Notes under the pieces: model-generated
The model's input: only the letters and a program-made list of their open reading frames with translations
Databases searched by the model: none
Told to the model about the DNA's origin: nothing
Translations under genes and position numbers: made by a program
From: Anaerolineae bacterium
Lineage (GTDB): Bacteria; Chloroflexota; Anaerolineae; Anaerolineales; Villigracilaceae
Assembly (NCBI GenBank): GCA_003130845.1
Contig: QEXW01000152.1
Coordinates: 1-48,034, forward strand
Length of the DNA stretch: 48,034 nt
Direction: 5' to 3'
In this document: one piece after another, positions 1-48,034 of the stretch
Position numbering within the stretch: position 1 is the stretch's first letter
How the letters are laid out: the number at the start of each line of letters is the position of its first letter

Positions 1-88
1 GCACAGGGGTAGCCGCCGGGCCGCACGCCGCCAGCACCATTGCCGCTGCCACGAGCAGGGCGAACAAAATCGAGAACGAGCGTTTCAT
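1..88 (-). CDS. Lipoprotein, N-terminal fragment (truncated by window edge)
   Basis: Only the first 29 codons are present. They encode a short basic start (MKRS), a hydrophobic stretch and the lipobox LAAC with the lipidated cysteine at residue 22, followed by a Gly/Pro/Ala-rich segment. This is a type II signal peptide. The start has an AGGAG Shine-Dalgarno about 9 nt upstream on the minus strand. The signal closely resembles that of the solute-binding protein encoded at 38418-39803, so an ABC-transporter substrate-binding lipoprotein is the likeliest identity. The mature domain is outside the window, so function cannot be read. Confidence 0.7.
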   Translation of the reverse strand, partial: MKRSFSILFALLVAAAMVLAACGPAATPV

Positions 89-247
89 GAGAGTCTTCTC
101 CTCTTTGAAAATGTGTTTGCCTGCAACATGCAGGCACGCAAGTGTGATGATACGCCTATTCAGGAAATATGACAAGGCGAAGAAGCGAAATTTTTTTTAA
201 GGGCAGGTTATCAATTTGTGAATACCTTCCTTGTCCGCTGCCAGACG

Positions 248-289
248 TATAATTAGGGTTGCCAGAGGAAACTTTCACACGGAGGAGCC
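248..289 (+). promoter_or_regulatory. Candidate -10 box and strong RBS for the thiolase gene
   Basis: A perfect TATAAT lies at 248-253, but there is no convincing -35 at 16-18 bp. A strong Shine-Dalgarno GGAGG at 281-285 fixes the ATG at 290. The rest of 89-289, between the divergent lipoprotein and thiolase genes, is AT-rich and shows nothing else recognisable. Confidence 0.4.
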
Positions 290-1492
290 ATGAGCAAACA
301 AACCGAAGCGGTCATCCTTTCTGCCGCGCGCACACCCATTGGGAAATTTCAGGGCGCGCTGAGCAACGTTCCGGCAGCCCAGTTGGGCGCAGTCGCCATC
401 AAAGCAGCGGTGGAACGCGCCGGGCTGGAAAATCTCGATGAAATTGACGAAGTGCTGATGGGGCATGTTGTCCAGGCCGGGCAAGGACAAGCGCCCGCCC
501 GCCAGGCAGCCATTTTTGCCGGTCTGCCCGCCAGCGTGAGCGCTACCACCCTGAACAAAGTGTGTGGTTCTGGCCTAAAGGCTGCTATGAGCGCCGCACA
601 GGCCATCCGCGCCGGTGACGGCAAGTTGTTTGTGGCCGGCGGCATGGAAAGCATGTCACGCGCACCGTATCTGGTCACGGGTCGCAACGGGGAACTGCGG
701 TATGGCCATACCCAGTTAACGGATGCCTTGCTGCACGATGGCCTGTGGGACCCGTTTGAGAATTGGGGCATGGGCAACGCGGCTGATTTTATTGCAGAAG
801 AATACGAAGTGACACGCGAAGCGATGGACCAATATGCCCTGGAAAGCCACCACAAGGCGGTTGCCGCCATTCAGGCCGGCAAGTTCAAGGCCGAAATCAC
901 ACCGGTTGAATTGAAAGGGCGGCGAGGCGAAATCACCGTGTTTGATACCGATGAAGGCCCCCGCCCGGATGCCGCACTCGAATCGCTGGCGCGGCTGAAA
1001 CCCGCCTTCCGTCCAGATGGGCGGGTAACCGCCGGCAATGCCTCCACGCTCAACGATGGCGCAGCGGCTGTAGTGCTTGCCAGCCGAGCCTATGCCGAAA
1101 CTCACGGCCTGCAACCACTGGCACGCATTGTTGCCTATGGACAAGCGGCCGTTGAACCGAAATGGTTATTTGCAGCCCCAGCCAAGGCCATCCCCAAAGT
1201 GCTTGCCAAGGCTGGCTGGACCTTGGCCGATGTGGACTTAATCGAGCTAAACGAAGCCTTTGCTGCGCAGGTCTTGGCGAATGGGTATGAACTTGCGGCC
1301 CAAGGCTGGGATTGGGCAAAAGTCAACGTGAACGGCGGGGCCATTGCACTCGGGCATCCCATCGGTGCAAGCGGCGCACGCGTGTTGGTCACACTGCTCT
1401 TTGCCCTTAAGGAACGCAACCTCAAGCGCGGCTTGGCTTGCCTGTGCTTGGGTGGCGGCGAAGCGGTCGCCATGGCCATTGAGAGCGAGTAA
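290..1492 (+). CDS. Acetyl-CoA C-acyltransferase (thiolase)
   Basis: A 400-residue cytoplasmic thiolase, the usual length for the AtoB/PhaA type. It condenses two acetyl-CoA to acetoacetyl-CoA or cleaves beta-ketoacyl-CoA. The three catalytic elements are visible: nucleophile Cys92 in [10 protein letters not shown], His356 in [15 protein letters not shown], and the acid/base Cys386 in CLGGG. The NEAFA motif is also present. The start is fixed by GGAGG 4 nt before ATG. The gene lies 59 bp upstream of a methylmalonyl-CoA epimerase gene on the same strand, which suggests short-chain acyl-CoA turnover. Whether it works in the degradative or biosynthetic direction cannot be told from sequence. Confidence 0.93.
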
Positions 1493-1551
1493 GGCATCTC
1501 AAACCGGCCAGGTGCGATATAATCGCCAGCGTAACGAAAGGAATCAAACCC

Positions 1552-1956
1552 ATGCCCCAAATCACCAGCATTAACCATGTTGCCATTGTCGTAGATGATA
1601 TGGAAAAATCCCTCTCCTTCTGGCGCGATGCGCTTGGCATTCCCCTGCATGAACTGCGGGATGTACCTGCCGAAAAGAGCCAAGTCGCCTTTCTACCCCT
1701 GGCCGGCGCCGAAATCGAGCTAGTCAAGCCGACCAGCGAAGACTCTGGCTTGGCAAAATACCTCGCCAAACGCGGTCCCGGCATGCATCATGTCTGCTTG
1801 GAAGTAGACGACATCGAAGGGATGTTGAACCAACTCAAAACAAAAGGCATTCGCCTGATTAACGAAGAGCCGCGCACGGCTGCCGATGGCAAGCGCTATG
1901 CCTTTATTCACCCCGAAAGCACCAACGGGGTGCTGGTAGAGTTGTATCAACTCTAG
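1552..1956 (+). CDS. mce: Methylmalonyl-CoA epimerase
   Basis: A 134-residue protein of the vicinal oxygen chelate (glyoxalase) superfamily, made of two beta-alpha-beta-beta-beta modules. It interconverts (S)- and (R)-methylmalonyl-CoA in propionyl-CoA metabolism. Likely metal ligands are His9 (INHVAIVV), Glu56 (IELV), the His79-His80 pair (GMHHVCLEVDD) and Glu130 (GVLVELYQL), matching the family pattern. The start follows a GAAAGGA Shine-Dalgarno. The usual partners, methylmalonyl-CoA mutase and propionyl-CoA carboxylase, are not in this window. Another VOC enzyme is possible, but the GMHHVCLEVDDI and GVLVEL blocks are typical of the epimerase. Confidence 0.9.
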   Translation: MPQITSINHVAIVVDDMEKSLSFWRDALGIPLHELRDVPAEKSQVAFLPLAGAEIELVKPTSEDSGLAKYLAKRGPGMHHVCLEVDDIEGMLNQLKTKGIRLINEEPRTAADGKRYAFIHPESTNGVLVELYQL

Positions 1957-2020
1957 GCTTTGTACCACCCAAGGATGCGAGGGCACACCTAAGCAATTTT
2001 GTGTACTTCGCGTCCTTTAT

Positions 2021-2034
2021 GGTTTAATCACGGC
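2021..2034 (+). promoter_or_regulatory. Extended -10 element abutting the tilS start (candidate leaderless promoter)
   Basis: TGGTTTAAT at 2020-2028 is an extended -10 (TGnTTTAAT). It ends 6 nt before the ATG at 2035, and no Shine-Dalgarno lies between. Transcription would then begin at or next to the A of the start codon. A TTGTGT 18 bp upstream is only a weak -35. Confidence 0.45.
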
Positions 2035-3408
2035 ATGTTCCCCTCGTTACGCCTAGAATCCGGGAAGTTGCTTGTTGTCGGCGTTTCCGGCGGGGCGGAT
2101 AGCCTGGCACTCCTCCACCTTCTTCATACCGCGGGCTTCCCCTTGCTGGTTGCTCATTTCAATCACTGCCTACGGCCAGAAGCAGAGTCCGATGCCGCCC
2201 ATGTCGCTCACATTGCGCAAAGTCTCAATCTGCCCTTCGTGACGGCTTCGGCCAACGTAACGACTCATGCCCAAGAACAAGGCCTGTCCATCGAAGAAGC
2301 CGCACGGGAGTTACGCTACCGGTTTTTGTTCCACCAAGCCCGCGAGGCCGGAGCACAGGCAGTCGCCGTCGGCCACACCGCTGATGACCAGGCCGAGACA
2401 GTGCTGATGCACTTTCTGCGGGGCGCAGGCCTCTCTGGATTGAAAGGAATGACACCCCGCGTTATCTTGCCCATCTTCGACCCCCATATCCCTCTCGTCC
2501 GCCCGCTGCTTGGCTGGACCCGCGCCCAAACCGAATCTTACTGCCACCAACACCATCTACCCTACCTCACCGATACCAGCAATGCCGATACAACCTACTT
2601 CCGAAACCGGTTACGGCACGAACTGCTGCCACGCCTAGCCGACTACAACCCACAAATTCGCCAAACACTGGCCAAAAGCGCCCTGGCGTTGCAAGGGGAC
2701 TATGAATTGCTCAATGAAGTGGTAGATTCGGCGTGGAAAAAGGTCCTACGCACAGCCGGGGATGGATTTCTCGCCTTCGACTTAGTCCAACTGCGCACCA
2801 TGTCTCCGGCCTTACGGCGCAACCTATTCCGACGGGCGGCGTTTGCCCTGCACCCTAACCTGCGCGATATAGACTTTGCCGCGCTGGAACGCGCAGCCAC
2901 CCTAAAGCCAACCGACTTAAGCAGTGGACTGAAAACACTCATCGAAGGCGAAACGCTGTACGTCACCGAGGACGAGGCGAGATTGCCCATGCCTTATCCT
3001 CAAATCTATTCTCAACATGTCGTTGCCTGGGAGCAGAATTCGGTCCATCGCCTGCTTTTGGACAACGCTTGGGAACTATCCGCTTGGTTGCTCACCGACC
3101 CTTGGCCACTTCCAAAAAATCACTGGTCAGCCCATTTTGACGCCGATTTAACGAAAAACCAACTGACGGTACGTCCATTTCAGACAGGAGACCGCTTCGA
3201 ACCGCTGGGGATGCCTGGTCAAACCATGAAACTTTCCGATTTGTTTATCAATCTCAAAATCCCCAAGCGCGCCCGAAAACAATGGCCGGTCGTTTGTGTG
3301 GGCGATGAGATTGCCTGGATTCCCGGTTTACGAATGTCAAACCGTTATCGCTGTACCAATTCGACCCGCCGCGTACTGGCCTTAAGGGTAGAGAAACGAG
3401 ATGGATAA
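2035..3408 (+). CDS. tilS: tRNA(Ile)-lysidine synthase
   Basis: A 457-residue enzyme that converts the wobble C34 of tRNA-Ile(CAU) to lysidine using ATP and lysine. The N-terminal PP-loop ATPase domain carries SGGADS at residues 18-23. Family blocks AHFNHCLR, TADDQAETVLMHFLRG and DTSNADTTYFRNRLRHELL follow, then a substrate-binding region and a TilS C-terminal domain (PFQTGDRFEPLGMPG onward). The frame is open to a TTG at 1999, but ATG 2035 places the PP-loop where the family has it, and an extended -10 box sits directly before it. The 3' end overlaps folB by 8 bp, so the two are probably co-transcribed. tilS and folB are often neighbours in bacteria. Confidence 0.93.
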   Translation: MFPSLRLESGKLLVVGVSGGADSLALLHLLHTAGFPLLVAHFNHCLRPEAESDAAHVAHIAQSLNLPFVTASANVTTHAQEQGLSIEEAARELRYRFLFHQAREAGAQAVAVGHTADDQAETVLMHFLRGAGLSGLKGMTPRVILPIFDPHIPLVRPLLGWTRAQTESYCHQHHLPYLTDTSNADTTYFRNRLRHELLPRLADYNPQIRQTLAKSALALQGDYELLNEVVDSAWKKVLRTAGDGFLAFDLVQLRTMSPALRRNLFRRAAFALHPNLRDIDFAALERAATLKPTDLSSGLKTLIEGETLYVTEDEARLPMPYPQIYSQHVVAWEQNSVHRLLLDNAWELSAWLLTDPWPLPKNHWSAHFDADLTKNQLTVRPFQTGDRFEPLGMPGQTMKLSDLFINLKIPKRARKQWPVVCVGDEIAWIPGLRMSNRYRCTNSTRRVLALRVEKRDG

Positions 3409-3751
3409 AATTTTCATCAAAGACTTGCGTGTCAACGCCATTCTTGGGATTTACCCCCAGGAGCGGACAACACCCCAAGAAGTTGTTGTCAATGTCGCAC
3501 TGTATACGGATACGCGCAAAGCAGCGCAAACAGACCAAATTGCCGATTGCGTAGACTACGAAAAAACCGCTCACCTGCTCAAAACCCATATCGAAACGGC
3601 GCAACGGCAAACTGTCGAAGCGCTAGCGAACGACTTGGCGCAGTTATGTCTGTCCTTAAGCGGTGTGCAGGGGGTCTACATTCGGGTAGAAAAGACACAA
3701 GCGGTTGGTTTTACAGCGGCGGTTGGGGTAGAAATCGAACGATGGCAATAG
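3401..3751 (+). CDS. folB: Dihydroneopterin aldolase
   Basis: A 116-residue enzyme of the tunnelling (T-fold) family. It cleaves 7,8-dihydroneopterin to 6-hydroxymethyl-dihydropterin and glycolaldehyde in folate synthesis. The N-terminus IFIKDLRVNAILGIYPQER carries the conserved Glu21. The TVEALANDLAQ block and the near-C-terminal Lys98 (VEKTQAVGF) correspond to the conserved active-site positions, although the usual Lys-Pro is Lys-Thr here. The start codon lies inside the end of tilS. The gene converges with folE, only 7 bp away, so two folate enzymes sit tail to tail. Confidence 0.9.
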   Translation: MDKIFIKDLRVNAILGIYPQERTTPQEVVVNVALYTDTRKAAQTDQIADCVDYEKTAHLLKTHIETAQRQTVEALANDLAQLCLSLSGVQGVYIRVEKTQAVGFTAAVGVEIERWQ

Positions 3752-3758
3752 CCAACAC

Positions 3759-4391
3759 TCAAAATCGCAACTCTGCGGCACCACGCGCAATATTTTGCAG
3801 AAATTCTTCGCGCGTTGCCAAGTTAGAGCGAAAGGCACCGTGCATGGCTGAAGTAACCATGCGCGCATCGTGCTTGCGTACACCGCGCATCATCGCACAC
3901 AAGTGCATGGCCTCAATCACCACCGCAACGCCTTGGGGCTTGAGCAGGTCGCGCAAAAAATCAGCAATCTGGCGGGTCATACGCTCTTGCACTTGTAGAC
4001 GGCGGGCGTACATATCCACAATGCGCGGAATTTTAGATAGCCCCAACACTTTACCATTTGGGATATACGCAACATGTGCCCGGCCTATAAAAGGCAGCAT
4101 GTGATGCTCACATAAGCTATAAAATTCAATGTCGCGTACGATGACCATCTCATCATATTGCACATCGAAAATGGCTTCATTGATGAGGGCCGCCGGGTCG
4201 GTAAAGTATCCTTGTAACAACTCAGCATACATACGCGCCACCCTGGTAGGGGTTTTTTGCAATCCATCGCGGCTTGGGTCTTCCCCAACCGCAACCAAAA
4301 TGTCGCTCACTGCCGCTTCAATCACAGCGAAATTAATAGCCTTTTGTTCCCCCGCATGAAGAATGGCGTCGTCGAATTCATCCAACTCCAT
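3759..4391 (-). CDS. folE: GTP cyclohydrolase I
   Basis: A 210-residue enzyme that converts GTP to 7,8-dihydroneopterin triphosphate, the first step of folate synthesis. It is the type I form. Zinc ligands Cys94 and His97 ([18 protein letters not shown]) and Cys165 (HLCAMMRG) are present, with the catalytic-region His96 and His163. The C-terminal block [18 protein letters not shown] is typical. The start has GGAG about 7 nt upstream. Transcription from hpf upstream on the same strand appears to be stopped by the hairpin at 4405-4440, so folE probably has its own promoter. Confidence 0.96.
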
Positions 4392-4404
4392 AGTATCTCC
4401 ACAA

Positions 4405-4440
4405 AAAATAGACTGGCCTGCGCCGAGGCCAGTCTATTTT
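4405..4440 (-). terminator. Rho-independent terminator downstream of hpf
   Basis: Perfect 15-bp stem (4405-4419 against 4426-4440) with a 6-nt loop. Read on the minus strand it ends in a run of six T, 18 bp after the hpf stop. The symmetric A/T flanks would also let it act on the other strand. Confidence 0.88.
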
Positions 4441-4457
4441 ACTTCAGACCAGCCAGA

Positions 4458-5027
4458 CTACCGCACATGCGGCTCGATGAGACCATACGTCCCATCGCGA
4501 CGGCGATATAGCACGTTGATGGCGCCGGCTTTGGCATTGTAGAAGATGAAGAAGTTATCATGCCCCAATAGTTTCATTTGTTCAATCGCTTCTTCTTCCA
4601 CCATTGGGATTAAGTCGAATTTTTTGCGCCGGATAATGACCGGTGGCTCTTCGGCCTCCAATGCGGGCAAAGGTTCCACCTCCCCGGCCACTTCGGCAGC
4701 CGATTTGCCATCGCCTCGGCCTCGCTGATGTTTGCCCTTATAGCGAGCAATCTGACGGGTCATCTTGTCGAGCGCAGTGTCAATCGCGGTGCGAATGTCA
4801 TCGGCGCGCTCTTCAGCCCGCAGCAGCATCCCTTTACCGCGAACGGTCATCTGGGCCACATAACGGTCCGAAGCGCTGCGGGCAGTTTTGACATGGGCAA
4901 GGTCAACCCGGACTTCTTCAATAGCAGATAGGTGCCGGTCTAGCTTGGCCACCTTTTTGGTGACGTAATCGCGAATGCGGTCCGTCACTTCAAACTCACG
5001 TCCTGCAATTTCCAGATTGTGCGCCAT
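4458..5027 (-). CDS. hpf: Ribosome hibernation promoting factor, long form
   Basis: A 189-residue protein that binds the 30S decoding region and promotes inactive 100S ribosome dimers in stationary phase. The N-terminal S30AE/sigma-54 modulation domain (about residues 2-105) is followed by a polar linker and the S30AE C-terminal dimerisation domain (about 130-187). The latter is recognised by FDLIPMVEEEAIEQMKLLGH and VLYRRRDGTYGLIEPH. The start at 5027 is preferred over an upstream in-frame ATG at 5069 because AGGAGG lies 4 nt before it and the family begins there. It follows comF in the same direction and is closed by a strong terminator, so it is likely the last gene of the pilus operon transcript. 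Confidence 0.93.
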   Translation of the reverse strand: MAHNLEIAGREFEVTDRIRDYVTKKVAKLDRHLSAIEEVRVDLAHVKTARSASDRYVAQMTVRGKGMLLRAEERADDIRTAIDTALDKMTRQIARYKGKHQRGRGDGKSAAEVAGEVEPLPALEAEEPPVIIRRKKFDLIPMVEEEAIEQMKLLGHDNFFIFYNAKAGAINVLYRRRDGTYGLIEPHVR

Positions 5028-5072
5028 ATGGCCTCCTAGTGAAAAAGGGATAAAAGGATAGGCATTCAACCA

Positions 5073-5852
5073 CTAGGTTGAACGGCGAGAAAATTGTTTA
5101 GGTTGGTCTAAGCCATACTTGGGCAAGGCTCGTGCAACGGTCAAGGCATACACCCGCTTTGCTCCCACAGCGCGCAACGCTTCGGCAGCCGATTGAAGAG
5201 TCGCGCCTGTCGTAACAACATCATCGAAGAGCAAAATCATCTTGTTTTTGACCATAGCGCTGTGTGCCTGAAAAGCCGCCTGCACATTGGCGCGGCGTTG
5301 GGCAGCGTTTAACCCAACTTGAGAACGGGTATGTCGGACACGTTCCAGCGCCTGTGGCTGATATTTCCAGCGCATGATGCGAGCCAGAGCATGAGCAATC
5401 AAATCAGCTTGATTATAGCCTCTTTCGCGCATTCTTTGTTGGCTAAGCGGGATAGGAACTATCAGGTCACACTGCCACTGCAGCGCGGTAAGACACTCCG
5501 CAACGTGCCAGGCCAACAGGTCTGCCAAAGCGATATTGCGCCGATATTTCAGTTCGTGCAAGGCTGGGCGTAGGGGTTCTGTAAAAACAGCACACGACCT
5601 GAGTGCCTCAAACGCAGGTCGTGTGTCAGTGCAACGCAAACAAATGGTTGGGGTGCTTTGCGGCTCGCCGCAAACTTCGCATAGCGGCTCCGGCGGTCGG
5701 ATAAGATGCGTTCGACAATCGAAACACCAACGTTGGCCCAGTTTGCCACAGCCTGCACACCGAGGCGGGAAGAGTAAATCAACCGCGCCCCACAACAGAT
5801 GGGAAACGTGGTAAGACAAAGCCGGGCGCAGCCTCAATTTATCCGCCGCCAA
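5073..5852 (-). CDS. comF: ComF family amidophosphoribosyltransferase-like protein
   Basis: A 259-residue ComF protein. The N-terminus has eight cysteines in four CxxC pairs (residues 32/35, 43/46, 58/61, 71/74), a zinc-binding double-ribbon. The C-terminal phosphoribosyltransferase-type domain has the PRPP-binding loop DDVVTTGAT at 210-218. In transformable bacteria ComF is a cytoplasmic late competence protein needed for DNA uptake. Its 5' end overlaps tadC by 14 bp, so it is translationally linked to the pilus operon. This placement suggests the pilus may take part in DNA uptake, which is an inference. The start at 5852 is the only ATG before the cysteine motifs. Confidence 0.9.
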   Translation of the reverse strand: MAADKLRLRPALSYHVSHLLWGAVDLLFPPRCAGCGKLGQRWCFDCRTHLIRPPEPLCEVCGEPQSTPTICLRCTDTRPAFEALRSCAVFTEPLRPALHELKYRRNIALADLLAWHVAECLTALQWQCDLIVPIPLSQQRMRERGYNQADLIAHALARIMRWKYQPQALERVRHTRSQVGLNAAQRRANVQAAFQAHSAMVKNKMILLFDDVVTTGATLQSAAEALRAVGAKRVYALTVARALPKYGLDQPKQFSRRST

Positions 5853-6786
5853 AGATGTTAGATGACATTATCCGCAATACCGCAGGCGTCATTAGTACGA
5901 TAAAAATAGAGGGGAAAATGAATACCACCATCGGCACCAGCATTTTGACAGGCGCCTGGTGCGCCAGTTCTTCTGCCAGTTGGCGACGGCGCATACGCAT
6001 CTGGTCGGCCTGGATGCGCAACACCTTGGCCATACTCACACCCAATTGCTCACTCTGGATAATGGCTGCGACAAAACTGGTCATCTCCGGCAGGTCAATA
6101 CGTTCGGCCATAGATTTCAAAGCTTCGCGACGCACCTTGCCAAGTTGAATCTCGCGAATGGCACGCGCAAACGCCAAGGACAGTTCATTGTCCCATTTTT
6201 CCGCCACGTTTGACATGGCAGCATCAAACCCCAGCCCGGCTTCAACGCAAATGGTGAGCAAATCCAGCGCATCGGGCATGGCTTTGCGAATTTCCAGCTG
6301 GCGCTTTTTGATTTGCTCGCTCAACCACATTTGGGGCAAGAAGAAACCCAAGGCTGCCGCAATCAGGCCATACAGAAAGGCGCGGGATAGAGGTTGCGCA
6401 AAGATGGAAAAAGCGGCAATAGCAAACACTAGAACCCCTAACACGCCTGCCGCCACAAAGCGAGAAGCCAAAAACATCGGTGCATCAATGGCGCCGGCTT
6501 TTCCTGCCAGTTCCAGCTTGCGCGTTGTTTCCTGTAAAGCGTTCTGGGGCGTGTTTTTGGCAGCCATCTCACCCAATTGACGCAAAATGGGATAGATGAC
6601 ACGCTCGGTAAACGGCTGCGAGAGTTCAATTTCATCCAGGCTCACCGCTTCGCCGCGCTGAGAGAATTCCGCCAAGCGCTGGCTGAGCGGGTCTTCATCC
6701 TGCTTGGGCAAACGCTGACCAACGTACCACAGCGCAATCGCTACCAGCACAATCAAGATAAGAGCAACATAGATAATGGTTTCCAT
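5839..6786 (-). CDS. tadC: Tad pilus assembly inner-membrane protein TadC
   Basis: A 315-residue type II secretion F-domain membrane protein. One N-terminal transmembrane helix (about 3-22) is followed by a pair in the middle, a cytoplasmic T2SSF domain (PDALDLLTICVEAGLGFDAAM onward) and a C-terminal pair. With TadB it forms the platform that couples the CpaF ATPase to pilin assembly. Start 6786 is chosen over an upstream ATG at 6807: it lies one base after the tadB stop (TGATATG) and is preceded by GAGGTG. The 3' end overlaps comF. Confidence 0.9.
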   Translation of the reverse strand: METIIYVALILIVLVAIALWYVGQRLPKQDEDPLSQRLAEFSQRGEAVSLDEIELSQPFTERVIYPILRQLGEMAAKNTPQNALQETTRKLELAGKAGAIDAPMFLASRFVAAGVLGVLVFAIAAFSIFAQPLSRAFLYGLIAAALGFFLPQMWLSEQIKKRQLEIRKAMPDALDLLTICVEAGLGFDAAMSNVAEKWDNELSLAFARAIREIQLGKVRREALKSMAERIDLPEMTSFVAAIIQSEQLGVSMAKVLRIQADQMRMRRRQLAEELAHQAPVKMLVPMVVFIFPSIFIVLMTPAVLRIMSSNIFGGG

Positions 6787-6787
6787 A

Positions 6788-7765
6788 TCACACCTCGATA
6801 TCGGCAATTTTCATCATGACGAAGTAACCCACTGCAATCATAATCATGCCGACGGCCAAGGCAATCCCACCACAAACGATGTTCTTAAAAAACTCGCCCA
6901 TGTAGTCTTGGTTGATGAACCAGAGAATCACAAATACCACAAACGGCACCGCCGAAAGAATGCGCCCCGACATCACCACCTGCGAGGTCATAACGCGAAT
7001 TTCACCCTTGATGCGGATGCGCTCGCGGATGGTAAAGGCGATTGTATCCAGAATTTCTGCCAATGGGCCACCGACTTCGCGTTGAACGTTAATGGCCGTC
7101 ACCACGAAATCGAGGTCTTCGCTGGGAATGCGCCGGACCAAGTTATCAAGCGCCTTGTCCATCGGCACGCCGAGTTGCATTTCTTGGACCACCCGCCGAA
7201 ATTCATCACTGATGGGCGGTGGCATTTCCTTGCTGACGGCTTCCATGGCTTGCATGGTAGAGTACCCGGCGCGCAGACCGTTCACCATTAAGTTCAACAT
7301 ATCCGGCAATTGGTCGTTGAACTTGCGCAACCGCTTGGCTTGTTGCGAGCGCATGTAAATAATGGGGGCGGCAATGCCAACCGCAATGCCCAGCGCCATC
7401 GAAAACAACTTGCCGGCTGGGTTTTCGCCGCCAAAAAAGTAGGCCGCGCCTCCTAAGACGGCAGCAAGAATAAAAATGAAGAAAATAAACTCGCCCGCCT
7501 TGAATTTCATATCGGCGCGGGCCAGGTTCTTGGCGATGCGGTCACCAAAGGAGGATTTTTCTACCCGTTTGTTGACCCACTCGGTCAGGGCAGTGGAAGC
7601 CTCCTGTCGCTCTTTTCCTCTTGCAGCCTCTCTATCCTCTTCCAGGTAACGCCCCAGGCGGTCTTCGATCAGGGTTCGTTCACTCGTCGAAGAGATATAC
7701 ACCCCGATAGCAATCAGGATGAGGATGATAATCGCGCCAATCAATAAAATCAGAAGCGGATTCAT
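6788..7765 (-). CDS. tadB: Tad pilus assembly inner-membrane protein TadB
   Basis: A 325-residue T2SSF-domain protein. The N-terminal helix (about 4-25) is followed by a charged cytoplasmic segment, two helices around 92-140, the T2SSF domain (FNDQLPDMLNLMVNGLRAGYS through EVGGPLAEILD) and two C-terminal helices. It is the paralogue and partner of TadC, and the two genes are separated by one base. It forms the inner-membrane base of the Tad/Flp pilus machine. It lies 31 bp after cpaF in the same operon. Confidence 0.91.
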   Translation of the reverse strand: MNPLLILLIGAIIILILIAIGVYISSTSERTLIEDRLGRYLEEDREAARGKERQEASTALTEWVNKRVEKSSFGDRIAKNLARADMKFKAGEFIFFIFILAAVLGGAAYFFGGENPAGKLFSMALGIAVGIAAPIIYMRSQQAKRLRKFNDQLPDMLNLMVNGLRAGYSTMQAMEAVSKEMPPPISDEFRRVVQEMQLGVPMDKALDNLVRRIPSEDLDFVVTAINVQREVGGPLAEILDTIAFTIRERIRIKGEIRVMTSQVVMSGRILSAVPFVVFVILWFINQDYMGEFFKNIVCGGIALAVGMIMIAVGYFVMMKIADIEV

Positions 7766-7796
7766 AGCACGTCTATGCTAAGCAAACCAGAAAGAC

Positions 7797-9239
<1,443 letters not shown>

Positions 9240-9266
9240 AGGGGGACCTCCAAATAACGATAAACA

Positions 9267-10472
9267 CTAATCCGTCGCCTTGGCAAGTTGTGTCCGAATG
9301 GCTTCGGCCAATGTGAAGACCGAACGAGACACGGTTTTGGTTTTATTATCTACCATGAACGGGATGCCACGATTGACGGAGGGGATAACGACGGCTTCTT
9401 CGAGTGGAATGACGCCGATGACAGGTTGTTTGAGGTTTTCACCCACTTTTTCGGGTGTAATTGAAATACGCTTATCATATTTGTTCATGACCAGGCACAA
9501 GCGCTCACGCGGAACGCCAATGGTGGCCAACAGGTCTAGGAACAAACGCACGTTCTTAATCGCCGGAATATCTTGTGTGCAAACCAAGACAATCACATCG
9601 CTCACATCTAAGGCTGCCAGAGTGATTTCGTTCAGGATATGCGTGGTATCTACAACCACATAGGCATAAATCTGACGTAGATATTTGACCAGTTTGCTGA
9701 ATTGATCGGCCGTCACATGGTCAGCGTGTTCGGGTCTGGCGGGGGCCGGAAGCACGCGAATTCCACTGGCAGCGTGCTTGAGCAAGACGCTGTCAATAAT
9801 ATCTGGGTCCAGTTCATCGGCGCGAGGGGCGAGGTCGAGGATAGTGTTTTTGCCTTGCTCATTGAGGAAGACGGCCACATCGCCAAATTGAAGGTTTCCA
9901 TCTACCAACACAGCACGGGTTTCATCGTTGTGCAAGGTGATAGCCAAGTTGGTCGCCAGGGTGGTAACGCCTGTGCCGCCTTTCGGGCTGTAGACCATGA
10001 TGACCCGTCCGTTGACAAAGCCACCACCCAAGGTGGGTTGGACGGTAGAGGCTGTCACCGCAGCGGCAACCTGCGCCGTGCGCGAGCGCTCTTGTTGCGC
10101 CATTTGTCCGGCACGCCGCACCGCCGAAATCAACTCATCCGCCATGGGTGGTTTGGTCAAGAAGTCATGCGCTCCGGCCTGCATAGCACGGCGCATGTAA
10201 TTGGGGTCACCTTGTACCGAGAGGAAGACGATTTGCGCGACCGGGTTGCGTTGGCGGATGAGGCCGGTGGCCGTAATGCCATCCATATCGGGCATGTTGA
10301 TGTCCATCAGGATGACATCTGGCTTTAATTCTTCTGCCAGTTGAACTGCTTCCTTGCCCGAGCGGGCTGTGCCAATCACTTCTATATCCGCTTCAAACTG
10401 TAACAGTTTGCGGACGTTTTCACGGGTTTCGGCAATATCATCAACAACAAGGACTCGAATCTTGTCTGGCAT
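9267..10472 (-). CDS. cpaE: CpaE/TadZ-type pilus localisation ATPase with an intact receiver domain
   Basis: A 401-residue two-domain protein. Residues 1-125 form a response-regulator receiver domain that keeps all catalytic positions: Asp11/Asp12, phosphoacceptor Asp57 (LMDINMPDMDG), Ser85 and Lys107 (FLTKP). Residues from about 150 form a ParA/MinD-like P-loop ATPase with the deviant Walker A KGGTGVTT at 163-170. CpaE/TadZ proteins position the pilus machine, and many have a degenerate receiver. The intact one here implies control by phosphorylation, and the kinase at 11728-12759 is a nearby candidate. That link is inference. It lies 21 bp after cpaB and 27 bp before cpaF. Confidence 0.9.
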   Translation of the reverse strand: MPDKIRVLVVDDIAETRENVRKLLQFEADIEVIGTARSGKEAVQLAEELKPDVILMDINMPDMDGITATGLIRQRNPVAQIVFLSVQGDPNYMRRAMQAGAHDFLTKPPMADELISAVRRAGQMAQQERSRTAQVAAAVTASTVQPTLGGGFVNGRVIMVYSPKGGTGVTTLATNLAITLHNDETRAVLVDGNLQFGDVAVFLNEQGKNTILDLAPRADELDPDIIDSVLLKHAASGIRVLPAPARPEHADHVTADQFSKLVKYLRQIYAYVVVDTTHILNEITLAALDVSDVIVLVCTQDIPAIKNVRLFLDLLATIGVPRERLCLVMNKYDKRISITPEKVGENLKQPVIGVIPLEEAVVIPSVNRGIPFMVDNKTKTVSRSVFTLAEAIRTQLAKATD

Positions 10473-10493
10473 GTGCCAACTCGCTAGGAGAGT

Positions 10494-11585
10494 TTATGGG
10501 ATGGGTGTTGGTGTTCCGGGAGCAAGCAGCGGGTCGAGTAACTTATCTAGGCGCGGCTGCATAGCATACGGTAGTTTGGCCGGGACCGGAATGGCGTACT
10601 GACTCAAGATATATTGCAACGTTGCGGCTTCTGTTTCAATGCGCGAGGCGTCATCCGGCGCACGCAAGGTGAAGGTGAATTTGGCGCCAGCATACAGCAA
10701 GTAGGTCAGCGCAACTGCATCTTGTGGGGTCACAATCAGGGTAATCACATCCGGGGCGCGCACGGTAGTCACCGGCGTAGGCGGCGGCTCTTGACCAGGG
10801 GGAACTTCTTGCGTGGGGCCGGCAGTCACCGCTTCGGTGCCCGGCAAGGGGAAGTACCCTACATGCAAAATCTGAACATCTTGCAAAATTTGTTGGGAGA
10901 CCAAGCGCGGACGCTGGGCTTCCGAGGGAATCAGGTAAACGGCTTGGTTCAACACCGGGTCCAGTTCAGCACGACCAATCGGGCGACCACCATCGCCGTT
11001 GTTCATGCCAAGAGTAACCAGTGTGGATGCATCGGGCTGTAAACCAACGTTCACAACTTGCCCAAAATTATTCGGCAAAATGGACTGGAAAGAAGAGTCG
11101 ACATCAACGAACAGGGTCGTGGCAATTACATTCACGCGGTCACCATCGCGCAGGCCAAAGGCGACACCACTTTGCCAATTGAGCGGCAAGGTAATGGCCA
11201 CCAGCCCAGGCTGAATCACGCGTGCCGCCTCCGAACCAGGCTGATTCAGGCCAGGTCGGTCGGTCACCATGCCGCGAATGAACGGCATCCCTTGGTCAAG
11301 AGGATAAGCTGCGTATTTGCCTTCTACTTCTTCCGGTTGGGTAATCATCTTTTCGTTATAAGCAGAAGGGGGAATCATCATTGTGCTGATGGCTTCGGGT
11401 TTGACCTGGTCATTGAGCTTAAGTGGTTGACCCACAACAAGAATGGAGACCATCGGCTGCGTGGGAATTGCATCGGGGGCAGGCGTCGGCGAAAGAAGGC
11501 TTCCGCCGAATACCAGGAATACCACAGCTATCAGGATAACAATTAGCACCACCAGGAACAGCAGAATGCGGCCACCGCGTCTCAT
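10494..11585 (-). CDS. cpaB: Pilus assembly protein CpaB (RcpC), SAF domain
   Basis: A 363-residue protein with one N-terminal transmembrane helix (about 6-28), a SAF domain (about 45-110, VVGQPLKLNDQVKPEAI and PLDQGMPFIRGMV) and an extracytoplasmic CpaB/RcpC domain. A Pro/Thr-rich stretch interrupts it near residues 255-270. In diderm bacteria CpaB works with the CpaC secretin, but no secretin gene is present here. This is the first gene of the pilus operon, with AAGGAG before the ATG and a candidate promoter upstream. Confidence 0.87.
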   Translation of the reverse strand: MRRGGRILLFLVVLIVILIAVVFLVFGGSLLSPTPAPDAIPTQPMVSILVVGQPLKLNDQVKPEAISTMMIPPSAYNEKMITQPEEVEGKYAAYPLDQGMPFIRGMVTDRPGLNQPGSEAARVIQPGLVAITLPLNWQSGVAFGLRDGDRVNVIATTLFVDVDSSFQSILPNNFGQVVNVGLQPDASTLVTLGMNNGDGGRPIGRAELDPVLNQAVYLIPSEAQRPRLVSQQILQDVQILHVGYFPLPGTEAVTAGPTQEVPPGQEPPPTPVTTVRAPDVITLIVTPQDAVALTYLLYAGAKFTFTLRAPDDASRIETEAATLQYILSQYAIPVPAKLPYAMQPRLDKLLDPLLAPGTPTPIP

Positions 11586-11616
11586 AGGCTTCTCCTTGGT
11601 TTCGTATTACTGCATG

Positions 11617-11661
11617 ATTATACAGTAAAAACAATAGATGAAATAATTACAGCATTGTCAA
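11617..11661 (-). promoter_or_regulatory. Candidate promoter(s) of the tad operon
   Basis: On the minus strand, a perfect TTGACA (11656-11661) and a perfect TATAAT (11617-11622) occur in an AT-rich 142-bp gap before cpaB. They are 33 bp apart, so they cannot be one promoter. TTGACA pairs at 17 bp with TCTATT (4 of 6), and TATAAT may belong to a second promoter. Two overlapping starts are the simplest reading. Confidence 0.5.
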
Positions 11662-11727
11662 GCAAATAGTAGAAAAGGGGGAATGCGGGATAATAAACCA
11701 TGCAGGGAATCTTCTGACGTAGCTCGC

Positions 11728-12759
11728 CTAGGCGGGTCGGGCAGGAATGGTGAACGTAACGCGTGTCCCTTTTCCAATCACCGAATCGAGTTCAAAAGAG
11801 CCACCCAGCATTTCTACGCGGTCACGAATCAGGTTCAGGCCAAGGCTGTTTCCCTGCTCTAGAACTTGCGCATTAAAGCCTTTTCCATTGTCATCTACGG
11901 TTACTTTGACCAGCGTGTCGCTCATATCAATCATAATCTTGACCATGCTGGCTTGGCTATGCCGAGAAGCATTGCCAAGTAATTCCTGCAGAGCACGGAA
12001 AATCATAACTTCAATGTAAGATTCCAGTCTTCGTTCCTGCCCGGTGACAGTGACGGCGACATCCATGCTGGTTTGTTCTTTGAAGGTGTCAGCATAACGC
12101 TTGATGGTCGGTACCAAGCCCAAGTCATCCAACATCATCGGGCGTAGTTCAAAGATGAAGTTGCGCACTTTTTGAAAGGTGCTCATGGCAGCAGCTTTCA
12201 GGCTGTTGAGTTCCTCGCGTGCCTGAGCAGCATCTACATCCATCAGGCGCATGGCAATTTCCGTCTGCAAAATAAAGTTAGAAAGTGCTTGGGCCGGGCC
12301 ATCGTGCATTTGCCGTGAAAGCCGTTGGCGTTCTGATTCTTGGGCCTGGATGATGCCCTCGATGCTGGCTTGTGCACTTTTGCTGGCACCTTTTCCACCT
12401 TCCATAGGCTGCTCCAGCAAGGTAAGCAGTTTTTCTAGCAGACCCCGGTAGCGCTGCAAATGGGATTGGTCACTTTGCAGCTTCTCCAACTGGCCACGCA
12501 TAACAAATAAGCGTTGCTGCGCATCAAGCGCTGAGTCATACGCCATTTTGAGTTCATCGAACGAGGTTTTGGGACCTGCCGCTAGAATTTGTTGTAAATG
12601 CGCCGTAATGGCAGCATTGCGCTGGGTGAGTTTGGAGGCTTCGCCCTGGCTTTGTTCCAGCATCAGGGTGACTTCCCGCAACGATTTGGTGGTGTCTTCC
12701 AATTCGACCTGAATGCTTTTGCGCGCTTCTTCCAGCGGGTTAGATTGTTCATCCACCAT
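11728..12759 (-). CDS. Soluble DegS/NarL-type sensor histidine kinase
   Basis: A 343-residue kinase with no signal peptide or membrane helix, hence cytoplasmic. Residues 1-130 are Gln/Glu/Leu-rich and predicted coiled coil. The HisKA_3 dimerisation/phosphoacceptor helix has ERQRLSRQMHDGPAQALS with His152. The HATPase_c domain follows, with an N-box around Asn263 (QELLGNASRHSQA) and the DDNGKGF box at 289-295. This is the architecture of Bacillus DegS, a cytoplasmic kinase. It lies 7 bp after its response regulator and just upstream of the pilus operon. The input signal is unknown. Confidence 0.92.
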   Translation of the reverse strand: MVDEQSNPLEEARKSIQVELEDTTKSLREVTLMLEQSQGEASKLTQRNAAITAHLQQILAAGPKTSFDELKMAYDSALDAQQRLFVMRGQLEKLQSDQSHLQRYRGLLEKLLTLLEQPMEGGKGASKSAQASIEGIIQAQESERQRLSRQMHDGPAQALSNFILQTEIAMRLMDVDAAQAREELNSLKAAAMSTFQKVRNFIFELRPMMLDDLGLVPTIKRYADTFKEQTSMDVAVTVTGQERRLESYIEVMIFRALQELLGNASRHSQASMVKIMIDMSDTLVKVTVDDNGKGFNAQVLEQGNSLGLNLIRDRVEMLGGSFELDSVIGKGTRVTFTIPARPA

Positions 12760-12766
12760 AGATTGT

Positions 12767-13465
12767 TTACTCCTGCGCGTGAGATTCGTAATTCAACTTA
12801 ACCCAGCCCCGTTTAAGAGCATATACCACCGCTTGTGTACGGTCTTCCACTCCAAACTTGCGTAAAATGGATGTGATGTGGTTTTTCACCGTCTGGTGAC
12901 TAATGCCAAGCTGGGTGGCAATTTCTTTATTGCTTCTTCCTTCTACCACCAATTCCAACACTTCCATTTCGCGGTCCGAAAGAGGGTGAAACGGACTACC
13001 CGGTTCGCTATACGAGCGGCGCGCCGAATCGAGCTGCCGTGCCAGCCAACTCTCGAACTCGATTTTGGTCATGACCTGCTGACCCATGACGTATTTCCCA
13101 TCTAAGACGTGGAAGATGATTTTGGTCAATTCGTCCGGTTGAATATCTTTAGAGCAATACGCCGCTGCCCCTGCAATGGCTGCATGGAGCATTTGTTCGG
13201 CATCGTCATAGGCGGTCATCAAGATAACGCGGGTGGGGATACGGCTGGTTGCCAACTCGTGTGTAATCTGCTGACCATTCATACCCGGCAAGTTGACATC
13301 TACAACGGCCACGCGCGGGCGCAGAGCCTGGATGAGTTCCAGACCGCGCTCTCCATGTGCTTCCTGACCTACAACCTTAAAACGCGGGTCAATCGCCAAC
13401 GCATTGGCTACCCCCTGTCGAAATAAGGGATGGTCATCTATGACAACAAGTGTGATTTGTTCCAT
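12767..13465 (-). CDS. NarL/DegU-type response regulator (LuxR HTH)
   Basis: A 232-residue regulator. The N-terminal receiver domain has Asp10/Asp11, phosphoacceptor Asp56 (VVDVNLPGMNG), Thr84 and Lys106. A linker is followed by a LuxR-type helix-turn-helix at about 163-222, recognised by PLSDREMEVLELVVEGRSNKEIA and SHQTVKNHITSILRKF. It is the first gene of a two-gene unit with the DegS-like kinase. Genes it controls are not shown by sequence. The adjacent tad/comF operon is an attractive target because DegU-type regulators often govern competence and surface structures. Confidence 0.94.
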   Translation of the reverse strand: MEQITLVVIDDHPLFRQGVANALAIDPRFKVVGQEAHGERGLELIQALRPRVAVVDVNLPGMNGQQITHELATSRIPTRVILMTAYDDAEQMLHAAIAGAAAYCSKDIQPDELTKIIFHVLDGKYVMGQQVMTKIEFESWLARQLDSARRSYSEPGSPFHPLSDREMEVLELVVEGRSNKEIATQLGISHQTVKNHITSILRKFGVEDRTQAVVYALKRGWVKLNYESHAQE

Positions 13466-13491
13466 GTCTTAAGTCCGGTGAATTATTTTTG

Positions 13492-13520
13492 AGTATAGCA
13501 TATCTTATGATGATAGTGAA
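13492..13520 (-). promoter_or_regulatory. Promoter of the response regulator/kinase pair
   Basis: On the minus strand: TTCACT (-35, 13515-13520), a 17-bp spacer, then TATACT (-10, 13492-13497) preceded by TGC, an extended -10. It lies 27 bp before the start codon at 13465, in the gap after the divergent end of the glycosyltransferase gene. Confidence 0.65.
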
Positions 13521-13538
13521 ATTTCTGACTCATGACAT

Positions 13539-15086
13539 TTACGGCTCAATGCGAAACAGACGCACTTCATCAAACTCTCCCAAGTAAACCAAGCCAGGTT
13601 GATTGTGGGGGTTTTGATACACCGGAATCATCGGGTCGGTGTAATAGGTTTTTTCGAGGATGAGGAAGCGCGCCCCAAACTGACGCGCCAGGCGACGGGT
13701 GGTTTCCAGGTCTTCATCGGGAACGATGATGGCCGGGCGGCGGTTGACAGCAAAGTAGCCGGGGGCGTTGGCGACGATGACCACGTCTGATGATTGCGCG
13801 CCGTTTTCGACCAAAATTTGTTCGGCACGTTGGTAAACGCTTTGGAATTCGTTCCAGTCTTTTTCAATCAGGCTAATGTAGAGCAATGCCAGGGTAAGCA
13901 TGCCCATAAAAGCCACCAGTGCAAAGCGGAAAATGCCAAACGCTTCAGGGGTGAAGCGCCCGCGTTGACGCGCCTTGCTGACCAAAAATTCAACCGCCAC
14001 GGGGGCCGCCGCCCACCAAACCGGCTGGAGCGCAGCGGCGGCATGAAAGAAACTGCCGCGCGACCCGGCAAAAGGAAAGATAAAGGTAAGCACGATAAAA
14101 AGAATCAACCAGGCCAGCGCCGCCAGACGAGCGCGCAAATCGGTGCGCAAAACCCACAAACCAATCGGTGCGAAAACGGCCAGCAAAACCACGCCTTGAG
14201 CGGCAATCGAATTGACGATGTTCAGCGTTAGGGCTTCGAGCCGTGCCTGGATAGCCGCATCCCACCCGGCAGCCCGCCAGTTTTGGTAATTCACCCGGTC
14301 AGGCGGCCAGGCAAAGGTCTCATCATAGCGGGTCATCCATAGCACGCGGCTGCCGGCCGGGGTGAGCGGGGTTCCCCAAATGGACAGGTTGCGCGCCATC
14401 CAAGGTCCCATAACGATGGCATAGCCCAGGGTGAAGAGCAAGGCCGGGGAGAGAAAGGCTGAAACGAAGGGTTTTCTCTCCTTCAGCCAGCGCAAGAACA
14501 GCCCGCCACCGCCGATTGCCAGCCACAGGATTCCGTCGGAGCGCGCCAGGTTCATCAGCCCGGCCACCAGCCCCATTAAAAACGGCGCAACTTTGCCGGT
14601 GCGGGGAAACAGCAAAAAGAACAGCGCTCCCAAGAGCATGAAGATTCCAAAATTATCGGTTGTCGGCAAAAAAGGCGCATGATAACCACAGAAGACGGCC
14701 AAAAACCCAGAAGCAAACGCCAGGTTGCGTTGTTTCGTAAACGAAAAAGCCAATGCAGCGCTGACCGGCGGCACAAGGGCCGCTACCAACAAGAACCCCA
14801 ACCGTCCGGCAGCAAACGAATCATTGCCGAGAAGCATCATCCCCCCCGCCGCGAGGATGGAGGCCAGGGGAAACCAATAGCCATGCGAGGGGTGGGGAAG
14901 CGATTGAGGATTGTCAAGATAGTTCCAGAGATAGTTTTCGGTAAAACCATGCCCCTGAAACAGCCGCACCCCGCCCGCGTAGTAGTAGTCGGCGTCCATG
15001 TAGCCAGGGGCGCGCTGGAACCAGGCAATGGCGCTGTTGAAGACCAGCCCAAGCACGAAGAGCAAAAAATAGTCACGGCGTTTCAT
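13539..15086 (-). CDS. Polytopic GT-C fold glycosyltransferase (family 39-like)
   Basis: A 515-residue membrane protein with roughly ten or more hydrophobic helices and a C-terminal soluble tail from about residue 430. After the first helix lies an acidic loop motif, Asp31-Ala-Asp33 (GYMDADYYYAGG). This is the position where polyprenyl-phosphate-dependent GT-C enzymes of the ArnT/PMT type keep their catalytic acidic residues. It probably transfers a sugar from a lipid-phosphate donor on the outer face of the membrane, and the acceptor is unknown. It begins one base after the upstream membrane glycosyltransferase gene. Confidence 0.7.
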   Translation of the reverse strand: MKRRDYFLLFVLGLVFNSAIAWFQRAPGYMDADYYYAGGVRLFQGHGFTENYLWNYLDNPQSLPHPSHGYWFPLASILAAGGMMLLGNDSFAAGRLGFLLVAALVPPVSAALAFSFTKQRNLAFASGFLAVFCGYHAPFLPTTDNFGIFMLLGALFFLLFPRTGKVAPFLMGLVAGLMNLARSDGILWLAIGGGGLFLRWLKERKPFVSAFLSPALLFTLGYAIVMGPWMARNLSIWGTPLTPAGSRVLWMTRYDETFAWPPDRVNYQNWRAAGWDAAIQARLEALTLNIVNSIAAQGVVLLAVFAPIGLWVLRTDLRARLAALAWLILFIVLTFIFPFAGSRGSFFHAAAALQPVWWAAAPVAVEFLVSKARQRGRFTPEAFGIFRFALVAFMGMLTLALLYISLIEKDWNEFQSVYQRAEQILVENGAQSSDVVIVANAPGYFAVNRRPAIIVPDEDLETTRRLARQFGARFLILEKTYYTDPMIPVYQNPHNQPGLVYLGEFDEVRLFRIEP

Positions 15087-15087
15087 G

Positions 15088-16314
15088 TTATCTCCCCTTG
15101 GAGAGCATATCCATCCACAAGCGCGGCGGACGGGTGGCCCACCAGCGCACCCAGTAGAGCAGGATGGTCATGGCAAACGGGTAGGCAAACAGGAAAATCG
15201 AATCTAGCCCCCTCCAATGCGCGGCCCACAAACCGGCGAACAAGGCCAGCCCAACCAGCAGCGCGGCCAAGCGGCCCAACAACCCCCAGCGCTGGCCCAT
15301 GACCGAAAACACAAGCAAGACCGCCGGCAGGCTGAAGGCAGTCCAGGCTGGGAGAAAGCCCATGCCAAACCAGGGCGTTAGCACGGCGGTCAGTGACATG
15401 GTCCAAAAGAGCCAATGCACGCCCTTGCCGCGCGCGGTTTGCCACTCGAAAAACAAGATGACAATGGCAACCGCCCGCAAGCCCTGGGCAAGCGAAACGC
15501 CAATGCCGGGGAACCAGTTTTCGAGCGAGCGAAAAGTGGAGGGAAGCACTTGGCTGCGCCATTCGATGATGCCTCTAAAGAAGAATTCGCTCATCCAGCC
15601 GGGATAGACCAGGAAGGAGACGGCCAACAGTATAGTGAGCGTCATCAGAAACCCGGCCAAGATGCGGTAACGCCCAGAAGCGAAGACCCACACGGCCAGC
15701 AAAAGCAACGCCAGTCCGGTGACGCGAATGTAAACCAAGCCAAACGCCGCCAGCGCCCCGGCCAATTCATCAGCCTCGCCCTCCAGGGCGCGCAGCGCGC
15801 CAAAGACAACCAGCGATTGTAAAGCGATGAAGTTCCCATCTAGCATGGACTGTGCGCCGGGCTGCCAGGTCAGGCCAAACAACAGAACGAGCGGCAAGGA
15901 AAGCCACGAACCGCGCCAGCGGCTCAGGCGCATCGAAATTAGGACCAGTCCGGCCGTTGCAACTTGGAGCAATACCAGCCAGAGCGCGCGCGCGATGAAA
16001 AAATCGCGGATGGAGGCCAGGGGGAAGAACAACAGGGTGACATAGAGCGGCATGACGAATTGGAACGAGCGCTCCCCGGCGCGCGCCACACGTCCATACA
16101 CCAAGCGCTGGACTTCGAGCGTGTTGCCAACATCGTAAGGTGAAATGCCCCGCAAAACAAAGTTTTGGGCCGGCTTCCAAAACGCCAAAAACTCTGCCCC
16201 GGCGCGCACGTTGCGACTGAATTGTAAGTTGCCCCAAAACAAGCCCCCACCGAGCGCCAGGGTAAGGGAAAGGAGAAATACAGCCAGAAAGATGGTGCGA
16301 AGATGGTTGCGCAT
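15088..16314 (-). CDS. DUF2029/GT87-type membrane glycosyltransferase
   Basis: A 408-residue polytopic membrane protein with about ten helices. Between helices 1 and 2 it has the DUF2029-like pattern DFxxFWKPAQNFVLRGISPYD (here starting AEFLAFWKP). GT87 enzymes are polyprenyl-phosphomannose-dependent mannosyltransferases in actinobacteria; substrate use here is unproven. It is paired with the GT-C gene that follows one base downstream, so the two probably act on the same glycan or glycolipid. The neighbouring lipid kinase fits a membrane-lipid context. Confidence 0.7.
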   Translation of the reverse strand: MRNHLRTIFLAVFLLSLTLALGGGLFWGNLQFSRNVRAGAEFLAFWKPAQNFVLRGISPYDVGNTLEVQRLVYGRVARAGERSFQFVMPLYVTLLFFPLASIRDFFIARALWLVLLQVATAGLVLISMRLSRWRGSWLSLPLVLLFGLTWQPGAQSMLDGNFIALQSLVVFGALRALEGEADELAGALAAFGLVYIRVTGLALLLLAVWVFASGRYRILAGFLMTLTILLAVSFLVYPGWMSEFFFRGIIEWRSQVLPSTFRSLENWFPGIGVSLAQGLRAVAIVILFFEWQTARGKGVHWLFWTMSLTAVLTPWFGMGFLPAWTAFSLPAVLLVFSVMGQRWGLLGRLAALLVGLALFAGLWAAHWRGLDSIFLFAYPFAMTILLYWVRWWATRPPRLWMDMLSKGR

Positions 16315-16358
16315 TGGTTGTATTTTACCAGCCCTAAACCAACCGATCGCACACAGCC

Positions 16359-17252
16359 TTACACCAACACGCGCAGGCTTTGCGGAAGAATGCGATAGTT
16401 CACTTCCGTCACCCTGTGTGGAAACAGTTCACCATCTGCGTGTGCCGGCGAAGGTCGGTCTAACCGAATCTGAAGATGTGTACAATTCACTTCCTGAATC
16501 CCCGCTTCATGGAGAAACTCGCCACGCGGGCTCAGCGTCTTGGGCAAAAGAGCCAGCAAACGCAGACGGCTAGAGCGATACCCATACACAAAGGTCAACT
16601 TGCCATCCGACGGGTCTGCATGCGGAGACATGTAGAACAACCCGCCCGTGCGCGCACCATTCCCAACCGAGACCAGCGTTAACGGACCCTCATAACTGCC
16701 ATCATCCCATTCCAGTCTACCGTTCCAAGAGGGATGGTCGAAAATCCCTTGTACAGCGGCAACCAAATAACGAGCAACACCCTTTATCCAATGGATGGTG
16801 GTTTGTTTTTGCGTTACATACGGCTCCAGTCCAACAGCAGAATTATTGACGAAGTACAAACCGTTGACACAACCCACATCTATAGAACGAGTCTTTCCTG
16901 CGGCCAAGATGCGCGCCATTTGCCACAAATCGCGCGGCAAGCCAAGGTTGGCAGCCAGGTCATTTGCGGTACCCAGCGGCAGAATACCCAACGTGCCAAA
17001 ATCGGTTTCCGGGCGCACTTGCGCTAAGCCATTCACCACCTCCCCAACTGTGCCATCACCGCCCGCCGCAATAATCGGCGCAAACCCCTGCCGAGCGGCT
17101 TGGGCTGCCAGTTGTATTACGTCTTTCGGGCGTTCTGAAACTGCCAACTCGAACGCTATTCCAGCAGCACGCAACGCGGCTTCTGCTTGCGGCCAGCGTT
17201 TGTGGGCGTTGCGACGATTGGAATAGGGGTTCAAAATGACTTTTGCAACCAT
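16359..17252 (-). CDS. Diacylglycerol kinase family lipid kinase
   Basis: A 297-residue YegS/BmrU/DgkB-type lipid kinase. The N-terminal catalytic domain begins VAKVILNPYSNRR and carries the nucleotide-binding GGDGT at 64-68, then LPLGTANDLA at 91-100. The beta-rich C-terminal domain ends with HADGELF, also typical. It probably phosphorylates diacylglycerol or a related lipid at the membrane. The frame stays open to 17540, but that extension would run through the promoter and start of the divergent dehydratase gene and has no family counterpart. The ATG at 17252 with GGTGA upstream is therefore chosen. Confidence 0.88.
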   Translation of the reverse strand: MVAKVILNPYSNRRNAHKRWPQAEAALRAAGIAFELAVSERPKDVIQLAAQAARQGFAPIIAAGGDGTVGEVVNGLAQVRPETDFGTLGILPLGTANDLAANLGLPRDLWQMARILAAGKTRSIDVGCVNGLYFVNNSAVGLEPYVTQKQTTIHWIKGVARYLVAAVQGIFDHPSWNGRLEWDDGSYEGPLTLVSVGNGARTGGLFYMSPHADPSDGKLTFVYGYRSSRLRLLALLPKTLSPRGEFLHEAGIQEVNCTHLQIRLDRPSPAHADGELFPHRVTEVNYRILPQSLRVLV

Positions 17253-17374
17253 ATTTTCACCAATTGAGCAAGGGATAGTCGTCCTGTCGGGTTGAAAATT
17301 TAAAACCCACCATGAGGCAAAAAGTAACATAACTGCTGCACAAACCGCATTCTGCGCCAGAAAGTAGGGTAAGA

Positions 17375-17380
17375 TATAAT
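17375..17380 (+). promoter_or_regulatory. Candidate -10 box for the glycan cluster
   Basis: TATAAT lies 54 bp before the pseB-like start, in the 181-bp divergent gap 17253-17433. No clear -35 is seen. A TGGAG Shine-Dalgarno precedes the ATG by 9 nt. Confidence 0.4.
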
Positions 17381-17433
17381 TCCCCTCGAAACATTCATTA
17401 CTGGCGAATATCAGCCACTCTGGAGCAACTTTC

Positions 17434-18441
17434 ATGGACTGGACCAATAAATCAGTGTTAGTCACCGGCGGCACCGGCTCATTCGGCAAAAAATTCACCC
17501 AAATTTTGCTGGCCGAGAAAAACCCCCGAAAAATCATCATCTTCAGTCGCGATGAACTGAAACAACATGAAATGCGGGTGCATGGCTTTGATGACCCCCG
17601 CTTACGCTACTTCATCGGCGATGTCCGCGACCGCGACCGACTTTTACGCGCTATGCATGGCGTAGATATTGTCGTTCACGCCGCTGCGCTCAAACAAGTG
17701 CCCGCTTGCGAATACAACCCAATGGAAGCCGTTAAGACCAACATTCTCGGCACAGCCAACGTCTTAGAAGCCGCCCTCGATGCCGGTGTGAGCAAAGTCT
17801 TAGCACTCAGCACCGATAAAGCCGTCAGCCCGGCCAACCTATACGGCGGCACCAAACTCGTCGCCGAGAAACTCGTCATTCAATCCAACAATTATGCTGC
17901 CGGTTCGGCCACCCGTTACGCCTGCGTGCGCTACGGCAATGTGGTTGGTTCGCGTGGCTCGGTGGTGCCACTTTTCCTTAAACAGCGCGCCAGCGGAAAA
18001 ATCACCATTACCGATGAGCGCATGACGCGCTTCTGGCTCTCGTTAGAAGAAGGGGTTCATTTTGTTATTCACTGCATTGAACAAATGGAAGGCGGTGAAG
18101 TCTTCATCCCAAAAATTCCCAGCACCAAAGTCATTGACTTGGCACGCGCCATCGCCCCCAACGCAAACATCGAAATCATCGGCATTCGGCCTGGCGAAAA
18201 GTTACATGAAGAATTGCTCTCTGCCGAAGAAGCCCGCAACGCCGTCGAACGCGAGACGATGTACGTCATTAAACCGCCCGAAACGCTCTGGAACCGCCAC
18301 CAACACTATGAAGGTGCCCCCCTACCAGAAGGTTTTAGTTACACCAGCGATAACAATACCTGGTGGCTGGATGTCGAAGGCATTCGCAAATACATCGCCC
18401 CGTTCGAAGAAGCCTTTGCCAATGGAACACTGGAAGGATAA
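17434..18441 (+). CDS. pseB: UDP-N-acetylglucosamine 4,6-dehydratase (inverting), PseB-like
   Basis: A 335-residue extended SDR enzyme. The Rossmann motif TGGTGSFG lies at 11-18 and the signature STDKAVSP includes Asp128-Lys129. Tyr137 and Lys141 (LYGGTK) form the YxxxK pair. The tyrosine favours PseB over the CapE/WbjB branch, which as I recall has Met there (inference from memory of family alignments). PseB removes water from UDP-GlcNAc and inverts C5 to give the 4-keto-6-deoxy-L-AltNAc nucleotide, the first step to pseudaminic acid. It is the first gene of the glycan cluster, and its stop codon directly abuts the next start (TAAATG). Confidence 0.86.
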   Translation: MDWTNKSVLVTGGTGSFGKKFTQILLAEKNPRKIIIFSRDELKQHEMRVHGFDDPRLRYFIGDVRDRDRLLRAMHGVDIVVHAAALKQVPACEYNPMEAVKTNILGTANVLEAALDAGVSKVLALSTDKAVSPANLYGGTKLVAEKLVIQSNNYAAGSATRYACVRYGNVVGSRGSVVPLFLKQRASGKITITDERMTRFWLSLEEGVHFVIHCIEQMEGGEVFIPKIPSTKVIDLARAIAPNANIEIIGIRPGEKLHEELLSAEEARNAVERETMYVIKPPETLWNRHQHYEGAPLPEGFSYTSDNNTWWLDVEGIRKYIAPFEEAFANGTLEG

Positions 18442-19356
18442 ATGAGAATCCTGGTCACGGGCGCATCGGGGCTTTTGGGCCTCAATCTCTGCTTGGGGAA
18501 ATGGGACAGGCATACCCTGGTGGGGGTGGACCGCGGAAAATTGCACGGCACCCCGTTCGAGCTTCTTCACACCAACCTGACCGCGCCGGGGGCCATCCCC
18601 CGTTTAATCGAAAGCAGCCGCCCCGATGCCATCATCCACACCGCCGCCAACGCCAACATCGACTCGTGCGAATCCGACCCTGAAGGTGCGCGCCTGCTCA
18701 ACGGCGAAATCCCCGGACTACTGGCTGAAGCCGCTGCGAACGCCTCCATCCGATTCCTGCACATCTCCACCGATGCTGTCTTCGACGGAACCAAAGACAG
18801 CCATTACACCGAAGAAGACGCCCCCAACCCGCTCTCCATCTATGCCCGCACGAAACTGCTCGGCGAACAAAACGTCCTCTCGGCCAACCCGCAGGCGATT
18901 GTAGCACGAGTCAACTTCTTCGGCTGGAGTCTCTCTGGCACGCGCTCGCTCTCCGAGTTTTTCTACAACAAACTCTCTGCCGGCGAGCCGTGCAACGGAT
19001 TCACCGATGTATATTTCTGCCCAATGTTCGTGAGCGATTTGGCAGCGATTCTGATTCGAATGCTGGAACGCGGCCTAGCGGGACTGTACCACGCGGTTGG
19101 ATCGGAAGCATTGAGCAAGTACGAGTTCGGGCGGCGCATCGCCCACCAGTTTGGTTTCGACGAATCTTTGATTATCCCCCAATCGGTCGAAGAATCCGGC
19201 CTCAAGGCCCGTCGTTCCCACAACTTGCGGCTTTCCACCCACAAGCTATCCACCGATTTGGGGATAGCAATTCCCGACGTATCCACCGGAATCGCGAAGT
19301 TTTATACACAATACCAGCAAGGTTATCCACAGAAAATGCGGAGTTATCAACAATAG
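18442..19356 (+). CDS. RmlD-like NAD(P)-dependent sugar-nucleotide reductase
   Basis: A 304-residue SDR protein of the dTDP-4-dehydrorhamnose reductase family. The N-terminal nucleotide-binding loop VTGASGLLG lies at 5-13, the active-site region HISTDAVFDG at about 107-116, and the catalytic Tyr134-x3-Lys138 pair in YARTKLLGE. RmlD homologues reduce 4-keto sugars, and some act on UDP-linked 4-keto-6-deoxy-HexNAc made by PseB/WbjB-like dehydratases. Being immediately downstream of pseB with no gap suggests it uses that product. No RmlA/B/C genes are present, so dTDP-rhamnose synthesis is not supported here. The Shine-Dalgarno (GGAAGGA) lies within the end of pseB. Confidence 0.8.
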   Translation: MRILVTGASGLLGLNLCLGKWDRHTLVGVDRGKLHGTPFELLHTNLTAPGAIPRLIESSRPDAIIHTAANANIDSCESDPEGARLLNGEIPGLLAEAAANASIRFLHISTDAVFDGTKDSHYTEEDAPNPLSIYARTKLLGEQNVLSANPQAIVARVNFFGWSLSGTRSLSEFFYNKLSAGEPCNGFTDVYFCPMFVSDLAAILIRMLERGLAGLYHAVGSEALSKYEFGRRIAHQFGFDESLIIPQSVEESGLKARRSHNLRLSTHKLSTDLGIAIPDVSTGIAKFYTQYQQGYPQKMRSYQQ

Positions 19357-19392
19357 CAGGTCTTTGCACACCCCGCCTTCAGGAGGAATGTT

Positions 19393-20460
19393 ATGGAATT
19401 CAAAATCAACAACCGTCTCATCGGCCCCAATCATCCTACCTACTTTATTGCCGATATTGCGGCCAATCATGATGGCTCTCTCGAACGTGCCAAACTGCTG
19501 ATTCGACTTGCCAAAGAAGCCGGCGCCGATGCAGCCAAATTTCAACACTTTCAGGCGCCCAAAATTGTTTCTGAATATGGCTTCAGTCACATGAACAGCA
19601 AAGTGAGTCACCAGGCCAAATGGAAGAAATCGGTCACAGAAGTGTATGCAGCCGCATCGCTGCCACAGGATTGGACCCCTATCCTAAAAGAAGAGTGCGA
19701 TAAAGTCGGGATTGACTTCTTCACCTCGCCATACGATTACGATTCCATCGAACATGTAGACCCGTACATCCCAGCCTACAAAGTCGGCTCCGGTGAGATT
19801 GACTGGATAGAGACGCTCGAACACATGGCCAGCAAAGGCAAGCCGATGATTATCGCCACAGGAGCCTCGACCATTGGCGAAGTGCAAAAAGCGGTGCATG
19901 CCATTTTGCGCCTCAATAAACAATTGTGTGTCATGCAATGCAACACCAACTACACCGCCAGCCCCGAAAACTACGATCACATCCATCTAAACGTCCTAAA
20001 AACCTACGCCACCATGTTTCCCAATGTCGTATTAGGGCTTTCAGACCACACACACGGCAACGCCACCGTTTTAGGCGCCGTTGCCCTGGGCGCGCGGATG
20101 ATTGAGCGGCACTTTACCGATAACAATGACCGCGAAGGACCCGACCACAAATTTGCGATGAACCCCGAAGCCTGGGCGCACATGGTCGAAGAAACCCGTC
20201 TGCTGGAACGGGCGCTTGGTTCTGCCGATAAATTCATCGCCGGCAACGAACAAGAGACGGCCATCGTGCAACGCCGCTGCTTACGCGCCGCACGCGACAT
20301 TCGCGCCGGTGAAATCTTCACCCGTGAGATGATTGACGTGTTACGCCCGGCTACCCCTGGTGCGATTAAGCCTGACCAGATTCAAAACGTCATCGGAACA
20401 CGCGCACTCACTGACCTGCCGAAGGGCAAAGAGTTGCGCTGGACAGATATAGGAGCGTAA
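19393..20460 (+). CDS. Sialic/pseudaminic acid synthase family (NeuB/PseI)
   Basis: A 355-residue enzyme with an N-terminal TIM-barrel condensing phosphoenolpyruvate with a six-carbon amino sugar, and a C-terminal SAF (antifreeze-like) domain from about residue 290. Motifs include IADIAANHDG (19-28), DAAKFQHF, YKVGSGEI, LGLSDHTHG and ERHFTDN, characteristic of NeuB/PseI/LegI. The product is a nonulosonic acid. Which one (sialic, legionaminic, pseudaminic) cannot be fixed, but an upstream PseB favours pseudaminic-like. AGGAGG lies about 7 nt before ATG. The pathway's aminotransferase, acetyltransferase and UDP-sugar hydrolase are not in the window. Confidence 0.9.
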   Translation: MEFKINNRLIGPNHPTYFIADIAANHDGSLERAKLLIRLAKEAGADAAKFQHFQAPKIVSEYGFSHMNSKVSHQAKWKKSVTEVYAAASLPQDWTPILKEECDKVGIDFFTSPYDYDSIEHVDPYIPAYKVGSGEIDWIETLEHMASKGKPMIIATGASTIGEVQKAVHAILRLNKQLCVMQCNTNYTASPENYDHIHLNVLKTYATMFPNVVLGLSDHTHGNATVLGAVALGARMIERHFTDNNDREGPDHKFAMNPEAWAHMVEETRLLERALGSADKFIAGNEQETAIVQRRCLRAARDIRAGEIFTREMIDVLRPATPGAIKPDQIQNVIGTRALTDLPKGKELRWTDIGA

Positions 20461-20508
20461 AAAGGGCAGGGCATCCGATTTGTCCCGCTACCCTGCGCCT
20501 GACCCAGC

Positions 20509-21600
20509 ATGGCACGCATACTCTATTTTTCCCTCGATTACACCCCCCACGACCATCGCTTTCTTTCCGCCATTTCAGAAAGTGAGCACCAGGTCTATTA
20601 CGTCCGGCTGCAACGTGGACCTCGACAAGGGGAAAGCCGCCCCGTGCCGCCCAAAGTGGAGATTGTCTTGTGGGCAGGCGGACAAAAACCCTTTGCGTGG
20701 CGTGACCTACCCCAATACGTCTTCGATTTTCGGCGCCTTGTGCAAAAAATCAAACCCGATTTGATTCACGCCGGACCCATTCAAACCTGTGCCTTCATCG
20801 CTGTGCTGAGCGGCTTTCGCCCGATTCTGACCATGTCATGGGGCTTTGACCTCATGCGGGATGTAGAGCGCGGCAAATGGTGGCAATGGGTCACACGCTA
20901 TACCCTGAAACACTCAACCTTTTTCACCTCGGATGCCGAAGTTACCCGTCAAAAAGCAATTGCCTACGGAATGAACCCCACCAACACCGTAGTCTTTCCC
21001 TGGGGAGTAGACCTCCATCACTTTACCCCCAAAGACTGGTCAAACATCAACCCAGAGCGCTTTACGTTGTTCTGCAATCGTGCTTGGGAGCCCATCTATG
21101 GCGTAGACGTGCTAGCGCGCGCTTTCGTCCACATCGCATCACAAGACGCTACCATGCACCTGCTGCTAGCCAATAGCGGCTCACAAGGCAATCGCATTCG
21201 CGAAATCCTCCTGCAAGGCGGTGTGCTAGAACGTGTCACCTTTCTTGGGCATATCCATAACCACGACCTGCCGCGTTTCTATCACATGGCTGACCTGTAC
21301 ATCTCTCCTTCCCATGTTGACGGGTCTTCAGTATCCTTAATGGAGGCAATGGCCTGCGGCTTGCCGTGCCTGGTTTCAGATATTCCGGCCAACCGGGAAT
21401 GGGTCCGTGAAGGACATAACGGTTGGCTGTTTCGGGATGGCAACGCGACAGAATTGGCTGCAAAAATCCAAAACGCGCTGCAAAACCGAATGCTCTTGCC
21501 CCAAATTGGACAACACGCCCGTGACACCGCCCAAGAAAAAGCCGATTGGGCCAAAAATGCCAAAATCTTGCTCGAGACGTATCACAAATTAAAAAAATAA
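20509..21600 (+). CDS. Glycosyltransferase, GT-B fold (GT4-like)
   Basis: A 363-residue soluble or peripheral GT-B enzyme. The C-terminal domain (from about residue 182, ERFTLFCNRAWEPIYGVDVLARAF) contains the family 4 motif DGSSVSLMEAMACGLP (271-286), which binds the nucleotide of the donor sugar. The N-terminal acceptor domain includes the phrase IKPDLIHAGP. It probably adds a sugar to the surface glycan built by this cluster, with donor and acceptor unknown. No good Shine-Dalgarno precedes the ATG, which lies 48 bp after the NeuB-like gene. Confidence 0.86.
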   Translation: MARILYFSLDYTPHDHRFLSAISESEHQVYYVRLQRGPRQGESRPVPPKVEIVLWAGGQKPFAWRDLPQYVFDFRRLVQKIKPDLIHAGPIQTCAFIAVLSGFRPILTMSWGFDLMRDVERGKWWQWVTRYTLKHSTFFTSDAEVTRQKAIAYGMNPTNTVVFPWGVDLHHFTPKDWSNINPERFTLFCNRAWEPIYGVDVLARAFVHIASQDATMHLLLANSGSQGNRIREILLQGGVLERVTFLGHIHNHDLPRFYHMADLYISPSHVDGSSVSLMEAMACGLPCLVSDIPANREWVREGHNGWLFRDGNATELAAKIQNALQNRMLLPQIGQHARDTAQEKADWAKNAKILLETYHKLKK

Positions 21601-21682
21601 CCACACCAAACATTTACCGGCAACTCACCAACGAGCAAAACCACATTTTTTGTTTTAGTTTTGGGCCGCATTCGTCAATCAT

Positions 21683-21691
21683 TGGTAGAAT
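21683..21691 (+). promoter_or_regulatory. Extended -10 element before the LapA-like gene
   Basis: TGGTAGAAT fits TGnTAnnnT. It lies 66 bp before the ATG at 21758. No -35 at 16-18 bp is convincing (TTGGGC is 19 bp away). It suggests a second transcript start inside the glycan cluster. Confidence 0.45.
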
Positions 21692-21757
21692 GTGTAGAAA
21701 CCGGTACTCTCCCACAGATGCAGTTCCACTCACAAGGAACAAGTTCGGAGGTCGTTC

Positions 21758-22156
21758 ATGGCAACCCTTTACCTGATTCTTGCCCTGCTGATTGCCATCG
21801 TTGCTGTCATTTTTGCCTTGCAAAACACTGCTGCCATCACCATCTCCTTTTTTTTCTGGCAGGTGAGTGGCTCACTTGCCCTGGTCGTGCTGGTAACCCT
21901 GGTGTTGGGTGTGCTGGTTGGCTGGCTCTTCGTAGCACCTTCTCTGGTGAAGGGCAGTTTACAAGGTTCCAGCCAACGCAAGCGAATCGCCGCACTAGAA
22001 AAAGAAGTGACCGAATATAAAGTCAGTGTCGAGAAACTCCAAGGACAAATCAAAACGCTGGAAGGCGAACTCGCCGCAGCCCATGCTGCGCCGCCCCCGG
22101 TTGCCCCTGCCCCCGCCACGCCGCTGCCCAACCAAGCCGAAAAACAACCGCAATAA
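21758..22156 (+). CDS. LapA-domain (DUF1049-like) membrane protein with coiled coil
   Basis: A 132-residue protein with two transmembrane helices (about 4-24 and 40-62), the usual LipopolysaccharideAssembly-A-like hairpin seen in FALQNTAAITISFFFW. A short coiled coil follows (about 75-108, KRIAALEKEVTEYK onward), then a Pro/Ala-rich tail. In E. coli LapA helps regulate LPS synthesis; a monoderm role would differ and is unknown. It sits between a glycosyltransferase and a cytidylyltransferase gene but has its own promoter-like element and GGAGG Shine-Dalgarno, so it may be functionally separate from the glycan cluster. Confidence 0.78.
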   Translation: MATLYLILALLIAIVAVIFALQNTAAITISFFFWQVSGSLALVVLVTLVLGVLVGWLFVAPSLVKGSLQGSSQRKRIAALEKEVTEYKVSVEKLQGQIKTLEGELAAAHAAPPPVAPAPATPLPNQAEKQPQ

Positions 22157-22176
22157 AGTACCGTTCATAGAGCCTT

Positions 22177-23022
22177 TTGAACACACTTGCCATTATTCAA
22201 GCCCGCATGGGTTCCTCGCGCCTGCCTGGCAAAGTCCTACTCGACTTGGCCGGCAAACCGATGATTCAACGAGTCATCGAGCGCGTCCAACGCGCCCAAA
22301 CAGTGCATAGGGTGCTGATTGCCACCACCACCGACCCGGCAGATGAGCCAATTGCGCAGTTTGCTGCTCAACAGGGTGTGGACTGCTATCGCGGCTCGCT
22401 GCACGATGTCTTAGATCGCTTCTATCAAGCCGCCCAATGTGTGCAACCGGATGTCATCATTCGCATCACCGCCGACTGTCCGCTGATTGAACCAAGCTTG
22501 ATAGACGAAACCGTTCGATTGATGCGAGAACCCTGCTTCGCACCGATTGACTTTGCCTGCAACCGTTTGCCGCCTCCCTTTACGCGCACCTTTCCGATAG
22601 GACTAGATGTAGAAGTTTGCACCAGCGCAGCCCTAGAACGCGCCTGGCGCGAAGCAAGCGCTCCTTTTCACCGTGAACATGTGATGCCCTATATCTACGA
22701 AGGCGTCACTCTCATGCAGCCTGCTTCCCAACCTGTGCATCGCCGCTATTCCGTATGCACCGGAATCTCCCCCCGCCAGTTCCACATTGCCCAGCTGCAA
22801 CATACGCCCGATTACGGCAGCCTGCGCTGGACGGTAGATACCATCGAAGACTTAACTTTTATTCGAGAACTCTACGCCCGCCTGCCAAACACCGAAGAAT
22901 TCGACTGGTACGACGTCCTGCACACTGTGCAACAACACCCTGAATTAAGCCGAATCAACGCCACAGTGCAACATAAAACCATGACGGATGTAGACGAAAG
23001 AGCCAATCCAGCCATCAATTAA
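22177..23022 (+). CDS. SpsF-like cytidylyltransferase family protein
   Basis: A 281-residue nucleotidyltransferase of the acylneuraminate cytidylyltransferase superfamily. The N-terminal pyrophosphorylase-type motif QARMGSSRLPGKVL starts at residue 8, and ITADCPLIEP is the metal/nucleotide-binding block. It would activate a nonulosonic acid or similar sugar with CMP, fitting the NeuB-like synthase nearby. SpsF proteins are known from Bacillus spore-coat polysaccharide loci. The start is a TTG at 22177, since the first ATG (residue 11) would remove part of the motif. It begins 20 bp after the LapA-like gene. The C-terminal 30 residues look disordered. Confidence 0.8.
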   Translation: MNTLAIIQARMGSSRLPGKVLLDLAGKPMIQRVIERVQRAQTVHRVLIATTTDPADEPIAQFAAQQGVDCYRGSLHDVLDRFYQAAQCVQPDVIIRITADCPLIEPSLIDETVRLMREPCFAPIDFACNRLPPPFTRTFPIGLDVEVCTSAALERAWREASAPFHREHVMPYIYEGVTLMQPASQPVHRRYSVCTGISPRQFHIAQLQHTPDYGSLRWTVDTIEDLTFIRELYARLPNTEEFDWYDVLHTVQQHPELSRINATVQHKTMTDVDERANPAIN

Positions 23023-23082
23023 CTCGGTCAGGCCTGTTTGTAGACCATTCATCCTCTCACTTTTTACACTAGAGATGCGCGC

Positions 23083-23967
23083 GTGTCACTCATTACTCTC
23101 TTTTCCGCCCCTAAACCCTTCACTAACCCGCACATTGCCATCATTCAGCGCAACGCCATTCGCTCATGGAAAGAATTGCCGGATGTGCAAATTGTTCTTT
23201 TGGGGGATGAACCGGGGCTGGCCGAAATTGCTGCGGAATTGAATGTGATTCATTTACGCCAGATTCCACGCAGCGAGAGCGGCGCACCGCTCATGGATGC
23301 CATGTTCCGCCTGGCACGAGAAGCCAGCCATACCCCGCTATACGCCATCGTCAACGCCGACATCATCCTCTTCCAGGATTTCATTCACGCCGCACGCACC
23401 GTTTCTGCACAACTCGAACGGTTCGTCTTGCTCGGCCAGCGCTGGGATATGGACATCCACACCCCGCTCGATTTTTCAGAAGGTTGGGCCGAGCGCTTGC
23501 GCGCCTCGGCCCTACAGCATGGCAATTTGCACCGTCCAGCCGGCAGCGATTATTTCATTTTTCCCCATACCACATACCAATCTCTGCCTGCCTTTGTGAT
23601 TGGCCGCGCCGGCTGGGACAATTGGATGATTTACCATGCCCGCAAAAGCGGCTTCCCGGCCATAGATGCCACACACGACGTGATGATTATCCACCAAAAC
23701 CATGATTACTCACACCTGCCCGGCGGACAGCCACACTACAAACACCCTGAAACCGAAATCAACATCCGCCTGGCCGGTGGACGCCCCATGACCCGCTTTA
23801 CCCTGCTCGATACCGACAAGCGCCTGCTCAACGGGCAAATTTTGCCCCAAAGGCTGGATTCCGCCCACTTGTGGCGTCACATCGAAACTTGGCCATTACT
23901 CGCATTCAACGCAGTCAAACTCTCGAATGCGCTCTGGCGGATTAAGCGATTGCTTCACAAGCCATAA
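23083..23967 (+). CDS. Putative GT-A-like transferase, unassigned family
   Basis: A 294-residue soluble protein. The N-terminus resembles a nucleotide-diphospho-sugar transferase fold, with an Asn91-Ala-Asp93 motif (YAIVNADIILFQDF) where GT-A enzymes have DxD. A conserved-looking centre follows (GWDNWMIYHARKSG, HDVMIIHQNHDYSH) rich in His, Asp and Trp. It probably takes part in building or decorating the surface glycan, by its place between the SpsF-like and GT2 genes. The start is GTG at 23083; an ATG at 23075 is out of frame. I do not recognise the family with certainty. Confidence 0.6.
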   Translation: MSLITLFSAPKPFTNPHIAIIQRNAIRSWKELPDVQIVLLGDEPGLAEIAAELNVIHLRQIPRSESGAPLMDAMFRLAREASHTPLYAIVNADIILFQDFIHAARTVSAQLERFVLLGQRWDMDIHTPLDFSEGWAERLRASALQHGNLHRPAGSDYFIFPHTTYQSLPAFVIGRAGWDNWMIYHARKSGFPAIDATHDVMIIHQNHDYSHLPGGQPHYKHPETEINIRLAGGRPMTRFTLLDTDKRLLNGQILPQRLDSAHLWRHIETWPLLAFNAVKLSNALWRIKRLLHKP

Positions 23968-24017
23968 AATAACACCTGTGGCATGATTACCCTACAAAAC
24001 ATCTCCCACAAAAGACC

Positions 24018-24968
24018 ATGAGAAAAGGCCAAAACCCTGCCAAATTTGTCACCCAAGTTGCCAAACCGGAACGCATCACGGTTGCGGTGCTAAATTACAT
24101 CCCCTTTCTAAGCGGGTTCTATGCAGAAGGTCTGGATGTACTAAAAGTCTCCCTCACCTCCATGCGCAACGAACCTGGCTTGCCATTTGACCTGATGGTG
24201 TTTGATAATGGCTCTTGCCCTGAAGTGCGTGATTACCTGCTCGCCGAGCAAGACGCGGGGCGCATTCAATACCTGATTCTTTCCGAAAAGAATCTGGGCA
24301 AAGGTGGGGCATGGAACATCATGCTGGCCGGCGCGCCAGGCGAAATTATCGCCTACTCCGATAGCGACATTCTCTATTATCCAGGTTGGCTGAGCCGTTC
24401 GGTGGAATTGCTCGAATCCTTCCCCCATGTGGGCATGGTCACCGCACGCCCCTTTCGCACCAATCCTGAATTCCACACGGCTACGCGTCAGTGGGCGCAA
24501 GAAAATGCCATTCTCGAAGAGGGACAATTCCTGGCTTGGGAAACCTTCTGGGAGTTTAACCGCTCCTTAGGCCAAGCCGAAGCAGAAAACCGCAAAATCT
24601 ACGCGGAAACGTGTGATTGGAAAATCACCTACCAGAACAAAGTTGCCATGGTTGGCGCTTCGCACTGGCAATTTGTGGCCTACAAATCCATTCTGCGACA
24701 ATTCTTGCCCTTCGACATGGATAAGCCGATGGGACAAGTCAAGCAACTAGACCAACGGATGAACGCTGCCGGTTACCTGCGCTTAATGGTGAGCGACCCC
24801 CTGGTGATGAACCTCTCAAACACGACCGACTACGTTAAAGGAGCATACGCCACACCCTCTGCAGCCACCTCGCGCCCCGGCTTGCTCAAACGACTGATAC
24901 AAACCCCGCCAATCAAAAAAGCGTTGCTAGCAGTGTACGACCAGATTTTTCGGTGGTATTACGCTTGA
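24018..24968 (+). CDS. Glycosyltransferase family 2
   Basis: A 316-residue GT-A fold enzyme. After a short leader, the domain starts ITVAVLNYIPF, with the nucleotide-binding VFDNGS near 62-66. NLGKGGAWNIML follows, then the metal-binding DSD at 115-117 (AYSDSDILYY), then YPGWLSRSVELLE. It would transfer a sugar from a nucleotide donor; the substrate is unknown. No transmembrane helix is evident. It is the last gene of the glycan cluster. The ATG has no strong Shine-Dalgarno. Confidence 0.85.
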   Translation: MRKGQNPAKFVTQVAKPERITVAVLNYIPFLSGFYAEGLDVLKVSLTSMRNEPGLPFDLMVFDNGSCPEVRDYLLAEQDAGRIQYLILSEKNLGKGGAWNIMLAGAPGEIIAYSDSDILYYPGWLSRSVELLESFPHVGMVTARPFRTNPEFHTATRQWAQENAILEEGQFLAWETFWEFNRSLGQAEAENRKIYAETCDWKITYQNKVAMVGASHWQFVAYKSILRQFLPFDMDKPMGQVKQLDQRMNAAGYLRLMVSDPLVMNLSNTTDYVKGAYATPSAATSRPGLLKRLIQTPPIKKALLAVYDQIFRWYYA

Positions 24969-25015
24969 GCATTAACCGACTTCATAGCCGCTTTCATGGT
25001 GCTTTAATCGGACTA

Positions 25016-25024
25016 TGTTATAGT
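25016..25024 (+). promoter_or_regulatory. Extended -10 element of the ctpA-like gene
   Basis: TGTTATAGT fits TGnTAnnnT and lies 24 bp before the GTG start at 25048. GGAGG at 25038-25042 is the Shine-Dalgarno that selects GTG 25048 over the in-frame TTG at 25036, which overlaps it. No clear -35. Confidence 0.5.
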
Positions 25025-25047
25025 TTTTCACAAGTTTGGAGGTATCT

Positions 25048-26289
25048 GTGGAAAAATTTATTCGATACACACTACTCACGGTCTTCATCGGTTTCTTGGT
25101 GTTAGGCGCATTTGCCGGTGGCTTCGTGGTTGGGCAAGTCACCCCCCTGTCCTCACTTATTCCTGGTCTGCCACCTGGTACACCCCGCATAGTCAGTACC
25201 CCCCAAGCAGCCAACGAAGCAACGCCCCAAGACTTACAAACTCTGTTTGCCCCATTCTGGGAAGCATGGGAACTGGTTCACACACAATATGTGGACCAAC
25301 CCGTAGATGATACGGCTCTGATGCGCGGTGCGATTCGCGGCATGTTGGGCGCCTTGGGTGATGACCATACCTCCTACATGGACCCGGACGAGTACAAAGA
25401 TGCGAACGCAGAATTAGCCGGCAACTATGAAGGCATCGGCGCTTATGTGGATACCACCGGCGACTACCTGACCATCATCAGCCCCATCAAAGGCTCGCCT
25501 GCCGAGGCCGCCGGCTTACGCGCCGGCGATAAAATTATCGCCATTGACGGCGAAGATGTGACCGGCATTAACCCAGAACTGGTTCGCAAGCGCGTGCTGG
25601 GACCAGCCGGCACCAACATCACCCTTACCATCTTGCGCGAAGGCGAGGAAAAACCTTTCGATGTCACCATCACACGCGCCAAAATTGTCGTTGCCAGCGT
25701 AGAATATGAAATGAAAGAAGACATTGCCTATGTTAAGCTCAACACCTTTGGCAACACGACCGGGCGCGAGTTAAAAAACGCCTTGCGTGAGTTGATGGCA
25801 CAAAACCCCAAGGGATTAATCCTGGATTTGCGCAACAACGGGGGCGGTTATCTGAACACAGCGGTAGAAGTTCTTTCTCAATTTATCAAAGGAGGCGAGA
25901 TCGCGCTGTATGAACAATATGGCGATGGCAGGCGCGACACCTTCACGACCCAAGGTGGTGGTCTGGCGACCGACATTCCGATGGTCGTCCTGATAAATGA
26001 AGGGTCTGCTTCGGCTTCTGAAATTGTGGCCGGGGCGCTGCAAGATTATCAACGCGCCACCTTGGTTGGTGTCAAGTCCTATGGAAAAGGTTCGGTACAA
26101 AACTGGATTCCGCTGAATGGCGAACAAGGGGCGGTACGCATCACGGTTGCCAAATGGTTAACCCCCAAAGAGCGCACCATTCACAAAACTGGTTTGACGC
26201 CTGATGTCGTTGTCGAACTGACCAAAGAAGACCGCGATGCCCAACGAGACCCCCAACTCGAAAAAGCGCTGGAATTGCTCTCAAAATAG
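25048..26289 (+). CDS. ctpA: S41 family C-terminal processing peptidase (CtpA)
   Basis: A 413-residue secreted, membrane-anchored serine protease. An N-terminal helix (about 5-30) is followed by a Pro-rich linker, the S41 N-terminal region (LGDDHTSYMDPDEY), a PDZ domain (about 125-210, with AAGLRAGDKIIAIDGEDV) and the protease core. The catalytic Ser322 lies in NEGSASASEIVAG and Lys347 in SYGKGSVQ, 25 residues apart as in CtpA/Tsp. It cleaves C-termini of exported proteins. It has its own promoter-like element, GTG start and GGAGG Shine-Dalgarno. The next gene also encodes a membrane protease. Confidence 0.94.
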   Translation: MEKFIRYTLLTVFIGFLVLGAFAGGFVVGQVTPLSSLIPGLPPGTPRIVSTPQAANEATPQDLQTLFAPFWEAWELVHTQYVDQPVDDTALMRGAIRGMLGALGDDHTSYMDPDEYKDANAELAGNYEGIGAYVDTTGDYLTIISPIKGSPAEAAGLRAGDKIIAIDGEDVTGINPELVRKRVLGPAGTNITLTILREGEEKPFDVTITRAKIVVASVEYEMKEDIAYVKLNTFGNTTGRELKNALRELMAQNPKGLILDLRNNGGGYLNTAVEVLSQFIKGGEIALYEQYGDGRRDTFTTQGGGLATDIPMVVLINEGSASASEIVAGALQDYQRATLVGVKSYGKGSVQNWIPLNGEQGAVRITVAKWLTPKERTIHKTGLTPDVVVELTKEDRDAQRDPQLEKALELLSK

Positions 26290-26405
26290 CAGCGCATAAA
26301 GAACACGCCAACTTTTTAACACATTCCTGATGAAACGCCAATGCAGTGTTTACGTAGAGTAGGTATAAACCAACTGAAGATTTAGTAAAGGTATGGAGGC
26401 CGAGT

Positions 26406-27098
26406 ATGTTCTTCTTTGACATCAATTACCTAATATACATGATACCCGCCTTCATTTTGATGGCACTGACTTCTTGGTATGTCAAATCAGCGTATAGCAA
26501 GTGGAGTCAAATTCGCGCGCGCAGCGGCCTGACCGGCGCCGAGGCTGCTCGCCGCTTAATCTCCAGCAGTGGGTTATATGGTGTTCGACTGGAAGGCGTG
26601 CCAGGCGAAATGACCGACCACTATGACCCGCAAGACAAAGTGCTGCGCCTTTCATACGATGTGGCCAACCGACCCTCGGTGGCTTCCTTGGCCATTGCCG
26701 CACACGAGCTTGGACATGCCCTGCAGGACGCCGAGAATTATTTTCCTTTGCGCTTGCGCGGCGCACTTGTTCCAGCGGTCAACATCGGCTCTAATCTGGG
26801 TTGGATTCTGATTATGGTCGGATTGTTCCTTGGATGGCTGCAAGTGGCCTGGCTGGGCATTTTGGTCTTCTCTGCCGGTGCTGTATTTGCCTTGGCGACT
26901 TTACCCGTAGAGTTTGATGCCTCGGCGCGCGCCAAGCGCCTGCTCGCCGAATCAGGCATCATTGTGGGTGAAGACGAACAGCGCGGCGTAAACGCCGTTT
27001 TGAATGCCGCTGCCCTGACCTACGTTGCCGCTCTCGTCACCGCTATCATGCAGTTACTGTATTTTGTCAGCCTGGTCGGCGGACGCTCACGCGACTAA
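26406..27098 (+). CDS. Membrane zinc metallopeptidase, YugP family
   Basis: A 230-residue integral membrane protein of the Zn_peptidase_2 (YugP) family. It has an N-terminal helix, a cytoplasmic or membrane-proximal HELGH zinc motif at 100-104 (AAHELGHALQDAE), a central pair of helices (about 120-168) and a C-terminal helix. The substrate is unknown. GGAGG lies 6 nt before the ATG. It is closed by the hairpin at 27143-27171 and converges with the YjbQ gene. Confidence 0.88.
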   Translation: MFFFDINYLIYMIPAFILMALTSWYVKSAYSKWSQIRARSGLTGAEAARRLISSSGLYGVRLEGVPGEMTDHYDPQDKVLRLSYDVANRPSVASLAIAAHELGHALQDAENYFPLRLRGALVPAVNIGSNLGWILIMVGLFLGWLQVAWLGILVFSAGAVFALATLPVEFDASARAKRLLAESGIIVGEDEQRGVNAVLNAAALTYVAALVTAIMQLLYFVSLVGGRSRD

Positions 27099-27142
27099 AC
27101 TGCAGACAACCTGCTTCCAATCCCTCTCTTGAACTCTCAACA

Positions 27143-27171
27143 AAAAATCCGCGTTTTAGGCGCGGATTTTT
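27143..27171. terminator. Bidirectional terminator between yugP-like and yjbQ genes
   Basis: 11-bp perfect stem (27143-27153 against 27161-27171) with a 7-nt loop, A-tract on one side and T-tract on the other. It would serve both converging transcripts. The YjbQ stop codon (27156-27158) lies in its loop. Confidence 0.82.
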
Positions 27172-27599
27172 GATTCATCAAAGACATCCATAACACGCAT
27201 CCACACTTCGCGACGATGTGCGTAACTGCGATGTTCGCACAAATACACTCCCTGCCAAGTGCCCAAAGTCAGGCGGCCATCATCTACCGGAATCATTAGA
27301 CTAGAACCGGTCAACATGGTACGAATGTGAGAGGTGGCATCATCCGGGCCTTCCAAATCGTGGCTATACCACCGAGCCGTATCCGGCACCATTTTTTCGA
27401 GCGCGGTTTCCAAATCAGCCTGTGCCGTCGGGTCATAACTCTCGTTAATTGTCAAAGAAGCCGAAGTGTGCGGGCAGTAGAGAAAACACATACCCTCTTG
27501 TGCCTTCCACAGACGCAATTGGGCGTTCACTTGGTCTGTCAATACGTAGAATCCTTTACCGTGCGTCGAAATGGTGAGCACAGATTTGTACCACTTCAT
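27156..27599 (-). CDS. yjbQ: YjbQ/UPF0047 family protein (secondary thiamine-phosphate synthase type)
   Basis: A 147-residue protein of the compact YjbQ family, trimeric with a conserved metal-site-like cleft. Signature blocks are HTSASLTINE (44-53), GPDDATSHIR (84-93) and LGTWQGVYLCEHR (112-124). E. coli YjbQ has weak thiamine-phosphate synthase activity, and the true cellular role is uncertain. The start codon overlaps the stop of the DUF4442 gene as ATGA, and the stop lies within the terminator loop, so the gene is fitted tightly at the end of its operon. Confidence 0.92.
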   Translation of the reverse strand: MKWYKSVLTISTHGKGFYVLTDQVNAQLRLWKAQEGMCFLYCPHTSASLTINESYDPTAQADLETALEKMVPDTARWYSHDLEGPDDATSHIRTMLTGSSLMIPVDDGRLTLGTWQGVYLCEHRSYAHRREVWMRVMDVFDESKIRA

Positions 27600-28039
27600 T
27601 GTTTTTTCCTCACATAAAGAAGTTTTTCAACACGCGCAATCACGTTTCCGCTCGTGTCGAACACATCCACAGTAAAAAACGGCTCGACTTTCGCCTGTTT
27701 CTCGGCCTGCTGACGGATTTGCTCGACCTGTTGGGGGGGAATGTGGAAGGTAGCCTTCACCGTGCCGCGCCCTGGTTTGAGAAACTGAATGCTGGCTGCT
27801 TTATCCCACACAATGTACTCTTTTCCCAGCGCGCGCAAAAGAATGAGCGCAAACCAAGGGTCGCACATGGCATAGAGTGAACCGCCAAAGTGTGTGCCAA
27901 AAATATTGCGATTCCACCACGTGAGCGGCATTTGGACTTGAATGGTCAGCTCGTCCAAACGGCGCGAGCGAATTCCCGCCCCCAGAAAGGGTGGGTAGAG
28001 ATTGATAAAATATTCACGCAATCTTTGCCAGCGAGTCAT
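27596..28039 (-). CDS. DUF4442 hot-dog fold thioesterase-like protein
   Basis: A 147-residue single hot-dog domain protein, recognised by WWNRNIFGTHFGGSLYAMCDPWFALILL and the beta-rich remainder. DUF4442 proteins resemble acyl-CoA thioesterases; the substrate is unknown. It overlaps the helicase gene upstream and yjbQ downstream by 4 bp each (ATGA), so the three are translationally coupled. Its role beside a helicase is not obvious. Confidence 0.85.
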   Translation of the reverse strand: MTRWQRLREYFINLYPPFLGAGIRSRRLDELTIQVQMPLTWWNRNIFGTHFGGSLYAMCDPWFALILLRALGKEYIVWDKAASIQFLKPGRGTVKATFHIPPQQVEQIRQQAEKQAKVEPFFTVDVFDTSGNVIARVEKLLYVRKKQ

Positions 28040-30327
28040 CCGATGTTTTTGTCAAGCCATCCGGCCAAAGCCTGAACCGGCAAGGCGAGTAGTAAATCGC
28101 CTCGGCGTCCAGAATTCCAAGTCACAATCAACTCACGCCTAGCACGGGTGATGCCAACGTAGAGCAGGCGCAAGCGCTCACGCACATAATCAACACGCGC
28201 CTGAAGCGTTTCGGCACCTTCTTCGTACCAGTCATATTCGTCCGCCGATACAAGGGTCTTGAGTTGACCCAGTGCTTCTGCTTCCAAGTTGAGTTTATCG
28301 CGGATAAACCATTTTTCGCTAATGTATTCATCATACGGTTGGAGCGAAGGAAAATCATAACGGTTAACCGACATCAAATACACGCGGTCCCACTCCAAGC
28401 CTTTGGCTTTGTGCATGGTTGTGACTACCACCTGACCGCGATAACGCTGCGGGTCAAACCCCGAATCATCCGTAGAAAAACCGAGAAAGCGCCGTTCGTT
28501 TTTCGCAATCACACCCAGTTCTGCCGTCCATTGCGGCAAGCGCCAATCAGGATGTTGAGCAGCGGCCTGGCGTAGCAAGAGCGCCAGTTTATGCGCCAGG
28601 GCCAAATCAGCAGGTTCGGTGAACAGCTCTTGGGCCAGCGTCAGAACCATTTGGTCAATCGGCAACAGTGTCACCCCCTGCCAACGGAACAGAACTTCAC
28701 GAAATGCCAGCAGCTCATCGCGTGCCATCTGGTCATCTTCAGAATCCTGCAAGGCTGGGAAAGTATCAGAGAACTCGATATGCGCAGCGGGAAAGAGATA
28801 TTGCTCAACCTGTTCAACCTTGCGCAAGAGTTCCGATACCCGTTTGTACAACCGCACTTGTGTTGTAGCAGGTAGTTCTTCGCCATCCAACGTGCTGGTC
28901 ATTGCACGGGCTGTTTCTTCCTGCCGCCAAGCACGTCGCCAGACCTGGTAAGCCAGCGAAAGTTTACGCGGCGAAGTCGGCTCGGCCAGCCAAGCCAACA
29001 CATTCGCCAAGGCACCCGCCGCATTACGCGTGCTCACGGTGCTGTTAATCATTTCAACAAACGGGATATTCCGCTTGCGGAGTGCTTCGACCACTTCTAT
29101 GCCACGTGCATTGCGCGGTACAAGCACGGCAACTGTCCAATCCAGATGTTCAGGCAGCCATTTTTGAAGCGACGTGACGACTGCTTCGATTTCCTCCTCC
29201 GGTGTATATTTTTTGCTGATAATGCGAATGCCCTGTGGGTCAAACGGTGGGTTGGGTTGCGGGTCATCAGGCTCAGCAGGTTGGATATGCGGGCCGGTCA
29301 GGGCCAGGCGACAAAGTTCAGCCGGGTGTTCCGTGTTAACCCAATCAATCAACTGATTGGCCAGTTGAATAATCAAAGGCTGAGAACGCCCCGAAACGGG
29401 CAACTCCCTCTGAATATCGGCCTCATGAGCAATAAAATCGCGCAACAGTTGCGGGTCGGCTGTGGTAAAGGTCTCAAAAATCGCCTGGTTGGGGTCACCC
29501 ACCCTGACCCAATTGCCATGCCCCGCCAATAGGCGCAAAATTTGCTCTTGAATACGCGATGAATCTTGGGCTTCATCTTCAAGAATGTAGGGAAAGCGAT
29601 ACCGCAACCGCTCCAGATACTGGGCATCACGCTCCAGCACTTGGTATGCCAAACGAATCAGGTCATCAAAATCCACCGCGCCACGATAGGCTAAGGCGCG
29701 TTGATAATCGGTATAGATGTCACATCCCATGCGTGCCAGGGGCAAATCAGGAGCAGCCTCTAGCTTTTGGCGTAACATCTCAGGCGTGAGGCGCAAATCT
29801 TTGGCCGAGCGGATAAAGGCCAGCGCGAGGCTATATACCAGGTCGGGCAATCCTTCGCGCCGCACTTTGTTGCGCTGGTACTCATCCAAATCCAGTCGAA
29901 CATATTGGTTTATTAACTGGTCGGCATGGGCAGCCAGCCAAGCATTGGCAGATTCTTGAATAATAAAAGCAGATTCACGCTCATCCAGGATTTGAAAACG
30001 CTCTTCTAGCCCCGCCAGAGCCGGCTTTTCACGCACAATATCGTGTGCCAAACCATGCAAGGTGCGGACACGGTAGCCCAAATGCGGAATCAGTCCTTGT
30101 TGTTCCACCATTTTGGCAATGCGGGCGGCAAAATTATCTACCGCAGCATTGACCAAGGTGACAATAAGCACTTCTTGCTCGGGCTGAAGCACACCACTGA
30201 CAATCAATTGCGCTGCCAGCGCGCTGAGCGTAAACGTCTTACCCGCCCCTGGCACAGCGGAAATCCCCATTTTGCCGCCGCGATAGCGCAGAATCTCTCT
30301 TTGAGAAGGACGCAAGGGAATGGTCAT
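28036..30327 (-). CDS. UvrD/Rep-type SF1A DNA helicase
   Basis: A 763-residue ATP-dependent 3'-5' DNA helicase. Motif I AVPGAGKT at 24-31, motif II DEAQD at 251-255, motif III VGDPNQAIFETF near 276-288, SGRSQPLI (motif IV region), a motif V block MHKAKGLEWDRVYL, and motif VI YVGITRAR at 723-730 are all intact. It belongs with UvrD/PcrA/Rep relatives in repair or recombination, though the N-terminal glycine-rich Walker A variant and the diverged 2B region set it apart from classical PcrA. It is coupled by ATGA to the DUF4442 gene. No strong Shine-Dalgarno is seen. Confidence 0.9.
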   Translation of the reverse strand: MTIPLRPSQREILRYRGGKMGISAVPGAGKTFTLSALAAQLIVSGVLQPEQEVLIVTLVNAAVDNFAARIAKMVEQQGLIPHLGYRVRTLHGLAHDIVREKPALAGLEERFQILDERESAFIIQESANAWLAAHADQLINQYVRLDLDEYQRNKVRREGLPDLVYSLALAFIRSAKDLRLTPEMLRQKLEAAPDLPLARMGCDIYTDYQRALAYRGAVDFDDLIRLAYQVLERDAQYLERLRYRFPYILEDEAQDSSRIQEQILRLLAGHGNWVRVGDPNQAIFETFTTADPQLLRDFIAHEADIQRELPVSGRSQPLIIQLANQLIDWVNTEHPAELCRLALTGPHIQPAEPDDPQPNPPFDPQGIRIISKKYTPEEEIEAVVTSLQKWLPEHLDWTVAVLVPRNARGIEVVEALRKRNIPFVEMINSTVSTRNAAGALANVLAWLAEPTSPRKLSLAYQVWRRAWRQEETARAMTSTLDGEELPATTQVRLYKRVSELLRKVEQVEQYLFPAAHIEFSDTFPALQDSEDDQMARDELLAFREVLFRWQGVTLLPIDQMVLTLAQELFTEPADLALAHKLALLLRQAAAQHPDWRLPQWTAELGVIAKNERRFLGFSTDDSGFDPQRYRGQVVVTTMHKAKGLEWDRVYLMSVNRYDFPSLQPYDEYISEKWFIRDKLNLEAEALGQLKTLVSADEYDWYEEGAETLQARVDYVRERLRLLYVGITRARRELIVTWNSGRRGDLLLALPVQALAGWLDKNIG

Positions 30328-30364
30328 ATCTGCTAGCCGAGGAAGGCCGAATATCTCAGATATT

Positions 30365-31051
30365 TTACTCTAACGCCGCGAGCCAATGCCGAAACAATTC
30401 CCACAACCGGTGCATAGCAGCCGTCGTTCTTTGTTGAAAAAGGTCAACATTCCCATACGCTTCGCCACCACGGCTATCTACCAGGTCGGTGACGGCGCGC
30501 AAAATCAGACAAGGAATGCGATTTTTGTGTGCTACCCAGGCAATGGCACCAGATTCCCAATCGGCAGCGCGCGCGCCAAAGCGCTGAACAAGCCAGGGAA
30601 CATCGGCTGGGATAATGTCGCGGTCAGCAGAAACCAGCAGACCACGTTGTACCCCAGGTGGAAAAGGCTGAGATAGCCAACTTAAATCAAGAACCGTTGT
30701 GTAATCAGCAATGGCAGCCGCGGCATCCCCCATCTGTTCCAAAATATCGTACACGATGGTCTTTTCTACCAGGAGAATGTCACCCACTTGAATGTGGCCT
30801 GCAAAACCGCCACAGGTGCCAAGATTGACCAGCAATTTGGGGTGAAAATGGTCAATCACATATTGCGTAGTAGCAGCCGCGGAGATTTTGCCCCACCCGC
30901 CATAGAAAAAAGTAAGTCGTGCGCTAGGATGAGTATCGAATGGAGCGTGAAAATATTCTCCAAAGGGGGAAGAAGCCATCCGGGTGTCTGGGAAAAGCGG
31001 TTGGATAGCACGCCATTCGGCATGGGCAGAAATAAGAACGACAATATCCAT
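30365..31051 (-). CDS. 5'-methylthioadenosine/S-adenosylhomocysteine nucleosidase-like protein
   Basis: A 228-residue PNP/UDP phosphorylase family protein. Catalytic-type residues are Glu12 (SAHAEWRAI), Glu166 (DWESGAIAWVA) and Asp189 (RAVTDLVD), the pattern of MTA/SAH nucleosidase, which removes adenine from methylthioadenosine and S-adenosylhomocysteine. The ribose-binding block is ESGA rather than the common EGAA, so a related nucleoside hydrolase or phosphorylase is possible. It lies 11 bp after the cinA-type gene and 37 bp before the helicase gene. Confidence 0.82.
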   Translation of the reverse strand: MDIVVLISAHAEWRAIQPLFPDTRMASSPFGEYFHAPFDTHPSARLTFFYGGWGKISAAATTQYVIDHFHPKLLVNLGTCGGFAGHIQVGDILLVEKTIVYDILEQMGDAAAAIADYTTVLDLSWLSQPFPPGVQRGLLVSADRDIIPADVPWLVQRFGARAADWESGAIAWVAHKNRIPCLILRAVTDLVDSRGGEAYGNVDLFQQRTTAAMHRLWELFRHWLAALE

Positions 31052-31062
31052 ACGAAACGGTT

Positions 31063-31557
31063 CTATCGGTTGGGGGAGTGTAATTCCGTCAGAATGTCCA
31101 GGACAAATTGAAGCGCAGCCTGAGCGGCTTGGGCTTTATTCTCAGTTCGGTCGCCGTCAAACCGATACAGGCGTGCCCATTCCCCCTCCGCAGTGACCAG
31201 CCCCAGCCAAGTTGTACCGACTGGTTTATCGGGGGTCGCGCCACCCGGCCCAGCAATACCACTGACAGAGACGGCAATGTCAGCGCCAAGCCTTGTTCGC
31301 ACGCCGTGTGCCATCTCCAACACCGTCTCACGGCTGACAGCACCATATCGCTGTAACGTCTCCCACGAGACGCCCAATAGTGTCACTTTGGCTTCGTAAG
31401 CATACGCCACCACACCGCCCAGGTAATACTCCGAGGAGCCAGGAATTTCGGTGATGCGATGGCCAATCAATCCCCCTGTGCAAGATTCGGCCGTTGCGAA
31501 TTTCCATCTCTTTTGGCGGAGTAGGTGGCCGATTTGAACTTCTAGAGGCGTTTCCAT
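31063..31557 (-). CDS. CinA C-terminal domain protein, NMN amidohydrolase type (PncC)
   Basis: A 164-residue stand-alone CinA_C domain. Signatures are TAESCTGGLIGHRITEIPGSS and SVSGIAGPGGATPDKPVGTTW. PncC deamidates nicotinamide mononucleotide to nicotinate mononucleotide in pyridine-nucleotide salvage. The N-terminal MoCF-like half of full CinA is absent, as usual for PncC. AAGGA lies about 6 nt before the ATG. It probably heads a five-gene run with the nucleosidase, helicase, DUF4442 and YjbQ genes. Confidence 0.92.
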   Translation of the reverse strand: METPLEVQIGHLLRQKRWKFATAESCTGGLIGHRITEIPGSSEYYLGGVVAYAYEAKVTLLGVSWETLQRYGAVSRETVLEMAHGVRTRLGADIAVSVSGIAGPGGATPDKPVGTTWLGLVTAEGEWARLYRFDGDRTENKAQAAQAALQFVLDILTELHSPNR

Positions 31558-31690
31558 CGGTATTCCTTTTGCAGAGATTGTTTTTTTCGACTATGAATAG
31601 ACTCAAGAGTTGATGATACTCGATGAATAAGAAAACGGGGTGTATTTCTAGGAAAGCACAAAGACGAGATGATGAAGGCAGGCAGAAAAA

Positions 31691-31713
31691 ACGGCGGGAG
31701 GTTTTCCCGCCGT
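31691..31713 (-). terminator. Rho-independent terminator of the degV gene
   Basis: 9-bp GC-rich perfect stem (31691-31699 against 31705-31713), 5-nt loop, followed on the minus strand by a run of six T. It lies 20 bp after the DegV stop. The remainder of 31558-31690 shows nothing recognisable. Confidence 0.88.
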
Positions 31714-31732
31714 CTCAGCATCCTGGTACTGG

Positions 31733-32587
31733 TTATAGACCAGCCATATAAGCAATGCCCACCGTGCCGGGGCCGATATGAGCGCCAATCACCGGGCTGA
31801 CGGTTGTGAACAGCGATTCGGAAGCATTGGTTTGTTGTGTGGCCCGTTTAAGAATCTCGCGCGCTTCGGCTTCGGCGTTAGCATGCAGAGTTGCCAAGCG
31901 AACAGGTTTTTTCCCTGCGGTTTGCTCAGCGATAATTTCAATCAACCGCTCAACTGCTTTGGCTTTGGTACGAATGCGCTCAACGGCTTCGACTTTGCCC
32001 TCCTGCACGGTAAGCAGCGGCTTAAGATTAAGCGCCGTGCCGAGCAAGCGTTGGGCGCCGCCAATGCGTCCGCCACGATGCAGAAATTCAAGAGTATCTA
32101 CTACAAAATAGACGCCAGTATGAGGGCGGCTTTTTTCCGCCAGGGCTTTGCATTCTGCCAGCGATGCCCCCTGGGCAGCCGCACGCGCCACAGCAAGCAC
32201 TTGGAACCCCATAGCCATAGCAGTCGTTTGTGAATCCACGATTTCCACGTGTTCTTTGTCTCTCTCTACCATTTCGCGCCCCTGAATGGCCGATTGAATT
32301 GTGCCAGAGAGTTTCGACGAAATGAAGATGCCCAACACATCATAGCCTTGCTGCAACAAGCTGCTGAACGCTTTGTGCATATTCGCCACAGAAACTTGTG
32401 AGGTGGTCGGCATGATTTTAGCAGTGGCTAATTTTTGGTAAAACGCATCGGGTTGGATGTCAACACCATCTTCATAAGTTGTTTCGCCCCAGATAAGCAC
32501 CTGTGGCACGACCGTCACTGCGTACTGCTCGAGCAAGTCTTTTGGAATATAGGCAGTGCTGTCTGTTACGATTGCAACTTTTCTCAT
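31733..32587 (-). CDS. DegV family fatty-acid-binding protein
   Basis: A 284-residue two-domain DegV/FakB-type protein. Lipid-binding positions are visible: TSQ at 62-64, the SSKLSGTIQSA block and HRGGRIGG. FakB proteins hold a fatty acid while the FakA kinase phosphorylates it for phospholipid synthesis. No FakA (DAK2-domain) gene is in the window. GGAGG precedes the ATG. It stands alone between the cinA-led operon and the chitinase gene, with its own terminator. Confidence 0.93.
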   Translation of the reverse strand: MRKVAIVTDSTAYIPKDLLEQYAVTVVPQVLIWGETTYEDGVDIQPDAFYQKLATAKIMPTTSQVSVANMHKAFSSLLQQGYDVLGIFISSKLSGTIQSAIQGREMVERDKEHVEIVDSQTTAMAMGFQVLAVARAAAQGASLAECKALAEKSRPHTGVYFVVDTLEFLHRGGRIGGAQRLLGTALNLKPLLTVQEGKVEAVERIRTKAKAVERLIEIIAEQTAGKKPVRLATLHANAEAEAREILKRATQQTNASESLFTTVSPVIGAHIGPGTVGIAYMAGL

Positions 32588-32641
32588 CGCTGTTCCTCCC
32601 GAATGAACTTTTAGGTATGCACTGCAAAAGCGATTTCAAAA

Positions 32642-32713
32642 CACAAAAGGCTCAAAGGTCACAAAGAGTTTCAAGGTGGGGTTTGAATTTTCTTTTGTGC
32701 ACTTTGGGCCCTT
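32642..32713. repeat. Imperfect inverted repeat resembling a dispersed CTTTGTG-type intergenic element
   Basis: Two arms, 32646-32665 and 32694-32713, match in inverted orientation at 16 of 20 positions. Each contains short CAAAG/CACAAA runs (CTTTGTG, CCTTTGAG on the minus strand). It fills much of the largest gap in the window (32588-32812), between degV and the chitinase terminator. Such CTTTGTG-rich runs recur in many environmental genomes, to my recollection. No transposase is present and the function is unknown. Confidence 0.4.
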
Positions 32714-32754
32714 GGTTTAAGGGCGCTCCTGCAGCGCTGTCAATTTATGTTAAA

Positions 32755-32777
32755 AACCCTTCCAAGGCGGAAGGGTT
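32755..32777 (-). terminator. Rho-independent terminator of the chitinase gene
   Basis: 9-bp perfect stem (32755-32763 against 32769-32777) with a 5-nt loop. On the minus strand it runs straight into five T. It lies about 36 bp after the chitinase stop and would close the whole chitin locus transcript. Confidence 0.85.
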
Positions 32778-32812
32778 GCGAAAGTAAAAAAGTGAACGGG
32801 CCAACAGATTTG

Positions 32813-34564
32813 TTAGCGATGGTTGTATAGCGCGTTGATCAGTTCTCCGCTGCTGGTATCACCAGAGAGTTCCCAGAAGAACACGCCACGTAAACCCTGG
32901 CTCTTGAGGTAGTTCATCTTGCCGGCCAGAGTGGAAGGTGTATCGTAACTCCACCAGTTATTGCCACAATACGCATAGGCCGTACCGCCGACCGTGCCGG
33001 TGGGTGGGCAGGTGTTTTTAAGGACTTTGTAATCTTCAATGCCCTTTTCATACGTGCCGTTGGCCGCGCCGGTGGCCGTGCCGCCTGGCTCAGGCTGGGT
33101 CACACCTGTCCAGCCACGCCCGTAAAAGCCAACGCCAAGCAACAGTTTGGAGGCCGGCACCCCTTTGCTCTTGTAGAGTTGAATAGCGTAATCCGAATAG
33201 AATTGAGCAATAGGAATACCCGGATAACTGTACAATGGCGAGTGCGGAGCAGTGATGTTATCCCACGCGCCGAAGAAATCGTACGTCATCACATTGTACC
33301 AATCTACATATTGCGCCGCACCACCATAATTGGCAGCGTTAATGTTGGCATAGCCGGCCGGTACAGCCGCCGTGACCAGTTCCGAACCGAAGCGGGCGCG
33401 CAGCGCAGCCATCAAGTTTTTGAAGGCTTCGGGGCCGCTGCTATCACACGTTAGACCGCACGCGTTGGGATATTCCCAGTCAATATCAATCCCATCGAAC
33501 AGGCCATTCCAGCGCGGGTCATGCAGCAAGTTGTAGCACGATTCGGCAAAGGCAGCCGGATTGGCAGCGGCTTGAGCAAACCCACCGGACCAGGTCCACC
33601 CGCCGAACGAATAGAGAATTTTGATGTGCGGGTACATTTGTTTGAGTTTGCGCAGCTGGTTGAAGTTGCCGCGCAGCGCATTGGTATCCCAAGTATCGGC
33701 GACGCCGTCTACGCTTTCGGCAGCGCTGTAGAAGCGGTCATACGCGGCATAAGGGTCACCAATGACGCAGCGGCCATTTTGCACGTTGCCAAAGGCGTAA
33801 TTGATGAAGGTCAGTTTCGCCGCCGAGCCGCTGGTAACAATGTTTTTGACGTGATAGTTGCGCGCATACACACCCCATTCCGCAAAGTAACCGCCAATTT
33901 CCACGCCAGATGATGGCTGTGAAGTCGCTGTAGGGGTAAGTGGAGCAGAAGTCGGCGTGCGGGTGGGGGTAGCGGGAACGACCGTGGGAGTGCGAGTAGC
34001 AGTAGATGGAACAGAAGTGGGGGTAGCAGTCACTCCGCCACTTGCGCAGCTCCCTTGTGGAATCCAGGGTTGGCCGCTGCCCGCTGGGCCGCTGTTCTGG
34101 TCCGGGCGCTGACCTTGAGTCCAGTAAGCGGCCTGGTAATTTACGTTGTTGTAACTGACCTGCGCGCCACCGGTGTAGGCGGTGCTGGCATTCCAGGCCG
34201 GCCAACAATTGCCGGAGGGCGTGCTGGTGGCGCCGGTCGGTGTGGATGTGCGCGTGGGGGTGTTCGTCGCAGGCAGGTTTGTACTCACCTGTGTGGGTGT
34301 GCTGGTTGGCCCACCTTGCGTAGGCACACCAAGCGACTGCCATAAAGCAGGCACATTGGGCGGCTCCCAGCCGGTCAACGAGGTATGTGCTTGCAGACAC
34401 TTATACGTTATCCCACCATACGTCACCGTGTCATTGACTGCGTAGAAGGTGTTGGGCGCCCAGGCACCCCGGTCCGCTTGCACAGGCGCAGCCCTAACCG
34501 ACATGACCATTAACAAGCTAATCAATAGCAGGGCCAGCAAGGTAAAACCGAACGAACGTTTCAT
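32813..34564 (-). CDS. Secreted GH18 chitinase with two chitin-binding modules
   Basis: A 583-residue exported enzyme. The signal peptide (about 1-26, ending near VRAA) is followed by a CBM5/12-like module (WAPNTFYAVNDTVTYGGITYKC), a Thr/Pro/Ser linker, a second module (CWPAWNASTAYTGGAQV to WIPQGSC), another linker and the GH18 catalytic domain from about 220. The active-site motif DGIDIDWEYP gives Asp357, Asp360, Asp362 and catalytic Glu364; SFGGWTWSGGF precedes it. It hydrolyses beta-1,4 bonds of chitin outside the cell. The ATG at 34564 has AAGGAG 6 nt upstream; an in-frame start at 34684 would bury the signal peptide. It is probably the output end of the chitin locus. Confidence 0.94.
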   Translation of the reverse strand: MKRSFGFTLLALLLISLLMVMSVRAAPVQADRGAWAPNTFYAVNDTVTYGGITYKCLQAHTSLTGWEPPNVPALWQSLGVPTQGGPTSTPTQVSTNLPATNTPTRTSTPTGATSTPSGNCWPAWNASTAYTGGAQVSYNNVNYQAAYWTQGQRPDQNSGPAGSGQPWIPQGSCASGGVTATPTSVPSTATRTPTVVPATPTRTPTSAPLTPTATSQPSSGVEIGGYFAEWGVYARNYHVKNIVTSGSAAKLTFINYAFGNVQNGRCVIGDPYAAYDRFYSAAESVDGVADTWDTNALRGNFNQLRKLKQMYPHIKILYSFGGWTWSGGFAQAAANPAAFAESCYNLLHDPRWNGLFDGIDIDWEYPNACGLTCDSSGPEAFKNLMAALRARFGSELVTAAVPAGYANINAANYGGAAQYVDWYNVMTYDFFGAWDNITAPHSPLYSYPGIPIAQFYSDYAIQLYKSKGVPASKLLLGVGFYGRGWTGVTQPEPGGTATGAANGTYEKGIEDYKVLKNTCPPTGTVGGTAYAYCGNNWWSYDTPSTLAGKMNYLKSQGLRGVFFWELSGDTSSGELINALYNHR

Positions 34565-34745
34565 ATACTTCTCCTTTCTAAAATCAAACCAGGCCAATTG
34601 CCTGAAGACGGACAAGTTTTGTGAAAGGAAAACAATCTGTACGGCGCTTGTTGTGTAAACAGAATATTTTTGGGAGACAAGCAAAAGTTCGCGAGGTTCG
34701 TTTCACCAGAAGCAGGAAACAGGGAACTTTTATTGTGAAAGTAGG

Positions 34746-36317
34746 CTAAGCCGGGATAGAGACCGGCAATTGACCAATTGGCTGCAACTCTCCCAGCAAA
34801 ACCCGTGCCAATGCCTGCAGCGAGGGTTCCAAAATGCTATAGGTGCAAAGATATGTATCAGCCTGCGGAAAGACCGCCAGGTCATACGGCAGGCGCAGAG
34901 CGACCAAAATAGACGGGATGCCCGTTGCGAGCAGGGCATGGACGAGCGATTGCTGGGATGTTTCCTGAAACGCGTTGAGCGTGCCGATGACGAGATAATC
35001 GTATTGCCGGGCTTGTTCGCGCAGGGCGGCAATTTCGTCTTCGGCGGGCGCAAAGGGAAAGAGAAATTCGTCCACTTCGGCGTGCCGTTCGCGCAGGAAG
35101 CGCGCCAGCGAGGGTGTGACCGAAGCGGAGGTATCTGCCGGGGTCAGGTTGACCGGGCGCGGCAGGAAAACGCCTATCCGCGCGCCGGGGCGCGGACGCA
35201 GAGGCAGCAGATTGGCCTGGTCGCGGACGAGGGTCATCGAACGTTCGGCAATCTCTTCGGCCACGCGGCGATGTTCCGCACAACCGACCACTTCCAACGG
35301 AGGTTGCTGCCAACGTGCGTTCAGCCAGGCACGCAGCGAGAGAACGCGATAGGCCGAAGCGCGTATCTCTGAGATGCTTAACCGCCGTTTTTGAGCAACC
35401 TGCAACAGCGCCTGATGCACAACATGCCAATCGGCAGGGTTGGCACTAAGCAGGAGCAGGTCTATGCCTGCGCGGGCAGCGCGGACGGCTTCTTCCCCCA
35501 GCCGGTCTTGCCGGATGGCGTGCATGTCCATCGCATCCGAAACGATGACGCCCTCGAAGCCCAGTTCACGCCGCAGCAGGGTTTGCAACACGTTGGGTGA
35601 GAGGGTGGCTGGCGGAGCATTGGGGCCATCTAACGCAGGCAGGGCCAAGTGCGCCGACATGACCAGCTGGACCCCGGCGGCAATCGCGGCGCGGAAAGGC
35701 GGCAGTTCCACGGCGCGCAGGCGTTCTAGGCTATGCGGCACGGCGGTCAGGCCGTGATGCGAGTCGCCCATCGTATCGCCATGACCCGGAAAGTGCTTGA
35801 CGGTTGCCGCCACGCCCTGGGATTGGATGCCCTGTATCAGCGCCGCGCCCAGCCGCGCCACCAGCGCCGAGTCTTCGCCAAATGAGCGGATGCCAATCAC
35901 CGGGTTGCGCGGGTTGATGTTCACGTCCACGCTGGGGGCGTAATCTACGTTGATGCCCATCGCAGCCAGTTCGCGCCCCAGCACTTGACCGGCGCGAAGG
36001 GCCAGGTCTTCGGAGCGGGTAGCGCCCAGCGCCATGTTGCCGGGCAGGGGCGTCACCCCCTCGCCAATCGCCATCAGTTGGCCGCCTTCCTGGTCGGCAG
36101 CAATCAAGAGGCGCGGCAGGCCAAGCGCACGGGCCTGGTCTTGCAACTGCGCAGTGAGATGGCGAACCTGTGCGGGCGTTTCGATATTCAGATACCGAAA
36201 CAACGTCACCCCGGCCGGATGGTAAGCGCGCAGGGCGGCGCGGATTTCGTCCGAAAGGGTCTGCTTTCCCTCGAAGGCGAGCAAGAGCCGCTGGCCGATG
36301 GCTTCCCGGAGTTCCAT
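34746..36317 (-). CDS. GH3 beta-N-acetylhexosaminidase (NagZ-like) with C-terminal extension
   Basis: A 523-residue cytoplasmic GH3 enzyme. The barrel carries the NagZ-specific loop KHFPGHGDT (174-182) with Asp185 and His187 forming the acid/base dyad, and the nucleophile Asp261 in VSDAMDM. It removes terminal N-acetylglucosamine from chito-oligosaccharides or muropeptides. Plain NagZ is about 340 residues. Here residues from about 345 form a second domain resembling the alpha/beta C-terminal domain of larger GH3 enzymes. No signal peptide is seen, so it would act on imported sugars. It starts 3 bp after the permease gene. Confidence 0.92.
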   Translation of the reverse strand: MELREAIGQRLLLAFEGKQTLSDEIRAALRAYHPAGVTLFRYLNIETPAQVRHLTAQLQDQARALGLPRLLIAADQEGGQLMAIGEGVTPLPGNMALGATRSEDLALRAGQVLGRELAAMGINVDYAPSVDVNINPRNPVIGIRSFGEDSALVARLGAALIQGIQSQGVAATVKHFPGHGDTMGDSHHGLTAVPHSLERLRAVELPPFRAAIAAGVQLVMSAHLALPALDGPNAPPATLSPNVLQTLLRRELGFEGVIVSDAMDMHAIRQDRLGEEAVRAARAGIDLLLLSANPADWHVVHQALLQVAQKRRLSISEIRASAYRVLSLRAWLNARWQQPPLEVVGCAEHRRVAEEIAERSMTLVRDQANLLPLRPRPGARIGVFLPRPVNLTPADTSASVTPSLARFLRERHAEVDEFLFPFAPAEDEIAALREQARQYDYLVIGTLNAFQETSQQSLVHALLATGIPSILVALRLPYDLAVFPQADTYLCTYSILEPSLQALARVLLGELQPIGQLPVSIPA

Positions 36318-36320
36318 GCC

Positions 36321-37169
36321 CTACCCTTTCAAGCCGGAGATGACCACGCTATCCAGGATGTAGCGCTGAGCAAAGAAGAACAGGACGATGAGCGGCACAG
36401 TGGTCAAGACGGCAGCGGTCATAATCGTCGGCCAGGGCTGCACGGTTTGGTTGATGTTGTAGAGCGTGGCGGTGAAGATGGGCAGGGTATATAAATCCAC
36501 CGTTTGCAGGTACATCAGCGGGGTGAGCAGATTGTTCCACAGCCCCACGAACAAGAAGGTGGCAATGGTGGCGAGGGGGGCTTTGCTGAGCGGCAAGATG
36601 ACTTCCCACCAGATTTGAATGTGATTCGCGCCGTCTATGAAAGCGGCTTCATCCAACTCTTTGGGAATTTGCGCCATCGCCTGGCGTAGCAGGAAAATCA
36701 TGGCCGCACCGCCCGCAAAGTAGCCAGGGATGACAATCGGGTTGAACGTGCCAACCCAGCCCAGCCGGTTGAAGAAGACGTATTGCGGCACGATGAGCGC
36801 CTGCGGCGGAATCATCATCGTCGAGAGCATCAGGAAAAACACCAGATTGCGCCCCGGCCATTCCAGACGGCTGAAGGCATAAGCGACGGCAGCAATTGAA
36901 ATCAGCGTCCCAACCATCGCCAGGCTGACGACAAAGACTGAGTTAAAGTAAGCCCGCAGGAAGTTGACGTTTTGGAAAATTCCAACATAGGCCTCCAGCG
37001 TTGGCTGGCGCGGAATCCACACAATGCCAGGCGAATTGGTCTCCTGGATGGTCTTGAAAGAAGAAGAAATCATCCAAAACAACGGGAAACTCATGGCAAC
37101 GGTGGCGGCAGTGAGCAGCAGATATAGGAGCAAACGCTTGAAAATGTGCAAGAGATGTCGAGTTTTCAT
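36321..37169 (-). CDS. Carbohydrate ABC transporter permease, MalG type
   Basis: A 282-residue inner-membrane protein with six predicted helices. The cytoplasmic EAA loop (EAAFIDGANHIQIWWEVILPLSKAPL region) that contacts the ATPase is intact. With the MalF-type permease upstream (9 bp apart) it forms the membrane channel of a family-1 sugar importer. The ATP-binding subunit is not encoded in the window, so a shared MsmX-type ATPase elsewhere is likely. The operon context points to chito-oligosaccharides or GlcNAc. Confidence 0.93.
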   Translation of the reverse strand: MKTRHLLHIFKRLLLYLLLTAATVAMSFPLFWMISSSFKTIQETNSPGIVWIPRQPTLEAYVGIFQNVNFLRAYFNSVFVVSLAMVGTLISIAAVAYAFSRLEWPGRNLVFFLMLSTMMIPPQALIVPQYVFFNRLGWVGTFNPIVIPGYFAGGAAMIFLLRQAMAQIPKELDEAAFIDGANHIQIWWEVILPLSKAPLATIATFLFVGLWNNLLTPLMYLQTVDLYTLPIFTATLYNINQTVQPWPTIMTAAVLTTVPLIVLFFFAQRYILDSVVISGLKG

Positions 37170-37178
37170 TTTTTGCTC

Positions 37179-38330
37179 CTAGTAAATGTCATAATGAACC
37201 CAGCGATTTTGCAAGGCAAACTGGACCAGGGTAACGCTCAGGATGATGACCAAGATGACCCACGAAATGGCCGCGCCATAGCCAATTTCAAAATGGCTGA
37301 AACTCTTTTGCCACAGGTAATACACCATCGAAATGGCGGAGGAGAGCAAGGGCTGGTTATCGCGGTAAAGGACAAAAATCGGCTCGAAGATTTGCAGGGT
37401 GCTAATCAGCCCCACCACCAAGTTGTAGAAGATGTAGGGGGTAAGCAGGGGCAGGGTGATTTTCCAGAAGCGTTGCCAGGGTGAAGCCCCATCCACCTGG
37501 GCGGCTTCGTGCAATTCTTTGGGGATGTTGTTCAACCCGGCGATGAAAATCAGCATCATCGCACCGCAACCCCACACCATCAGCAGGATGACCGCCATCT
37601 TCGACCAGAGCGGACTTTGCACCCAGAGTGGAACACGGTTCACTTCAGGAAAGCCCGCCTCAACCACCTTGTACATCAGATTGAAGGAGCGGTTGTTCAA
37701 CCCCAAGAAAAACGCCGCGGAGATTTCCTGAACGTAGATGATGGCACGCAAGAGTTCGCTGATACCTGGAATTTGGTAGGCCGCGCGCCACAACTGATTG
37801 ATAATGCCCGTGCCGGTGTTAAGCATCAAGCGCCAAATGAGCAGAACGGCAGTGTTGAAGCCCAGGATGACCGGCAGATAGAAAGCCATGCGGAACAAGC
37901 GTTCGCCGCGCATTTTCTGGTTGAGCAGAACGGCCAGCAAAAGCGCTGCGCCCATTTGTAGGGGTAAGCCCAGCACAGTCAGATACAAGGTGTTAAGCAG
38001 CGAAGCACGGAAACTATCATCTGCTAACAGAAGTTGACGGTAATTCTCCAGTCCAACCCATTGGGGCGGTGCGCTAGCGGTGACGCGGTAATCCGTGAAA
38101 CTCCAATACAGCGAGAACCCCAACGGGACAAGGACGAAAATCAAGAAGCCGGTAATCCAGGGAGCAGCAAAGAGATAACCGGCAAAGGCGTTTTGCTGTT
38201 CGCGCGCCGTCCGGCGGAACAAGCGGGCAGCCAACCAGGCCAGCGCAGCCAGGACAAAACTGCTGGCGAGGATGAAAAATACCGTCAACAGGGCGGTGAG
38301 CAAAACGTTCAGATACGGATTTTGGGGCAT
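37179..38330 (-). CDS. Carbohydrate ABC transporter permease, MalF type
   Basis: A 383-residue membrane protein. An extra N-terminal helix (about 8-35) and the second helix (LFAAPWITGFLIFVLVPLG) are followed by the remaining helices and the EAA loop (EAAQVDGASPWQRFWKITLPLL). Start 38330 with GGAG 8 nt upstream is chosen over an in-frame ATG at 38390, which would lie within the intergenic hairpin. It is the partner of the MalG-type permease. A hairpin separates it from the upstream binding-protein gene. Confidence 0.92.
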   Translation of the reverse strand: MPQNPYLNVLLTALLTVFFILASSFVLAALAWLAARLFRRTAREQQNAFAGYLFAAPWITGFLIFVLVPLGFSLYWSFTDYRVTASAPPQWVGLENYRQLLLADDSFRASLLNTLYLTVLGLPLQMGAALLLAVLLNQKMRGERLFRMAFYLPVILGFNTAVLLIWRLMLNTGTGIINQLWRAAYQIPGISELLRAIIYVQEISAAFFLGLNNRSFNLMYKVVEAGFPEVNRVPLWVQSPLWSKMAVILLMVWGCGAMMLIFIAGLNNIPKELHEAAQVDGASPWQRFWKITLPLLTPYIFYNLVVGLISTLQIFEPIFVLYRDNQPLLSSAISMVYYLWQKSFSHFEIGYGAAISWVILVIILSVTLVQFALQNRWVHYDIY

Positions 38331-38372
38331 GGACTTTCTCCAAGCAGTGGCACTGCAACCTGGGAGGATAAA

Positions 38373-38403
38373 AGGCGGGAGGGGTTTCATCTCCCTCCCG
38401 CCT
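38373..38403 (-). terminator. Attenuating stem-loop between binding-protein and permease genes
   Basis: 11-bp GC-rich perfect stem (38373-38383 against 38393-38403) with a 9-nt loop, followed on the minus strand by TTTTA. Such leaky terminators or 3'-end stabilisers commonly let the binding protein be made in excess over permeases. Confidence 0.75.
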
Positions 38404-38417
38404 ACATTCTGGTTGTG

Positions 38418-39803
38418 CTATTTCTTCAAGGCTGCACTGTATTCGGATTGAATCTTAGCGTTCACCTGCTCAACCGTCAGTTCTTCGGTAATCAGTTTGC
38501 CGAGCGCATCTTGCATGATGGTGGAAAGTTTGGCGGCTTCTTTAATTCCAGCAAAGCCTACACCATATTTGGCAGCCAATTCGGCTTCGCGCTTCAACTG
38601 TGGCGATTCGGTCACAAAGCCATACTGCGCATCGTTGCGGGCCGGAATCAGACCCATCGTTTCGTTCCACTTGTGATTGGCTTCTTTGCTAAAAGCTAGC
38701 TTCAGCCACTCAGCAGCCAGTTCCTTGTTCGGGCTGTATTCTGGCACTGCCAGCCAGTCATTGAAGGCCAGCACCACCGGCTTGCTGTTGGGGAAGTTGG
38801 CCGGGTCGCCGTAGAACGGTTCAATCGAGATATTTTTCCAAATCGGGCGGTCAAAGGCGGGGGCAGCCCAACCAGAGTGCGCCAAGCAGACCGCACCGTT
38901 ATCTTTGCCGGTAGCATCATCACGGTCAATCACCGAACCCTGACCAGTCGGCAGCGAACCAACGGCGTTTGCCGCCGGGCCATAAGTCGCCACGCGCATA
39001 TCATATAAGAACTTGGTCGTTGCTAAGGCTTCGGGCGAATCGAAGTTGGGCGAGCCATCGGCCTTGTAAAGTTGCCCGCCGAGCGAGTAGAACACCAAGA
39101 GCCACCACTGCCAGTCGGCCATTGAGCCAGCATCCACCGGCACGAGCGCCTGCTGTTTGAGCGAATTGGTGGCAGGGTCAATCACAGTCACTTTCTTAGC
39201 AAAATCCACCCATTCGGCGAAGTTCTTGGGCGTGCCGGTCGTCCAGCCGGCGGCTTCCATCAAATCGGTGCGGCAGAAGACGTAGCGCGGAGCGGTGAAG
39301 ATGGGCAGACCGCGCAGTTTGCCTTCGTACTTGGCGTTTTCCAGCGCCGGGCCAAAATTCTTAATATCCGGCCAAGCGGCTTCACCCAGGTAGGGTTCCA
39401 TATCGGCCAGGCTTTCGCCGTAGAGAGTGTTCATTTCCGAGCCGAGGTTGATAATATCAGGGCCTTGTCCGGCAGCGAAGAAACCGCTAAAAGTGGTATC
39501 CCAGCCAGACCAAGAGCCTTCGGTGATTTCCACTTTCACACCGGGGAACTTGGCTTCAAAGGCCGGGTTGATTTCATTTTTCAGCCATTCGATGGTAGCA
39601 GGGGTGTAATCGAGCAGGTAGATTTTGAGAACTTTGCTCTCACCGGCTGGCTGCTGGTTAGAAGCGGGTTGTTCGGGCGCTTTGGTAGGAGCCGGTTGTT
39701 CGTTGGATGCCGGCACCTGCGTGGCCGCGCCACCACCACAAGCCGCGAGCAACAAGCTGGCAAGGACCACAACCGAAAGCAAAGCAAACAAGGTCTTACG
39801 CAT
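38418..39803 (-). CDS. Sugar ABC transporter substrate-binding lipoprotein (family 1)
   Basis: A 461-residue lipoprotein. The signal peptide ends in LAAC with lipidated Cys22, followed by a Gln/Pro/Ala-rich tether (about 25-57) and an extracellular solute-binding protein family 1 fold. The ligand is not readable from sequence. The neighbours (chitinase, GH3 hexosaminidase, PIG-L deacetylase, ROK proteins) suggest chito-oligosaccharides or GlcNAc. AAGGAG lies before the ATG. The 103-bp gap upstream (39804-39906) has no copy of the operator found at 43373. Confidence 0.94.
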   Translation of the reverse strand: MRKTLFALLSVVVLASLLLAACGGGAATQVPASNEQPAPTKAPEQPASNQQPAGESKVLKIYLLDYTPATIEWLKNEINPAFEAKFPGVKVEITEGSWSGWDTTFSGFFAAGQGPDIINLGSEMNTLYGESLADMEPYLGEAAWPDIKNFGPALENAKYEGKLRGLPIFTAPRYVFCRTDLMEAAGWTTGTPKNFAEWVDFAKKVTVIDPATNSLKQQALVPVDAGSMADWQWWLLVFYSLGGQLYKADGSPNFDSPEALATTKFLYDMRVATYGPAANAVGSLPTGQGSVIDRDDATGKDNGAVCLAHSGWAAPAFDRPIWKNISIEPFYGDPANFPNSKPVVLAFNDWLAVPEYSPNKELAAEWLKLAFSKEANHKWNETMGLIPARNDAQYGFVTESPQLKREAELAAKYGVGFAGIKEAAKLSTIMQDALGKLITEELTVEQVNAKIQSEYSAALKK

Positions 39804-39906
39804 GGTTTCTTCTCCTTCTTACAGATGTGAGAGTGAATGAAGTTTCTGGAACATCAAAAAACGAGAGAGTTGATTATCGTGTGAGAATACACCACCTCCT
39901 ATTCGT

Positions 39907-40758
39907 TTAAGTGTTCACCCGCCGAATACGTCCTACAACATCTTGCGCAAAGCGTTCGATGAACGTCGCAATGAAATCGGCCAAGTCTAAGTGCGGGTCA
40001 TTCATCAGAGCGGTCATGTCAATTCCATAAGAAAGTCCGGCGGCATTGTCCACGCCATGTGACTCAAAGTACGTGGCATTCGCGCGGCGACGACCCATCG
40101 AAGCCAGGTCATACCGCTTACCGCCTACAATTTGAGAATCAAAGACACCCAACAAAGCAAATTGCAAGTTTTCATGCGCAGAAAGGTCCATCGCCACCTT
40201 GTCCTCGTCTTGCACCCAGTCCAACGCACGCCACACCTCGCACCCAATCAAGCGCGCCGGGCGCTCTTCGGGCGCGAGTTGACGCAGTGCCTGCACCACA
40301 CGCGAGGCCACTGCCACGTGCGTATCGTGCTTATCGGCAAAGTTGTGGGTATAGACCACCTGCGGGCGCGTAAGCCGCAAAATCTGGAGCAGGTCTTCCA
40401 CCGGCGCGGTTTGGGCGCAATCTTTGACCACCTTGCTGGGGTAATCGAGCAAGATTTGGGCGGCGTAATCGCCTACAAAAGCCGCTTTGCGCTGTTCCTT
40501 GAAACGCACCAGGCGCATTTCTTCATCGGTGTACTGCTCATACAGACTATTGCGCGGCGAACCACGTCCATCGGTGACGACAACGCCGGTGAACCATTTT
40601 TCGGGATGTTGAAAGCATTCCAGAATCGGCGCGGCGGCCATGATTTCAATATCGTCCTGGTGAGCGGCAATGCACAGATGCGTGGTGCGCGCCAGGGCTA
40701 GTTCGGCAGCCAGACCATCAGGGATGTAGAGTTCGGCAGTTTCGAGGTGGAATTTCAT
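39907..40758 (-). CDS. PIG-L/LmbE family de-N-acetylase
   Basis: A 283-residue zinc-dependent deacetylase. The family motif AHQDDIE (32-38) gives His33 and Asp36, and DKHDTH (141-146) gives the third ligand His146. Family members remove acetyl from GlcNAc-containing substrates: GlcNAc-PI, mycothiol and bacillithiol precursors, and archaeal diacetylchitobiose. Its position in a chitin locus, 8 bp after the ROK gene, points to N-deacetylation of GlcNAc or chitobiose after uptake. That is inference; a thiol-cofactor role cannot be excluded. AGGA precedes the ATG. Confidence 0.88.
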   Translation of the reverse strand: MKFHLETAELYIPDGLAAELALARTTHLCIAAHQDDIEIMAAAPILECFQHPEKWFTGVVVTDGRGSPRNSLYEQYTDEEMRLVRFKEQRKAAFVGDYAAQILLDYPSKVVKDCAQTAPVEDLLQILRLTRPQVVYTHNFADKHDTHVAVASRVVQALRQLAPEERPARLIGCEVWRALDWVQDEDKVAMDLSAHENLQFALLGVFDSQIVGGKRYDLASMGRRRANATYFESHGVDNAAGLSYGIDMTALMNDPHLDLADFIATFIERFAQDVVGRIRRVNT

Positions 40759-40766
40759 GGTGTTTC

Positions 40767-42173
40767 CTATGCTGGAGAAGTTTGTCGTTGCAAAGCGGGC
40801 AAACTGGCCGCCGCCACCGCCTGCCCCACACGCCGAATCTTCTCATCCGGCAAGTGCAGGGCAATTCGCCCGGCGAGTTCGGGAAACTCGGCCTGCAAGA
40901 CGGCGCGCGCGCCTTCCAGGAGCAAATTGCCGCCCCGCCCCGAAGTACAGCGGCCCAAAATAAGCAGATGGCGGATTTCATAAAATTCGGCGAAATGCGC
41001 CAGGCTATAACCAAGATACACGCCCATCGTGCGCCAGATGTCTTCCGCGCCGGGGTGACCGGCTTCAAGATAGGCTTGAGCCGCTTTGAGTTTCTCTGCG
41101 TCGGTCACGCCTTCGGGCAGAGAAATGCCAGCGCGCGGCGCAAGGCGGAAGACACACTGCTGGGAGAAGTAGGTCGCCCCACAGCCAAAGTCTTTCGACC
41201 ATTCTTCTTCCGGCGCCTCGGGCTGGTAATCTACCGGCGCAAAGGCCAATTCGTTCAGCCAGCCGGTAATCTGCCCGTCGGGGTTCACATAACCCGCTGC
41301 CAGGCTGGAACCAAGCGCAATACCCAGAATACCGTTGTCTTCGATGGACATCGAACCGGCCAGAGCGGTGACATCGCCATCGTTGATGATTTCCAGCGGC
41401 GCACCCATCTCCTGTTCCAGCCGCAGGAAAAGCGTGCGAATTTCCTGGTAGCGTTCTGGCGGCACAGCGCGGAAGAGCGAGGCCACCATCGGGCGATTAT
41501 TGACATAAATGCCGGCAGAGCTGCCACCAATCGCATCCACCCGCGGCAATTTCGCAGCAGCGGTGCGCAGAGCGGTGAGAATTTCGTAGTAGTGATAGGC
41601 CGGATCACTGTGCTTTTTGGGTTCCCAAATGACTTCTTCGCTGTAAACCACCTGACCGTCTATCACAGCGCTCACTTTGCGGTCAGATGCCCCCAAATCG
41701 AAGCCAATGCGGCAACCATCCAGGTGACGGCCCAGGTTCTTGCCAATTTCAAAAGCAGGTGGCACCTGCTCGGGACGGCAGGCAATCACCTCGAAAGGAC
41801 GTTGATAGACCTGCTCACCCATGAAGCGGGCATCGAATTCACGCACGCCACCGATGCGATATTGCTCGCGCAGGTATTCGCCCACCGCAGGCGCGCCACC
41901 CACATACACGCGAAAGGCACCCCGCTGCCAGAGCAAGAATTTCAAGATTCTCTCGGCATACGGCAAAGTGTATTCAAAGAGCGGATGCCTTTCGGGCAAG
42001 ATACGCATCTCAAAGCGCGAAAGTTCACCGTCTGCTCGCTCCAAGCCCAAAATGAGCAACGCACTTTCCGATTCAGTCAAGGCCCGAAAAGCCCGGCTAA
42101 CAAGCGCCGGTGGCAAAAACCCCGGGTCCAGGGGAGGCAAAATACGCGGCGGAGAAATTTTGAGATGTTGCAT
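40767..42173 (-). CDS. Long ROK/ASKHA-fold protein, possible sugar kinase
   Basis: A 468-residue protein. Residues from about 155 show the ROK kinase pattern: GFDLGASDRK (157-166, phosphate-binding loop), INDGD with Asn264-Asp265 at the catalytic position, and LGSSLAAGYVNPDGQ. The usual CxCGxxGCxE zinc motif and GExGH are absent. A 150-residue N-terminal region (PFEVIACRPEQVP at its end) has no family I recognise. The ATG at 42173 lies 5 nt after the upstream regulator's stop without a Shine-Dalgarno, implying coupled translation. Likely a kinase for GlcNAc, glucosamine or a disaccharide, but activity is unproven. Confidence 0.72.
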   Translation of the reverse strand: MQHLKISPPRILPPLDPGFLPPALVSRAFRALTESESALLILGLERADGELSRFEMRILPERHPLFEYTLPYAERILKFLLWQRGAFRVYVGGAPAVGEYLREQYRIGGVREFDARFMGEQVYQRPFEVIACRPEQVPPAFEIGKNLGRHLDGCRIGFDLGASDRKVSAVIDGQVVYSEEVIWEPKKHSDPAYHYYEILTALRTAAAKLPRVDAIGGSSAGIYVNNRPMVASLFRAVPPERYQEIRTLFLRLEQEMGAPLEIINDGDVTALAGSMSIEDNGILGIALGSSLAAGYVNPDGQITGWLNELAFAPVDYQPEAPEEEWSKDFGCGATYFSQQCVFRLAPRAGISLPEGVTDAEKLKAAQAYLEAGHPGAEDIWRTMGVYLGYSLAHFAEFYEIRHLLILGRCTSGRGGNLLLEGARAVLQAEFPELAGRIALHLPDEKIRRVGQAVAAASLPALQRQTSPA

Positions 42174-42178
42174 AATGT

Positions 42179-43351
42179 TCACTTCGCTTGCGAAAAGAGC
42201 AGAGAATAATCTTCCAACAACAAGTGCGCAGCGGCACCCAGAATACAAGCATCATTATCAAATTTGCCCAATTCAACTTGAACCTGTCCGGTCATCTGTT
42301 CCAAAGCCGAGCGGCGCATCGCCTGGCGGATACTCTCCAGCCAAAGCTGACCAAAACAAGTCATCTCACCGGTGAGCAAAATGTGATGAATATCAAAAGC
42401 GGCAACCAACGCCCCAAGCGCTTCACCAAGGGCTTGCCCGGCTTGCACAACCGCCTCCCGCGTCTTGACATCTCCACGCTCAAATTGCTCACAAACCTCC
42501 GACAGAGTAGAAAGCTTTTCCACCGAACCAGCCTGCCACTGCGCCATAATTGCCCGCGCACTGGCCAAAGTTTCCAAACACCCTACGCGCCCACAACGAC
42601 ACAAACGGTCATTACCGCGCACCGGCACATGACCAATCTCTCCCGCTCCACCCCCATCACCCTGAAAAAGTTTGCCATCAATCAAAATACCGGCACCCAC
42701 ACCTTGGCTGACGTTGACCACAATCAGATTGCGGTGCGCACGATGACCGCTATAAGAAAATTCACCAATCGCAGCAGCCTGACTATCATTCAGCACCGAC
42801 ACCGGCAACCCATACCGCTGCGAGAGCAGCTTACCGAGCGGTAGATTCTTCCAAGCCAAATTAACCGCCTGAATCACCATACCCTGGCGCGTATTGACCA
42901 GCCCGGGCGTACCAACCCCAATTCCAATTAACGGCTGCCATCGGCTATGCACCAAGCGATCAAGCAGCTCATAGACACGCTGCACAGCAAGCTCGCCATC
43001 GTGATTTTCCGAAGGCACCTCATACGTTTCCTTAATCTCGCCCCGCAAATTCGTGACCGCGCCGACAAACTTATCTTGCGCTAAATTCAAACCAATCAGA
43101 TAGCGCGCATCGGCTACCAATTGCAACAAAATAGAAGGCTTTCCACCGCTCGAAACACTCGTGCCGACCTCCTCGACTAAGCCACCTTCTATCAAATCAG
43201 CCACCATATCCGAAACCGTAGTGCGCGTCAGATGCGTTCGACGAGCAATTTCAATCCGGCTGGTCATACCGCTTTCATAAATCATGCGAAACACCAAGTT
43301 CAGATTATGCAGACGGGCTTGTTGCTGATTGGCTTTTTGCGAGGGAAGCAT
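42179..43351 (-). CDS. ROK family transcriptional repressor (NagC/XylR type)
   Basis: A 390-residue regulator. The N-terminal winged helix (about 17-70, SRIEIARRTHLTRTTVSDMVADL) binds DNA. The ROK sensor domain has GEIGH at 237-241 and the zinc motif CRCGRVGCLE at 251-260. The kinase phosphate loop is altered (GLNLAQDK in place of DxGGT), so it is a sensor rather than a kinase. NagC-type ROK repressors release DNA on binding an amino-sugar derivative. It heads the chitin operon, and a palindrome downstream of its promoter is a probable autoregulatory operator. The ATG follows AGAGAGG. Confidence 0.93.
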   Translation of the reverse strand: MLPSQKANQQQARLHNLNLVFRMIYESGMTSRIEIARRTHLTRTTVSDMVADLIEGGLVEEVGTSVSSGGKPSILLQLVADARYLIGLNLAQDKFVGAVTNLRGEIKETYEVPSENHDGELAVQRVYELLDRLVHSRWQPLIGIGVGTPGLVNTRQGMVIQAVNLAWKNLPLGKLLSQRYGLPVSVLNDSQAAAIGEFSYSGHRAHRNLIVVNVSQGVGAGILIDGKLFQGDGGGAGEIGHVPVRGNDRLCRCGRVGCLETLASARAIMAQWQAGSVEKLSTLSEVCEQFERGDVKTREAVVQAGQALGEALGALVAAFDIHHILLTGEMTCFGQLWLESIRQAMRRSALEQMTGQVQVELGKFDNDACILGAAAHLLLEDYSLLFSQAK

Positions 43352-43372
43352 AACGAACCTCTCTGGTTAGTT

Positions 43373-43385
43373 AGTCCATTGGACT
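43373..43385. promoter_or_regulatory. Palindromic operator, probable ROK repressor site
   Basis: AGTCCATTGGACT is a perfect 6-1-6 inverted repeat. It lies 9 bp downstream of the -10 box and 21 bp before the repressor start codon, so bound repressor would cover the transcription start. Target assignment is inference from position. Confidence 0.7.
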
Positions 43386-43394
43386 TACAAAGCA

Positions 43395-43423
43395 ATTGTA
43401 ACAAAATTCTCTACCAAATACAA
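43395..43423 (-). promoter_or_regulatory. Promoter of the ROK regulator/chitin operon
   Basis: On the minus strand: TTGTAT (-35, 43418-43423), 17-bp spacer, TACAAT (-10, 43395-43400) preceded by TGT, an extended -10. The operator palindrome follows directly. Confidence 0.6.
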
Positions 43424-43440
43424 GGGTGATTTTTCCAAAA

Positions 43441-43449
43441 TGGTATAAT
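43441..43449 (+). promoter_or_regulatory. Extended -10 element of mreB
   Basis: TGGTATAAT is a perfect extended -10, 43 bp before the TTG start. No -35 at 17 bp. The strong GAGGAG Shine-Dalgarno at 43481-43486 supports the TTG at 43493. Confidence 0.6.
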
Positions 43450-43492
43450 CTTCCTAGAAGATAAGGAATGCTGTTTCATTGAGGAGCACGCT

Positions 43493-44560
43493 TTGGCTTT
43501 CAACCCGCTCAACTGGCTTTTGGGACTTTTCTCCCTGGATATTGGCATTGACTTGGGGACAGCGAACACGCTGGTCTATGTCAAAAACCGAGGCATCGTC
43601 ATCAACGAACCTTCCTGGGTCACCATTGATAAGCGCACCCGCGAACCCCTCGCAGTAGGACAAAAAGCCAAAGACATGATGGGACGTACCTCCAGCAACT
43701 TAATTGCCGTGCGCCCAGTGCGTGATGGCGTAATCTCCGAATTCAACGTCACCCAAGAGATGCTGACATATTTCATCGACCAAGTGCATGAACAAAGTGT
43801 GGTGCCACTCCCACGCCCACGCGTTGTCATCGGCATCCCGGCCGGGGTTACCGAAGTGGAAAAACGCGCAGCATACGACGCCGCCATGTCGGCCGGAGCG
43901 CGCGAAGCCTACTTGGTAGAAGAACCTGTGGCGGCAGCACTCGGCGCCGGCCTGCCCGTAGGCGACGTCAAAGGCTCTATGGTGGTGGACATCGGTGGCG
44001 GAACAACCGAAGTGGCTGTCATGTCCATGGGGGGGGTAGTGGTTTCGCGCTCGCTGCGCGTGGCCGGCGATGAAATGGATCAAGACATCGTCCAATACAT
44101 CCGCAACAAATACAACCTGCTGATAGGCGAGGGAGTAGCCGAACAAGTCAAGATGAAAATCGGCTCGGCCTATCCCCTCCCCCAAGAAAAGACCGCCGAA
44201 GTACGCGGGCGCAACCTGGTAACCGGCCTGCCCGAATCGATCGAAGTTTCCTCCATTGAAATCCGTGATGCACTCTCTGGCTCGGTCCAAGTGATTGTAG
44301 ACACCATCCGCGATGCGCTGGACGAAGTGCCGCCCGAAGTCATTGCAGACCTGATGGACACCGGTATTTGTTTAGCCGGTGGTGGCGCCTTGCTGCAAGG
44401 CCTGGCCGACCGTCTCGCGGATGAACTCAACCTGCGCGTTTGGCAAGCCGAAGACCCCCTGACCTGCGTCGTGCGCGGCACAGGCGTCATCCTGAGCGAT
44501 TTTGAAGCGATGAAAGGCTACCTCGTTAGCCTAGAACGAGGCTCAACCCGACACCGCTAA
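43493..44560 (+). CDS. mreB: Rod shape-determining protein MreB
   Basis: A 355-residue bacterial actin. Phosphate 1 loop DIGIDLGTANTLVYVK, connector and phosphate 2 block MVVDIGGGTTEVAVMS, and adenosine motif ICLAGGGALLQGLADRL are intact. An N-terminal hydrophobic/amphipathic segment (AFNPLNWLLGLFSL) would bind the membrane. It directs lateral wall synthesis and cell width. The start is TTG with GAGGAG. mreC, mreD, rodA and a transpeptidase gene are not adjacent. It is divergent from the ROK regulator, sharing a 141-bp gap. Confidence 0.96.
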   Translation: MAFNPLNWLLGLFSLDIGIDLGTANTLVYVKNRGIVINEPSWVTIDKRTREPLAVGQKAKDMMGRTSSNLIAVRPVRDGVISEFNVTQEMLTYFIDQVHEQSVVPLPRPRVVIGIPAGVTEVEKRAAYDAAMSAGAREAYLVEEPVAAALGAGLPVGDVKGSMVVDIGGGTTEVAVMSMGGVVVSRSLRVAGDEMDQDIVQYIRNKYNLLIGEGVAEQVKMKIGSAYPLPQEKTAEVRGRNLVTGLPESIEVSSIEIRDALSGSVQVIVDTIRDALDEVPPEVIADLMDTGICLAGGGALLQGLADRLADELNLRVWQAEDPLTCVVRGTGVILSDFEAMKGYLVSLERGSTRHR

Positions 44561-44620
44561 GCCTCCCCCCTTTGCACAAAACGAAAAACGCAGCCTCTCC
44601 TGCGTGCTATCGACTCTGAA

Positions 44621-44854
44621 TTAGTACAACACCTTTCCCTGTGGTGGCCTCTCAAGCGAGCTCCCCTGCGGAGCAGATACACGCGCCTTCAACCGACGCG
44701 CCAACTCACGGCGCGTCAGCAACACCCGATGCCCACACGTGCGACATTCCAAACCAATATCTGCCCCCAAACGAGTGACAGTCCAATCATAACCGCCACA
44801 AGGATGCGGCTTACGCAAACGAACAACCTCATTCAATTGCAAATCTGGCAACAT
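44621..44854 (-). CDS. DUF951 small zinc-ribbon-like protein
   Basis: A 77-residue protein of the DUF951 family. It starts [23 protein letters not shown] and continues [21 protein letters not shown]. Cys and His residues (HPCGG, CRTCGH) may hold a metal. Function is unknown; homologues are often near translation or chromosome-segregation genes. The frame is open to 45016, but the family begins at the ATG at 44854, and a TATAAT box ends 6 nt before it. There is no Shine-Dalgarno. The C-terminal Ser/Pro tail is variable. Confidence 0.85.
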
Positions 44855-44860
44855 ACCAAA

Positions 44861-44866
44861 ATTATA
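44861..44866 (-). promoter_or_regulatory. -10 box 6 nt from the DUF951 start (candidate leaderless promoter)
   Basis: TATAAT on the minus strand ends 6 nt upstream of ATG 44854 with no Shine-Dalgarno, the same geometry as at tilS. No good -35. Confidence 0.5.
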
Positions 44867-44930
44867 CCGCGCACACGCAACCCAAGCCGACTTTGCGCAT
44901 CTAACCCCTGAGAGAGCAAAACAAAGAGCT

Positions 44931-44960
44931 TTGCCCGCCCCCTCACGGCCATAGTAAAAT
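44931..44960 (+). promoter_or_regulatory. Candidate promoter of lpdA
   Basis: TTGCCC (44931-44936), 18-bp spacer, TAAAAT (44955-44960), 57 bp before the ATG. Matches are partial. Confidence 0.35.
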
Positions 44961-45016
44961 TGGAGCGTCACGCTCAAATTCACCATCGGGGCAGCCCGAT
45001 AGGATAAGGAGAACAC

Positions 45017-46417
45017 ATGTCAGAACAATTTGATGTCGTCGTCATCGGCGCCGGACCAGGCGGATACGTCGCTGCCATCCGCGCCGCGCAACTCGGCCTA
45101 AAAACCGCCATCGTAGAAAAGCAATGGATGGGCGGCGTATGTCTGAACGTCGGCTGCATCCCTTCCAAAGCCCTACTTCGCAATGCTGAACTAGCACACA
45201 TCCTGCGAGAACGCGGCAAAGAATTTGGCTTCTCATTTGAAAACCTGCAACTGGATTATAGCGTTGCCGTCAAACGCTCGCGCCAAGTCTCGGATAGGCT
45301 GGTCAAAGGCATCGGCTTCCTGATGAAAAAGAACAACATCAGCGTCTTCATGGGAACTGCCAAACTCACCGGTCCACACACCGTAGCGGTCAGCGACAAA
45401 GACGGCAAAACAACCGAACTTTCAACCAAGAACATCATCATCGCAACGGGTGCCTCCTCCGCTGTTCCTGCCGCATGGAAAGTAGATGGCGAAAAAATCG
45501 TCACCTACTGGGAAGCCATCCTACAAGAAAAACTGCCGAAGAGCGTCATCGTCATTGGCTCAGGCGCCATCGGCGTAGAATTTTCCACCATCTGGAATGC
45601 CTATGGCGTAGATGTAACCATCGTTGAAATGCTACCGCGCATCGTACCGCTGGAGGACGAAGAAATCTCCGCCGAATTAGAAAAAGCCTTCAAAAAACGC
45701 GGCATCAAAATTCTGGCTGGGCACAAAGTCGAAACCGTCGAAAGTTCTGCAAGCGGTGTGCGGGTCACAGTCTCTGCCAATGGCGAAAACAAAACCCTAG
45801 AAGCCGAACAAGCACTCGTAGCGATTGGCTTCCGTCCCAACTCCAAAGGCCTAGGACTAGAAGAACTTGGCGTCAAGATTTCGGAACGGGGCTTCATCGA
45901 AATTAATGAACGCATGCAAACCAACCTACCCCACATCTACGCCATTGGCGATGTCACCGGCAAACTCATGCTGGCACATGTGGGCTCAGCCATGGGCATT
46001 CTGGCTGCCGAAGCAATTGCCGGACAAGAAGTTCACCCCTTGCACTACGAAATGATGCCACGTGCCACCTACTGCCAGCCGCAAATCGCATCCTTTGGCC
46101 TGACCGAAGCCCAAGCCAAAGAGCGTGGGTACCAGGTCAAAATTGGGCGCTTCCCCTTCCAAGCCAACGGCAAAGCACTCGGCCTGGGAGACTACACCGG
46201 CTGGGTCAAACTGGTCATTGACGAAAAATACGGCGAAATACTGGGCGCGGCCATGATTGGCCCTGAAGTGACCGAACTGTTGCCCGAACTGACCCTAGCG
46301 CAAATGATGGAACTAACCCCTGCCGAAATCGCCCGCAACGTTCATGCCCACCCCACCTTATCCGAAGCACTCATGGAAGCAGCACACAGTGCCGAAGGCC
46401 AAGCCATACACATCTAA
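45017..46417 (+). CDS. lpdA: Dihydrolipoyl dehydrogenase (E3)
   Basis: A 466-residue flavoprotein disulfide reductase. FAD-binding GAGPGG at 11-16, redox pair Cys42/Cys47 ([13 protein letters not shown]), NAD-binding [10 protein letters not shown] and second FAD block YAIGDVTG are intact. The C-terminal His445-Pro446 with Glu450 (HAHPTLSE) completes the active site. It reoxidises lipoyl groups of 2-oxoacid dehydrogenases or the glycine cleavage system. No E1, E2 or gcv gene is adjacent. AAGGAG precedes the ATG and a terminator follows, so it is a single-gene unit. Confidence 0.96.
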
Positions 46418-46449
46418 AACAAACCTACCCCCAACGAACCACCAAACAA

Positions 46450-46494
46450 CCCTGCCCTTTCCCGCCTGTCTGAAGCAACAAAGAAAGGGCAGGG
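46450..46494 (+). terminator. Rho-independent terminator of lpdA
   Basis: 12-bp perfect stem (46450-46461 against 46483-46494) with a 21-nt loop, followed by CATTTTTA. It lies 33 bp after the lpdA stop, just before the converging moxR gene ends. Confidence 0.78.
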
Positions 46495-46510
46495 CATTTT
46501 TACACAACCC

Positions 46511-47455
46511 TTAGGCCTGTCCCAAATCCAGTGGCGTACGTTGCAAAACCTCCTGCAAAATCACCTTTGGCGTTCGCCCACGCAATTCGGCCTCCGGATG
46601 AACAATCAAGCGATGTGTCAGCGTCACCGGAGCCAAATATTTAATATCATCCGGCAACACATGGTCCCGTCCACGCACAGCGGCCAAAGCCTGCGCCGTC
46701 TTAAACAGCGCCAGACTACCGCGCGGACTAATCCCCAGCGCCAAATCGGGATGAGAACGAGTGGCTGCGGCCAAAGAGACGATATATTCTTGCAACGTCT
46801 CATCCACATGCACATCCCACACCCTCTGCTGCAGCTGCAACACCCCGCGACCATCCACCACCTTCGTCAGCCGATAAATTGGATGCTCGCGCCACAGATT
46901 AACCAAAATCTGACGTTCCTCGAGCGGCGCTGGATACCCCAACGAAAGCCGCATCAAAAAACGGTCCAACTGCGCCTCGGGGAGCGGAAACGTCCCCTCA
47001 TACTCAATCGGATTCTGCGTAGCCAGCACAAAAAACGGACGTGGCAACGAACGCGAGACACCATCCACCGTCACCTGCTGCTCCTGCATCGCCTCCAACA
47101 GCGCCGACTGAGTGCGTGGCGTAGCGCGATTAATCTCATCGGCCAGTAAAAGATTGACAAAAATCGGCCCTGGGCGAAACTCAAACTCACCGCTCTTCTG
47201 GTTAAAAATTGAAACCCCGGTAATATCATTCGGCAACAAATCGGGCGTACATTGCACCCGCTTAAACTCCAAGCCCAAACTGACTGCCATCGAACGAGCC
47301 AACATCGTCTTACCGGAACCTGGCACATCCTCCAACAGCACATGCCCCTCGCACAACAAAGCCACCACCATCAACTCAATTGCTGCCCGCTTGCCAACAA
47401 TAACCCTCTCTACATTTTCGATAACCTGACTGGCAAACTCCTGCACCTCACGCAT
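46511..47455 (-). CDS. MoxR family AAA+ ATPase
   Basis: A 314-residue AAA+ ATPase. Walker A EDVPGSGKT at 42-50, Walker B with sensor LLLADEINRA at 102-111, GTFPLPEAQLDRFLMRL and GISPRGSLAL are diagnostic. MoxR proteins act as chaperones, often with von Willebrand-factor proteins (DUF58), which would be expected downstream but are absent. ATG 47455 with a GGAAAGGA Shine-Dalgarno matches family N-termini. An in-frame ATG at 47491, 9 nt after a TATGAT box, is the main alternative. Confidence 0.92.
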   Translation of the reverse strand: MREVQEFASQVIENVERVIVGKRAAIELMVVALLCEGHVLLEDVPGSGKTMLARSMAVSLGLEFKRVQCTPDLLPNDITGVSIFNQKSGEFEFRPGPIFVNLLLADEINRATPRTQSALLEAMQEQQVTVDGVSRSLPRPFFVLATQNPIEYEGTFPLPEAQLDRFLMRLSLGYPAPLEERQILVNLWREHPIYRLTKVVDGRGVLQLQQRVWDVHVDETLQEYIVSLAAATRSHPDLALGISPRGSLALFKTAQALAAVRGRDHVLPDDIKYLAPVTLTHRLIVHPEAELRGRTPKVILQEVLQRTPLDLGQA

Positions 47456-47563
47456 CACAGCATCCTTTCCTTCCGATGAAAATCGTGTCATACTGTGGGT
47501 ATCATATCCCAAACCCAGGCAGACCGCAACCATTCTCCTCAATATCGATTAAAAACTCTTGCT

Positions 47564-48034
47564 ATGGAATACTCCTTTCCCCGCTACCTACTTGCCAAAC
47601 AAACTGTAGATGACCGTGCCCTCAACAAAGACGTACTGGCCGCGCTACACGCCGAACTGTCCGCCTTCAACTCCCAGCTAACCATCATCGAGGTTGGAGC
47701 GGGAATTGGCACCATGCTAGCGCGCTTATTACGTTGGAACATCCTACCCTGCAACGTTGAGTACATCCTCGTTGACGAAATGCCCGAAAACATAACCTTT
47801 GCCTATCAATGGCTGCCACAATGGGCGCAGGCCAATGGTTACACCATCGAAACCTTATCCAACGACAGCCTCCGCTTATCCGCTTCCCCATCCGTTGCCC
47901 CATCCGCTGCCGAATCCGCTTCCCACATCCGCTTATCCGCTTCCCCATCCGCTGCCGAATCCGCTTCCCACATCCGCTTATCCGCTTCCCCATCCGCTGC
48001 CCCATCCGCTGCCGAATCCGCTTCCCACATCCGC
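47564..48034 (+). CDS. Class I SAM methyltransferase-like protein with tandem-repeat insert (3' end outside window)
   Basis: 157 codons to the window edge with no stop. Residues 1-100 look like a class I methyltransferase: IIEVGAGIGTMLARLL (motif I, SAM-binding) and YILVDEMPENI (motif II, acidic residue after beta 2). From residue 104 the frame enters a tandem repeat encoding Ser/Ala-rich units (RLSASPSAAESASHI type), and the fold would be interrupted where the next strand is expected. There is no Shine-Dalgarno before the ATG, which is divergent from moxR. Substrate is unknown. Whether the protein is functional depends on what follows the repeat. Confidence 0.6.
   Translation, partial: MEYSFPRYLLAKQTVDDRALNKDVLAALHAELSAFNSQLTIIEVGAGIGTMLARLLRWNILPCNVEYILVDEMPENITFAYQWLPQWAQANGYTIETLSNDSLRLSASPSVAPSAAESASHIRLSASPSAAESASHIRLSASPSAAPSAAESASHIR
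47873..48034 (+). repeat. In-frame 45/57-bp tandem repeat inside a methyltransferase gene
   Basis: Three complete units, 47873-47929 (57 bp), 47930-47974 (45 bp) and 47975-48031 (57 bp), and the start of a fourth. Each begins CGCTTATCCGCTTCCCCA. The 57-bp form has one extra 12-bp block. All lengths are multiples of 3, so the frame is kept. The unit is itself built from 12-13 bp blocks beginning TCCGCT. The array runs off the window. Confidence 0.95.

Follow-up and report, generated by a model that had tools for sequence, protein, structure and literature searches.

In this study, we analyzed a DNA stretch of 48,034 nucleotides from an Anaerolineae bacterium (the window) and propose that its PIG-L (LmbE-like) protein is a GlcNAc-6-phosphate deacetylase, an activity inferred from the exchange of PIG-L with NagA beside one kinase-like gene. 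According to the preferred reading, to which we assign a probability of about 0.6, the divergent ROK-fold kinase-like protein of the locus, designated KIN, phosphorylates GlcNAc, PIG-L stands in for NagA, and a SIS-type deaminase acts next.

Gene order and regulation of the locus

The first-pass annotation had described a chitin-type locus of eight genes on one strand, and both coordinates and family profiles confirmed this. All eight genes between 32813 and 43423 lie on the minus strand in the order, from the upstream end, ROK repressor, KIN, PIG-L, solute-binding protein (SBP), permease 1, permease 2, GH3 and GH18. The following features were assigned:

43366–43392, no strand: 27-bp palindrome, proposed ROK-repressor operator (PWM score and single genome match)
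42179–43351, minus: ROK-family repressor with N-terminal winged helix (PF00480, 1.8e-61; HTH models weak)
40767–42173, minus: KIN, candidate GlcNAc kinase (predicted ROK-kinase fold; NagA or PIG-L neighbour in relatives)
39907–40758, minus: PIG-L (LmbE-like) deacetylase, candidate GlcNAc-6-phosphate deacetylase (PF02585, 1.1e-16; metal-site residues; fold)
38418–39803, minus: extracellular SBP, lipoprotein-like start judged by eye (PF01547, SBP_bac_1, 4.8e-25)
37179–38390, minus: ABC permease 1 (PF00528, BPD_transp_1, 1.1e-12)
36321–37169, minus: ABC permease 2 (PF00528, BPD_transp_1, 6.8e-20)
34746–36317, minus: GH3, candidate NagZ-like beta-N-acetylhexosaminidase (PF00933, 2.5e-85; PF01915, 3.8e-09)
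32813–34564, minus: candidate secreted GH18 chitinase with two CBM5/12 modules (PF00704, 2.6e-79; PF02839, two stretches)

According to the coordinates, the intergenic gaps are 5 nt (ROK–KIN), 8 nt (KIN–PIG-L), 103 nt (PIG-L–SBP), 27 nt (SBP–permease 1), 9 nt (permease 1–permease 2), 3 nt (permease 2–GH3) and about 180 nt (GH3–GH18). Promoter and terminator scans gave no excess over shuffles. For GH18, translation probably starts at an internal, signal-peptide-like ATG near 34564, which was preferred by eye over a TTG at 34684. GH3 passed the Pfam GH3 test, scored 194.7 bits with the NagZ-type model NF003740 (below the cut-off of 207) and contains a KHFPGHG...DSH stretch read by eye. The best NCBIfam model for the SBP was chitin_NgcE (TIGR03851), with 37.2 bits far below its cut-off of 399.65. 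The locus is an amino-sugar locus, very likely serving for chitin in the source genome: the secreted GH18 would cut chitin, an ABC importer with its ATPase encoded elsewhere would take up chito-oligosaccharides or GlcNAc, and the NagZ-like GH3, a glycosidase fitting an N-acetylated substrate, would free GlcNAc.

The ROK repressor scored below the cut-offs of the NagC and Mlc models. Between its gene and a divergent mreB-like gene, a conserved palindrome was found, which looks like the operator of this repressor as predicted from sequence, so that the repressor may control the row via this site. The palindrome has a PWM score of 38.5 with a matrix whose own site set included the window's site; no other site in the window reached 6, and the maximum in 20 shuffles was 10.8. 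Genome-wide, one match was obtained at up to three mismatches and none with a control pattern. Control of the unlinked SIS gene described below by the same operator was rejected because of this single match and because its contig (L055) has no site scoring 9 or more.

PIG-L and NagA as alternative neighbours of KIN

With a start placed by eye near 42173, KIN comprises 468 aa (493 aa if translated from an upstream TTG). The window protein had no Pfam or NCBIfam match, and KIN of a relative (L092) had no Pfam match either. The predicted structure, however, has a ROK fold, with the GlcNAc kinase NagK of Plesiomonas (7p9l) as best match (Z 25.1, rmsd 2.7, 285 aligned residues), covered by KIN residues 152–465. 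The fold score of 7p9l ties with those of ManNAc kinases, glucokinases and other ROK proteins; the fold thus cannot choose among GlcNAc, ManNAc and glucose, which counts against the preferred reading. A PDB sequence search with KIN alone gave no matches, while a search with a KIN profile gave seven sequences (best 3.3e-05), with ROK proteins or sugar kinases in the top five places. As placed by motif, KIN shares with NagK an Asn-Asp pair and a Glu but carries a Phe instead of NagK His157. It also differs by about 150 additional N-terminal residues and by the missing Pfam ROK match. ROK proteins are marked by the zinc motif CxCGxxGCxE, which is absent from the KIN alignment. From this predicted fold and from the NagA or PIG-L neighbours in relatives, we propose KIN as a putative GlcNAc kinase.

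Neighbouring genes were counted for the 80 KIN loci most similar to that of the window, the best 80 of at least 579 and not a fair sample. Within 4 kb of KIN, PIG-L was found in 54 of these 80 loci, spread over several phyla, NagA in nine, and both together in none (Fisher p 1.3e-5, uncorrected for kinship). Neither deacetylase was present near KIN in 11 of the same best 80 of at least 579 loci, and one genome (G184) has a PIG-L of the same type and no detectable KIN; both observations count against the preferred reading. The KIN-linked NagA proteins are genuine, exceeding the TIGR00221 cut-off in 10 of 10 such genomes. Three changes between PIG-L and NagA are needed on the KIN tree, and the starred branches also force at least this number. 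When 55 PIG-L-linked rows of the KIN alignment were compared with 11 NagA-linked ones, no position differed in its conservation, and 97 positions are at least 95% identical in both groups.

NagA requires GlcNAc-6-phosphate as substrate. KIN next to NagA should therefore produce this compound, which makes deacetylation after phosphorylation more likely also for the loci with PIG-L. The first-pass annotation had suggested that PIG-L directly deacetylates imported GlcNAc or chitobiose; its placement of PIG-L in the deacetylation slot is supported, whereas the order of steps is challenged by the NagA neighbours of KIN. The main rival to our reading retains that order: PIG-L would form GlcN from free GlcNAc, KIN would be a GlcN kinase, and GlcN-6-phosphate would pass to the SIS deaminase, making this a bacterial counterpart to the archaeal route. 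Such a sequence is compatible with the SIS deaminase, which suits either order, and with the archaeal PIG-L enzyme Dac, which is among the closest folds of PIG-L and deacetylates (GlcNAc)2 and GlcNAc according to PMC6566704. We nevertheless consider it rather unlikely, since KIN relatives adjoin true NagA and KIN shows no position indicative of a substrate change, although a kinase active on both GlcN and GlcNAc would cancel the objection from the NagA neighbours.

Membership of PIG-L in its superfamily is clear from PF02585 (61.9 bits, cut-off 28.2). Its metal-site residues H33, D35, D36 and H147 are kept in 55 of 55 KIN-linked members, and the 110 residues between D36 and H147 agree with the PIG-L/LmbE hallmark of HxDD plus a distant His, with 97–148 residues between ligands 2 and 3, as given in PMC4101496. 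The best profile matches are BshB proteins, and BshB is also closest in predicted fold (Z 16.5). Among the closest folds is also Dac (Z about 15), to whose structures the identity is only 14–18%. Since BshB and Dac, which share fold and metal-site motif with PIG-L, act on unphosphorylated GlcNAc compounds, this resemblance counts against the preferred reading. In the PIG-L model (mean pLDDT 71.9), residues 200–234 are below 50 and a phosphate pocket could not be placed.

The likeness to BshB would fit a role in bacillithiol-type thiol or other biosynthesis with an incidental gene position. This explanation is extremely improbable: the BshB1 and BshB2 models (TIGR04001 and TIGR04000) gave 33.5 bits (cut-off 182.5) and 26.3 bits (cut-off 195.25), so far too low that thiol biosynthesis was rejected, PIG-L adjoins KIN in several phyla as counted above, and the genome context is GlcNAc catabolism. 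The likeness to Dac, together with GH18 and the importer in the row, would fit a step in which chitobiose or longer oligomers, once imported, are deacetylated before they are cleaved. The glycosidase of the row is a NagZ-like GH3, however, and most loci with KIN and PIG-L have no chitinase nearby; a single-sequence profile detected GH18 in two of the best 80 of at least 579 loci, on the opposite strand. This Dac-like step was demoted from first choice because NagA occupies the same slot beside KIN, and it appears very unlikely.

NagA, NagB and a proposed SIS-type deaminase

The source genome is rated 100% complete, yet it is split into 159 contigs. The NagA model TIGR00221 found two fragments only (best 23.0 bits, cut-off 225.65). 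A single genome-wide match to the NagB model (50.9 bits) was rejected as NagB-I, being a 6-phosphogluconolactonase (TIGR01198, 212.9 bits, cut-off 124.45). The absence of NagA and NagB noted for the window thus extends, for NagA and NagB-I, to the whole genome as searched. None of eight genomes with KIN and PIG-L, the source genome and seven relatives, had NagA above the cut-off. Three further counts weigh against the preferred reading: in the window's family, NagA occurs in just 3 of 12 genomes without PIG-L and is therefore often missing anyway; among 31 other PIG-L-linked genomes, NagA is present elsewhere above the cut-off in 10 and as a long match below it in 6; and the phylum-level association is weak (1/9 versus 137/292, p 0.04 uncorrected). 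Mutual exclusion of PIG-L and NagA at the genome level was set aside as weak.

A two-SIS-domain, NagB-II-like protein is encoded on another contig of the source genome (L055:8992-10026), and such a gene shares the KIN gene row in five relatives (L035, L037, L038, L039 and L040), with another short-spaced gene following it in L037, L038 and L039. Among the best 80 of at least 579 KIN loci, it lies at most 8 kb from KIN in 14 of 54 with PIG-L and 2 of 9 with NagA. The protein (345 aa) contains two PF01380 stretches, no other Pfam family and no glutaminase domain. It reached 226.7 of 430 bits with the NagB-II model NF046059 and more with the isomerase part of GlmS models (245.8 of 381 and 233.6 of 418), all below cut-off; the higher GlmS scores count against the preferred reading. 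In that reading, KIN would convert GlcNAc to GlcNAc-6-phosphate, PIG-L, replacing NagA, would remove the acetyl group, and the deaminase would convert GlcN-6-phosphate to fructose-6-phosphate.

Comparison with known pathways and implications

The deacetylase of the Shewanella GlcNAc/chitin pathway (NagK, NagA, NagB-II) is NagA. With this pathway, the proposed scheme has in common non-PTS import, a kinase, a deacetylase and a SIS-type deaminase, as outlined for Shewanella in PMC2996990. It differs by a kinase from another family, PIG-L for NagA and an ABC importer. The archaeal chitin route uses the SIS-type deaminase GlmD, which resembles the SIS step proposed here. This route (ChiA, Dac, GlmA; Thermococcus) also combines GH18 with a PIG-L deacetylase, according to PMC6566704, while the window has GH3 where archaea use the GH35 enzyme GlmA, plus a ROK-fold kinase. 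Unrelated enzyme pairs are known for the kinase (NagK1/NagK2) and the deaminase (NagB1/NagB2), and a 2017 survey, where it enumerates pairs of this kind, gives none for the deacetylase (PMC5583593). A precedent for PIG-L as GlcNAc-6-phosphate deacetylase was not found in the literature searched, which was covered mostly at title and abstract level and included PMC6566704, PMC4101496, PMC5583593, PMC10031466, PMC5507952 and PMC2996990.

Beyond the window, we lean slightly towards the view that the members of this PIG-L subfamily truly deacetylate GlcNAc-6-phosphate. They would then match NagA in function without being related to it, and the two enzymes would have been swapped three or more times next to a single conserved and so far unnamed GlcNAc-kinase family, in several bacterial phyla and perhaps one archaeon. 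If this is true, genomes that were taken as non-users of GlcNAc or chitin for want of nagA would need to be re-read, and functions would be gained both by a set of PIG-L genes and by a divergent kinase family without Pfam or NCBIfam match.

Gene row and candidate kinase

The gene row described by the first-pass annotation is real. The genes concerned are as follows:

43351 down to 32813, minus strand: ROK repressor, KIN (ROK-fold kinase-like protein, 40767..42173), PIG-L (LmbE-like deacetylase, 39907..40758), binding protein, two permeases, GH3 and GH18 (gene calls and family searches)
Start 43493, divergent from the row: mreB-like gene (by eye)
L055:8992-10029, another contig of the own genome: two-SIS-domain protein, 345 aa

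Intergenic gaps are 3 to 103 nt as far as GH3, with GH18 about 180 nt further; an ABC ATPase gene is absent from the row. KIN matched no Pfam or NCBIfam family. Its predicted model (mean pLDDT 86.7) has the ROK fold across residues 152-465, with Z scores of 25.1 to GlcNAc kinase (7p9l), 25.0 to ManNAc kinase (6jdb), 24.7 to a ROK repressor (5f7r) and 24.0 to glucokinase (3vgk); as these scores are tied, the fold cannot pick the sugar substrate. About 150 well-predicted residues precede it (residues 1-150, window 41724-42173) and are covered by few structural matches, while two hexokinase rows of the structure comparison span residues 14-465. The GlcNAc contacts described for PsNagK are S78, N104, D105, E154, H157 and D187 (PMC10031466). 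By motif only, KIN N264, D265 and E308 correspond to N104, D105 and E154, whereas F311 stands at the place of H157.

PIG-L and NagA beside KIN

Scanning genome contigs with a KIN alignment gave at least 579 relatives among 591 stretches, and the best 80 were kept, including two loci already in the comparison (L070 of G248, L080 of G046). Neighbours within 4 kb were identified with profiles from seven PIG-L, three NagA and four SIS sequences and one each for the others. Among these best 80 of at least 579 loci, window-type PIG-L adjoined KIN in 54, NagA in 9, both in none and neither in 17. PIG-L was always on the strand of KIN (54/54), mostly a few bases apart. The PIG-L loci are labelled Chloroflexota (26), Bacillota (6), Armatimonadota (5), Hydrogenedentota (4), Acidobacteriota (3), Verrucomicrobiota (2), Campylobacterota (1), Bathyarchaeota (1) or unlabelled (6), the NagA loci Bacillota (5), Chloroflexota (3) and Acidobacteriota (1); most are MAGs, so that lone odd labels may reflect misbinning. 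L142, titled Candidatus Bathyarchaeota and carrying KIN and PIG-L, would reflect either transfer into an archaeon or misbinning.

Five of the 17 remaining loci carry a more distant PIG-L, from another subfamily (cluster 14), after KIN, namely L120, L125, L131 and L147 (Verrucomicrobia-type) and L143 (Armatimonadetes), perhaps a second recruitment; L120, the one subjected to the Pfam test, passes it as PIG-L. In L111, NagA lies about 6 kb away in the same direction. The other 11 have neither distant PIG-L nor NagA, and the contig ends at KIN in L114 and L122. In G176, another PIG-L (L043:7742-8389; 25.6% identity to the window's) and a methyltransferase-like gene (by eye) lie downstream of KIN, and the genome has two NagA genes.

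In the own genome (3.77 Mb, 159 contigs, rated 100% complete), genome-wide profile searches found NagA only as two fragments, the best at 23.0 bits, and gave a single NagB-model match, a 6-phosphogluconolactonase. Across 30 genomes, NagA exceeded the cut-off in 0/8 with KIN and PIG-L, 5/6 with KIN but without PIG-L (the sixth, G031, was 1.8 bits short) and 7/16 without KIN; it adjoins KIN in three of the six (G058, G187, G264). In a wider set, all 10 genomes of NagA loci (L111 included) exceeded the cut-off. For 31 of the 54 PIG-L loci, the genomes had NagA elsewhere above the cut-off (10), a long match of 167-203 bits below it (6), or fragments or none (15). The window's PIG-L subfamily occurred in nine of 301 genomes of the phylum, eight with adjoining KIN; NagA (E up to 1e-40) was found in 1/9 of these versus 137/292 others (p 0.04, uncorrected). 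In the ninth, G184 (PIG-L at L149:532-1581), KIN was found neither in the 729 contig bases preceding PIG-L nor by search, and NagA is present. As genome-level counts point both ways, the exclusion is a property of the KIN locus, not of whole genomes.

Likely order of steps and the candidate deaminase

A quick KIN tree of 83 rows (80 loci, the window, and the NagA-adjoining KIN of G058 and G187; 17 unlabelled) required 3 label changes among 66 labelled rows, also the minimum forced by its starred branches; shuffles averaged 10.4. No column was conserved differently (at least 85%) between 55 PIG-L and 11 NagA rows, and 97 were at least 95% alike in both.

NagA acts on GlcNAc-6-phosphate, and therefore KIN adjoining NagA should be a GlcNAc kinase. 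Since KIN gives no sign of change with a PIG-L partner, PIG-L would most simply encounter the same product as NagA does. The first-pass annotation had proposed PIG-L for the deacetylation slot, which the 54 loci support more widely than was then known, and had it act directly on imported GlcNAc or chitobiose. Deacetylation first has a precedent in archaeal Dac, as described in PMC6566704, but kinase first is more likely. The PIG-L metal site is complete in all 55 KIN-linked members, and R69 is invariant in these and in five divergent ones. Six PIG-L matches exceed the cut-off in the own genome; R69 is absent from the four others compared (L005 not among them). R69 may hint at phosphate binding, although its distribution could also be due to chance or to some different role.

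The SIS protein resembles both the GlmS isomerase part and NagB-II, scoring 245.8 and 233.6 bits with GlmS models and 226.7 with NF046059 (NagB-II), all under cut-off. A domain search found no glutaminase domain in its 345 aa. Its nearest matches of known structure include 3fj1, a putative phosphosugar isomerase (1.5e-46), and GlcN-6-P deaminase 8eol (4.1e-43), with a GlmS structure close behind (2.7e-42). Equivalents lie downstream in one row with KIN and PIG-L in L035, L037, L038, L039 and L040, one further gene following in L037, L038 and L039. On the own-genome contig (C125), the SIS gene faces a convergent GH4 gene (PF02056, L055:10109-11404), and next to that comes what reads by eye as a LacI-type regulator (L055:11433-12488). 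In G072, a second amino-sugar locus (L056:8698-18549) surrounds the SIS gene, with a YdjC/ChbG-like deacetylase (PF04794), a kinase of weak NagK_SO3507 likeness (61.7 of 370 bits) and, by eye, GH18-like, GH4-like and ABC genes. In G187, a SIS_2-domain sugar isomerase-like protein (L046:8996-9721) sits between NagA and KIN.

Repressor, chitin setting and core

Of 27 loci in which a ROK gene precedes KIN, window included, 24 match a 27-bp palindrome (consensus CTTTGTAAGTTCAATGAACTTACAAAG) at no fewer than 18 positions, the exceptions being L077, L072 and L100; the NagA-type L111 also carries a site. When 12 genomes were scanned for a related 25-bp pattern with up to 3 mismatches, ten contained a single copy, G269 contained two, and G072, where KIN lacks a preceding ROK gene, contained none; the reversed control matched in none of the 12. 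This distribution fits a dedicated repressor that would bind here and regulate itself. The second G269 match (G269:C13:11980-12004), distant from the KIN locus, is a possible further ROK target.

GH18 stands in the window's row; among the best 80 of at least 579 loci, L090 and L097 were the sole cases with GH18, and there it lies on the opposite strand. The importer is swapped for an unlike one in L070, L071, L078 and L080 (binding-protein scores 22-42 versus 896 in L069). The core set is ROK, KIN, PIG-L and SIS, for which chitin is the own genome's setting, and the window locus would be an altered version of the known GlcNAc pathway.
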